51,990 bases of DNA. Source: Actinomycetota bacterium. GTDB lineage: Bacteria > Actinomycetota > Actinomycetes > Nanopelagicales > Nanopelagicaceae. Within the stretch, counting starts at the first letter, position 1. Every line of letters begins with the position of its first letter. The stretch spans positions 1-51,990 of the forward strand of contig VGAA01000005.1 in NCBI GenBank assembly GCA_016870895.1. Direction: 5' to 3'. The position numbers were made by a program, and so were the translations under genes. This document shows, piece by piece, positions 1-51,990 of the stretch. The notes beneath the pieces are model-generated. The model had not been told where the DNA came from. It ran no database searches and saw only the letters and a program-made list of their open reading frames with translations.

Positions 1-139
1 TGTGGGAAGTACCGCTATCAATTGGAGCTCCAACAATAATTACATCAGCGCCTTTAAATGTTTCAGGCTTATCGAGATCACATCTTGGAATTCCTAAAAA
101 TGTGAAGTCCGGCCCATACATATTGCCGATATTGGTCAT
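1..139 (-). CDS. speB: Agmatinase/ureohydrolase family protein, N-terminal fragment (cut by window edge)
   Basis: Only the first 46 codons lie in the window. The frame is open from the ATG at 139 to the left edge. The translation contains GADVIIVGAPIDSGTSH, the first beta-strand and loop typical of agmatinase, guanidinobutyrase and arginase-type ureohydrolases. These are Mn-dependent enzymes that release urea from agmatine or related guanidino compounds. The metal-binding residues lie outside the window, so the exact substrate cannot be decided. The gene follows the polyamine transporter on the same strand, which favours agmatinase (agmatine to putrescine plus urea). It has no Shine-Dalgarno sequence; a -10-like hexamer sits 6 nt before the ATG. 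Confidence 0.75.
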   Translation of the reverse strand, partial: MTNIGNMYGPDFTFLGIPRCDLDKPETFKGADVIIVGAPIDSGTSH

Positions 140-145
140 ATAGAA

Positions 146-174
146 AGTGTATATGAGTTATTCAGAAGGTGAAA
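146..174 (-). promoter_or_regulatory. Candidate leaderless promoter of the agmatinase gene
   Basis: Read on the minus strand, TACACT (151-146) fits a TANNNT -10 element and ends exactly 6 nt before the ATG at 139. A weak -35 (TTTCAC, 174-169) is 17 nt upstream. Transcription would begin at or next to the start codon, consistent with the absent ribosome-binding site. The call rests on geometry only. Confidence 0.4.
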
Positions 175-194
175 GTAATATTTTTAAGGAGAGT

Positions 195-223
195 TTGATA
201 ATATTGTTAAATACCAATAATTT
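195..223 (+). promoter_or_regulatory. Candidate promoter for the microprotein ORF
   Basis: TTGATA (195-200), a 17-nt spacer and TAATTT (218-223) make a near-consensus sigma-70-type promoter on the plus strand. It points at the small ORF starting at 257 and would give a leader of about 27 nt. The region is AT-rich, so a chance match is possible, but hexamers and spacing are both good. Confidence 0.45.
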
Positions 224-256
224 TAAGTTGAGTCAGAAACGGGAGTATAAAGGATT

Positions 257-334
257 ATGGAAGCTATTCTTACCGCCCTTGCAATTCTTCTGATTTTATA
301 CTTTGCTAAAGATGGATCAAGTAAGAGAAAGTAG
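257..334 (+). CDS. Putative 25-residue single-pass membrane microprotein
   Basis: An ATG-started frame encodes 25 residues ending in TAG: a short acidic start (ME), a hydrophobic stretch over residues 4-16 (ILTALAILLILYF), then a polar, basic tail (KDGSSKRK). This is the layout of a single-span membrane peptide with a positive, probably cytoplasmic C-terminus. Purine-rich sequences precede the ATG: GGGAG at 241-245 and AAAGGA at 249-254, the second rather close. A near-consensus promoter lies at 195-223. The ORF ends 2 nt before the convergent potC stop. I do not recognise a family; the size resembles KdpF-type subunits, but no kdp genes are visible. Function unknown, and it could be a chance ORF. 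Confidence 0.4.
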   Translation: MEAILTALAILLILYFAKDGSSKRK

Positions 335-336
335 CA

Positions 337-1164
337 CTAGCCTTTTCTTCGCTGTCTACTGACAATCTGACCAACAATTACAATGATAAGAGCGATAAAG
401 AACATCGCACTTCCGATCACATTTGCTTGGGCTGGGATACCACGGGCAGCTGATACATAAACAAACTTAGGAAATGTAGAGACGATTCCGGAGTTAAAGT
501 TTGTAATAATAAAATCATCAAAGGATAAGGAAAAGGCAAGCAAAGCAGCCCCGGCAATACCTGGCATCACAAGCGGTAAGGTGACATATCTAAATGTCTC
601 TTTCTCATTTGCATATAGATCCATCGCAGCTTGTTCTAGACGAGGGTCTAGCGATGCAATTCGAGCTTTTACAGTGACCACAACAAATGAAATACAAAAC
701 ATTACGTGTGCAATTACTACGGTCCAAAATCCTGGATTAATCCGAAGATTTAAAAACATTGCCAGCAAAGATGCACCAAGTACTACCTCAGGTGTTGCCA
801 TCGGAAGAAAGATTAAAAGGTTAGTAGTTTTTCTTCCCTTAAACTTATGTCGGCCTAGCGCAAATGCGATCATCGTTCCTAATATTGCGGCAAGAACTGT
901 TGAAATAACTCCAATTTGAAGTGAATTAACTACTGACTCACATACCTGCGGAGCACCGCATGGATTTTTCCAATTCTCTAGGGTAAAACCTTGCCAGACG
1001 AGATTGCTCTTACCGGCATCATTAAATGAAAAGGCAAATGTATAGGCAACTGGAATAAACAAATAAACAAAAGCAACTCCGGCATAAATACGAATTAAGT
1101 TTCTAGCAAACCAGCGGGAGGTGCGATGGCTAAGTGATGGTCTTGGTGCGGCAATTTTTGTCAT
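337..1164 (-). CDS. potC: Spermidine/putrescine ABC transporter permease PotC
   Basis: This 275-residue inner-membrane protein has about six hydrophobic segments, the first near residues 25-47. The permease EAA loop lies near 177-203 (EQAAMDLYANEKETFR..LPLVMPG), the site that docks on the ATPase. Length and loop sequence fit the PotC/PotI class of polyamine permeases. It is the last gene of potD-potA-potB-potC and overlaps potB by 4 nt (ATGA-type), so the two permeases are translationally coupled and probably form the PotBC heterodimer. Polyamine specificity is inferred from family resemblance and from the neighbouring aminobutyraldehyde dehydrogenase and agmatinase genes. Confidence 0.9.
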   Translation of the reverse strand: MTKIAAPRPSLSHRTSRWFARNLIRIYAGVAFVYLFIPVAYTFAFSFNDAGKSNLVWQGFTLENWKNPCGAPQVCESVVNSLQIGVISTVLAAILGTMIAFALGRHKFKGRKTTNLLIFLPMATPEVVLGASLLAMFLNLRINPGFWTVVIAHVMFCISFVVVTVKARIASLDPRLEQAAMDLYANEKETFRYVTLPLVMPGIAGAALLAFSLSFDDFIITNFNSGIVSTFPKFVYVSAARGIPAQANVIGSAMFFIALIIVIVGQIVSRQRRKG

Positions 1165-2063
1165 ACCAACTCATCCGTTCCAGATCTGCGGATATATAAA
1201 GTAACTAGTATCAAAATTGTTGCCATCAAAGTAAAGGAGAGTGCAGCAGCGGTTGGGTAATCAACAACTGCAAAAAATCTGGATTCAATTACATTTCCAA
1301 TCATTTTGGTGTTTGGATTACCTAAAATCGCTGCGTTCACATAATCACCAGCAGCTGGGATAAAGGTTAATAATGTGCCAGCCACAACACCTGGCATAGA
1401 TAGTGGTAAAGTTACTTTTCTAAATGTAGTTAACCCATTGGCATATAGATCCCCTGAAGCCTCAAGGGTTCTGGGATCAATTCGTTCAAGACTTGCATAT
1501 AACGGCAAGGTCATAAATGGTAAGAAGTTATAGGCCAAACCAATAACTACCGCAGTAGAGGTGTTATTAATCCTAAAAGTTTCATCTATAAAGGGTATGA
1601 CTTTTATCGCCGAAACAACTGGTCCAGAGTCGGCCAAGATTTGAGTCCAAGCAATTGTTCTAAGCAAAAAAGATGTAAAAAAAGGTGCAATAACTAAGAC
1701 CAGAAGTATGTTTCTAAACTTGCCAGATTTAAAGGCAATGGCATATGCCAGTGGATATGCAATTGCTAATGCCAGTAATGTGGCAAGAGCTGCATAAATG
1801 AATGATCTTAAGTACTGCTCCCTACTGGCTAAAAATGCATCAATATAATTTGCAAATCTAAGCTCTTGAACATAGGTACCAATTTGGGAACCCTCAGGCC
1901 TGACCATGGTTGAGGTGCTGGCGAGAGAAAAAATGGGAATAATAAAAAATGTTATTAACCAAATAAGCCCAGGTGCTAAAAGTATGTAAGGGGTAAGTGA
2001 TCTACTTTTTAAACCACTACCTGAACCGGTGTGGCTCTTACTTAAGCCATGCAAAAATGCCAT
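1161..2063 (-). CDS. potB: Spermidine/putrescine ABC transporter permease PotB
   Basis: This 300-residue permease is the partner of PotC. The N-terminal 20 residues are polar and basic; the first membrane segment covers about residues 26-49, followed by a periplasmic loop before the next helices near 86-110. The EAA loop is at about 200-226 (EASGDLYANGLTTFRKVTLP). It starts 3 nt after the potA stop and overlaps potC by 4 nt, so the three genes are read as one unit. Family membership is clear; the exact polyamine carried is not visible from sequence. Confidence 0.9.
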   Translation of the reverse strand: MAFLHGLSKSHTGSGSGLKSRSLTPYILLAPGLIWLITFFIIPIFSLASTSTMVRPEGSQIGTYVQELRFANYIDAFLASREQYLRSFIYAALATLLALAIAYPLAYAIAFKSGKFRNILLVLVIAPFFTSFLLRTIAWTQILADSGPVVSAIKVIPFIDETFRINNTSTAVVIGLAYNFLPFMTLPLYASLERIDPRTLEASGDLYANGLTTFRKVTLPLSMPGVVAGTLLTFIPAAGDYVNAAILGNPNTKMIGNVIESRFFAVVDYPTAAALSFTLMATILILVTLYIRRSGTDELV

Positions 2064-2066
2064 TAA

Positions 2067-3197
2067 TTACTCTTCGTCATCTAAATCTGCGCCAGCGTTA
2101 ATATCTTGAGCGCCATCTAATGCAAAGGTGTGCTCTGCATCCCACTCAAGTGAGACCTTATCGCCAACTCGAAGATCATGTAATCCTTCATCGTTTTGCT
2201 CAAAAACAACTAAATCTAAATCCCACGGCGCCTTAACTAAGTATTGGGTAGATGTACCAACAAATGATCGATCAATTACAACACAATCTTTGATCGAGTT
2301 AATACCATTATCATCTAGCCGTAATTTCTCTGGCCGAACCCCTACGAAAACTGATTCATTATCAGTTGCAACTCTAGAAAGTGGCACCTCAAAGGTGAGA
2401 CCTTTTGCCGAAACTACAGCCTTACCATTAGCACGATTAGTTACTTTTCCTTTAATCAAATTACATTGACCTAAAAAGTTAGCCACAAATGCAGTTTTTG
2501 GAGCCTCATAAAGCTCTGTGGCACTTCCCATCTGTTCAATCTTTCCCAGATTCATAACTGCAATAGTGTCAGCCATAGTCATGGCCTCTTCTTGGTCATG
2601 AGTTACATGGATAAAAGTAATTCCAACCTCGGTTTGAATTCGCTTTAACTCAATTTGCATCTGTCGCCTAAGTTTTAAATCAAGAGCACCCAGTGGTTCA
2701 TCAAGTAGCAAGACCTCTGGCCGGTTAACAATTGCTCTAGCAACTGCAATTCTTTGTTGCTGACCACCTGATAATTGATTTGGCTTTCGTTGTGCTAGGT
2801 GTCCCATCTCGACCAGGTTTAACGCATTCTCAACCTCACTCTTTACATCTTTAAGGCCACGACGCCTTAAACCAAATGCAATATTTTCAAAGATTGTTAG
2901 GTGAGGAAAAAGTGCGTAATTTTGAAAAACTGTATTTACATTTCTTCGATACGGTTTTTGAGTTGTAATATCGGTATCGCCAATCGAGATTGTGCCAGCC
3001 GATGGCTCCTCTAATCCAGCCACCATTCGAAGCGTTGTGGTTTTGCCACAACCAGATGGTCCAAGGAGTGCAAAGAAGGATCCATCTGGTACAACTAAAG
3101 ATAAATCATCAACGGCACAAAAATCTCCATAATATTTAGAGACTCGATCTAGCTTTAAATCTCCAGTATCTTGCGAAACCTTGTTGTTCGCCATCAC
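2067..3197 (-). CDS. potA: Spermidine/putrescine ABC transporter ATP-binding protein PotA
   Basis: This ATPase drives the polyamine importer. Visible motifs: Walker A GPSGCGKT (46-53), Q-loop Gln92, signature LSGGQ (142-146), Walker B LLLDEP (163-168), switch His200, then a C-terminal TOBE-type domain from about residue 240. The 376 residues match the PotA length. The frame opens with GTG at 3197 immediately followed by ATG at 3194; either could be used, and no strong Shine-Dalgarno separates them. The gene is 33 nt after potD and 3 nt before potB. The short potD-potA spacer carries a 9-bp direct repeat. Confidence 0.92.
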   Translation of the reverse strand: MMANNKVSQDTGDLKLDRVSKYYGDFCAVDDLSLVVPDGSFFALLGPSGCGKTTTLRMVAGLEEPSAGTISIGDTDITTQKPYRRNVNTVFQNYALFPHLTIFENIAFGLRRRGLKDVKSEVENALNLVEMGHLAQRKPNQLSGGQQQRIAVARAIVNRPEVLLLDEPLGALDLKLRRQMQIELKRIQTEVGITFIHVTHDQEEAMTMADTIAVMNLGKIEQMGSATELYEAPKTAFVANFLGQCNLIKGKVTNRANGKAVVSAKGLTFEVPLSRVATDNESVFVGVRPEKLRLDDNGINSIKDCVVIDRSFVGTSTQYLVKAPWDLDLVVFEQNDEGLHDLRVGDKVSLEWDAEHTFALDGAQDINAGADLDDEE

Positions 3198-3199
3198 CG

Positions 3200-3219
3200 G
3201 ATACTTATCTGATACTTAT
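3200..3219. repeat. 9-bp direct repeat upstream of potA
   Basis: GATACTTAT occurs at 3200-3208 and again at 3211-3219, with starts 11 nt apart (about one helical turn), in the 33-nt gap between potD and potA. It could be a regulator half-site pair or simply AT-rich sequence. No function can be assigned. Confidence 0.35.
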
Positions 3220-3230
3220 TTTAGATTTAC

Positions 3231-4430
3231 TTAATTTCCGATAGCTTCGTCAAAAGCCGTCTGGAATTTAGTTGACTCATCAGTAGAGAGAGATCTAAAG
3301 ACCTTCACCTTTGCCAAGGTCGCAGCATCTGGGAATATATAAGGACTATTTCCTAACTCAGGATCAATTTTCTCTAGCTCAGGTTGAGCCGCCTCAACTG
3401 GGCAGATGTAATTTACATAAGCTGCCACCTCAGCTGCGACTGCTGGCTCGTAGTAGTAATTCATTAAGCTTTCAGCATTCTTCTTATGGGTTGAGGTTGA
3501 TGGAATCAACATATTATCGCTCCATAAGGTTCCGCCAGATTCTGGGATAGCAAAGTCAAACTTGCCATCACTTTCAGCACGCAAAATAAAAATATCGCCA
3601 GACCAGCCGATAACTGCATTAGCATCACCACGTTTTAGATCCTCTGAGTAAGAGTTGCCTTTGACCTGACGAATAAATCCATCGGCAATCTTTTGTTTAA
3701 AGAAGTCAATCGCATTCATAAATTGATCCTCAGTAAAGTTAGATGATGGATCAACTCCTTGGTAGAGCATGATTACTCCGATTGTGTCTCGAAGTTCAGA
3801 TAAAACTACAACCTTGCCCTTGTTAGCCGGCGCAAATAAATCCTCCATAGTACGAATACCCTTTGGAAGTTTTTGAGTATTCCAGCCGAAGCCGGCAAAA
3901 CCTGATTGCCAGGTTAATGAGTATTGTCGACCCTTGTCATAGCCAACATTTGCTAGGACCTGGCGGATATTAGATTTGTTTGGCACATTTGCTGGATCTA
4001 GTTTTTGGGCGTATCCCTGCTCAATGTATCTAGCTGCCATCCAATCTGTTGGTGTAACAATGTCATAACCAATATCAGATCCGATAGAAAGTTGTCCTTG
4101 TACCTTTCCATAAAATGTATTGTTATCATCAATTGCTTCTTCATAGGTTGCTTTAATTCCACTCTTTTGCTCAAAGGCGGCCAGAGTTGGATAGACCTTA
4201 GTCTCTTCATTAAAATCTAAATACAACGGCCAGTTTGCCCAGCGAACAATTTTTTCACTATCACTTACATCAACAACAGCTTCGGCACCAGTGGAAGAAC
4301 CTGTGCCACATGCTGCGAGTAAACCTGCTGCTGATACCGCACCGACGCCAGCAAATAATGTACGACGAGTTAATTGTGCTCGGATAATCGCACGAGCCTC
4401 TGGGGAGATTGACTGCTTATCTTTCTTCAT
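3231..4430 (-). CDS. potD: Extracellular polyamine-binding lipoprotein PotD, Tat-type signal
   Basis: This 399-residue solute-binding protein is the receptor of the transporter. Its N-terminus has a twin-arginine motif (TRRTLF, Arg22-Arg23), a hydrophobic run and a lipobox LLAAC with Cys41, so it is probably exported folded by Tat and lipid-anchored. The mature part resembles the PotD/PotF fold (IVRWANWPLYLDF at the start; IGYDIVTPTDW later). It follows the aldehyde dehydrogenase gene by 62 nt and precedes potA by 33 nt. The ATG at 4430 has only weak ribosome-binding sequence upstream. Which polyamine is bound cannot be told by eye. Confidence 0.9.
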   Translation of the reverse strand: MKKDKQSISPEARAIIRAQLTRRTLFAGVGAVSAAGLLAACGTGSSTGAEAVVDVSDSEKIVRWANWPLYLDFNEETKVYPTLAAFEQKSGIKATYEEAIDDNNTFYGKVQGQLSIGSDIGYDIVTPTDWMAARYIEQGYAQKLDPANVPNKSNIRQVLANVGYDKGRQYSLTWQSGFAGFGWNTQKLPKGIRTMEDLFAPANKGKVVVLSELRDTIGVIMLYQGVDPSSNFTEDQFMNAIDFFKQKIADGFIRQVKGNSYSEDLKRGDANAVIGWSGDIFILRAESDGKFDFAIPESGGTLWSDNMLIPSTSTHKKNAESLMNYYYEPAVAAEVAAYVNYICPVEAAQPELEKIDPELGNSPYIFPDAATLAKVKVFRSLSTDESTKFQTAFDEAIGN

Positions 4431-4492
4431 TAGGTCACTTTCTTCATCTCTAGTCGGATGGGTCCATACTTTAGGGAATGTGGGGAAATCTA

Positions 4493-5920
4493 TCAGGCGT
4501 TGAGGTTAGTCATCACATGTTTGATGCGAGTGTATTCCTCAAATCCATATGCTGATAGGTCTTTGCCAGTTCCAGAGTGCTTAAAGCCACCATGTGGCAT
4601 CTCCGCAACCATTGGAATGTGGGTATTAATCCAAACGCAGCCAAAGTCAAAAGCCTTTGCCATTCGCATAGCCCGGCCATGATCCTTTGTCCAAACACTT
4701 GAAGCCAAGCCATACTTAACCCCATTGGCATGGCGAACTGCCTCTGCCTCATCGGTGAACTTTTGCACGGTAATGACTGGGGCAAAAATTTCATTTTGAA
4801 TCATCTCATCATCTTGCTTTAAATCCGCCACCACAGTTGGGTTCCAGAAGTAGCCAGGGCGCTTAATTGCACTACCCCCTGCTGTTACTCGAGCATGCGC
4901 AGGTACACGATCTAAAAATCCTTGAACTCTTGCTAATTGGTTTGCATTATTTACTGGACCAACCAACACATCCTCATCTGGCATACCAACTTTAATTACA
5001 TTTTTAGCCTGCTCACTAAGTAGGGCAACCACATCTTCATAAGCACTGGCCTCAACTAAAACTCGAGTAGCAGCAGTACAATCTTGCCCGGCGTTAAAGT
5101 AGCCAGCTACCGCAATCCATTCGCATGCTGCTTGTAAATTGGCATCATCAAAAATTACTACCGGTGCCTTTCCACCCAACTCCAAATGCAATTTCTTTAA
5201 ATCTTTAGCCGCACTTGAAGCTACCTCCATACCGGCCCGGACCGAGCCAGTAATTGACACCATTTGTGGAATCTTATGTTCAATTAAATGTCTACCTGTA
5301 TCTCTATCACCTACAACTACATTGATAACGCCTTCAGGTAAAAATTCCTGCATTAACTCTGCCATCCAAAGTGTTGATACTGGGGTGGTATCACTTGGTT
5401 TTAAGACAACAGTATTTCCAGCTGCTATTGCTGGTGCCCACTTCCAAACCGCCATCATCATTGGATAATTCCAAGGTGTAACTTGAGCACAAACTCCAAT
5501 TGGCTCTCGTCTAATAAAAGATGTATGTCCTTTAAAATATTCAGCGGCCGACTTACCTTCTAAATTTCTAGCTGCTCCGGCAAAGAATCTAATTTGATCC
5601 AACATTGGGCCGATTTCCTCAGCACGAGTTACCGCAATTGGCTTTCCGGTATTTTCAGATTCGATACCAATCAACTCTTCACTTCTGGCCTCAATTGCAT
5701 CTGCAATCTTATTAATCGCTTTTTGACGCTCACCTGGAGTGGATTCTTTCCATACTTCAAATGCTGCAGCTGCAGATTTCATAGCTTTATCTACATCAGA
5801 TGCATTTGAGACTGGAGCCTTTGCAAAAACCTCGCCTGTTGCTGGGTTAATTAAATCTTGCACCTTATCTGAAGTAGCACTAACTTTTTTACCATTAACA
5901 AAGTTTTGCAGGGTTTTCAC
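4493..5920 (-). CDS. patD: Gamma-aminobutyraldehyde dehydrogenase (ALDH superfamily)
   Basis: This 475-residue NAD-dependent aldehyde dehydrogenase matches the length of E. coli PatD/Prr. Catalytic and cofactor residues are present: PWN with Asn151, Lys174 in LKPSDTTP, Glu247 in LELGGKAP and nucleophile Cys281 in AGQDCTAATR. The likely reaction oxidises 4-aminobutyraldehyde, formed from putrescine, to 4-aminobutyrate; a betaine-aldehyde-type substrate is possible. The start is the GTG at 5920, because AAGGAG lies 5 nt upstream of it. A promoter at 5960-5988 probably drives this gene and potDABC. Its position at the head of a polyamine importer operon supports a role in polyamine catabolism. 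Confidence 0.85.
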   Translation of the reverse strand: MKTLQNFVNGKKVSATSDKVQDLINPATGEVFAKAPVSNASDVDKAMKSAAAAFEVWKESTPGERQKAINKIADAIEARSEELIGIESENTGKPIAVTRAEEIGPMLDQIRFFAGAARNLEGKSAAEYFKGHTSFIRREPIGVCAQVTPWNYPMMMAVWKWAPAIAAGNTVVLKPSDTTPVSTLWMAELMQEFLPEGVINVVVGDRDTGRHLIEHKIPQMVSITGSVRAGMEVASSAAKDLKKLHLELGGKAPVVIFDDANLQAACEWIAVAGYFNAGQDCTAATRVLVEASAYEDVVALLSEQAKNVIKVGMPDEDVLVGPVNNANQLARVQGFLDRVPAHARVTAGGSAIKRPGYFWNPTVVADLKQDDEMIQNEIFAPVITVQKFTDEAEAVRHANGVKYGLASSVWTKDHGRAMRMAKAFDFGCVWINTHIPMVAEMPHGGFKHSGTGKDLSAYGFEEYTRIKHVMTNLNA

Positions 5921-5959
5921 ATTTACTCCTTGGTTGTTTACTGAACAAACTTAGTCGGC

Positions 5960-5988
5960 AGTCTAGTTAGAAAGATCGGGGTAATCAA
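5960..5988 (-). promoter_or_regulatory. Promoter of the patD-potDABC operon
   Basis: On the minus strand TTGATT (5988-5983), a 17-nt spacer and TAGACT (5965-5960) form a good sigma-70-type promoter. The predicted transcript start is about 30 nt before the GTG of the dehydrogenase gene and leaves room for its AAGGAG ribosome-binding site. Confidence 0.65.
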
Positions 5989-6081
5989 TACTTTTCTAGA
6001 GCCCCTTAAAATTAAGCCAATTTTAACAATTCCACCTTAGACCGGCATTAATTTAGCCCGCAGATACGCTGGTCAGATTTA

Positions 6082-7122
6082 CTAGCTATGCGCAAAAAAA
6101 CGAATTGGACCGACATGAGTTAGGCCAACTTTTTGACCAACTTTAAAGTCAAGTGGGCCAGGAATTCGAACCTGCAATAAATTATCGGCAACATTAATTG
6201 AGATCATGGCATCATGGCCATAGTAGTCGATCTTATTTATCTGCCCAGTAATCATTCCATGGGCAGCGTCTGCTGAAATCTTTATCTCCTCTGGTCTAAT
6301 TACTACCTCCCCAGTCTCTAAATCTGATGAATTTAAGTTTATGGGTGAAAATAAGTAATCGGTCTTACCATCGGAGAACTTTCTTGCCTTAAGTACTAGA
6401 GCATCTCCGGTGCTGATAGCGGTTGTAGCGGAGTTTGGCGAAGAGTAAACCTGCTCTGGTGGCCCTTGCTGAATTATCCTTCCGTTTTGCATAAGCGCTA
6501 GTTGATCTGCAGAAACTAACGCCTCCTCCCTGTCATGGGTTACTAAAATTGCAGTTGTATTTTGAGAGCGTAGTAATTTAATTACATCTGCTCGAAGATC
6601 AATTCTTAGCTGCGCATCTAGGGCGGAAAATGGTTCATCTAGCAAAATCATCGCTGGCTTTACCGCTAGCGCCCTAGCTAATGCCACTCGAGTTTGCTGT
6701 CCGCCCGATAGTTGATTTGGCATACGTTTTTCAAAACCCACTAAATCAATCAGCGCCAGCATTTCTTTAACTATTTGCTTAATCTGCATCTTAGTAAGTG
6801 ATGATTTATCTAAGCCGAATGCGATATTTTTCTCAACATTAAGATGAGGAAATAGCGCACCATCTTGTGGAACGTAACCAATTTTCCGCTTATGCGCAGG
6901 TAGTACTAAAGATGAAAGGCTTACTAGTTGCTTATCAAATCTAATAGTTCCAGCAGTTGGCTGAAGCAGACCCGCAATTGCTCTAAGTAATGTTGTCTTA
7001 CCGCAGCCTGATGGGCCCAATAAGGCTGCAATTTGGCCAGAGCCTAAATTCAATGAGAGATTATCAAGAACTTTTTTATTACCTAGTGATACATCTAGGT
7101 TTTTGATCTCAATCGAGGCCAC
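6082..7122 (-). CDS. fbpC: Ferric-iron ABC transporter ATP-binding protein
   Basis: This 346-residue ATPase has Walker A GPSGCGKT (36-43), Q-loop Gln86, signature LSGGQ (138-142), Walker B ILLDEP (159-164), switch His196 and a C-terminal TOBE-like extension. It belongs to the same broad family as PotA but sits with a fused double permease and an FbpA-like receptor, the usual layout of ferric-iron importers. The start is a GTG 2 nt after the fbpB stop, so translation is coupled. Iron specificity rests mainly on the receptor gene. Confidence 0.87.
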   Translation of the reverse strand: MASIEIKNLDVSLGNKKVLDNLSLNLGSGQIAALLGPSGCGKTTLLRAIAGLLQPTAGTIRFDKQLVSLSSLVLPAHKRKIGYVPQDGALFPHLNVEKNIAFGLDKSSLTKMQIKQIVKEMLALIDLVGFEKRMPNQLSGGQQTRVALARALAVKPAMILLDEPFSALDAQLRIDLRADVIKLLRSQNTTAILVTHDREEALVSADQLALMQNGRIIQQGPPEQVYSSPNSATTAISTGDALVLKARKFSDGKTDYLFSPINLNSSDLETGEVVIRPEEIKISADAAHGMITGQINKIDYYGHDAMISINVADNLLQVRIPGPLDFKVGQKVGLTHVGPIRFFAHS

Positions 7123-7124
7123 GA

Positions 7125-8717
7125 TTAACTCCCAAATCCTTGGCTAAGCTGAATACGATCAGCTTGATCAGGTCTACTTAAAATAAATGTTGGAATAGCA
7201 GCGATTGCAATCAAAATCAAAGCATAAGGTGCGGCTTCATTAAATCGATTTATCGCAGCATATGACCAGATTTGCGTTGCGAGTGTTTCAAAGCCAGTTG
7301 GCCTCAGCATTAATGTTGCCGGTAACTCCTTCATGGCAGTTAAGAAAACTAATGTGGTACCTAAGGCTATGCCGGGAGATGAAATCGGTGCTACAACATT
7401 TTTCAATACTGCCCATCGACTTAGTCCTAAGGTAGCTGCCACCTCTTTGGCACCAGATGGAACTTGAGCTAATGAACTACTCATTGTTGCTACCGATTTA
7501 GCTAAGAATAAAAGTGCATAGGCAAAAGCTAGTAGAAATGTAGTTTGATAAATTAAATCAAATCTTGAGCTAAATGAAACTAAGGCAAGGCCGATTACCA
7601 CACCAGGAAGTGCGTGCCCAATTAAAATAATTCGATTGGTAGCTCGCGTGAGCAATGTAGACTCTTCTGAGAACAAAATGCCAATTGGGATTGAAAGTAC
7701 CATAGCAATAGCCGCACCAAACAGAGCAACAGATACTGTTGAAATTGAGGCGCTAAACACCATATCCCACTTGATAGCAATTGGATTAGAGATAAATCTT
7801 GTCAGCAATACATAGATTGGAACAAGTACGGCCAACAAAGTATAGGTGAAAATTATGACCATAATGGCAATTTGATATGAAAGCTTTTGAATTAACTCAC
7901 CTCTAATCGAAAGGGTATTAATCACCTTAGTTTTCATATTCTTCTGCCTTATTTTTTCATCCCCTATTACAAATAGAGCTGAAAGAAATATAAGAACTAA
8001 ACTCATAACCGCAGCAGCGGTGCGATCATAGGAAGCGCGATACATGTTTTGAATAGTCACCGTTAAGGTATCAACATTTAATAGTGATACTGCGCCAAAA
8101 TCACTCATTGAATACAGGCCAGCCAGAAGTAGACCACCACTTAAATGACCACGTATTTGTGGCAGTACCACCCTCAAAAAGGTGGTTGGGTAATTAAGCC
8201 CTAAAGATCTTGCCACCTCTATCTGTGATGAGTTGACTCTACGAAAGCCGGCAAGACAAGCCAAGGTAACGTATGGCAAAGTGGTAAGGGTGAGAATAAA
8301 GACAGCAGCAAAAAAACCAGAGAAGCCTGGAATTAAAGCGATCCAGGTATAGGTAAATACATAAGAAGGAATCGCAAGCGGCAGGAATGCTGGAATTATC
8401 AATAGTGGTTTTAATGGCAGCTCAACAAAATGTAAGCCAGATGCAATCGCTAGGCCAAATATGCCAGTAAGTACAACTACCAACACCACTAGTAGCGCAG
8501 TGGTCCCTACCACCTCAAATGTTTTGTCTCTTAAAAGTAGATCTGCAGTTTGCTCAAATGGTCTTTGTATTGCTCGAACAATTAAGTAGAAAAGTGGCAG
8601 CATCGATAAGGTAATGACAAAAGCTGTGGCAAAGCTTAAAAACCTCTTGCCTAATTTCCCCTGGCCTTGATAAAGCCCTAGTTCATTTATTTTTTCATTA
8701 TCATTTAATAATTGCAT
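7125..8717 (-). CDS. fbpB: Ferric-iron ABC transporter permease, fused two-domain FbpB
   Basis: At 530 residues this is a tandem permease with two transport domains in one chain, as in the FbpB/SfuB family. There are two EAA loops: EVARSLGLNYPTTFLRVVLP at about 168-187 and EVAATLGLSRWAVLKNVV at about 425-445. About twelve hydrophobic segments are visible, with a basic linker near residue 255-265 between the halves. The gene starts immediately after the fbpA stop and ends 2 nt before fbpC. One chain supplies both halves of the membrane channel. Confidence 0.88.
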   Translation of the reverse strand: MQLLNDNEKINELGLYQGQGKLGKRFLSFATAFVITLSMLPLFYLIVRAIQRPFEQTADLLLRDKTFEVVGTTALLVVLVVVLTGIFGLAIASGLHFVELPLKPLLIIPAFLPLAIPSYVFTYTWIALIPGFSGFFAAVFILTLTTLPYVTLACLAGFRRVNSSQIEVARSLGLNYPTTFLRVVLPQIRGHLSGGLLLAGLYSMSDFGAVSLLNVDTLTVTIQNMYRASYDRTAAAVMSLVLIFLSALFVIGDEKIRQKNMKTKVINTLSIRGELIQKLSYQIAIMVIIFTYTLLAVLVPIYVLLTRFISNPIAIKWDMVFSASISTVSVALFGAAIAMVLSIPIGILFSEESTLLTRATNRIILIGHALPGVVIGLALVSFSSRFDLIYQTTFLLAFAYALLFLAKSVATMSSSLAQVPSGAKEVAATLGLSRWAVLKNVVAPISSPGIALGTTLVFLTAMKELPATLMLRPTGFETLATQIWSYAAINRFNEAAPYALILIAIAAIPTFILSRPDQADRIQLSQGFGS

Positions 8718-9722
8718 TTAGAGTAAACCAACCTCGATTAATAAATCTTGGGTAGTTTTAACATCTTTAAGCAAGCCTAAATCCACATTTGGTGAGCCTA
8801 TTTCGGCCAGGGTTGGTAATCCTGTCGGGGCACTTTGATTATCAATTAATGAGTACTCATGGGTATCTGAGACAAACTTTTTTTGTATTTCGCTGGAGGC
8901 TAGAAAATCAATTAAACCTTTCGCTAAATCCACTTTATCGCTAGATTTTAATATGCCAATACCAGAGACATTAATTAGATTTCCAATATCTCCAGGGGCA
9001 AAAAAACCATTTATAACATTTAACTCTCTACCTAAAGCCTCTGAAACCTCCCAGATATAATAATGATTTACTAGCCCGATTGAAACCTCACCCTTATCTA
9101 TTGCCTCAACAATTGCAGAGTTTTTGGCATAAATTTTCACGCCATTTGCCTTAATCGCTGCGAGCCAATTTCTAGAAAAATCAATCCCGTTAGAATTAAT
9201 CATGGCAGTAACAAATGCTTGAAAAGAGGCATTTGTTGGTGCAATTGCTAATTGATTTTTATAAATTGGCTTAATTAGATCTGAGATGCTCAAAGGTAGA
9301 GTTTTAATTTTGTTTGGGTCATAGGCAAATACTCGAGCGCGAGCGGTTAATCCGATCCATTCTCGATTCTTGGCAATGTACTTAGTTGGAATCAAAGTGG
9401 CAACATCATTGGCAATTGGGGTAAATAACCCGGCAGCTGAAATTGCACCAAGAGAGCCAGCATCTTGAGCTAGGAAAAGATCAGCTGGTGAATTATCACC
9501 CTCTTCCAAAATTTGGACAGCTAATTCTGCTGAATCTCCGTAGCGAATATTTAATTTCACACCACTGTTGTCCTGCCAGGCAGCTAAAAATGGTGCTATG
9601 AAATCCTCAGATCTGCCAGAGTAAATTGTTAATTCAGGTGAACTTTCATTTTGGGCAGAGCAGCCAACCGTCAAAGAAAGTAATAATGAGCTCAAGCCAG
9701 CTGCGATAAGCCATCTCTTCAT
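8718..9722 (-). CDS. fbpA: Ferric-iron-binding lipoprotein FbpA
   Basis: This is the solute-binding receptor of the importer. I place the start at the ATG at 9722, giving MKRWLIAAGLSSLLLSLTVGC: a classic lipoprotein signal with Cys21 in the lipobox and 334 residues in total. In-frame ATGs at 9731 and 9761 exist, but the latter lies inside a perfect palindrome, and a -10 element (TACTAT) ends 7 nt before 9722. The mature protein starts ELTIYSGRSEDFI and has NHYY (Tyr221-Tyr222), the paired tyrosines that bind ferric iron in FbpA/FutA proteins. First gene of fbpABC; expression is probably controlled through the palindrome upstream. Confidence 0.87.
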   Translation of the reverse strand: MKRWLIAAGLSSLLLSLTVGCSAQNESSPELTIYSGRSEDFIAPFLAAWQDNSGVKLNIRYGDSAELAVQILEEGDNSPADLFLAQDAGSLGAISAAGLFTPIANDVATLIPTKYIAKNREWIGLTARARVFAYDPNKIKTLPLSISDLIKPIYKNQLAIAPTNASFQAFVTAMINSNGIDFSRNWLAAIKANGVKIYAKNSAIVEAIDKGEVSIGLVNHYYIWEVSEALGRELNVINGFFAPGDIGNLINVSGIGILKSSDKVDLAKGLIDFLASSEIQKKFVSDTHEYSLIDNQSAPTGLPTLAEIGSPNVDLGLLKDVKTTQDLLIEVGLL

Positions 9723-9729
9723 ACTTCGC

Positions 9730-9758
9730 ATAGTAATCGGCTTTAGGTATTTACGCAA
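9730..9758 (-). promoter_or_regulatory. Candidate fbpABC promoter, leaderless type
   Basis: On the minus strand TTGCGT (9758-9753), a 17-nt spacer and TACTAT (9735-9730) precede the ATG at 9722 by 7 nt. The -35 hexamer lies inside the left arm of the inverted repeat at 9748-9777. There is no Shine-Dalgarno before the ATG, which fits a leaderless transcript. Confidence 0.5.
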
Positions 9759-9777
9759 CATTTATGTTGCGTAAATA
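9748..9777. promoter_or_regulatory. Perfect 14-bp inverted repeat, putative operator of fbpABC
   Basis: TATTTACGCAACAT (9748-9761), a 2-nt centre (TT) and its exact reverse complement (9764-9777) make a 30-bp palindrome. It covers the -35 region of the predicted fbpA promoter, so a dimeric regulator bound here would block RNA polymerase. The sequence does not resemble the Fur box or the IdeR/DtxR box as I know them. The regulator is not in the window. Confidence 0.7.
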
Positions 9778-9815
9778 ATCACACCCAACTAGCCCTTGAG
9801 ATCTTTAGATCTAGC

Positions 9816-10925
9816 CTACTTTCCAGCCTTTTGCTCAATTGCAGCTAATTGTCCGCAGGCACCATCAATCTCCCGCCCTCTAGTGTCACGCACCGTAACT
9901 GCCACTCCATAGCCTTCTAAAATTTCAACAAATGCCCGCTCATCCTCAGCTCGCGAAGCGGTCCATTTCGAACCTGGAGTTGGATTTAATGGAATTAAAT
10001 TAACATGTGCATTTCTATTTTTTAATAAGCGACCAAGTAGATCAGCTCGCCAAGCTTGATCATTAATATCTCGAATTAATGCATACTCAATTGAGTATCT
10101 CCGACCCGTCTTTCGTTCATACTTATCAGCTGCCGAAAGTACCTCTTTCACCTTCCACCTTGAATTTATTGGGACTAAGGTATCGCGCAGCTCATCATCT
10201 GGAGTGTGTAATGAAATAGCTAAGGTAACGGGTATATCTTCATCAATTAATTTCTCAATGCCATTTACTAATCCAACAGTTGATAATGTAATTGATCTAG
10301 CACTAATACCTAATCCATTTGGTTGGGGGTTGGTAATATTCCTGATGCTTTGCATAACCGCGGCATAATTTGCCATCGGCTCACCCATACCCATAAATAC
10401 AACATTAGATAATCGAGTTGGACCACCTGGCAACTCCCCTAAATCACAAGCCTTTGCAGCCATAACGACTTGGGCGGTAATCTCACCAGCGGTTAAATTT
10501 CTAGTTAAACCTGCTTGACCAGTTGCACAAAATGGGCAGTTCATACCGCAGCCTGCTTGCGAGGAGATACAAACTGTAGTGCGATCTGTGTACCGCATAA
10601 GAACTGATTCCACTAATACACCATCATGTAAGCGCCATAAATCTTTTCTAGTCTTGCCGCCATCACAGCTTATTGAGCGAACTAAGGTAATCAGTTTTGG
10701 CAAAAATGCATCAGCTAATTTGGCCTGTAACTCCTTTGGTATATCAGTAAAGCTTTCGACATTATCATTGTGATGGGTAAAGTAATGAACCGCTAATTGG
10801 TTAGTTCTAAATGCCGGAACTCCCAATTCCTCAGCCTTTGCCTTACGCTCTGCCACCGTTAAATCAGCTAGGTGGATTGGACTCTTCTTTTTAACTGCTG
10901 GTGCTTCAAAAACTAAATCAGCCAT
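9816..10925 (-). CDS. rlmN: 23S rRNA/tRNA adenine-C2 methyltransferase RlmN
   Basis: This 369-residue radical-SAM enzyme methylates C2 of A2503 in 23S rRNA and A37 of some tRNAs. The iron-sulfur cluster motif CGMNCPFC gives Cys126, Cys130 and Cys133. The two further cysteines used in catalysis are present as Cys119 (TTVCIS) and Cys357 (DGACGQ). MGMGEP, the SAM-binding GGE-like motif, is also visible. It directly abuts cdsA and is the last gene of the rpsB-tsf-pyrH-frr-cdsA-rlmN series, a standard actinobacterial order. Confidence 0.95.
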
Positions 10926-11774
10926 TTACAAATACCGAGCGATAAGTTCAAATGCAAACCAAACAGCTGGAGCAGTAAAAAGAGCTGAATCTAATCGATC
11001 CATAATCCCACCATGGCCAGGTAATAAATTAGACATATCCTTGATCGCTAAATCTCGCTTAATGGCAGACTCAATTAGATCACCGCAGGTTGCCGTAATC
11101 ACCGTCATAACGCCAATTGCAGCTCCGAAAATCCAATTGACCTCAAATAGATAGTGAAAAATTAAAGAACCACCAACAATAGATGCAATTGCGCCCCCAA
11201 TTAACCCCTCCCATGACTTCTTTGGACTGATGCTGGGCGCTAACTTATGTTTACCAAGTAATACACCAGCAATATATGCAAATGTGTCATTACAGGCTAT
11301 TAAAACAACCAGTGCCAAAATTCGTAGCGCACCATCTGGATGATTTGCAAGTAGCAGTATAAATCCACCTAAAACTGCCAAATAAAATGTAATAAAAACA
11401 GCTGAGGTAGAACGTTTAATAAAATCTTTTTGAGAAATTAATAAAAGGGTAAACATTAGAATGGGAATCGTAAGGCCAGTTGAAACCGCCAAGCCTTCAG
11501 TTTCACCATTCCAGGTGGCAACTAAAAGTACGGTTGCAGCCATCATTAATACGTAATCTGGTAGCTCAATGCCACCCTTACGGTAGGCGTGGGCTATTTC
11601 TCGAACCCCGATCATGATTACTACCCAAATAAAACCAAAAAATAATAATGGCTCTAGATTAATGGTAGTAAAGATTATTGCTAGTAAAAAAATAGAAACT
11701 AATATTGAAGGAAGAAGTTTTCGACCTGCCCGCTTATTGATCGCGTCATTTATTGAATGCAGATCAGCCATCAT
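10926..11774 (-). CDS. cdsA: Phosphatidate cytidylyltransferase (CDP-diglyceride synthase)
   Basis: This 282-residue integral membrane enzyme converts phosphatidate and CTP to CDP-diacylglycerol, the precursor of membrane phospholipids. About eight hydrophobic segments are present. The family signature is in the last third (GDLIESAIKRDLAIKD followed by LPGHGGIMDRLDS, roughly residues 232-265), preceded by SPKKSWEG. The frame starts ATG-ATG; the first ATG overlaps the frr stop (TAATG), so it is coupled to frr. Confidence 0.93.
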   Translation of the reverse strand: MMADLHSINDAINKRAGRKLLPSILVSIFLLAIIFTTINLEPLLFFGFIWVVIMIGVREIAHAYRKGGIELPDYVLMMAATVLLVATWNGETEGLAVSTGLTIPILMFTLLLISQKDFIKRSTSAVFITFYLAVLGGFILLLANHPDGALRILALVVLIACNDTFAYIAGVLLGKHKLAPSISPKKSWEGLIGGAIASIVGGSLIFHYLFEVNWIFGAAIGVMTVITATCGDLIESAIKRDLAIKDMSNLLPGHGGIMDRLDSALFTAPAVWFAFELIARYL

Positions 11775-12337
11775 TAAACCTCTAGCAGTTCAACTTCTTT
11801 ATGCTTTAGTAATTCATCAATCTTAGCTACATGATCGCCAGTTACTTTCTCTAACTCTTTTTCGGCCCGAGCTAAATCATCTTTGCCCACCTTGCCATCT
11901 TTTTCTAATTTTTCCATAGATTCTTTTGCACTCCTTCTAATCGCACGGATTGCAACTCTGGAATCTTCAGCCTTAGATTTTGCAACTTTTATAAACTCTT
12001 TGCGGCGCTCTTCAGTAAGTTGTGGAAAATTAACTCTAATTACTGTCCCATCTGAACCTGGATTTACTCCAAGATCAGAATCTCTAATTGCTTTTTCGAT
12101 AGCTGCCATAGCTCCTTTGTCGTAAGGAGTTATAAGTGCCAATCTCGCCTCTGGCACTTGAACTGTGGCTAACTGGGATAGCGGTGTACCAGTTCCATAG
12201 TAATCAACCATTAACTTGGCAAACATTGATGGATGAGCTCGTCCGGTACGAATCGATGCAAAATCCTCTTTGGCTACATCAATTGCCTTACTCATCTTGG
12301 TATTGCAATCGGCTAAAAATGTCTTTAACTCTGACAT
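11774..12337 (-). CDS. frr: Ribosome recycling factor
   Basis: This protein splits post-termination ribosomes together with EF-G. I start it at the ATG at 12337 (MSELKTFL) because AAGGGG lies 6 nt upstream; an in-frame ATG at 12343 would overlap that site. The resulting 187 residues match the family length of about 185. Conserved features include SIRTGRAHPSMFAKLMVDYYG and the helical C-terminal region with TEERRKEF. It sits 62 nt after pyrH and overlaps cdsA by 1 nt. Confidence 0.95.
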   Translation of the reverse strand: MSELKTFLADCNTKMSKAIDVAKEDFASIRTGRAHPSMFAKLMVDYYGTGTPLSQLATVQVPEARLALITPYDKGAMAAIEKAIRDSDLGVNPGSDGTVIRVNFPQLTEERRKEFIKVAKSKAEDSRVAIRAIRRSAKESMEKLEKDGKVGKDDLARAEKELEKVTGDHVAKIDELLKHKEVELLEV

Positions 12338-12399
12338 TTGCATCCCCTTCTTAATTAATACAACTCTACTAGGACATTTGAACTACTCGAAAATTACTC

Positions 12400-13116
12400 T
12401 TAATTAACTAGCGTACCTATGTTATCCCCAGATACAGCGCGCTTAATATTGCCCTTATTTTTTAGATCAAATACCACAATTGGCAATTTGTTCTCCCGGC
12501 ACAATGAAAAGGCGGCGGCATCGGCTACGGCAAGTGATTTACTTAAAACCTCATCATATGAAACAAAATCATACTTTTTAGCATTCTTATCTTTTCTTGG
12601 GTCGGCATCATAAACACCATCGACACCACTTTTTGCCAGAAGTAATGCCTCGACGCCAATCTCAAGTGCCCGTTGCGCCGAAACTGTATCGGTTGTAAAA
12701 AATGGCATGCCAGCTCCGGCACCAAAAATTACAACTCGGCCCTTTTCTAAGTGACGAATTGCTCTGCGCGGAACATATGGCTCTGCAACCTGTCCCATAG
12801 TGATGGCAGTTTGGACTCTAGTTTCAATTCCTTCTTTTTCTAGAAAATCCTGTAGCGCTAAACAATTCATTACCGTACCAAGCATTCCGATGTAATCTGC
12901 TCTGGCCCGATCCATGCCTCGCTGTTGTAATTGCACACCTCTAAAGTAATTTCCACCACCAACCACAATGGCTACTTGAGTACCAGCCCTAACCACATCT
13001 GCAATTTGATTTGCTACATCATGGACGATATCTGGATCTACGCCAATACCTTTTTCCCCGCCAAAAACCTCACCCGATAATTTAAGGAGCACTCGTTTAT
13101 AACTCTTACGTGGCAT
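12400..13116 (-). CDS. pyrH: UMP kinase
   Basis: This 238-residue bacterial UMP kinase of the amino-acid-kinase fold phosphorylates UMP to UDP in pyrimidine synthesis. Visible motifs: KLSGEVFGG near the N-terminus, [11 protein letters not shown], and the C-terminal ATP-site region ending [15 protein letters not shown]. The ATG at 13116 has AGGAG 5 nt upstream. It lies between tsf and frr as in most actinobacteria. Confidence 0.95.
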
Positions 13117-13153
13117 GAGCGCTCCTAAAATTAATTTTGTCTATAAGTGAAGT

Positions 13154-13981
13154 TTACTGACCTACGCGGAATCTATTAAAGGCAGACACGGCAGTCTTTG
13201 CCTCATCTAGAATCTGTTGCACTGTTTTCTTAGCATCTTTGGCAAAAGCTTGCTCCAAAAGTGATACCTCTTTAACAAATCCAGTAACTCTTCCTTCGAC
13301 AATCTTTGCAATTGAGGCCTCTGGCTTGCCTTCTGCGCGAGCGCTCTCTTCCGCCAATCTGCGCTCTTTAGCAATCTCCTCGGCTGGTACATGATCTCGG
13401 CTGACAAATTGTGGTGCAAAAGCGGCAATATGTTGGGCGATATCTCGGCCTACACTTTCGGCCGCATTTTTTAATTGAACTAAAACGCCAACCTGTGGTG
13501 GTAGATCTGGTGAGGTCTTGTGTAGATAAAGGGAGACTGGTGAGCCAGTCAAAACGCTAATGCGCTTAATATCAATCTTCTCACCTAACATCGCATTTGC
13601 CTCATCAATTACCTCTTGCACAGTTTTGCCAGAATTAACTTTAGAAGCTAAAAACTTATCTAACTCACCTAGTTTTGATGATGCTAGATGATTAAGTAAC
13701 TCATCGGCGAGTGCTTGAAACTTCTCACCCTTGGCCACGAAATCTGTCTCACAATTTAGCTCTAGCATTACACCTAAATCACCTTCAGCCTTTGCAGTCA
13801 CTAAACCATTTGAGGTAGCTCTACCCTCGCGCTTAGTAACACCCTTTAATCCTTTAACGCGAATGATCTCTACCGCTTTTTGGTAATCACCATCAGCTTC
13901 ATCCAGAGCCTTTTTACAATCCAACATTCCGGCAGCGGTCTGCTCCCGTAATCTCTTCACATCCTCTGCGGTGTATGCCAA
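13154..13981 (-). CDS. tsf: Translation elongation factor Ts
   Basis: This 275-residue protein is the nucleotide exchange factor of EF-Tu. Diagnostic parts are the N-terminal UBA-like domain (RLREQTAAGMLDCKKAL) and the TDFV motif at 79-82 within CETDFVAKGE. The start is the TTG at 13981, encoding MAYTAEDV, with AAGGGG 6 nt upstream; the rpsB stop is only 1 nt away. A TTG start in such a highly expressed gene is unusual but is supported by the ribosome-binding site and by the lack of an earlier ATG or GTG. Confidence 0.95.
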   Translation of the reverse strand: MAYTAEDVKRLREQTAAGMLDCKKALDEADGDYQKAVEIIRVKGLKGVTKREGRATSNGLVTAKAEGDLGVMLELNCETDFVAKGEKFQALADELLNHLASSKLGELDKFLASKVNSGKTVQEVIDEANAMLGEKIDIKRISVLTGSPVSLYLHKTSPDLPPQVGVLVQLKNAAESVGRDIAQHIAAFAPQFVSRDHVPAEEIAKERRLAEESARAEGKPEASIAKIVEGRVTGFVKEVSLLEQAFAKDAKKTVQQILDEAKTAVSAFNRFRVGQ

Positions 13982-13982
13982 G

Positions 13983-14798
13983 TTACGCCCCTTGTGTCTC
14001 GGTTGGCTCTTTTATTAAATCTTTCTCCCAATCTGCCAGTGGTTGCTCAGCTGTTTTTTCAGCAGCTGCGGCCGCCTCAGCAGCAGCCTTATCAGCAATC
14101 TTGGCAGCATTGGCAGATCTAATTTGCAAACCTGCGGCAATAGCATCTGTCATAACTCTAGTTAGTAATGCAATTGAGCGAATCGCATCATCATTTCCCG
14201 GAATCTTAAAATCAATCTCATCTGGATCACAATTAGTATCCAAGATTGCAATTACTGGAATACCAAGTTTTTTCGCCTCAGCGACCGCTAGGTGCTCCTT
14301 CTTAGTATCGACCACCCAAATCGCTGCTGGCAGCTTGGTCATATTACGGATACCATCTAAGTTTTTAGTTAACTTTTCGCGCTCGCGGCGAAGAACTAGT
14401 AACTCTTTTTTAGTCAATAGCTGATCATTTGCACTCTCAAGTGCTTCTAGCTCTTTTAATCTAAGAACTCGCTTATAAACTGTTGGAAAGTTAGTAAGCA
14501 TTCCACCTAACCAGCGCTCAGTTACATAAGGCATACCGACTCTGGCTGATTGCTGCTTAATTGGTTCATGAGCTTGCTTTTTTGTACCAACAAAAAGCAC
14601 ATGTCCACCCTTTGCTACCGCATCCTTAATAAACTCATAAGCTGCATCAATTAGGGCTAGTGATTGTTGGATATCGATAATGTAGATGCCATTGCGCTCA
14701 GTGAAGATGTAGCGCTTCATCTTTGGATTCCATCGACGAGTTTGATGTCCAAAATGAACACCACTGTCGAGAAGTTCTCGCATTGTTACAACTGCCAT
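13983..14798 (-). CDS. rpsB: 30S ribosomal protein S2
   Basis: Small-subunit protein S2, 271 residues when started at the ATG at 14798 ([20 protein letters not shown]). AGGAG lies 9 nt upstream, so an in-frame start at 14822 is rejected. Diagnostic stretches are [37 protein letters not shown] and [10 protein letters not shown]. The C-terminal tail is alanine-rich and acidic. It is the first gene of the rpsB-tsf pair and is preceded by a highly structured leader. Confidence 0.96.
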
Positions 14799-14821
14799 GA
14801 CGGCACACTCCTTTTCGCTCA

Positions 14822-14921
14822 ATTATTACTATTAACTTTTAGTAATAATGAGCACTCGGTTTGTGATCTAGCAATTTGCTAGATCCCTAGCATCTAGAAC
14901 CGAGTAGTTATTGCTAACTAC
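14822..14921 (-). promoter_or_regulatory. Structured 5' leader of rpsB, candidate autoregulatory RNA
   Basis: The leader RNA on the minus strand can form several hairpins. An outer stem ACUCGGUU/AACCGAGU (14898-14905 with 14854-14861) encloses an inner 8-bp hairpin GAUCUAGC/GCUAGAUC (14878-14885 with 14865-14872). A separate 10-bp AU-only stem occupies 14840-14849 with 14822-14831, and a 7-bp stem lies at 14904-14921. CUAGC at 14882-14878 could instead pair with GCUAG at 14891-14887, so two folds exclude each other. Ribosomal protein S2 represses its own mRNA in some bacteria; such control here is inference. Confidence 0.5.
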
Positions 14922-15101
14922 ACCGAACAGGTCCATAAGTTATTCATTAGTAATTAATTAATAACTTTAAGATGCGTGAAGTCACAAAACTTTTTACGAT
15001 CTTGTGCTGAGGCAAATCCTACCTGAACTTTTGTGCCCAAATTTCCACAATTTTGCGCTCAGTAGGGGCCCGGCTACATCACTTTAAAGCAGTATCACTG
15101 G
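14922..15101. other. AT-rich intergenic stretch between the rpsB leader and a small plus-strand ORF
   Basis: No gene is seen. The rpsB promoter is presumably here, but I find no convincing -35/-10 pair on the minus strand, only AT-rich candidates around 14940-14990. On the plus strand nothing stands out except the start of the small ORF at 15102. Confidence 0.4.
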
Positions 15102-15248
15102 GTGCAACTACTCTTGATCCTAACCACCCTAGTAGTTGGCTTAATGACAGGTATCGCTATTGGCAACGCTGAAGTTATCAACTGCGAGTTAACCGCTAGT
15201 AAATATTGCACTCAAATTGAGCAGCTAGATCCTCGCCGCAGCTTTTAA
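15102..15248 (+). CDS. Putative 48-residue secreted or membrane-anchored small protein
   Basis: A GTG-started frame encodes 48 residues. Residues 3-21 are strongly hydrophobic (LLLILTTLVVGLMTGIAIG) and end in GNAEV, which resembles a signal peptide with an Ala-type cleavage site. A polar tail of about 25 residues follows with two cysteines (Cys28 and Cys36). No upstream ATG exists in frame (stop at 15063) and the ribosome-binding sequence is weak; an internal ATG lies at 15144. It is divergent from rpsB and overlaps the 3' end of the convergent methyltransferase gene by 24 nt. I recognise no family, and it may be spurious. Confidence 0.3.
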   Translation: MQLLLILTTLVVGLMTGIAIGNAEVINCELTASKYCTQIEQLDPRRSF

Positions 15249-16394
15249 CTCACTCTTAAGTAATCTCGCTAGGTATGGCTGCACCTGCCAAAGTTGAATT
15301 AGCTCCTGATATCGATCAATATCAACCTGACTTACCTCAGTATCGATCTTTACCGCTCTGATTAGTAAATTTCGCGCGGTATGTTCGCCCCCAATAAACT
15401 CAACAATATCTACCTTAAACCCCAGTAATCTTAAAATCTGTGCCCGAAGTGAATCAGTTATTAAATCAATTAATCTCTCCCTTACTAACCCATACTTGGT
15501 TAATAACCCCCACGGCTCTGGGGATTGCTTAATTTGGCTCTGCATCTGATGCATGCAACAGGGTGCAACCATGATTATCTTTGAATTATTTTTAACTGCC
15601 CAGCAAATTGCATCATCAGTTGCAGTATCACATGCATGCAGCGCGATCGTGAGATCAACCTTTTGCGGCGGGGTATCGGCAATCTTTGCTGCAAGAAATT
15701 TTGCCTTTACTCCTAATTTTGCTGCGACCTTCTCATTGTGCTCTTTTGAATCTAATCGCTCATCAACACCTAAAATCTCTACCCTTTGAAATCGATCCTT
15801 CAGATACTCATAGGTTGCAAAGGTTAAATATGCATGTCCACACCCTAAATCAACGATATGAATTTCACGCTTATTTGCTGAATCTTCATCTAATAAATTA
15901 CTTAACAACCTTAAGAACTCATCAGTTTGCTTATATTTATCCATTTTGCTGGGCTTAATTCGCCCCAACATATCTGACATCTCTAAAGCTTTGAATACCT
16001 GATTACTCTCGGGCAGCATTCGCTGTTTTTGTCGATCATGGGCTAAATCTCTGGTTAATTTCACCTTACTTATACCAAGAAGTGCCTCATCCTTTTTGGT
16101 AATTCTAACCGAATAGGATTCAGTTGTTGTATCACTTAATAGGTTGGCATATCCAGATAAAAATAAGGATTTAAAATCAAAATCTTGATCAACATTTTTA
16201 GTTATATCCTTCTTGCCATCACTGCTGATAATCTGAAATTTCATCTGATCTTTAATTAAAACTGGCTTGATATCAACTCGTTCAAACTCTGGCTGCATAT
16301 TTCTGCGTCGCCCGCTCAATACTGCCCGAACAAATTGTGGATCATTAAATCTTAAAAATAATTGTTCAACTGCCTTAGCTAGCTCTATTTTCAT
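15225..16394 (-). CDS. SAM-dependent methyltransferase, Methyltransf_32-like
   Basis: This 389-residue protein has a class I methyltransferase core in its middle: motif I VDLGCGHAYLTF at about 181-192, an acidic residue in GVDER at 209-213, and LHACDTATD at 252-260. VAPCCMHQ at 277-284 resembles the Cys-Cys-His signature of the Methyltransf_32 group (relatives of METTL25 and RRNAD1). The N-terminal 140 residues are not recognisable and may bind substrate; the target, perhaps RNA or protein, is unknown. It begins 5 nt after the recombinase gene, so it is likely cotranscribed, and ends against a convergent small ORF. Confidence 0.7.
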   Translation of the reverse strand: MKIELAKAVEQLFLRFNDPQFVRAVLSGRRRNMQPEFERVDIKPVLIKDQMKFQIISSDGKKDITKNVDQDFDFKSLFLSGYANLLSDTTTESYSVRITKKDEALLGISKVKLTRDLAHDRQKQRMLPESNQVFKALEMSDMLGRIKPSKMDKYKQTDEFLRLLSNLLDEDSANKREIHIVDLGCGHAYLTFATYEYLKDRFQRVEILGVDERLDSKEHNEKVAAKLGVKAKFLAAKIADTPPQKVDLTIALHACDTATDDAICWAVKNNSKIIMVAPCCMHQMQSQIKQSPEPWGLLTKYGLVRERLIDLITDSLRAQILRLLGFKVDIVEFIGGEHTARNLLIRAVKIDTEVSQVDIDRYQELIQLWQVQPYLARLLKSELKAAARI

Positions 16395-16399
16395 CGTTT

Positions 16400-17299
16400 C
16401 TATGCCCTGGGATGGGCTTGTTTGTATGCCGATTGCAATCGCTCTGGTGAAACATGGGTATAAATTTGGGTAGTTGATAAGGAAGCATGACCTAATATCT
16501 CCTGCACAGTTCTAAGATCTGCTCCACCTTCAAGTAGGTGTGTGGCAGCGGTATGTCGTAAGCCATGCGGACCCATACTGGCGCCCACTGATTTCATTGC
16601 TTCGTAAACCACCTCGCGCACAGTTCGCTGATCAATTCGTTTTCCTCTAGAGCCTAGGAAAACTGCGGCAGCTGATAATTGATTTACTAACTCTCCTCTG
16701 GCGGTAGTTAAGTAATTACTTAATGCCTTCATGGCCGGAATACCCAATGGGACAACCCGCTGCTTACCTGCCTTACCAATTACATTTAAAGTATTACGAG
16801 AGTTATCAATGTCAGATAAATTTAAGCCGCATAACTCAGAGACTCGAATACCAGAGCCATATAAAACCTCAAGCATGGCAAGGTCTCTAATATTTTCAGC
16901 ACTTGGCTCTTCAGATGCTTTAACCTCTAGGGATTTAATTACGGTAGCGGCCTCATTAACATTTAATACCTCCGGCAAAACTTTATGAGGTTTAGGGACT
17001 GAAAGATTTGCACCCAAATCAGAGGTGAGCCAGCCATTGGCAGCTGCCCAATTTGTAAAGGCTCGGATAGATACAATTCTGCGAGTTAATGTTGCCCTTG
17101 CTACTCCAGTGCTTTGCAGATTGGCTAACCAAGATCGAATGTGTTCGATCTCCAATTGATTAAATTCAACAATACCTAGTTTTTCCATGTGCTTTAAAAA
17201 AGATTCTAAATCTGTGACATAACCTCTAATTGAGTTATCAGAGAGGTTTCTAACTAGGGCAAGGTGCTCCTGATACTGGGTAACAAGTGCTGCCGACAT
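16400..17299 (-). CDS. xerC: Tyrosine recombinase XerC/XerD family
   Basis: This 299-residue site-specific recombinase has an N-terminal SAM-like DNA-binding domain (about 1-90) and a C-terminal catalytic domain. All catalytic residues are visible: Arg152 (GSGIRVSEL), Lys176, His245 and Arg248 (GPHGLRHT), His271 (LGHASL) and nucleophile Tyr280 (TQIYTHV). It should resolve chromosome dimers at dif. Actinobacteria usually carry such a gene near rpsB, which favours the XerC name. It lies 10 nt behind cimA, so it may be a distal gene of the ilv operon. Confidence 0.9.
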   Translation of the reverse strand: MSAALVTQYQEHLALVRNLSDNSIRGYVTDLESFLKHMEKLGIVEFNQLEIEHIRSWLANLQSTGVARATLTRRIVSIRAFTNWAAANGWLTSDLGANLSVPKPHKVLPEVLNVNEAATVIKSLEVKASEEPSAENIRDLAMLEVLYGSGIRVSELCGLNLSDIDNSRNTLNVIGKAGKQRVVPLGIPAMKALSNYLTTARGELVNQLSAAAVFLGSRGKRIDQRTVREVVYEAMKSVGASMGPHGLRHTAATHLLEGGADLRTVQEILGHASLSTTQIYTHVSPERLQSAYKQAHPRA

Positions 17300-17309
17300 G
17301 ATCAGCAGA

Positions 17310-18899
17310 TTACTCGGGTTTGCGCCCTTGTCTTAGTAAGCCATAGGTAACCGCGTCATCTAATGCCATAGCTGAGGCTGCAATCACATTCTCATGAACA
17401 CCAATCGTGCTCCACTCACCCTGGCTATCGCTGGTTTCAACCAACACTCTAGTTACCGCCCCTGTGCCTAGCCGGCCTTCGAGGATTCGAACTTTGTAAT
17501 CTGTTAGCTCCAGTTTTGATAACTCAGGATAAAACTTTTCTAACCCAGATCGCAGCGCGTTATCAATGGCATTAACTGGACCATTTCCAACACCGGTCGC
17601 TGAGATGGTTTCACCATTGGCTTTGATTTTTACCATAGCTTTAGAAGTAACTTTGCCAGTTTCATCTTGATGAACAGTAATTTGCCAATCCTCAATTTTG
17701 AAAAAACTCGGCCGTTTACCCAACACCTCGGTGCGTAGTAGTAATTCAAAGGATGCATCCGCAGCTTCAAATGTGAAACCTTTACCCTCTAGCTCTTTTA
17801 CTTTTTCAACAACTCGGGCAATCAAATCTTTATCCCCACCTAAATCAATTCCAAGCTCTACAGATTTAAGTTCAATTGAAGCTCTACCTGCCATCTCAGA
17901 TACCAACATGCGCATGTCATTTCCAACTGACTCTGGAGTTTCATGTTGATACATCATCGGATCAACTTTGATCGCTGATGCATGCAGGCCAGCCTTGTGC
18001 GCAAAGGCGGATGTGCCAACATAAGGCTGTCTTGCACTTGGTGCCACATTAGTTATTTCGGCAACTGCATGTGAGATTCTAAAAGCTTCCTGTAGTTTGC
18101 CAGCAGGCAGTACTTGTTTTTCTTTTTTAAGTTCAAGATTTGCAATGATATTAACTAAATCTGCATTTCCAGTTCGCTCACCATAACCATTTAATGTTCC
18201 TTGCACATGAGTAACTCCTGCTGAGATTGCAGCGAGCGAGTTTGCTACCGCACACCCGGTGTCATTATGGCAATGAATTCCAAGCCGAGCACTTGAGGCG
18301 GTTAATACCTCATGCACAATATTTGATAACTCATCTGGCAGCATGCCACCATTTGTGTCGCACAAAGCGACAACATCAGCGCCAGCTTCGGTCGCAACTC
18401 TAACTACCTCTAGTGCGTATGCTTTATTGGAAAGGTAGCCATCAAAAAAGTGCTCAGCATCTAGAAATACTCGTTGCCCACCTGATTTTAAAAATTTAAT
18501 TGAATCAGCAATCATTGCTAAATTCTCATCGAGATGAGTTTTTAGCGCTAGATCAACGTGGCGGTCATGACTTTTTGCAACCAGTGTTACCGCTGCAGCT
18601 TTTGAATCTTGTAAAGCTCGAAGTAGGTGGTCATCTGCTGCTTTAATACCGGCTCTTCTAGTGGCACCAAATGCTACAAAGGTTGCATTTTTTAACTTTA
18701 ATTCAGTTTGCGCTAATTTAAAAAACTCGGTGTCTTTTGGATTTGCTCCTGGCCAGCCGCCTTCGATAAATCCCACGCCCAAATCATCAAGGTGGCGGGC
18801 AATACTCAATTTGTCATGCACCGAAAGATTTAAGCCCTCTTGTTGCGCACCATCACGCAAGGTTGTGTCATAGATATGAAAGGAATCGTTAATTGGCAT
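17310..18899 (-). CDS. cimA: Citramalate synthase
   Basis: This 529-residue enzyme condenses pyruvate and acetyl-CoA to (R)-citramalate, the first step of the threonine-independent route to isoleucine. The N-terminal barrel begins with IYDTTLRDGAQQEGLNLS, the isopropylmalate/citramalate synthase signature, with GGWPGANPKDTEF typical of the long CimA type. HCHNDTG supplies metal ligands. The C-terminal regulatory domain (about 400-529) probably binds isoleucine. The start overlaps the ilvE stop by 1 nt. A 2-isopropylmalate synthase is less likely because of GGWPG and the domain layout. Confidence 0.87.
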   Translation of the reverse strand: MPINDSFHIYDTTLRDGAQQEGLNLSVHDKLSIARHLDDLGVGFIEGGWPGANPKDTEFFKLAQTELKLKNATFVAFGATRRAGIKAADDHLLRALQDSKAAAVTLVAKSHDRHVDLALKTHLDENLAMIADSIKFLKSGGQRVFLDAEHFFDGYLSNKAYALEVVRVATEAGADVVALCDTNGGMLPDELSNIVHEVLTASSARLGIHCHNDTGCAVANSLAAISAGVTHVQGTLNGYGERTGNADLVNIIANLELKKEKQVLPAGKLQEAFRISHAVAEITNVAPSARQPYVGTSAFAHKAGLHASAIKVDPMMYQHETPESVGNDMRMLVSEMAGRASIELKSVELGIDLGGDKDLIARVVEKVKELEGKGFTFEAADASFELLLRTEVLGKRPSFFKIEDWQITVHQDETGKVTSKAMVKIKANGETISATGVGNGPVNAIDNALRSGLEKFYPELSKLELTDYKVRILEGRLGTGAVTRVLVETSDSQGEWSTIGVHENVIAASAMALDDAVTYGLLRQGRKPE

Positions 18900-19984
18900 T
18901 ACACAACCCGCTTATTCCAGCCATGCTTATCCGGAGAAGTACCATGTTGAATTGCTAATAATGCTGCTCTAATTTCATTGGTAATTGCACCAGGTTTTCC
19001 ATCACCAGTTTGCCAAGTGCCATGAATGCTTTTAGCAGCACCTACCGCAGAGATAACGGCAGCAGTTCCACATGCAAAAATTTCTGTAATCTCACCACTT
19101 TTAACACCATCGCGCCAATCATCAATAGAAATCATGGTCTCTTCGGTTTTATAGCCAAGATCTTTGGCTAAAGTTAAAATCGAATCCCGCGTGATACCTG
19201 GAAGTAGTGTGCCTGTTAATTTAGGTGTCAAAATGGTGGCATCCTTGCCACTTCCCTTAATGAAATAAAGATTCATTCCACCCATCTCTTCTACCCACTT
19301 GCGCTCTTTAGCATCAATATATGCAACCTGATCGCAACCTTCTTGTGCTGCTTGTTTTTGGGCAAGTAATGAAGCCGCATAATTGCCACCACATTTTGCC
19401 TCCCCTGTTCCACCAAGAGCAGCTCGGACGTACTCAGTTGAAATCCACACTGTTACCGCTTTTGCCGCATTGAAATAGGCAGCAGCTGGAGTTGCAATCA
19501 ATACATAAGTTGCGTGATTAGATGGTCTAACACCTAGGCCAACTTCAGTTGCAATTAAGAATGGCCGTAGGTATAAAGATTCACCAATTTTTTTAGGTAC
19601 CCAATCCTTTTCTTGCTTAACTAATGCTTCAACGGTTTGCACAAAAAATTCAGTTGGCATTTCCGGTAAGGCAATTCGAGCAGCAGATTTAGCAAATCTC
19701 TTGGCATTTGCCTCTGGTCTAAATAATGAAACTCCACCATCTGGTTGGCTATATGCCTTCATACCTTCAAAAACTTCTTGACCATAATGAAAAACCATAG
19801 TTGCTGGATCTAGTGTTAGTTGGCCATACGCCTTTAACTCAGCATCTTGCCAACCATTAGATTCACTCCAATGTGCGATCACCATATTGTCGGTGTAGTA
19901 CTTACCAAACCCTGGTTCAGCCACTTTCTGATTGCGATCACTATCAGATATCGAATTCTTATTTGGATTAAGAATTACCTTCAT
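18899..19984 (-). CDS. ilvE: Branched-chain amino-acid aminotransferase
   Basis: This 361-residue fold-IV PLP enzyme carries out the last step of valine, leucine and isoleucine synthesis. The PLP lysine is Lys197 in [28 protein letters not shown] and LRPFLIATE are typical of the long class II form. It overlaps leuB by 4 nt and cimA by 1 nt, so it is translated as part of the operon. Confidence 0.95.
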
Positions 19985-21014
19985 GCCACACCTCTAACCA
20001 ACGCATCACCTATCTCAGTTGTACTTCGCTTCTTATCGCCACGATTTAATAAATCTTGAGCAACAGCATTTTCTACATCTTTAGCTGCTTGAGTTTGTCC
20101 TAAATGATTTAGCATCATGGCAACTGATAATACTGTGGCAGTTGGATCTGCCTGGTTCTTACCAGCAATATCTGGGGCAGAACCGTGTACTGGCTCAAAC
20201 ATTGACGGGAAAGCACCAGTGGGATTGATATTGCCACTCGCTGCTAATCCGATTCCGCCGCAAATTGCCGCAGCGATATCGGTAATAATGTCACCAAAAA
20301 GATTATCGGTAACTACTACATCAAATCTCTCAGGATTTGTAACAAAAAACATTGAGGCAGCATCAACATGTAAGTAATCTGTAGTGACATCGCTGAAATC
20401 TTTTGAGACCTCGTTAAAAACTCGACTCCAAAGCCCACCTGCTCGGGTTAACACATTGTTCTTATGTACCAAAGTTACCTTTTTACGGGGTCTGCTTTGA
20501 GCGCGATTAAATGCATCTCGTATTACTCGCTCAACACCTTTATAAGTATTGATTGACTCTTCGATTGCAAGCTCCTTATTTGTTCCCTCATCCTTAATAG
20601 AGCCGGCACCAACATAAAGTCCTTCAGTTCCTTCGCGAACGACCACAAAATCAATGCCCTTATTATTTGTAATTGGCGAGCTAACGCCTGGAAATAACTT
20701 TGCCGGCCTTAAGTTAATGTAATGTTCAAATGCAAACCGCAATTTAAGTAACAACCCACGTTCCAAAACCCCACTGGGAACTGATGGGTCACCCACTGCA
20801 CCCAATAAAATCACATCAGATTTAGCCAAGTCAGCCATAACTGAGTCTGGCAATGTTTCACCAGTTTTATGCCAATAGGCAGCACCCAACTCATAATTAG
20901 TTTTACTGAAATTCAAGTCATATTTTTTGGCAACAGTATCCAAAACTCTTAGACCTTCGGTTACAACCTCTGGTCCAATACCATCACCTGCGATAACTGC
21001 TAAATTGAAATTTT

Positions 21015-21018
<4 letters not shown>
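19981..21018 (-). CDS. leuB: 3-isopropylmalate dehydrogenase
   Basis: This 345-residue NAD-dependent dehydrogenase works in leucine synthesis. Key parts are AGDGIGPEV at the N-terminus, [13 protein letters not shown], and [13 protein letters not shown] with the metal-binding aspartates. [14 protein letters not shown] is the cofactor loop. Some members of this family also act on methylmalate in the citramalate route, which would fit the neighbouring cimA; that is inference. It overlaps serA and ilvE by 4 nt each. leuA and leuCD are not in the window. Confidence 0.93.
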
Positions 21019-23658
<2,640 letters not shown>

Positions 23659-23668
23659 TTATTGTTGG

Positions 23669-24220
23669 TTAATTTTGGTAATCAGCTGTAGAACTAATTG
23701 ATTCTGACTCGTTAGCTGTTCCCATGGTGCTTAGAGTTCGATCTGCCAATGTATTGGCACCTCGTTCGATCGCAACCAAGCCGGATTGAACTAGCTCACG
23801 AATTCCATGTGGCTTTAACTCAGTAAGTAAAGCCTCGATCGCAGTAGAGGAGCCAACCGCCTCGATAGAAATCGTTGAGGCAGTTTCATCTACGATACTT
23901 ACATTATGCTTTTTTGCAATCTCTTTAGTTGCAGCTTTGTTCGCCACCTTTACCAAGAGAATTTCCCGCTTTAATGAATCGGTATCCTTCATTTCAGAAA
24001 TGCCAATGACATTTACTAATTTGAATAATTGGGCACTGACCTGATCTAGGGCATGACCCTCTAAATTTAGAACAATAGTCATTCGAGAAACCTTTGGATT
24101 CTCAGTTGGTCCAACCGCCAGTGAATCAATATTGTAACCGCGACGAGAAAACAGTGATGCTACTCGAGCTAACACACCAGGTGAGTTCTCAACTAAAACC
24201 GCTAAGGTATGAGTAGCCAT
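23669..24220 (-). CDS. ilvN: Acetolactate synthase small (regulatory) subunit
   Basis: This is the regulatory subunit that binds valine and activates IlvB. I start it at the ATG at 24220 ([20 protein letters not shown], 183 residues): the codon overlaps the ilvB stop (TAATG) and AGGAG lies 5 nt upstream. The N-terminal ACT domain shows NSPGVLARVASLFSRRGYNI; the second half is the usual ALS_ss C-terminal domain. The serine-rich tail is slightly longer than in many relatives. Confidence 0.95.
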   Translation of the reverse strand: MATHTLAVLVENSPGVLARVASLFSRRGYNIDSLAVGPTENPKVSRMTIVLNLEGHALDQVSAQLFKLVNVIGISEMKDTDSLKREILLVKVANKAATKEIAKKHNVSIVDETASTISIEAVGSSTAIEALLTELKPHGIRELVQSGLVAIERGANTLADRTLSTMGTANESESISSTADYQN

Positions 24221-25956
24221 TACAACTCCTGTGAATCCCATACTGGCGCCATTGATCTGGCAACAGTAATGTCATCATTTGAAGTTCCAGCGGCGACCAT
24301 TGGCCAAACCATTGCGTCTCGGTGGACATTAAAATCAACAACTACTGGGCGATCATTAATCGCCATCGCAGCTTCAATAGTTTTATCGACATCCTCCGGG
24401 CGCTCACACCTTAAGCCAACACAACCCATGGCCTCGGCTAATAATTTAAAATCCGGAATTCGCTTTGAGTGTAGATCTGTATTGGAGTAACGCTGGTTAT
24501 AAAACAGAGTTTGCCACTGGCGAACCATGCCCAATGATTCATTATTTATAACTGCAACTTTGATTGGAATATTATTTAAGGCACAAGTTACTAACTCTTG
24601 GTTAGTCATCTGAAAACAGCCATCGCCATCAATTGCCCAAACCGTAGTATCCGGTGCGCCAACCTTTGCCCCCATAGCTGCTGGTACGGCATAACCCATA
24701 GTTCCTAAGCCACCAGAGTTAAGCCAAGTTCGAGGTTTTTCATATCCAATAAATTGTGATGCCCACATTTGATGTTGACCAACACCGGCAGTAAATATGG
24801 TCTCTGGACCAGATATTTTTCCAATCCGTTCAATTACATATTGTGGCGAAACCGATCCATCACTTGGTTGGTCATAACCCAATGGAAACTTACTTCGCCA
24901 ACCATAAGTTTCATCTAGCCATGGTGTTAAATCTGGCTGAGATTTTGCCAATGCACTCTTAGTTGCTGGTGATAAGGCTTGTAATATATTTTTTAAATCG
25001 CCGATTAATGCCACATCAGCATGGCGGTTTTTACCAATTTCAGCTGGATCAATATCGGCATGAATAATTTTTGCATTTGGCGCAAAGGTAGAGAGTTTGC
25101 CCGTTACTCGATCATCAAATCTGGCACCGAGTGTGATTAGTAAATCAGCTTTTTGTAGAGCGGTAACCGCTGCAACTGTGCCATGCATACCAGGCATACC
25201 AAGGTGTTGCTTATGTGAATCTGGGAATGCTCCTCGAGCCATAAGTGTGGTCACCACCGGTGCACCAGTAATTTCAGCGAATTGCATCAACTCTTTTGCG
25301 GCATTTGCTTTTATCACACCGCCACCAACATATAAAACTGGTTTCTTAGATTGCGCAATTAAGGCGGCGGCATCATTTATTGATTCTTGTTTCGGTACCA
25401 GAACTGGGTTATAGCCCACAAGTGAAATATTTTTAGGATAATTAAAAGTACTCTCTTTTTGCAACGCATCCTTGGCAATATCAACTAAGACTGCTCCGGG
25501 CCGGCCAGTACTTGCTATATGAAAAGCCTCAGCAATTGCCCGTGGAATATCGGCTGGATCAGTAATTAAATAATTGTGTTTTGTAACTGGCATTGTTACA
25601 CCACGGATATCTGCCTCTTGAAATGCATCGGTTCCAATTGCTGGTGCTGGTACTTGACCGGTAATTGCAACTATTGGCACAGAATCCATCTGTGCATCAG
25701 CTAAAGGTGTTACTAAATTTGTCGCACCAGGACCTGAGGTAGCAATACAAACTCCAACGCGGCCAGTTGCTTGGGCGTAGCCAGTGGCTGCATGTCCTGC
25801 ACCTTGTTCATGTCTTACTAATATGTGTCTGATTTTTGAATCAAAGATTGGATCATAAGCAGGAAGAATGGCGCCACCTGGTATGCCAAACATGACATCA
25901 ACCCCAGCAGCTTCAAGTGCGTTTACTAAACTCTGCGCACCAGTTACCTTGCTCAT
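24220..25956 (-). CDS. ilvB: Acetolactate synthase large (catalytic) subunit
   Basis: This 578-residue thiamine-diphosphate enzyme makes acetolactate or acetohydroxybutyrate. Typical parts are [14 protein letters not shown] with [13 protein letters not shown] (catalytic Glu region), [14 protein letters not shown], and the thiamine-binding motif starting [12 protein letters not shown]. The ATG at 25956 is preceded by AAGGAAGAT. The transcription attenuator at 25987-26111 precedes it, so expression should respond to charging of Ile/Val tRNAs. It is followed by ilvN with a TAATG overlap. Confidence 0.96.
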
Positions 25957-25986
25957 ATCTTCCTTTCTTTCAGATAGTACTTATCT

Positions 25987-26018
25987 AAAACAAAACCCCC
26001 CAGTTTTATCTGAGGGGT
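25987..26018 (-). terminator. Intrinsic terminator of the ilvBNC attenuator
   Basis: On the minus-strand RNA, ACCCCUCAG (26018-26010), loop AUAAAA and CUGGGGGGU (26003-25995) form a 9-bp GC-rich stem with one G-U pair, followed by UUUUGUUUU. This is a textbook intrinsic terminator. It is placed between the leader peptide stop and the ilvB ATG, about 30 nt before ilvB. Confidence 0.9.
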
Positions 26019-26051
26019 GCGAACTAACTTTGCTGGTTAGCGCGCACGCTC
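26012..26051 (-). promoter_or_regulatory. Antiterminator hairpin of the ilv attenuator
   Basis: GUGCG and CUAAC in the last leader-peptide codons and stop region can pair with GUUAG and CGCAC just before the terminator (26017-26047). The stem can extend with GAG (26051-26049) pairing to CUC (26014-26012), which is part of the left arm of the terminator. The two folds therefore compete. A ribosome stalled on the upstream Val/Ile codons would leave this hairpin free to form; one that reaches the UAA would cover its left arm. Pairing was done by eye. Confidence 0.65.
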
Positions 26052-26111
26052 GATAATCACCACGACCACAGATGTGATCACGATTTGTGAGATTAGCGAT
26101 GATTTCTTCAT
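26037..26111 (-). CDS. ilvL: ilvBNC leader peptide, 24 codons, rich in Ile and Val
   Basis: The frame from ATG 26111 to TAA 26037 encodes 24 residues. They include a run of Val-Val-Val-Val-Ile-Ile at 15-20 and further Leu6, Ile7, Ile10, Val11 and Ile12, so 11 of 24 codons are branched-chain. It is followed at once by an antiterminator and an intrinsic terminator and then by ilvB. This is the layout of a translation-coupled attenuator, as known for ilv operons of other bacteria including Corynebacterium. A GAAACT hexamer ends 6 nt before the ATG, so the leader peptide itself may be translated from a leaderless transcript. Confidence 0.9.
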   Translation of the reverse strand: MKKSSLISQIVITSVVVVIIERAR

Positions 26112-26117
26112 GGGATT

Positions 26118-26147
26118 AGTTTCTCAGGTGCACTCTCATCTAGTCAA
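26118..26147 (-). promoter_or_regulatory. Candidate promoter of the ilvB attenuator transcript
   Basis: On the minus strand TTGACT (26147-26142), an 18-nt spacer and GAAACT (26123-26118) lie ahead of the leader-peptide ATG, with 6 nt between the -10 and the ATG. The -35 is strong and the -10 weak. It is in the 89-nt gap between the ilvD stop and the leader peptide. Confidence 0.5.
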
Positions 26148-26200
26148 CCCCTGAGATGGTGATCTCATTATTTGAGCGCGACCGGATAAGGTAATACTTT

Positions 26201-27892
26201 TTAATCGCAGACTGCACCCTTTGCTGCACTACCCACCAGTTTTGAATATTTAGCCAAAACACCACGTTGATACTTATGAGGTAGTGGTTTGAATTTTTTT
26301 CGTCGCTCATTCATCTCATTTTGATCTACTAGTAAATCTAATGTTCGATTTTTAGTATCAATTCTGATGCGATCACCATTCTTAACAAATGCAATTGGCC
26401 CAGCATCAACCGCTTCTGGTGCAACATGGCCAACACATAATCCAGTGGTACCGCCAGAGAATCTGCCATCTGTTAACAATAAAACTGACTTTCCAAGACC
26501 GGCGCCCTTTATCGCTCCGGTAATCATTAACATCTCACGCATACCAGGACCACCTTTTGGTCCTTCATATCTAATTACCACAACATCACCGGCCACAATT
26601 GAGCCATTCTCTAATGCATCCATTGCTTGTTGTTCACGTTCAAATACTTTTGCTGGTCCTTCAAATACATCCACACCAATTCCAGCTGTCTTACAAACGG
26701 AGCCTTCAGGTGAGAGTGAACCATTTAAAATAGTAATTCCACCACCTAGTGACATTGGATTTTTTACCGCCTTTAGAATTTCACCATCTGGATCTGGTGG
26801 CGTTATATCTCTTAAGTTTTCTGCCATGGTCTTACCAGTAACAGTTAAGCAATCCCCATGAATAAGACCAGCATCAAATAAAGCTTTGAGCACAACGGGA
26901 ATTCCACCTACACGATCTACATCGGTCATTACATATTTTCCAAATGGTTTTAGGTCACCAAGTAGTGGCACCTTTGCACCAACTCTTTGGAAATCTTCCA
27001 AGGTTAAATCCACCTCTGCCTCATGGGCGATTGCTAGCAGATGCAAAACTGCATTGGTTGAGCCACCTAATGCCATCACAATTGTTATTGCATTCTCAAA
27101 AGCTTTCTTAGTCAATATTTGTCTTGTGGTGATGCCACTACGAATTAACTCAACAACAGCTGCGCCAGATTTAATTGCATAATCATCTCTGCGACGATCA
27201 ATTGATGGTGGTGAGGCAGATCCTGGTAGTGATAATCCAATAGCTTCACCCACGGCAGCCATGGTGTTGGCGGTGTACATACCGCCACATGCCCCTTCAC
27301 CAGGACAGATAGCACGTTCGATTTTGTCTACCTCTTCTTGCGAAATCAATCCTCGAGCACAAGCACCTACCGCTTCAAATGCATCAATAATTGTTACATC
27401 TCTGCCGTCAACTTTACCTGGCATAATTGAACCGGCGTAAACAAAAACTGAGGCAATATCTAATCTGGCTGCTGCCATCATCATGCCTGGTAAAGATTTA
27501 TCGCAACCAGCAAATGTGACCATGCCATCTAATCGTTCGGCCTGCATAACTGCCTCAACCGAATCCGCAATAACTTCTCGAGAAACTAATGAAAAATGCA
27601 TTCCTTCATGTCCCATTGAAATTCCATCAGAAACTGAAATAGTGCCAAATTGCATTGGAAATCCACCAGCATCTATCACACCTTTTTTTGATGCTTTAGC
27701 TAATCGATCCAGTGAAAGATTACATGGAGTGATTTCATTCCAAGAAGATGCAATTCCAATTTGAGCTTTTTTAAAATCTTCATCCTGCATACCAACTGCG
27801 CGAAGCATTCCACGAGCGGGCGCTCTTTCCAAACCATCGGTTACTAAGCCTGATCTAGGCTTCATTTTATTCGGCGGTTTTTTTTCACTCAT
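26201..27892 (-). CDS. ilvD: Dihydroxy-acid dehydratase
   Basis: This 563-residue iron-sulfur dehydratase forms the 2-keto acids of valine and isoleucine synthesis. Cluster and active-site motifs are [12 protein letters not shown] and [16 protein letters not shown], with [13 protein letters not shown] near the C-terminus containing the catalytic Ser region. The ATG at 27892 follows the gatB stop by 9 nt without a clear ribosome-binding site, suggesting it is the distal gene of the gatCAB transcript. It ends upstream of the ilvB attenuator, so it lies outside that control. Confidence 0.95.
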
Positions 27893-27901
27893 GAGATTAG
27901 T

Positions 27902-29398
27902 TTATTGCCCCAAGTGCTTTAATAATAATTCTCTTACCTTAGCCGCATCGGCTTGGCCGCCAGTTGCTTTCATTACTGCACCAATTAGCGCACCAGCAGC
28001 AGGAATATTTCCACCTCGAACCCGATCTGCAGTTTCTGGTGCTGCTGCAATTGCATCTGCGATGGCCTTCATCAGCTGAGAATCATCTGATACAACTTTA
28101 AGTCCACGCTTTAAAATCACATCAGCAGGTGAACCCTCCCCTGCGATCACACCTTCCACTACCTGTCTTGCCAATTTATCAGTTAATTCCCCTTGATTAA
28201 TGAGGGTGATAATTTGATAAACATCTTTCACTGAAATCAATTCCGTGGGAAATACTGTTCTATCATTTGCAATTCTAGAGATTTCACCTAGCCACCAAGA
28301 TCTAGCTCTTGTTGGATCTGCGCCAAGTAATACTGTCTCTTCAACTGTATCTAATAATTCTGCATTTACCATGGCAGACATTTCTTTATCTGGCACAGAC
28401 CAAGCTTGTTGTAATCGCTTGCGCCGATCAGCAGGCTTTTCTGGAAGTGATTTACGAAGCTCTTCAATCCACTTACTATCAGGAATCACTGGAACTAAAT
28501 CAGGTTCGGGAAAGTATCGATAATCCTCTGCCTGCTCTTTTGATCTGCCTGGTCTAGTTTGACCACTTTCTTCTAAAAAGTGACGGGTCTCTTGAATAAT
28601 TCGTTCACCACTAGCTAATCGATTTGCTTGTCTAACAAATTCACCATTGACTGCGCGCTCAACAGAGCGAAGTGAGTTTACATTTTTAGTTTCACTTCTA
28701 GTTCCAAGTTTGCCGCTATTAATCTCAGACAGCGACAAATTAACATCACAGCGAAGAGAGCCCTGCTCCATTTTTACATCAGATACTTTTAGGCCGCGTA
28801 AAATATCGCGCAGTGAAGCTACATATGCTCTGGCAACTTGTGGAGCATATTTGCCTGTATTTGGAATAATTTTGGTAACTATCTCGACTAGTGGAATACC
28901 TGCTCGGTTGTAATCTAGAAGTGAGTAATCAGCACCATGAATTCGACCAGTTGAGCCACCAACATGAAGAGATTTACCAGTGTCCTCCTCCATATGAACT
29001 CGCTCGATCTCTACTCTAAAACTCTTACTTCCATCATCGGTGTCGATCTCAACATCTAAATATCCATTCACACAAATTGGTTCGTCATACTGTGATGTTT
29101 GGAAGTTCTTAGGCATATCTGGGTAAAAATAATTTTTCCTTGCAAACCGAGAGTATGGTGCGATCGAACAGTTAAGGGCTAGGCCAATTAAAATCGTACT
29201 TTCAATTGCTTTCTTGTTTACAACTGGAAGTGAGCCTGGAAGACCTAGACAAACTGGGCAGGTTTGAGTATTTGGTTGAGCACCAAACTCTGTAGCACAG
29301 CCGCAAAACATCTTTGATTTAGTATTTAGCTCAACATGAACTTCCAGTCCAAGGGTGGGTTCATACTTTTTGACCGCTTGCTCGTAATTAAGACTCAT
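27902..29398 (-). CDS. gatB: Asp-tRNA(Asn)/Glu-tRNA(Gln) amidotransferase subunit B
   Basis: This 498-residue subunit binds tRNA and activates the mischarged residue. Diagnostic stretches are [38 protein letters not shown] with zinc-ligand cysteines, [20 protein letters not shown], and the C-terminal YqeY-like tail (about 350-498). It overlaps gatA by 4 nt. Its presence implies glutaminyl- and/or asparaginyl-tRNA are made indirectly. Confidence 0.95.
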
Positions 29399-30894
29399 TT
29401 TGAAGCCGCTAAATTTGGTGCGAAATCTAGAATAGGTTTACCCCATTTATTATTTAGAGTTGCTTCCAAGGCACCACCTACTAAATACATTCGATCATCT
29501 TTCATGGCAGGTGACATAATCTGGAAGCCAACTGGCAGGTTATCTTCTTCAGCTAGGCCACATGGCAAACTCATGCCACCGATTCCAGCCATGTTCACCG
29601 GAATTGTTGCAATATCATTTAAATACATTGCCAATGGGTCATTAGTTTTCTCACCAATTTTAAATGCGGTTGTTGGTGCCGTAGGTGAAACTAAAACATC
29701 ACATTTAGTAAAGGCTGACTCAAAATCTCGCTTAATAAGGGTTCTTACCTTTTGTGCTGAACCGTAATAGGCATCGTAGTAACCCGAGGAAAGTGCGTAG
29801 GTACCAAGAATAATTCTACGTTTAACCTCCCGGCCAAATCCAGCCGCTCTAGTTAAATTCATTACCTCCTCAGCACTCTTTGAACCATCATCTCCAACCC
29901 GTAATCCAAATCGAATTGAATCAAATCTTGCTAAGTTAGATGAGCACTCACTTGGTGCAATTAAATAGTAGGCAGCTAATGCATACTCAAAATTAGGACA
30001 TGAAACTTCGACAATTTCTGCTCCTAATTTAACTAATTCATCTAATGATTCTTTAAATTTATTTTCAACTCCCTTTTGATATCCATTACCTGATAGCTGC
30101 TTAACCACGCCAATTTTCATTCCTTTTATATCTTGCTTCTTAGCTGCAGCTACTACATCTGGCACATTTTGATTAATGCTTGTCGAATCTTTGGGATCAA
30201 AACCAGCTATAACTTGATGTAATAAAGCCGTATCTAAAACTGATCTTGCGCAAGGACCGGCTTGATCAAGGGATGATGAAAATGCAACTAAGCCATACCT
30301 AGAAACACCGCCATAAGTTGGCTTAACGCCAACTGTGCCAGTTACTGCTGCTGGTTGTCTTATTGATCCACCAGTATCAGTTCCAATAGCAAGTGGTGCT
30401 TCATATGCTGCCAGGGAAGCTGATGATCCACCACCTGATCCACCAGGAATTCTAGTTAAATCCCAAGGATTTTTTGTGGGACCAAAAGCTGAGTTTTCTG
30501 TTGATGAACCCATGGCAAACTCATCCATATTAGTCTTTCCTAAAATTACAATACCTGCACTTTTTAATTTTGTGACTACAGTTGAGTCGTAGGGTGGTCG
30601 CCATCCCTCTAGAATTTTTGAACCACAAGTCGTTGGTATACCTTTTTGGGTTAATACATCCTTTAACGCAAGTGGTACTCCAGCCAATGGTGATAATTTC
30701 TCACCTGCAGCTCGCTTCTTATCAACCTCTGCTGCATGGGCTAATGCACCTTCTTTATCTAAATATAAAAAGGCATGGACATCTTTATCTACTGCCGTTA
30801 TTTGATCGTAATGCTGATTAGCAAGATCTACTGCACTTATCTCTTTGCTGGCTAATGCAGCAGCCATACTTGCAGCAGATTCTCTAATCATCAT
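29395..30894 (-). CDS. gatA: Asp-tRNA(Asn)/Glu-tRNA(Gln) amidotransferase subunit A
   Basis: This 499-residue amidase-signature subunit releases ammonia from glutamine. The catalytic triad is visible: Lys78 (LALKDVL), cis-Ser153 (PGGSGGGSS) and nucleophile Ser177 ([11 protein letters not shown]). It starts directly after the gatC stop with ATG-ATG (30894 or 30891) and overlaps gatB by 4 nt. Confidence 0.95.
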
Positions 30895-31191
30895 TTATTC
30901 TTCGCCTAATATTTGTGGAACTTTAAATCTTTGCTCATCACTTGCCGGAGCGCCAGATAATGCCTCACTTGGTGTAAGACTTGGAACTACCTGATCATCT
31001 CTAGCGACATTACTAACATCCAATGGGTGTGATGTTGGTGGTACATCTTTACCTGCTACCTCTTGGACCCGGGCTACTGCACCAAGAATTACATCCATTT
31101 CAGTTGCTAAGTGATCTAGCTCAGCATCGCTGATTGATATTCGAGCTAGTCTGGCTAAATTAGCGACTTCATCGCGAGAGATTGCAGACAT
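30895..31191 (-). CDS. gatC: Asp-tRNA(Asn)/Glu-tRNA(Gln) amidotransferase subunit C
   Basis: This 98-residue scaffold subunit wraps around GatA. I place the start at the ATG at 31191 ([18 protein letters not shown]), which gives the usual family length; an in-frame ATG at 31215 lies upstream of the predicted -10. No Shine-Dalgarno is present, while TATACT lies 8 nt before this ATG, so the mRNA may be leaderless. First gene of gatC-gatA-gatB(-ilvD). Confidence 0.92.
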
Positions 31192-31199
31192 AATCGGTG

Positions 31200-31228
31200 A
31201 GTATAACTGGTGCAAATTTAGTTGCGAA
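31200..31228 (-). promoter_or_regulatory. Candidate gatCAB promoter, leaderless type
   Basis: On the minus strand TTCGCA (31228-31223), a 17-nt spacer and TATACT (31205-31200) lie just before the gatC ATG (8 nt). The -10 differs from the consensus TATAAT by one base. The -35 overlaps the 3' end of proA. Confidence 0.6.
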
Positions 31229-32486
31229 TTTGGCCGTTACCGCTAACAATCCAAGTTGTAGTAGTCATTTGCTCTAGTCCCATTGGGCCTCGGGCATGCA
31301 TTTTTTGATTGGAAATTCCAATCTCAGCCCCAAATCCCATTTGTTCACCATCAGTAAATCGTGTTGAGGCATTTACCATTACCGCGGCACAATCATTTAA
31401 AGTTGTGAAGGCTGAAATGGCTAAATCATCCTGGGCAACTATCGCCTCTGTGTGCTTGGTGCCATATTTAGCTATATGGTCGATTGCACCCATCACGCCA
31501 TCTACTTGAGCGATATTTATTTCTAAGGTTCCATACTCTGTTGACCAAGAGTCATTGCTGGCTAATTTTGTTTGTATGCCTAATTTATCTGCTACCAATT
31601 TGCTCTCTGAATCGACATTAATTATTACATTTGCATCAGTTAATGCTTTTAAGGCTAGTGGTAAAAACCGATCAGATATCTGTTTATCAACCAAAAGAGT
31701 TTCCGCAGCGTTACATACGCTTGGTCTATCACACTTTGAATTAATCAAAATCGAAATTGCTTTGTCAAAATCTGCAGACTTATCGACATAAACATGGCAG
31801 ACGCCAGCTCCGGTTTCTATGGTTGGCACTGTTGCTTCATCAACCACAGTTCTAATTAACTGCGCACTTCCTCTTGGAATAACTAAATCTACAAATCTTG
31901 AAGCTTTTAACAAAGCTGTCACAGTTCCTCTATCATCTGATGGCACTAATTGAATCACCTCTGGAGAAATCGAAGTGCCTGCAAATCCTTTTCGCATTAC
32001 CTCAATCAAAATTTTATTGCTGTGTTCTGCAGAAGACGATCCGCGCAATAAGGCTGCATTACCGGATTTAATTAAAATTACTGCGGCATCAACTGTAACA
32101 TTTGGTCTGGCTTCATAAACCATACCAACCACACCGAATGGAACTGATTTCTGAAGAAGATGTAAACCATTCTCTAAGGTTCTTTCTACCAAAACTTTAT
32201 TCAAAGGATCTGGCAACTTAGTGATATTTTTTGCAGCGTTTGCCATTGATTTAATTCTTGCTTCGGTCAGCAATAATCTATCTTGAAGAGACTGGTTCAT
32301 CCCAGATTTCTTAGCCGCTTCCATATCTAATTGGTTAGCCTCGATTATCAAATGTGAATTTTTCTCCAGCTCAGAAGATATATTTTCTAATATTTGATTT
32401 CGTTGGGCATTAGATGAATTGGCAAGTTCGCGAGCAGCCAAGCGTGCTCTGGTTGCAAGATCTTTAATTATCGATGTGGCTGCCAT
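31218..32486 (-). CDS. proA: Gamma-glutamyl phosphate reductase
   Basis: This 422-residue NADPH-dependent enzyme makes glutamate-5-semialdehyde in proline synthesis. Visible parts are [27 protein letters not shown], the catalytic Cys258 in [12 protein letters not shown], and the C-terminal [14 protein letters not shown]. It is separated from proB by a divergent serine hydrolase gene, so the two proline genes are in different units. Its ATG is 6 nt from a TAGGCT -10-like element and has no ribosome-binding site. Confidence 0.95.
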
Positions 32487-32492
32487 GTCCTA

Positions 32493-32512
32493 AGCCTACG
32501 GGCTATTAGGCT
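32493..32512. promoter_or_regulatory. Mirror-image divergent -10 elements between proA and the serine hydrolase gene
   Basis: The 32-bp gap contains AGCCTA (32493-32498) and TAGGCT (32507-32512), exact reverse complements 8 nt apart. Each reads TAGGCT (TANNNT) in the direction of its gene and ends exactly 6 nt before the start codon: ATG of proA at 32486 and GTG of the hydrolase at 32519. No good -35 is visible for either (CACGCC and CATGTC). Both genes lack a Shine-Dalgarno, consistent with leaderless transcripts. Confidence 0.5.
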
Positions 32513-32518
32513 ATCGGC

Positions 32519-33679
32519 GTGAGACGTTTATTTAAGTTCCTGCGAAATACGGTAATTTCAGTTGGACTTATATATGTGGCTTTGTTTATCTTCACCAAAG
32601 TAATTCATTATCCAGAACCAATCGCGACAATAAAGCTGGGGTTAGCCCCAGCATCAAAGACGCCTACTTTGATGCCATGGCATGTGATTGATCCAGCTAC
32701 AAAACCAATTACTATCCCAGTGTCTTCCGAAAAGATGCCAGATGAAATTATGTATAAAGGCACCTCTCTTCCGTTTAATGAATTCTTGAAACAAACAGAT
32801 ACCAATGTTTTTATTGTTTTACGAAATGGTGTAATGACTTATGAGTGGTATAAAGATGGCATCACTCAAAAGTCGCAATTGCCTTCTTACTCAGTTGCTA
32901 AAACAATGACATCAATAATGATTGGGCAATTAATCTCACAAGGTAAAATTTCAGAAAGTGATAAATTTGTTGACTACTTCCCAGATTTAAAAGCTGGTAC
33001 TAGTTTTGATTTAGTAACAATCAAGCAACTGCTAGATATGCAAGCTGGCGTTGGCGTGAGTGATAATTACCCATCAGGGCCCTCCGGCTGGGGTGTAGCT
33101 ATTGCGCAAATGTACGCCACTACCGACCTTGATTGGTTTCTAAAAAATAATAGAAAAATGGCTTTTGATCCAGGTACGAAATCTGAATACCGCAGTGTTG
33201 ATACTCAAATGCTAGGAATGATAATTAAGAAAGTAACTGGAAAGAGAGTTGCAGATTACTTTAGCGAAAATGTTTGGCAGATAATTGGTGCAAAATATCC
33301 TGCAACTTGGAATGTTGACCGGGTAGGAGGAACCGAAAAAACATTCTGCTGCTTCAATGCCTCTGGAATTGATTATGCTCGAGTCGGAATGCTATTTCTA
33401 AATGGTGGATACGCCGGGCCAAATAAAATAATAGATAAATCATGGCTTAATCGAATGACTACTTCAGTAACAACTTTAGATAGGGATTGGGGTTATGGCG
33501 CACAGGTTTGGCACCCATATCCAAGAATTTCTCTGGCACTTGGCCTGCATGGACAATTTATTTTTGTTAATCCAGATACGCGAACTGTGATTGTCAAATT
33601 AAGTGATAATCCAACTGATTCAGATCATGAAGCAGATACTGCCAAGGCATTACTTGAGATTTCAAATCTTAAGGATTAG
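32519..33679 (+). CDS. Membrane-anchored serine hydrolase, beta-lactamase/esterase (class C-like) family
   Basis: This 386-residue protein is the only confident plus-strand gene. Residues 10-28 form a single N-terminal membrane segment after a basic start (MRRLFKFLRN). The catalytic domain has SxxK (SVAK, Ser125 and Lys128), a tyrosine motif YRS (224-226) and a late LHGQF motif, as in the beta-lactamase class C/esterase/6-aminohexanoate hydrolase group. The substrate is not predictable: peptide, ester or cell-wall material. The GTG start at 32519 has no ribosome-binding site but a -10-like element 6 nt upstream. Its 3' end overlaps the convergent proB by 11 nt. Confidence 0.85.
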   Translation: MRRLFKFLRNTVISVGLIYVALFIFTKVIHYPEPIATIKLGLAPASKTPTLMPWHVIDPATKPITIPVSSEKMPDEIMYKGTSLPFNEFLKQTDTNVFIVLRNGVMTYEWYKDGITQKSQLPSYSVAKTMTSIMIGQLISQGKISESDKFVDYFPDLKAGTSFDLVTIKQLLDMQAGVGVSDNYPSGPSGWGVAIAQMYATTDLDWFLKNNRKMAFDPGTKSEYRSVDTQMLGMIIKKVTGKRVADYFSENVWQIIGAKYPATWNVDRVGGTEKTFCCFNASGIDYARVGMLFLNGGYAGPNKIIDKSWLNRMTTSVTTLDRDWGYGAQVWHPYPRISLALGLHGQFIFVNPDTRTVIVKLSDNPTDSDHEADTAKALLEISNLKD

Positions 33680-34460
33680 GTAAAAAATAAGTTCCAACCT
33701 GCTTACCAGCTAAGGCATCAGATAGATCAGAGATTTTTGTAAGCAACATTCCAATACCAACACTTGTAACAACTCGTGCTGCATCAATTTTAGTAACCAT
33801 TCCGCCACTTCCTACCCCTGAGCTTCCAGCCCCGCCTAGTGAGTCTGAGTTAATTTTAGATAAATCAGAAACGAGATGAATCTGCTTTGCTCCTGGTGAA
33901 GTTGGGTTTGCATCATAAAGTCCATCAATATCAGTAATCAGAACTAATAGGTCTGCCTCAATTAACTTAGTAACTTTTGCAGCAAGGCCATCATTATCGC
34001 CATATTTAATCTCTTCAGTACCTACAGTGTCATTTTCATTTATAACTGGAACTACACCTTGCTTCAAAAGTGAGCCTAAGACTCCTTTGATGTTAGCAAT
34101 ATGTGCATCCTTGGTAATATCTTCTAAAGTAATCAATATTTGAGCAGTTATTATCTTAAATCTATTAAAGGATTGAGTGTATTTAGCCATGAGTAACCCC
34201 TGTCCAACAGAGGCAGCAGCTTGCTGAGAAGTTAAATCAGAGGGACGAGCTGATAGTCCAAGCGGCGCTATACCAGCAGCAATTGCTCCAGAAGATACGA
34301 CAATTACTTCTTTCTTATCTTGTTTGAGTTTAGCGACAACATCAACAAGATCATCAATTGCCTTTGGATCTAAATTTGCGCCAGCTTTACCCGTAAGTGT
34401 TGAAGAGCCAACCTTTATTACTATGCGGTTAATATCTTTTAGATTAATGGACATCTTCAT
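33669..34460 (-). CDS. proB: Glutamate 5-kinase, short form without PUA domain
   Basis: This amino-acid kinase phosphorylates glutamate as the first step of proline synthesis. I choose the ATG at 34460 ([20 protein letters not shown], 263 residues); another ATG at 34454 is equally possible and 34490 lies deep in obg. The kinase motifs are [29 protein letters not shown] with [10 protein letters not shown], and [10 protein letters not shown]. The protein ends near 263 residues, so the C-terminal PUA domain found in E. coli ProB is absent. It overlaps the obg stop by 17 nt (coupled) and the convergent hydrolase by 11 nt. Confidence 0.92.
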
Positions 34461-35919
34461 CAATTCTAGGATTTTTTGGGTTAGGTACATTGTACTCCCA
34501 TTGCATTTCTATTTCGTCATCACTTAGTTGATCAATATCATCTTCTAGTAAATCCATTCGCCATGGAGTTGAAAGACGTAAGTCTTCTCCTCTTGGACCG
34601 GCAAGTAATTCAGCGCCAGCCTCAATGCTTGGCTCCCAGTCAAATATAACTGCCTCATCCCCTTCACCAATTCTTACTTCATCACCAGATTTTGCACCCT
34701 GCTTAAACAATTCCTTCTCCACGCCATATGAAGCTAAACGATCAGCCAAGTATCCAATTGCTTCGGCATTTGTAAAATCAGTTTGTTTAACCCATCTTTC
34801 AGGCTTATCTCCAACTACATTAAATGAGCCATCTTCATTAGCGGTTACTGTAAATCCTGCATCATCAACTGCAACCGGACGTAAAACAATTCGAGTAACT
34901 TGTTCGCCCTTTTTTTCTTTCCGACTCTTCTGAATTATTTGCGCCATTGCATAAACTAACTCTTGAATACCTTCACGAGAAGCAGCAGAGACTTGAAACA
35001 CAAGATAGCCTCTATCTTCTAGAGTTTTTTGCACCATATCTGCCATCGCTTTACCATCAGGAATATCAATTTTATTTAAAGCAATGATTCTTGGCCGATC
35101 GGTCAAGCCACCATATTGTTTTAACTCCTCTTCAATAACATCAAAATCTTTAGCCGGATCACGATCGGTTTCAAGTGTTGCGCAATCTAAAACATGAACA
35201 AGTGCAGCACATCGCTCTACGTGGCGTAAAAATTCATGACCTAATCCCTTGCCCTGACTTGCTCCAGGAATTAGTCCAGGCACATCAGCAGCAGTAAATC
35301 TTGTATCTCCTGCTTGGACTACTCCTAAATTTGGCACCAAAGTTGTAAAAGGATATTCAGCAATTTTGGGTCTAGCTGCAGAGATTGCTGCAATTAATGA
35401 CGACTTACCGGCGCTTGGATAACCAACCAAGCCAATATCTGCAACGCTCTTTAACTCTAGAAACAAAGTACGCGCTTCTCCTGGTTCACCTAATAGCGCA
35501 AAACCTGGTGCTCTTCGCTTTGAATTTGCTAAGCCAGCATTACCTAAGCCGCCTTTTCCACCTTGTGCTGCCATAAACCTGGTACCAAACCCAACAAGAT
35601 CGGCAATGGTATTTCCATTAATATCTTTCACAACGGTTCCATTTGGAACCGAAAGAACTAGATCTTTACCATCTGCGCCATTACAAAAATCACCAGCACC
35701 TTTCCTGCCATCTGTTGCCTTTCGATGAGGTGAATGGTGAAAATCTAAAAGTGTTGTGACATCTGGATCCACTACTAATGCAATATCCCCACCACGGCCA
35801 CCATTGCCACCATCTGGCCCACCTAATGGTTTGAATTTTTCTCGGTGAACTGAAACGCAACCATCTCCACCATTACCGGCCGAGGCATGCAGAGTCACAC
35901 GATCAACAAAAGTAGCCAT
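34444..35919 (-). CDS. obg: Obg/CgtA family GTPase
   Basis: This 491-residue GTPase is involved in large ribosomal subunit assembly. The start is the ATG at 35919 ([20 protein letters not shown]) with AAAGGAG 5 nt upstream; an in-frame start at 35976 is rejected. The domains are a glycine-rich Obg fold (about 1-157), a GTPase domain with [20 protein letters not shown] and NKID, and the extra C-terminal OCT domain plus acidic tail of Gram-positive forms. It follows rpmA and precedes proB, the usual actinobacterial order. Confidence 0.95.
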
Positions 35920-35993
35920 GTGAACTCCTTTCGACAACGAAAAATAAAAATGGGCCCGCAGCTCGCGGACCCACAATTAATAATCCGCTTAAG

Positions 35994-36248
35994 TTATGAA
36001 ACCGGAACGATATTTACTACTCGACGACCACGAGCACGGCCAAATTCAACTGACCCACCCTCAAGTGCGAATAATGTGTCATCTTTTCCAATTCCAACAT
36101 TTTTTCCTGGGTGGAAGTAAGTGCCACGTTGGCGAACTAAAATCTCGCCACCCTTAACTACCTGGCCAGCAAATCTTTTAATGCCAAGGTACTGAGGATT
36201 TGAGTCGCGACCATTACGTGTGGAGGAGACACCCTTTTTACTTGCCAT
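35994..36248 (-). CDS. rpmA: 50S ribosomal protein L27
   Basis: This 84-residue protein has the expected [17 protein letters not shown] start, then LGIKRFAGQ and IRQRGT-type sequence ([12 protein letters not shown]). Its N-terminal tail reaches the peptidyl-transferase centre. It lies 26 nt after rplU and 74 nt before obg on the same strand. Confidence 0.95.
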
Positions 36249-36274
36249 CTGCTTTCACCTGCCTTAGTTAGTAG

Positions 36275-36583
36275 TTACTTATTAATTCCAGTTATTTTTA
36301 CGCGAGTAAGTTTAGAACGAAATCCTTGGCGTCGACGATATCCGGTTTTGCTCTTGTATCTTAAAATCGCAATCTTTGGACCCTTTTGTTCTGCAAGTAT
36401 TTCACCAGTTACTTTCACAGCCGCTAGCGCTTTTGGATCAGTAGTCACATCAGACCCATCAACTAGAAGGACAGCTGGAAAAGTTACTGAGGAGCCAACA
36501 GCTGCATCTAAACGATCGACCACTAAAGTTTCACCAACTGAAACCTTCTCTTGGCGGCCGCCAGCTTTAACAATCGCGTACAC
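36275..36583 (-). CDS. rplU: 50S ribosomal protein L21
   Basis: This 102-residue protein begins MYAIVKAGGRQEKVSVGE and ends in a basic region (TGYRRRQGFRSKLTRVKI), both typical of L21. The start is a GTG at 36583 with AAGGAG 6 nt upstream. First gene of rplU-rpmA-obg-proB, with a strong promoter at 36644-36672. Confidence 0.96.
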   Translation of the reverse strand: MYAIVKAGGRQEKVSVGETLVVDRLDAAVGSSVTFPAVLLVDGSDVTTDPKALAAVKVTGEILAEQKGPKIAILRYKSKTGYRRRQGFRSKLTRVKITGINK

Positions 36584-36643
36584 AATCTGCTCCTTGCTAA
36601 TAAATAAACCTTAATCTTCACATTCGATCAGGGTAGGTGGATA

Positions 36644-36672
36644 AGGGTAGAGATTGCTCTCTCTGCGGTCAA
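36644..36672 (-). promoter_or_regulatory. Promoter of rplU-rpmA-obg-proB
   Basis: On the minus strand TTGACC (36672-36667), a 17-nt spacer and TACCCT (36649-36644) form a strong promoter. It would give a leader of about 50 nt before the rplU GTG. The -10 and its flank read CTACCCTTATC, identical over 11 nt to the clpX promoter in this window. Confidence 0.65.
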
Positions 36673-36693
36673 ATGCACCGATTAATGCCCTAA

Positions 36694-38760
36694 TTAATTG
36701 GTGGAAATTACCCCGGTACTCACAGCTCTTCGACCCTTTCGGCGTGTAGCTAGTGCGGGTGGAGTTTGCTCAACTTCTTCATCTTTAGAAATTGATTGTT
36801 CATCTTCAAAAGTTTCAGACTTATCATCTAAATCAACTTCGTCATCATCCTCAGTGAAAGATTTGCTAGTTTGAGAAAATCTCTGCTCCATATCTTTTTC
36901 TAAAGCCACCTTTTTAACTGGATCACTATGAATATGAATGCCTCTGCCACCACAGCTTTCGCAGGTAGTTGAGAATGCCTCAATTAATCCCTGACCAACA
37001 CGCTTTCTAGTCATTTGCACTAAACCTAAGGAGGTTACTTCAGCTACCTGATGTTTAGTTCGATCTCTGCCTAAACACTCAACTAACCTGCGCAAAACTA
37101 GTTCACGGTTTGACTCTAATGTCATATCAATAAAGTCAATCACAATGATTCCACCCATATCGCGTAGGCGAAGTTGTCTTGCAATTTCTTCTGCTGCCTC
37201 TAGGTTATTTTTGGTAACTGTTTCCTCGAGGTTTCCACCCTTACCAATAAATTTTCCAGTATTAATATCAATTACGATCATTGCCTCTGTTCGATCTATA
37301 ACTAACGAACCACCAGATGGTAGATAAACCTTACGGTCAAAAGCTTTAGCTAGCTGCTCTTCAACCCGGTTTTCGGTAAATAAATCTTTATTACTGCTCC
37401 ATTTTTCAATCTTGCTAGCTAGTTCTGGTGCGATATGCCCGATGTAGTTTTGAATATCATCCCAAGCTTGATCACCTTGTACCAGCATTTTATTGAAATC
37501 TTCATTGAAGATATCGCGTATAACTCTTACCGTTAAATCTGGTTCACCATATAAAAGTGATGGCGCCGAGGTAGTGGAGCTGTTCGCTTTTTTCTCAATA
37601 TCCTCCCATTGAGCTTTTAGACGAACTACATCTCTTTCTAGTTCAGCCTCTGGTACGCCCTCAGCTGCTGTTCTAATAATTACCCCAGCTTGCTCTGGAA
37701 TTAAATTCTTTAATATCGACTTCAATCGATTTCTTTCATTATCTGGCAGACGCTTTGAAATTCCACTCATGCCACCACCTGGAACATAAACAAGGTAACG
37801 ACCAGGAAGTGAGATCTGGCTAGTTAAGCGAGCGCCCTTTTGACCAATTGGATCCTTAGTCACCTGCACTAATACCGACTGGCCAGATTTTAAAACATGT
37901 TCAATTTTTCTAGGTGCAGTATCGGATAAACCATGCGCATCCCAGTTAACCTCACCGGCATAGAGCACAGCATTTCGGCCCTTACCAATATCGACGAACG
38001 CAGCCTCCATTGATGGTAGGACGTTTTGAACCTTTCCTAAGTACACATTTCCTACATAAGAAATATTGCTGTTTCGATTTACATAATGCTCAACCATTAC
38101 ATCATCTTCGATAATTGCAATTTGAGTTCGATCCGCAATTTGGCGAACCAACATGGATCGCTCAACTGCCTCTCTGCGAGCTAAAAACTCAGATTCAGTT
38201 ATTACTGTTCCTCGCCGGCGCGTAAAGTCACGGCGCTCTCTGCGATCTGCTCGGTCAAACTTATTTCGATCTCTTCGACCAAAACCTCTTGCTTCACTTC
38301 TTGTCTCACTTCTTGGCGGGCGAACTCTGGCCTCGCGTACTTTTACAATAGTAATTACGCCATCTTCTTCAACTGTCTCACCCGGTACAACACCCTCGCC
38401 CTTTGCTCTACGTCGACGGCGGCGCTTATGGGTAACCTCGAGTGCTTCACTATCACTTGCAAGCGCTGCTGATTCAATATCTACGCCTTCGGTACCCTCT
38501 TTGCCATTTCGACGGCGTCCTCTACCACCGCGTCGGCGGCGACGGCGAAACTCCTCACCCTCACCTTCGCTACCTTTGCTTTCTACTGCAGCAATATTCG
38601 GCGCAGCCTTAACTGACTTACTCGCTTTAGGTGTCTTACTTACTGGTGCGGCTTGAAAAAGTGGCACCGGAATTACTGGTGATTTTTTGGTACTTTTCTT
38701 ATCTTCGCTTGCTGCTTTTTTGGCAGCGCGCTTTCGTGGTGCTTTAGGCTCATCAGCCAT
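36694..38760 (-). CDS. rne: Ribonuclease E/G family endoribonuclease
   Basis: This 688-residue single-strand RNA endonuclease acts in mRNA decay and rRNA processing. The N-terminal 200 residues are low-complexity and rich in Lys, Arg and Ala, as in actinobacterial RNase E. A central catalytic core follows: S1-like region (VGNVYLGKVQNVLPSMEAAF), catalytic aspartates in VIDINTG and IIVIDFIDM, and a zinc-link CESCGGRG. The tail is acidic. I choose the ATG at 38760 because AAAGGA is 10 nt upstream; the frame also has a TTG at 38769. It lies behind a 200-nt spacer with its own promoter and hairpins. Confidence 0.93.
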   Translation of the reverse strand: MADEPKAPRKRAAKKAASEDKKSTKKSPVIPVPLFQAAPVSKTPKASKSVKAAPNIAAVESKGSEGEGEEFRRRRRRGGRGRRRNGKEGTEGVDIESAALASDSEALEVTHKRRRRRRAKGEGVVPGETVEEDGVITIVKVREARVRPPRSETRSEARGFGRRDRNKFDRADRRERRDFTRRRGTVITESEFLARREAVERSMLVRQIADRTQIAIIEDDVMVEHYVNRNSNISYVGNVYLGKVQNVLPSMEAAFVDIGKGRNAVLYAGEVNWDAHGLSDTAPRKIEHVLKSGQSVLVQVTKDPIGQKGARLTSQISLPGRYLVYVPGGGMSGISKRLPDNERNRLKSILKNLIPEQAGVIIRTAAEGVPEAELERDVVRLKAQWEDIEKKANSSTTSAPSLLYGEPDLTVRVIRDIFNEDFNKMLVQGDQAWDDIQNYIGHIAPELASKIEKWSSNKDLFTENRVEEQLAKAFDRKVYLPSGGSLVIDRTEAMIVIDINTGKFIGKGGNLEETVTKNNLEAAEEIARQLRLRDMGGIIVIDFIDMTLESNRELVLRRLVECLGRDRTKHQVAEVTSLGLVQMTRKRVGQGLIEAFSTTCESCGGRGIHIHSDPVKKVALEKDMEQRFSQTSKSFTEDDDEVDLDDKSETFEDEQSISKDEEVEQTPPALATRRKGRRAVSTGVISTN

Positions 38761-38788
38761 AGAAATCAAATCCTTTTCAAAAAATTAT

Positions 38789-38911
38789 TACTGCAGTTTT
38801 GCAGTATCTCTTACAATACTTTTTGTAATTAATCTGGTTAATTAACTTGCTAAAAATATCGACGCAATCGCGGCGGTGGATCTTTATCCTCGCGCTGAAT
38901 GCGTGGGATAA
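38789..38911 (-). promoter_or_regulatory. Hairpins in the 5' leader of rne
   Basis: Two inverted repeats lie between the predicted rne promoter and the gene. UACUGCA/UGCAGUA (38800-38806 with 38789-38795, loop AAAC) is 29 nt before the ATG. UUAUCC/GGAUAA flanks an inner 3-bp CGC/GCG pairing at 38884-38911. RNase E controls its own mRNA through the 5' leader in E. coli; similar control here is inference. The first could also be a weak end to the rodA transcript, but it lacks a U-tract. Confidence 0.35.
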
Positions 38912-38939
38912 GTATCGCAGATCTGGCGCAATCCGCCAA
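38911..38939 (-). promoter_or_regulatory. Candidate rne promoter
   Basis: On the minus strand TTGGCG (38939-38934), a 17-nt spacer and GATACT (38916-38911) form a plausible promoter. It would give a leader of about 140 nt before the rne ATG at 38760. The -10 touches the base of the hairpin at 38884-38911. Confidence 0.45.
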
Positions 38940-38960
38940 CTTACCTATTTTTATGCGTGT

Positions 38961-40106
38961 TTAACGGCTGCGAGCGTAAACATTTTGCAGCAAGCCAATC
39001 CCGATTAAATTGGCAAACATGGAAGAGCCACCATAAGATAAAAATGGCAACGGCACACCAGTCATCGGCATTAAGCCCATAGCCATACCAATATTCTCAA
39101 AGGTTTGAAAACCAAACCAAGCTATCACGCCAATACAGACCAATCTGCCAAATAAATCACTGCTTCGCTTGCAGATGGCAAAGCCTCTTAAAAATATTAA
39201 AAAGTATAAAAATAAGATTAATGAACAACCAACAAAGCCTAACTCTTCACCGGCGACTGTGAAAATAAAATCTGTTTGCTGCTCTGGTACAAATCGACCA
39301 TTAGTTTGTGGTCCTTCAAATAAGCCTTTACCAAATAGACCGCCAGAGCCAATGGTGATTCTTGATTGTCGAAGTTGATAACCAGTAGATTGTGGATCTG
39401 CATTTGGATCGACAAAGGATTGCAGACGGGCTACTTGATACTCATTGACCGCTCCAGTTTGCACAGCAGTAAATACACCTAAGGCGGCAAGTAGTAATAA
39501 ACCAACTACCCAAATGGCACGAGCACCTGAGGCACCGATCATTGCCACTACTGCCGCTGAAATAATTAAGACAGTACCTAGATCTGGTTGGGCAATAATT
39601 AACAAGATTGGTACGGCAGAGATTGCTAACGCCTTTAGTACATCTAAATCTGATGGATCTTGATCGGTTTGATCTCGATCTGCCAAAATCATGGCAATGC
39701 CAACAATAATTGCAATCTTTGCTAGCTCAGCTGGCTGAATTTGAAATCCACCTGGCAGTGCTATCCAAGCCCTAGCGCCATTTATCTCACTGCCAATTCC
39801 GGGAATTAACACTAAAACTAAACCAATAACTGCAGCTAGCCAGATGATTGGGGTGTAAGCACGTAGTAATCGATAATCAATCAAGGTGGTGCCATAGGCA
39901 AGCAAAACTCCAATAACAATATTTATCGAGTGGCGCTTTAAGTAATACTCAGGATCTAATCCATAGGATCGAAACCACTCTCGAGTTCCGGCATAAACTA
40001 AAAGTGTTCCGATTGCTAATAATCCAATTACTGCGAAATTTAAAATATTGTCGAACTTACCTGAATTTAGCCTTCGATTAGCGCGGTACTTTATTGATTG
40101 ACTCAT
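38961..40106 (-). CDS. rodA: Rod-shape SEDS glycosyltransferase RodA
   Basis: This 381-residue polytopic membrane protein polymerises peptidoglycan glycan strands in the elongasome, working with PBP2. About ten membrane segments are visible. Typical SEDS stretches are GINGARAWI-like sequence (SEINGARAWIALPGGFQIQPAELAKI), AQPDLGTVLI, and MTGVPLPFLSYGGSS near the C-terminus. It overlaps mrdA by 4 nt, consistent with a stoichiometric pair. Confidence 0.94.
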   Translation of the reverse strand: MSQSIKYRANRRLNSGKFDNILNFAVIGLLAIGTLLVYAGTREWFRSYGLDPEYYLKRHSINIVIGVLLAYGTTLIDYRLLRAYTPIIWLAAVIGLVLVLIPGIGSEINGARAWIALPGGFQIQPAELAKIAIIVGIAMILADRDQTDQDPSDLDVLKALAISAVPILLIIAQPDLGTVLIISAAVVAMIGASGARAIWVVGLLLLAALGVFTAVQTGAVNEYQVARLQSFVDPNADPQSTGYQLRQSRITIGSGGLFGKGLFEGPQTNGRFVPEQQTDFIFTVAGEELGFVGCSLILFLYFLIFLRGFAICKRSSDLFGRLVCIGVIAWFGFQTFENIGMAMGLMPMTGVPLPFLSYGGSSMFANLIGIGLLQNVYARSR

Positions 40107-42229
40107 TCGACAACCACACTCCCAACTCTAATCTTGCCCTGCTTATTGGAAGATTCCTTAGCTGCTTTGGTTAGATCTACCTTAGCAATAGTTTTTGGCA
40201 CGCCATTTGGAAAAATCACTCTTTCCGGATCAACCCTATTTCCGCTAACGCCAAAAAGTGCTGCAAAGACATCTCGAGCGGCAACGCCAGAGGTAGATGC
40301 ACCAAATCCCCCCTGACTTACCATCATCACAACTACATACTGCGGATCCTTAGTTGGCCCATAAGCTGCAAACCAAGAGGTGTCATCTTTAGCAGAGCCA
40401 TTTGGATTTCTACCAAAAACTTGAGCGGTGCCAGTTTTCCCACTGACCTCAACTGGGAAACCGGCAAATACTCCAGCTGCAGTTCCTTGGGTTACTACCA
40501 TGCGAAGAGATCGTCGCAAAAAATCCCAAGTGGATTCTTCCGCCTCGACCTTGCCAGCTACTTCAGGTTTGAACTCCTTAATTACTTTTCCATCTACATC
40601 CACAATTGCTCTAGCAACCTGCGGTTTGTAGTAGAGACCATTATTAGCAATTGCTGCATAAATCTCAGCCAATCTTAATGGTGTTACCAAGGTGTCGCCT
40701 TGCCCAATCGAAAAATTAACCGCATCTCCGGCTCTAACCTTATTTCCATCTAAACAGTTCTCACGTGCAATTTCAATTAAATATGGCGTTAAATCCTCTT
40801 TCTTAGCGCGCTCCTTATAATTACAGAAGAAATTCTTATTTTGATCATACCAATTTTGCTTCCACTGCCGATCAGGTAGTCGACCCTTTAACTCACTTGG
40901 TAGGTCAATCCCAGTAATTTTATCGATATTAAAAGCTTTAGCAGCATTAAAGAAGTGATCATTTGCATTAGATTTTGGTTTTAGCCCGCCATCACGTACC
41001 CATTCATCATAGGCAATTTGATACCAAAGTGAGTCACAGGAAATAGCCATACCTATATCTAACGGAATTCGACCAGCTGCCTCAGATCCAAAATTCTTAA
41101 AAGTTCTAGTTCCAATTTCCACAGTTGCTGGGCAGTCATATCTGGCAGTTAATGAGTAACCAGCTTTAGCTGCCGCTAATACTGAAACAGATTTAAAGGT
41201 TGAAGCTGGTGCGAAAAGTCCTTGGATTGGTCTAGATAAAGCAGGCACTCCCTTAGCTTCACTAAATAGATCCTTTGCTTGTTTAACAGTTAACCCACGC
41301 TGCCAAATCTCCGGGTCATAAGTTGGATAGGAGGCCATAGCTAAAACTCTGCCGGTCTTGATCTCCATAACTACCGCTGCACCAGAGTCGCCACGATATC
41401 CGGAACTTCTGGCACGAAAAATTGCAGATTCGAGGGCATTCTCTACAGCTGCTTGTAACTTGGAATCAATATTTGTGATTAAGTTATTTCCAGCAATCGC
41501 CTGTATATTTTTCGACTCTTTGGTCACAATCTCTTTACGATTTACTAAAAATGTTCTAACTCCCGGAGTACCACGTAGATAATCGTTGTATTTGTCCTCT
41601 AAGCCACTCTTACCAACAATCTCACTTCGATAGTAATTCTTCTCAGGGTTTAGTGAATCCTCGTCAGTGACCGCACCTACATAACCTAAAACATGCGCAG
41701 CATTTTCACCAGCTAAGGAAGGGTAACTTCTAATAGGCACAGATTGAATTAAGATCCCAGGATATAAATCTGAGTTTTCAATTACTTTTAGAGCTAACTC
41801 CTGTGAGGCATTTCCAATTAAAGGAATAGGTTGATACCTAGTTCCATTCCAACAACCAGCACGATTCTCTCGCGGCAATTCACCACACAATCTAGTTCGC
41901 TGATAAATATCTGAGTACTCAAGTCTAAAAAGTGTTGCTACTCTGCTTAAAATAGAAACTCCTTTATCAGCCTGTCGATCTAAGGTTGACCGATCTGCAA
42001 ATAAGACCAAGCCTGGCAAATCAACCACCATCGGCGAGCCATTTATATCGGTAATAGCCCCTCGCACAGCCGGAGTTACGATATCTCGACTTTGAATACT
42101 TATTGCCGCATCTTGGTATCGATCCGAATCTAAAACCTGTAAATAAAATAACCGGCCAAATAAGGCAAAAAGTAATGAAAAGATCAAAGTTTGGAAAATA
42201 ATTAAGTTAATTTTACCCCGCTGACTCAT
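40103..42229 (-). CDS. mrdA: Penicillin-binding protein 2 (elongasome transpeptidase)
   Basis: This 708-residue class B transpeptidase cross-links peptidoglycan during elongation. An N-terminal membrane anchor (about 8-30) is followed by a dimerisation/pedestal domain and the catalytic domain with STFK (Ser343, Lys346), SCD (397-399) and KTG (598-600). Four cysteines in the insert regions (115, 126, 469, 492) could form extracytoplasmic disulfides. It overlaps mreD by 1 nt and rodA by 4 nt. Confidence 0.94.
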   Translation of the reverse strand: MSQRGKINLIIFQTLIFSLLFALFGRLFYLQVLDSDRYQDAAISIQSRDIVTPAVRGAITDINGSPMVVDLPGLVLFADRSTLDRQADKGVSILSRVATLFRLEYSDIYQRTRLCGELPRENRAGCWNGTRYQPIPLIGNASQELALKVIENSDLYPGILIQSVPIRSYPSLAGENAAHVLGYVGAVTDEDSLNPEKNYYRSEIVGKSGLEDKYNDYLRGTPGVRTFLVNRKEIVTKESKNIQAIAGNNLITNIDSKLQAAVENALESAIFRARSSGYRGDSGAAVVMEIKTGRVLAMASYPTYDPEIWQRGLTVKQAKDLFSEAKGVPALSRPIQGLFAPASTFKSVSVLAAAKAGYSLTARYDCPATVEIGTRTFKNFGSEAAGRIPLDIGMAISCDSLWYQIAYDEWVRDGGLKPKSNANDHFFNAAKAFNIDKITGIDLPSELKGRLPDRQWKQNWYDQNKNFFCNYKERAKKEDLTPYLIEIARENCLDGNKVRAGDAVNFSIGQGDTLVTPLRLAEIYAAIANNGLYYKPQVARAIVDVDGKVIKEFKPEVAGKVEAEESTWDFLRRSLRMVVTQGTAAGVFAGFPVEVSGKTGTAQVFGRNPNGSAKDDTSWFAAYGPTKDPQYVVVMMVSQGGFGASTSGVAARDVFAALFGVSGNRVDPERVIFPNGVPKTIAKVDLTKAAKESSNKQGKIRVGSVVVE

Positions 42230-42747
42230 TACTTTTCCCTACTTGTCAGCAGAGCTTTTCTTACTCGAATTATTACGGGTAGAAAGAGTGGCATAATTAA
42301 AAGCGTCCAAAGCGTATTTGCGAAAATCAATGAGATATTTCGATAAATCCCACCCATCTGCTCGCCTAGAAGGGTGCCGATTATCACAAATACTAAAAGT
42401 GAAAAGGCTGATGCAAAGCTAACAAATCCGATCAAGGCAATTGGAGCATCAGTGTAATCGCCAATACTTTCCTTATTTATTGAAAATAAATAGCCCATTA
42501 ACGTCATCACCAAAGCCCATTGACCAAATGGTGAATCTGCAGTTATTGAAAGATCCATAATGATCCCACCAATAAAGCCAAATACCAAAGATCCAGTTCT
42601 ATCCTCTAGCGATAAAACCACAATTAATGTTGCAATATAAAGCGAAAAACCATTTATCGGGAAATTTATCCTAGAAATCATAGTTTCTTGGATGGCAAAA
42701 ACAATAAAAAGAAATATAGAGGTATTAAATACTCTTAATCTGCTCAT
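42229..42747 (-). CDS. mreD: Rod shape-determining membrane protein MreD
   Basis: This 172-residue protein with about five hydrophobic segments has the size, hydrophobicity and position of MreD, a poorly conserved elongasome component. GFIGGIIMDLSITADSPFGQWAL resembles the conserved MreD core. It starts 4 nt after mreC and its stop overlaps mrdA by 1 nt. Identification rests largely on gene order. Confidence 0.85.
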   Translation of the reverse strand: MSRLRVFNTSIFLFIVFAIQETMISRINFPINGFSLYIATLIVVLSLEDRTGSLVFGFIGGIIMDLSITADSPFGQWALVMTLMGYLFSINKESIGDYTDAPIALIGFVSFASAFSLLVFVIIGTLLGEQMGGIYRNISLIFANTLWTLLIMPLFLPVIIRVRKALLTSREK

Positions 42748-42751
42748 ACAT

Positions 42752-43666
42752 TTAATTACTTGGTGTCGGAGTTGGGGTTGGAGTCACATAAACAGTAACG
42801 GTGGGATTTGGTTTTGGAATAAGCGAATCTCGTGGATCAAACTTGGGCGCGGAGACTACTACGGCAACTATGCCAATTCGATCTAAATTCGCTGAAGCGA
42901 TTACATCAGCATTCTGGGTAATTGAAGAGGCGTTACTTTGCACCTCAACAACTGTGCCTACTGGAACACCAGGAACAAATGGTCTGCTCCCGTCGCTGCC
43001 CCTGGCAACCAATTTATCGCCTAATTTAATTTCACCGGCTGCATCTAGTAATTGCAACAGATATGAATTTCCACCTTGTCCACTTAAAACACCAATACTT
43101 TGAGAACCAGCAATTCGAACTCCCATTTTAAAACTTGGATCATTCATTAGTAGAACTACAGAGGACTCTGAACTGACCGATTTCACAACTCCAACCAAAC
43201 CACCATCAGAGATTACAGTCATATTTCTACTGATCCCTGAACTGCTACCAACATCAATTGTAATTGTTTCTTTAAATGTGGCTGAGGATCCTCGATTAAT
43301 AACTTTTGCTGCAACAACTTTATAACCGCCACGACCGGCAAGATCTAAAATATTTTTAAGTTGATTTAATTGACCAACCATATCCTCATCTAAGATTTCT
43401 TTGGATTTTAATAGTTCGATCTCTTTATTTAGCTTCTCAATTTTTTCACTAGCTTGACCAATATTTCTAATGTCACCAGCAAAATTTCCAATTGGCGAAA
43501 ATACTCTTGAAAATAGAGCCTCCACTGGTGAAAATACAGATGCAACGGATCCTCGGATACTGCCTGCTAAATTAACTCCTCGTAAATCTAAGGTTATAAA
43601 AAACAGCGAAGAAACCAGGAGTAAAACTAATAAGAGCCGCGAACGATTACCGCCGCCCCTAGCCAC
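42752..43666 (-). CDS. mreC: Rod shape-determining protein MreC
   Basis: This 304-residue protein has one N-terminal membrane segment (about 10-28), a coiled-coil stretch (about 70-110) and a beta-rich extracytoplasmic domain with VINRGSSATFKETITIDVGSSSG. It activates PBP2-RodA. The last 20 residues are a low-complexity Pro/Thr tail (VTVYVTPTPTPTPSN). The start is a GTG at 43666 with GGGAG 6 nt upstream. It lies 21 nt after mreB. Confidence 0.93.
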   Translation of the reverse strand: MARGGGNRSRLLLVLLLVSSLFFITLDLRGVNLAGSIRGSVASVFSPVEALFSRVFSPIGNFAGDIRNIGQASEKIEKLNKEIELLKSKEILDEDMVGQLNQLKNILDLAGRGGYKVVAAKVINRGSSATFKETITIDVGSSSGISRNMTVISDGGLVGVVKSVSSESSVVLLMNDPSFKMGVRIAGSQSIGVLSGQGGNSYLLQLLDAAGEIKLGDKLVARGSDGSRPFVPGVPVGTVVEVQSNASSITQNADVIASANLDRIGIVAVVVSAPKFDPRDSLIPKPNPTVTVYVTPTPTPTPSN

Positions 43667-43687
43667 AAATAGCTCCCTTACAAAAAA

Positions 43688-44728
43688 TTAGCGCCGAGGT
43701 TCAGAGATTAAAACCTTTTCCAAGGCTTCAAACTCTTCAATACATTTGCCGGAGCCTTCAGCCACTGCCTGAAGAGGTCGCTCTGAAATATGAATAGGCA
43801 TTCCAGTCTCATGACGTAATCTCTCATCTAAACCCCGAAGTAATGCCCCACCACCAGTTAAGACAATGCCACGGTCCATCAAATCACTAGCTAACTCAGG
43901 CGGTGTCTTATCTAATGTGTTTTTAACTGCATTAACAATTGCAGTAACTGGTTCATCTAGTGCCTTACGAATATCAGCTGAGGTAACCAAAATAGTCTTT
44001 GGTAATCCAGTTGCTAAATCTCGTCCTCTAATTTCAGCATCTGGTTCTCCAGGAAGTGGGAAAGCAGAACCAATTGCCATTTTAATCTCCTCTGCTGTCC
44101 GCTCACCAAGCAAAAGTGAAAACTCTCGTTTAACCCAATTAATAATTGATTGATCTAATTCATCGCCACCTACCCGAATAGAAAGAGCGGCAACAATTCC
44201 ACCGAGAGAGATAACAGCGACCTCAGTAGTTCCACCACCAATATCTACCACCATATTTCCAGTTGGCTCATGAATTGGTAAATCAGCACCGATTGCTGCT
44301 GCCATCGGCTCTTCAATAATATAAACCTTACGCGCACCGGCTGCATAACCGGCATCTTTTACCGCACGTTGTTCCACACCAGTAATACCTGATGGCACAC
44401 AAACTACAATTCGAGGCTTAGCTAAGTAACGACGTTTGTGAACTTTTTGAATAAAATATTTAAGCATTCGCTCGGTAGTATCAAAATCTGCAATCACACC
44501 ATCTTTAAGTGGTCGAATCGCAACAATATTTCCAGGAGTTCTACCAATCATTCGCTTGGCTTCTAATCCAACCGCCAAGATCGCACCTGTATCTTGATTA
44601 ACAGCCACCACAGATGGTTCGTTAAGCACAATGCCACGGCCTCGCACATAAACCAAAGTATTAGCTGTACCTAAATCCACCGCCATATCGCGACCGATCC
44701 AAGACATACGATTTTGTCCTTTAGCCAT
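43688..44728 (-). CDS. mreB: Actin-like rod-shape protein MreB
   Basis: This 346-residue bacterial actin organises lateral cell-wall synthesis. Actin-fold motifs are [22 protein letters not shown] (phosphate 1), [15 protein letters not shown] (phosphate 2) and [13 protein letters not shown] (adenosine). The ATG at 44728 has AAGGAG 8 nt upstream. First of mreB-mreC-mreD-mrdA-rodA; it implies rod-like or curved cells with lateral growth, unusual for polar-growing actinobacteria but common in Streptomyces-type gene sets. Confidence 0.96.
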
Positions 44729-44763
44729 GTGCTCTTCTCCTTGCTTACTTGGTTAATAATCTA

Positions 44764-45183
44764 TTAGGAATGAAAAAAAATCTTTATTTCTCGACTAGCA
44801 GATTCTGGCGAGTCTGAGCCGTGAACTATATTTTGAACCACTTTAGTACCTTGATCTCTCGCTAGGTCTCCTCTGATAGTTCCAGGCTCAGCCACAGTTG
44901 GATCTGTTGCGCCAGCTAACTTGCGAAAGCCTTCTACTACTCGCTCGCCTTCGGCCACCATAGCAACTATTGGACCAGATGCCATGAACTCCATGAGAGG
45001 TTCATAAAATGCTTTGCCTTCATGCTCTGCATAATGTTTAGCTAAAACATTTCGATCTGCAGTTAGCATTCTAAGGTTTGTAATTTTATAACCCTTGCGT
45101 TCAACTCGGGCAATAACTTCACCAACCAAACCGCGTTTGACGCCATCTGGTTTCACCAAAATTAAGGTTTGCTCTGAACTCAC
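44764..45183 (-). CDS. ndk: Nucleoside diphosphate kinase
   Basis: This 139-residue kinase balances nucleoside triphosphates. The phospho-accepting His121 is in NIVHGSDSPESA, and LVKPDGVKRGLVGEVI is the N-terminal signature. The start is a GTG at 45183 preceded 6 nt upstream by TAGAAT, a -10-like element; a purine run AAGAAA between them is too close for a normal ribosome-binding site. Transcribed apart from DUF4233 and folC or by read-through from them. Confidence 0.95.
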   Translation of the reverse strand: MSSEQTLILVKPDGVKRGLVGEVIARVERKGYKITNLRMLTADRNVLAKHYAEHEGKAFYEPLMEFMASGPIVAMVAEGERVVEGFRKLAGATDPTVAEPGTIRGDLARDQGTKVVQNIVHGSDSPESASREIKIFFHS

Positions 45184-45189
45184 TTTCTT

Positions 45190-45219
45190 ATTCTACGCAG
45201 GTTTTTCCGATGCTGAAAA
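45190..45219 (-). promoter_or_regulatory. Candidate ndk promoter, leaderless type
   Basis: On the minus strand TAGAAT (45195-45190) differs by one base from TATAAT and ends 6 nt before the GTG. A partial -35 (TTTTCA, 45219-45214) lies 18 nt upstream. The gap between ndk and the DUF4233 gene is only 36 nt. Confidence 0.5.
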
Positions 45220-45567
45220 TTACCGCTGTTTTGGGCCGTCCTTATCTAAAGATGCGATGTTTATAGCCTTTATCGCCTCACCCTTACGCCCTAGATAAAT
45301 TGCAACCACCCACAAAATAGCAAACAGCCCACCTAGATAAAACATAAGTGGAATTACCAAACCATACCCAATAACAAAAATCTGCCAAATAGATCCCAGC
45401 AAATACCCACCCTTTCGCTTAAGTATGCCTGAGGTAAGCAGTAATAGGATCGCAATTGCTGCGCCGAACCAGATTTGATCAATACTTGCTTGATCTTTTG
45501 CAATTAACAAAGCAAATCCCATCAAGATTGACTCCATGCTTAATACCGCAGCACATAAGATGCGCAT
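45220..45567 (-). CDS. DUF4233 family membrane protein
   Basis: This 115-residue protein has about four hydrophobic segments (roughly 3-22, 30-47, 55-78 and 80-95) and a basic C-terminal tail. Size, topology and position between folC and ndk match the actinobacterial DUF4233 family, whose function is unknown. Its start overlaps the folC stop by 1 nt, so it is translated with folC. Confidence 0.8.
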   Translation of the reverse strand: MRILCAAVLSMESILMGFALLIAKDQASIDQIWFGAAIAILLLLTSGILKRKGGYLLGSIWQIFVIGYGLVIPLMFYLGGLFAILWVVAIYLGRKGEAIKAINIASLDKDGPKQR

Positions 45568-46916
45568 TAAATTTTCCCCCCAAACTCTCGCAAGATTGCT
45601 TTGGCCTCACCAGCAGTTAAAACGGATCCAGTAACAACAACTGCACATACGCCATCACTAACTTGATTAGCCAAGCTTGCCTTTTCTAGCGCATATCTTA
45701 AAGCCTGCTTTAAATCTGGAATGACTTCAATTGCTTCAGTTTTAAAGTAGGTGGATGCTAATGCTGCCAACTCAGCTGGTGGCATAGCTCTTGGTGATTG
45801 ATTTTGGGTAAGAACAATAAAATCAGCCATTTGAGTCAATTCTTTAAGCATGCCATTGACATCTTTATCTGCTAAAACGCCAACAACTGCAAATACAGAT
45901 TCAAAATCAAATTCGGTGTTAATCGTTTTCGTTAGCGCTGAAATCCCGTGCGGATTATGGCCAGCATCAATAATCACTAATGGGTCTTTATATACAATCT
46001 CGCATCTGCCTGGTGATTTAACCTTACTAAATGCCTCTCGAACTAAATCTTCATCTAATTTAACCTTTGCAAAAACCTCGACCGCAGCCAAAGCTAGCGC
46101 TGCATTATTTGCTTGATGATCTCCATAAAGCGGTAAGAAAACATCACTGATTTCTGAATGAATCCCGTTAAAGGAGATTAATTGGCCACCAACTGCTAGC
46201 GCTCTTTTCTTAACTGAAAATTCAACACCTTCTCTAAATACATTCGCTGAAACTTTTGCTGCTTGAGCAAGTAATACTTTTGCTGCCTCTGGCTTTTGTG
46301 CAGCTAGCACCACATTAGATTCTTGCTTAAAGATACCTGCCTTGGTTTGAGCAATTTCTTCCAACGTATTTCCTAAATACTCCATATGGTCTAAGCCAAT
46401 AGGTGTCATAACTGCTACCTCTGATGCAACAACATTAGTTGCATCCCACTGACCTCCCATACCTGCTTCAATTACAGCAATATCTACTGGATACTCAGCA
46501 AATGCCACAAATGCCATCGCGGTTAAAACTTCAAAGTAAGAAAGTGGATTTGGCTGCCTTGAGTCAATTAAATCCAAATACAACTCAATATCTTTGTAGG
46601 TTGCAATCATATTTTCAGGAGTAATTGGCTCACCTTTAATGCTTATTCGTTCGGTAAAGGATTCCAAATGTGGCGAGGTGTATCGGCCCACTCGATAGCC
46701 AAGTTGGGAAAGTAATTGGTCGACCATTCTGGCCGTGGTTGTTTTTCCATTAGTGCCAGCTAAATGAATGGTTGGATAAGAAAATTGTGGCGAGCCAAGT
46801 GCATCGGTCAAAGCCAAAATACGATCTAAGGTCGGTTCAATTTTGTTCTCTGGCCAACGCTTATTTAAAACTTTTTCTAAAGCACCTAGGACAGCTAAAT
46901 TATCGGCACTGCTCAT
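45567..46916 (-). CDS. folC: Folylpolyglutamate synthase / dihydrofolate synthase
   Basis: This 449-residue Mur-ligase-family enzyme adds glutamate to dihydropteroate and folates. The ATP loop is AGTNGKTTTARM near residue 53-64, followed by GRYTSPHLESFTERISI. Further typical stretches are EAGMGGQWDATNVV, PIGLDHMEYLG and IDAGHNPHG. It starts immediately after the valS stop and overlaps the DUF4233 gene by 1 nt. Confidence 0.94.
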   Translation of the reverse strand: MSSADNLAVLGALEKVLNKRWPENKIEPTLDRILALTDALGSPQFSYPTIHLAGTNGKTTTARMVDQLLSQLGYRVGRYTSPHLESFTERISIKGEPITPENMIATYKDIELYLDLIDSRQPNPLSYFEVLTAMAFVAFAEYPVDIAVIEAGMGGQWDATNVVASEVAVMTPIGLDHMEYLGNTLEEIAQTKAGIFKQESNVVLAAQKPEAAKVLLAQAAKVSANVFREGVEFSVKKRALAVGGQLISFNGIHSEISDVFLPLYGDHQANNAALALAAVEVFAKVKLDEDLVREAFSKVKSPGRCEIVYKDPLVIIDAGHNPHGISALTKTINTEFDFESVFAVVGVLADKDVNGMLKELTQMADFIVLTQNQSPRAMPPAELAALASTYFKTEAIEVIPDLKQALRYALEKASLANQVSDGVCAVVVTGSVLTAGEAKAILREFGGKI

Positions 46917-49514
46917 TTACTTTGGCAGTTTTTCAAGTAGAGCTGTAATCCTTGCAATATCTTCAGTTGTTTGAGCCAGTCGCTGCCTAATTTCAGTTAC
47001 AACCTCCATGGGTGCTTTGGCCATAAATCCTTCATTATCTAACTTGACCTTGGCGGTATCTCTATCTTTTTGAGCGGTCTGTAGATCCTTAGTCAACCTA
47101 GAACGCTCAGCAACTAAATCAATTGCACCAGTTAAATCAAACTCAACAGTTACATTTCCGATTTGAGTTTTTGCCGTAAATTTATCCCCACCTGCTTCAC
47201 ATTTAACAATATGTCTAAGAGCACCTTCATAACTTTCAAGTCCAGCCTCTTTTAACCCATTAAATTTAGCATTTATCTTGGCCGTACTCTTTATGCCTTG
47301 ATCATTTCTAAATCTACGAATTTCAGTAACTATTTCCTGCATTTTTGTCACTAGCTTTACTGACTCTTGATCTTGAGTAGATAAATCAGATTCGGGCCAG
47401 CTAGCAATCATTAGTGACTCCGAGTTGGTTAATGAGCACCAGAGCTCCTCAGTGATAAATGGCATTACTGGGTGCATTAATCTAAATAATTGATCTAACA
47501 CCTCGCCTAGTACTCGTGCACTTTTTCTAGCTCCCGCTCCACCTTCGGTAAAGGTTGATTTTGAAAGCTCTAGATACCAATCACATAGATCATCCCAGGC
47601 AAAGTGATAAATAAGATCACATGCCTTTGCAAACTCAAATTTTTCAAACAACTCATCACACTGCGCAACTGTTTGATCTAGTCGAGTTAAAATCCAATTA
47701 TCAATTGCGTTTAATTCTTTTCTAGGCGCTAGCTCGCCTGAGAGATTGGCGCCGTTTAACATACCGAATCTAGTTGCATTCCAAAGTTTGGTAGCAAAGT
47801 TTCTAGATCCTGCTACCCAATCCTCCGCGAGCGCTTGGTCTGTTCCTGGATTTGCTCCTCTTGCCAGGGTAAATCGCAAAGCATCTGAGCCGTATTTATC
47901 CATAAACTCAATTGGATCAACCGTATTGCCTCGACTTTTACTCATCTTTCTCCCAAATTGATCCCGCACCAAACCATGTAATGCAATTACATCAAAGGGT
48001 TGCTTTCCATCCATGGCAAATAACCCCATAATCATCATTCGTGCTACCCAAAAAAATAAAATGTCATAACCAGTTACCAACACCGATGTTGGATAAAACT
48101 TCTTTAAATCATCACTTTGCTCCGGCCAACCTAGAGTGGAAAAGGGCCAAAGTGCGGAAGAAAACCAGGTATCCAATACATCTGGATCTTGGGTATAGCC
48201 AGTTGGTGGTTTTTCATCTGGTCCACAAACGATGAGCTCATCATTTGGTCCGTAAAAAACTGGAATGCGATGGCCCCACCAAAGTTGGCGCGAGATACAC
48301 CAATCATGCATGTTATCTACCCATTCAAAATATCTAGGTGACATTTGTTCTGGTTCAATTTTTACTCGACCATCTCTAACAGCATCCCCGGCTGCTTTGG
48401 CTAATGGTGCAACCTTTACAAACCATTGTTTTGAAAGTCTTGGCTCAATCGTTGTCTCACATCTTTGACAATGCCCAACTGCATGAACATATGGACGTTT
48501 TTCAGCAACTACTCGACCTTGTTTTCTTAACTCCTGTACCACTGCTTTTCGTGCTTCAAATCTATCTAAGCCATCAAACTTGGTACCAGTTCCGGCCATA
48601 ACACCATGTTCATCCATAATCACTACTAGCTCCACGCCATGACGCATACCCATCTCAAAATCATTTGGATCATGAGCAGCAGTTACCTTAACTGCTCCGG
48701 TGCCAAACTCAGGGTCAACTAACTCATCGGCAATAATTGGAATCATTCGATCTACCAGAGGAAGTAATACTTTTTTACCCACCAGATGCTTATACCTTTC
48801 ATCTGTTGGATTTACCGCAACTGCACCATCACCTAACATGGTCTCAGCTCTAGTTGTTGCGACAGTAATGTTTAGTTCATCAGTACCATATTTAATGGAG
48901 ACAAACTCACCTGCATCATCTTTATGCTCAACCTCAATATCAGATAGTGCGGTTAAACACCTTGGGCACCAATTAATTATTCGCTCAGCTCGATAAATGA
49001 GCTCTTTTTCGTATAATCTTTTGAAAATAGTTAAGACCGCTTTGCTTAATTTTGGATCCATGGTGAAAGCTTCACGATCCCAATCCACGCTATCGCCCAA
49101 GCGTTTCATTTGATCTAAAATCGCCCCACCAGATTCCACCTTCCACTGCCAAACCTTTTCGACAAAAGCCTCTCGACCTAGATCATGGCGAGATTTACCT
49201 TGGGCTGCTAATTGTTTTTCAACCACATTTTGAGTTGCAATTCCGGCGTGATCCATACCAGGTAACCAGAGTGCTTCAAATCCCTTCATTCGCTTCATGC
49301 GAATTAAAAGATCTTGAATTGTGTGATCTAGCGCGTGACCAATATGTAAAGATCCAGTGACATTTGGTGGTGGTATAACAATGGTAAATGGTGGTTTTTT
49401 AGATTTAGCATCTGCTTTAAAGTAACCAGCCTTTTGCCATTTTTTATAGAGCCGGCCTTCAATCTCGGCAGGTGAAAAGGTGGCAGCTAACTCTTTCTTA
49501 TTATTACCACTCAT
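46917..49514 (-). CDS. valS: Valyl-tRNA synthetase
   Basis: This 865-residue class I synthetase charges tRNA-Val. The HIGH motif is at 57-60 (NVTGSLHIGHAL) and KMSKS near 522-526 (GRKMSKSRGN). PPPNVTG, LPGMDHAGIATQ and an editing domain (TTRAETMLGDGAVAV) are all present, and the last 65 residues form the ValS coiled-coil tail (LVAERSRLTKDLQTAQKDRD). It follows clpX by 11 nt and abuts folC. Confidence 0.96.
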   Translation of the reverse strand: MSGNNKKELAATFSPAEIEGRLYKKWQKAGYFKADAKSKKPPFTIVIPPPNVTGSLHIGHALDHTIQDLLIRMKRMKGFEALWLPGMDHAGIATQNVVEKQLAAQGKSRHDLGREAFVEKVWQWKVESGGAILDQMKRLGDSVDWDREAFTMDPKLSKAVLTIFKRLYEKELIYRAERIINWCPRCLTALSDIEVEHKDDAGEFVSIKYGTDELNITVATTRAETMLGDGAVAVNPTDERYKHLVGKKVLLPLVDRMIPIIADELVDPEFGTGAVKVTAAHDPNDFEMGMRHGVELVVIMDEHGVMAGTGTKFDGLDRFEARKAVVQELRKQGRVVAEKRPYVHAVGHCQRCETTIEPRLSKQWFVKVAPLAKAAGDAVRDGRVKIEPEQMSPRYFEWVDNMHDWCISRQLWWGHRIPVFYGPNDELIVCGPDEKPPTGYTQDPDVLDTWFSSALWPFSTLGWPEQSDDLKKFYPTSVLVTGYDILFFWVARMMIMGLFAMDGKQPFDVIALHGLVRDQFGRKMSKSRGNTVDPIEFMDKYGSDALRFTLARGANPGTDQALAEDWVAGSRNFATKLWNATRFGMLNGANLSGELAPRKELNAIDNWILTRLDQTVAQCDELFEKFEFAKACDLIYHFAWDDLCDWYLELSKSTFTEGGAGARKSARVLGEVLDQLFRLMHPVMPFITEELWCSLTNSESLMIASWPESDLSTQDQESVKLVTKMQEIVTEIRRFRNDQGIKSTAKINAKFNGLKEAGLESYEGALRHIVKCEAGGDKFTAKTQIGNVTVEFDLTGAIDLVAERSRLTKDLQTAQKDRDTAKVKLDNEGFMAKAPMEVVTEIRQRLAQTTEDIARITALLEKLPK

Positions 49515-49525
49515 AAGGGCTGATC

Positions 49526-50824
49526 TTAGGCGCTTTTTTCCTCAGAACTCTTATCGCCCTTAACCGCTCGCTTTGGACCACCAGCTGTGCGTGGTACATA
49601 TGTTGGTGCCTCTTCTTTTCGTACTACCGCTGGGGTAATAATTACTTTTTCAATATCTTTTCTGCTTGGTACCTCATACATAACTGCCAGTAAGGTTTCC
49701 TCCATAATTGCACGCAAACCTCTAGCACCAGTTCCCCGCTTAATTGCAAGATTGACAACCACTTCAAGTGCCTCATGTGAGAACTCAAGTTCAACCTCAT
49801 CTAAATCAAATAATTTTTGATACTGCTTAACTAACGCATTCTTTGGTTCAGTCAGAATCTGCATCAGCGCTTTCTGATCTAAATTTTCAACGCTGGTCAT
49901 AATTGGTAGGCGACCAATAAATTCTGGGATCATGCCAAATTTCAAAAGATCTTCGGGCATTACATCTCTAAAAATATCAGTCTTAGTAACTTCATCAATA
50001 CTTTGTAATTTGGCATTAAAGCCAACGCCAGCTTTACCCTTTCGACTTTCAATAATTTTCTCAAGGCCAGCAAATGCTCCGCCAACGATAAACAAAATAT
50101 TTGTGGTATCAATTTGCAAAAACTCTTGATGTGGGTGCTTTCGTCCTCCTTGCGGTGGTACAGCTGCTGTGGTGCCTTCAAGAATTTTAAGCAGAGCCTG
50201 TTGTACTCCCTCACCGGAAACATCTCGAGTAATTGATGGATTCTCGGCTTTTCTTGCTACCTTATCGATCTCATCAATGTAAATAATTCCAGTCTCTGCC
50301 TTTTTAACATCAAAATCTGCCGCTTGGATTAACTTAAGTAAAATGTTTTCTACATCTTCACCAACATATCCAGCCTCAGTTAGCGCGGTTGCATCGGCAA
50401 TCGCAAATGGCACATTAAGCATTCTGGCCAAAGTTTGAGCAAGCAATGTCTTGCCACAACCAGTTGGACCTAAAATTAAAATATTACTCTTAGATAATTC
50501 AATGCCATCATCTCGTCTGGTATCACCAGATTGCACCCGCTTGTAATGGTTATAAACTGCAACTGATAATGATTTCTTTGCTAGATCTTGACCAATTACA
50601 TATTGATCTAAGAACTCAAAAATTTCTTGTGGCTTTGGTAGTTCAGCTAAGCCAAGAGAGCTAGTTTCATTTAACTCATCTAAAATAATTTCATTACATA
50701 GATCAATACATTCATCACAAATGTAAACGCCAGGACCAGCAATTAATTTTTTAACCTGCTTTTGAGTTTTGCCACAGAAGGAACACTTAAGTAGGTCGCC
50801 GCTCTCACCAATCCGGGTACTCAT
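49526..50824 (-). CDS. clpX: ATP-dependent Clp protease ATP-binding subunit ClpX
   Basis: This AAA+ unfoldase delivers proteins to ClpP. I start at the ATG at 50824 ([16 protein letters not shown], 432 residues) because GGAG lies 8 nt upstream; a GTG at 50833 would overlap that site. The N-terminal zinc-binding domain has Cys14, Cys17, Cys36 and Cys39. Walker A is GPTGCGKT (119-126), Walker B IIYIDEID (180-187), and GARGLR is the sensor-2 arginine region. It is separated from clpP by a YqhA-like gene, though in most bacteria clpP and clpX adjoin. Confidence 0.95.
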
Positions 50825-50860
50825 CAAAACCACTCCAATTTCTGTTGAGGAAGAAAGATA

Positions 50861-50889
50861 AGGGTAGAACTATCAAGCAGGCGCGTGAA
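50861..50889 (-). promoter_or_regulatory. Candidate clpX promoter
   Basis: On the minus strand TTCACG (50889-50884), a 17-nt spacer and TACCCT (50866-50861) precede clpX by about 37 nt. The -10 and its flank (CTACCCTTATC) are identical over 11 nt to the rplU promoter at 36644. Confidence 0.5.
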
Positions 50890-50932
50890 TATGAATTACC
50901 CCAAAACCTGTTCGCTTATAGACGAATTGAAC

Positions 50933-51460
50933 TTAGTGCGTGCCCTCAAACTCGCGTTTATCAGCAATCCAATCCATCAGAGCAAATAACACTCCTGAAA
51001 TTACAAAGGTTATATGAATAATTATTCGCCAGATAGTGCCCTCAGTTACCTCAGCTTGGCCACTTAGCTCAATAAAATCCTTCAACAATTCAATTACTGA
51101 GATCGCAACTAGTGAACCAATTAACTTAATTTTAAGTCCAGAAAAATCAATCGTTCCCATCCAGTGTGGTCGATCCTTAGAATCATGGGCGACATCAATT
51201 CTGGAGACAAAGTTTTCATATCCAGCAAAAATTACGATAAGTATTAAATTAGCTAACAAGGTTAGATCAAGTAAGGCAAGTAGATCTAGGGTGAACTTAT
51301 GAGCATCAGCATCGGCTACATTTTCAATCATATGCACAAACTCTAAAATAAATCGATAGATCAAAAGAATTAAGGCAGCTACTAGGCCAAGGTATAGTGG
51401 AACTAAAAACCAACGAGCTCTAAATAAAACAGATTCAATTATAATAGAGAGTTTATTTAT
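50933..51460 (-). CDS. yqhA: UPF0114/YqhA family membrane protein (start uncertain)
   Basis: This integral membrane protein of the UPF0114 family has the YqhA-type stretches RARWFLVPLYLGLVAALILL, IVIFAGYENFVSRID and IIIHITFVISGVLFALMDW, with about four membrane helices. Function is unknown. The frame is open upstream to TTG codons at 51514 and 51526 inside clpP, but no in-frame ATG or GTG precedes the first helix. Alignment with E. coli YqhA puts the start near the ATA at 51460, which has AGGA 8 nt upstream. Coordinates use that codon; a TTG start would give up to 197 residues. It lies between clpP and clpX. Confidence 0.75.
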   Translation of the reverse strand: MNKLSIIIESVLFRARWFLVPLYLGLVAALILLIYRFILEFVHMIENVADADAHKFTLDLLALLDLTLLANLILIVIFAGYENFVSRIDVAHDSKDRPHWMGTIDFSGLKIKLIGSLVAISVIELLKDFIELSGQAEVTEGTIWRIIIHITFVISGVLFALMDWIADKREFEGTH

Positions 51461-51482
51461 CGCTGCTTTCCTTTTTTTAGTT

Positions 51483-51990
51483 TTAAGCTTTGGCCTTTGC
51501 TTTGCGAGTGGCAAGAACTTGATCAATTAGACCATATTCAACTGCCTCTGCTGAAGTTAAAATTTTATCGCGCTCAATATCTTTTGCAATTGCAGCTTGA
51601 TCCTTCTTGGAGTGACGAGCCAACATCTGCTCTAATAAAGTTCGCATTCGTAAAATCTCTTTAGCTTGAATCTCAATATCAGATCCCTGGCCACCACCTT
51701 CAGAGTATGGCTGGTGAATCAAAATTCGAGCATGCTCTAGGGCATACCTTTTACCCGGGGCACCACCAGCCAACAAAACTGCCGCCGCTGATGCTGCTTG
51801 TCCTAAGCAGATTGTCATTACATCAGGGCGAACAAATTGCATAGTGTCATAAATTGCCGTTAATGCAGTAAATGACCCACCAGGTGAGTTGATATACATC
51901 ATGATGTCTCGATCTGGATCCATTGATTCCAAGGTCAACAATTGCGCCATAACATCATTGGCCACAGTGTCATCAATACCTTGACCTAAG
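51483..51990 (-). CDS. clpP: ATP-dependent Clp protease proteolytic subunit ClpP (5' end outside window)
   Basis: The last 169 codons are present and the frame runs off the right edge ([18 protein letters not shown] continues a ClpP core). Catalytic Ser is in [12 protein letters not shown] and catalytic His in [26 protein letters not shown] is the oxyanion-side loop. [19 protein letters not shown] is typical of actinobacterial ClpP2-like subunits; a second clpP may lie just outside. The basic, alanine-rich C-terminus ends in KAKAKA. A GTG at 51965 is internal, not the start. Confidence 0.93.

Follow-up and report, generated by a model that had tools for sequence, protein, structure and literature searches.

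The window, the whole stretch of 51,990 nucleotides that was analysed, is contig C5 of a 681-kb genome which is 64% complete, and carries on its minus strand a row of biosynthetic genes whose NCBIfam matches bear out the gene content given in the initial annotation. These are ilvB (acetolactate synthase large subunit, 24220-25956, with its ATG at 25956 and a Shine-Dalgarno sequence AAGGAAG at 25959-25965), ilvN (acetolactate synthase small subunit, 23669-24241), ilvC (ketol-acid reductoisomerase, 22603-23637), serA (phosphoglycerate dehydrogenase, 21015-22637), leuB (3-isopropylmalate dehydrogenase, 19981-21018), ilvE (branched-chain aminotransferase, 18899-19984) and cimA (citramalate synthase, 17310-18899). 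As a xerC/D-type tyrosine recombinase gene (16400-17299, minus strand) begins 10 nt past cimA, the transcript may extend beyond seven genes to include it as an eighth. The order ilvB-ilvN-ilvC-serA-leuB-ilvE-cimA-xer was kept in representatives of 8/8 genera checked, and prediction of minus-strand terminators from 25995 to 14800 gave none that was convincing. That a single switch governs the seven genes is plausible, with the reservation that C. glutamicum has internal promoters (PMC11857589). Among the matches listed, the closest named relatives of IlvB were, at 95% identity, that of a MAG assigned to Candidatus Nanopelagicus sp. and, at 94-95%, those of freshwater actinobacteria (single-cell genomes and MAGs), which places the window in the Nanopelagicaceae.

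The leader element lies on the minus strand, 155 nt 5′ of ilvB, and contains an open reading frame of 24 codons (MKKSSLISQIVITSVVVVIIERAR followed by UAA; 26037-26111, minus strand), 11 of which encode Ile, Val or Leu, including the run VVVVII (Val4-Ile2), exactly as first described. The putative regulatory codons, Val15-18 and Ile19-20 (GUG GUC GUG GUG AUU AUC, 26052-26069, minus strand), are backed by alignment and by selection on the codons. Within the genus, codons 14-24 carried 37 nonsynonymous differences at 2457 sites, compared with 127 synonymous differences at 1008 sites; by this comparison they are under strong purifying selection, and RNA structure may constrain some of the sites too. 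Across the family the leader peptide varies from about 9 to 30 amino acids and its N-terminal part from a few to more than 20 residues, yet the distance of Val-Val-Ile from the antiterminator arm hardly changes (alignment A5). The proposal that the leader senses Val and Ile is supported. In one genus (g39, L119-L128) an in-frame TAA stands right after Val-Val-Ile, so that the stop codon precedes the antiterminator hairpin and the distance from stop to terminator is 30-32 nt as against 17-21.

Upstream of the leader lie a -35 box TTGACT (26142-26147, minus strand) and a -10 box GAAACT (26118-26123, minus strand), separated by an 18-nt spacer, with the GAAACT hexamer ending exactly 6 nt before the leader ATG, where it had been noticed initially. 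A sigma-70 scan missed this promoter because GAAACT is not TATAAT-like, and it is the family alignment that reveals it: a GANNNT box is found at the same place, ending 6 nt short of the start codon of the leader or, in one genus, 7 nt short of it, and TTGAC precedes the box by 17-19 nt. From the position of the -10 box and standard spacing, transcription is predicted to start on the first base of the ATG (26111) or one nucleotide away. The suggestion that the leader peptide is translated from a leaderless start is thus, as far as family alignments can tell, well supported; leaderless starts of IlvL have been mapped in S. lividans (PMC8079986) and, within one nucleotide of the start codon, in C. 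glutamicum (PMC11857589).

Two hairpins follow the regulatory codons. The antiterminator-like hairpin (GUGCG.CG.CUAAC / GUUAG.UU.CGCAC, 26017-26047, minus strand), identified by folding and covariation, has its arms at 26047-26036 and 26028-26017, holds the UAA stop codon (26039-26037) within its left arm as had been claimed, and reaches with its 3′ end into the left arm of the terminator. The predicted intrinsic terminator (ACCCCUCAG-AUAAAA-CUGGGGGGU with a U-tract, 25987-26018, minus strand), also backed by covariation, has a stem of 9 pairs at 26018-25995, 6 of them GC, and a U-tract whose end lies some 30 nt upstream of the ilvB ATG, in agreement with the first description. Folding further predicts, for this genus, an extended antiterminator (26006-26056, minus strand) which adds UUAUC.GAG / CUC.A.GAUAA and invades the left arm and loop of the terminator. 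The earlier claim of an antiterminator built over the last codons with the use of the terminator left arm is therefore right for this genus, where the core contributes 2 nt of overlap and the extension 8 bp. A hairpin H1 within the Ile10-Val17 codons (26059-26084, minus strand), found by folding and alignment, is a possible pause or anti-antiterminator structure and is not conserved outside the genus. The leader RNA as a whole folded with z = -3.4, with 1 of 200 shuffled sequences folding equally well. An alternative pairing of the terminator left arm with the Val codons, checked by eye, was seen in single sequences only (L025, L029).

By plain DNA search the region was found in 24 genomes of the same genus, counting that of the window, and in 10 further genera of the family. 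The leader ORF, the hairpins and their spacing are preserved in the sequences from this genus and in those from the first six other genera to be aligned. A covariance model of the element, built from 11 of these sequences, found a match in 176 of the 201 genomes of the family, among them 95 of the 99 good ones, and in 14 of 17 genera, and one genus that the model missed was seen by eye to have the element (MSKILVVGQRAI and a stop codon, with GACAAT 6 nt before the ATG). A lack of conservation in relatives had been named as an outcome that would speak against the attenuator, and the reverse was found. Outside the family, the covariance model matched ilvB upstream regions of a sister family. Rfam searches of the window, and of the leader also at a relaxed threshold, returned nothing relevant. 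Many other Actinomycetes (L195-L250) have short ORFs before ilvB whose peptides end LVV..RRA or LVL..RVG, and many of these have NANNNT 6 nt upstream of the start codon; these candidates were chosen with a bonus for the NANNNT box and are suggestive only. A class-wide RNA motif before ilvB, absent from Rfam, may be definable. Those matches of the covariance model elsewhere in some genomes that were followed (G094, G013, G073) were rejected, being repeat-rich or end-of-gene hairpins and no second leader, and the match L163 is the ilvB leader itself. Several MAG records titled Bifidobacterium breve or Streptomycetaceae (L187, L199, L201, L205, L193) have ilvB loci 73-82% identical to the Nanopelagicaceae lineage, two of them (L187 and L193) also with a Nanopelagicaceae-type leader, and their taxon labels look wrong.

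Comparison of relatives for compensatory changes revealed double changes in both helices. Over 55 distinct family sequences, 10 pairs of the two helices (a 14-pair hairpin and a 7-pair terminator) had changed on both sides; 87.2% of the cells were paired, compared with 82.5% in shuffled sequences (0/500 as high) and 24-48% when the helices were slid, and the covariation score was 0.182, compared with 0.115 in shuffled sequences (0/500) and at most 0.072 with slid helices. These sequences were partly collected with a covariance model already containing the structure, which favours the structure; those from the plain DNA search show the same. In L088 and L090 an Arg codon CGC has become the Leu codon CTC, which changes the peptide, and the opposite arm has changed to match, and in one genus GUGAAC/GUUCAC has been replaced by GUGAUC/GAUCAC. 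Stability of the core hairpin relative to shuffled sequences reached a mean z of about -2.6 to -5 in most genera.

How the two hairpins would exclude one another was addressed through their junction and through simulated ribosome positions. The distance between the 3′ end of the antiterminator hairpin and the 5′ start of the terminator was -3 to +1 nt in 80/80 sequences from 13 genera, with 0 commonest and -2 the rule in this genus, and the junction stayed within this range while the hairpin length varied from 27 to 36 nt; the fold window used for this count itself restricts the measurable overlap to 3 nt. In simulations of the RNA before the terminator right arm is made, the extended antiterminator was intact while Val15 occupied the ribosomal A site, had its outer part disrupted at Val16-17 and its core at Ile19-20, and was absent with the ribosome at the stop codon. 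The antiterminator is thus predicted to depend on ribosome position, and this modelled geometry is what an attenuator needs. When both alternative RNAs were folded, as proposed at the outset, the antiterminator formed before the terminator right arm exists, but in the full-length fold of the window the terminator state was favoured over the antiterminator state by about 7 kcal/mol. With the full RNA, equilibrium modelling put the terminator at 86-98% formed wherever the ribosome stood. On these models the hairpins are not thermodynamically exclusive, and the original expectation that a freed antiterminator excludes the terminator was not supported in that form. As the terminator is predicted to win at equilibrium and the core overlap is 2 nt here and often nil in other genera, switching must be kinetic (aided in this genus by the 8-bp invasion) or steric.

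These data bear on two accounts of the switch itself. That the same nucleotides are contested by a textbook pair of mutually exclusive structures, with an antiterminator stable enough to exclude the terminator, draws some strength from this genus, in which the antiterminator with its extension takes up 7-11 nt of the left arm and loop of the terminator and reaches -19.7 kcal/mol before the terminator right arm is made; yet the core hairpins share only 2 nt in the window and no nucleotide in many other genera, and with the preference for the terminator in full-length folds we regard this account as rather unlikely. Base-pair exclusion cannot be the general rule; the likelier mechanism is a kinetic branch migration, or steric blocking where the helices meet. 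The alternative that the stop-codon hairpin blocks termination by occupying the space beside the base of the terminator, sterically or in competition for the junction pair and with no recourse to shared sequence, fits the constancy of the junction in all 80 sequences despite the varying hairpin length. It also fits C. glutamicum, where the hairpin bases are adjacent and overlap by GCC (3 nt), and where junction mutations in the terminator base raise expression several-fold (PMC11857589). The constancy has to be read against the 3-nt limit that the fold window imposes, and from such modelling we would give this alternative a little less than an even chance. In its strict form, with an antiterminator that shares no sequence with the terminator and a zero-linker hairpin that blocks termination sterically or by competition at the junction, it is doubtful; if true, mutually exclusive base pairing would be unnecessary for attenuators.

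A palindrome, TGAGATnnnnATCTCA, lies 4 nt upstream of the -35 box (26152-26167) and is, by its conservation in the family, a candidate operator. Among family leaders it was perfect in 46/78 and had one mismatch in 17/78, nearly always 4 nt before TTGAC, and it never occurred at one mismatch or fewer in shuffled sequences. The perfect copy was unique in the genome of the window and in 4 of 5 near-complete genomes searched. One-mismatch copies elsewhere lay inside coding genes in the cases opened, and no regulon was found in that way. Degenerate copies were located at the start of an IclR-type gene resembling NdgR/LtbR (the loci concerned being L262, L264, L265, L266, L269 and L273): four genomes of this genus share an identical copy with two mismatches (TGAGATGGCATTATCA), and two other genera have copies with one and two mismatches. 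This placement suggests that an NdgR/LtbR-like protein may bind the palindrome and regulate itself, and the conserved palindrome hints at a second, protein-based layer of control on the operon; to name NdgR as the protein concerned is a lead rather than a finding. NdgR of S. coelicolor binds upstream of ilvB, at a motif GTCCAC...GGAC (PMC4340878); identity of the palindrome with that motif was rejected, there being no resemblance.

The remaining explanations concern what controls the operon. Main control by a DNA-binding protein at the palindrome, with the leader setting a basal level only, would account for the fixed position of the palindrome, its uniqueness where present and its degenerate copies at IclR-type genes, but leaves the conserved leader codons and covarying hairpins unexplained, and the palindrome is absent in genus g9, which retains the leader; we consider it improbable. 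A constitutive terminator behind ilvD, with a chance ORF, might be thought of as ilvD (27892-26201, minus strand) ends 90 nt upstream of the leader on the same strand, but a conserved promoter of its own between ilvD and the leader, the selection on the codons and the conserved spacing already contradict this reading, to which we attach next to no probability. The genes gatA-gatB-ilvD (window 27902-30894) lie upstream on the same strand, and read-through from them would put a long 5′ part with no Shine-Dalgarno sequence before the leader ORF, a possible bypass of leaderless initiation. A ligand-binding riboswitch appears equally remote: some ilvB genes are preceded by riboswitches of the ppGpp class (PMC10272879), but no Rfam riboswitch or T-box match was obtained at gathering or relaxed thresholds and the structured part consists of two simple hairpins. 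Against attenuation itself stand the predicted equilibrium preference for the terminator in every state, the report that codon changes in the S. coelicolor ilvB leader were without effect (PMC1262725), and the core hairpin of this genus, which is only weakly above shuffled sequence (mean z -1.5). With these weighed, ilvB is very probably preceded by a transcription attenuator of the ribosome-mediated type whose leader peptide is leaderless, and the translation-coupled attenuation initially proposed is supported by the conserved leader, the covarying hairpins and the predicted dependence on ribosome position.

In such an attenuator RNA polymerase would start on the first base of the leader ORF or one nucleotide away from it, and the ribosome would initiate on the bare 5′ end of the mRNA. 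While charged tRNA-Val and tRNA-Ile are in good supply, the ribosome would reach the UAA and cover the left arm of the antiterminator, whereupon the terminator would form and RNA polymerase would stop before ilvB. With these tRNAs scarce, the ribosome would stall at the Val/Ile run and the hairpin that spans the stop codon and the codons just before it would form first, in this genus invading the terminator left arm and loop by 8 more bp; the terminator would then close too late, or have its base blocked beside the abutting helix, and the operon would be transcribed. The parts, their conservation, covariation and spacing were observed and the dependence of the antiterminator on ribosome position was predicted, and from there we infer the transcription start, the stalling and the lowered termination.

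In attenuators of the E. coli trp and ilv type the leader peptide has a Shine-Dalgarno site and the alternative stems overlap extensively; they share with the present element the selection of a hairpin by ribosome stalling. Leaders with terminators have been predicted in Corynebacterium, Streptomyces and Mycobacterium (PMC1262725). The closest precedent is the ilvBNC attenuator of C. glutamicum, with IlvL and hairpins H1-H3 (PMC11857589) together with the Corynebacterium ilvB-II motif (PMC10272879). It resembles the present element in the gene, in the leaderless Val-rich leader (there with +1 one nucleotide from the start codon, here predicted), in the antiterminator base adjacent to the terminator base, in the terminator with its U-tract and in the fast switching proposed at the junction. 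The leader here, in contrast, has 24 amino acids and ends VVVVIIERAR, the overlap consists of 2 nt and an 8-bp extension where C. glutamicum has the GCC trinucleotide, the gene row is longer (serA leuB ilvE cimA), and H1, which is specific to this genus, falls within the coding run. Similarly, Streptomyces lividans and S. coelicolor have a leaderless IlvL (MRTRILVLGKRVG) and a terminator before the same gene (PMC8079986, PMC1262725), whereas the peptide and hairpins differ. The M. tuberculosis ilvB1NC attenuator also pairs a uORF rich in branched-chain amino acid codons with an antiterminator and terminator, and codon dependence was demonstrated there by an LVVI to AAAA change; its leader is described as 166 nt long, and the uORF is not known to be leaderless (PMC13236596).

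Our literature search found no paper on attenuators in Nanopelagicales; the type of control is already known and the lineage is new. What is added is the covariation across the family, the fixed geometry from promoter to start, and hairpins that abut rather than overlap. Candidatus Nanopelagicus and its relatives are genome-reduced freshwater actinobacteria which would have kept a nearly universal translation-coupled switch, and the family offers dozens of natural attenuator variants in which the hairpins meet and rarely overlap by more than 2 nt, so that the switching of the adjacent-hairpin attenuators of Actinobacteria would become directly testable.
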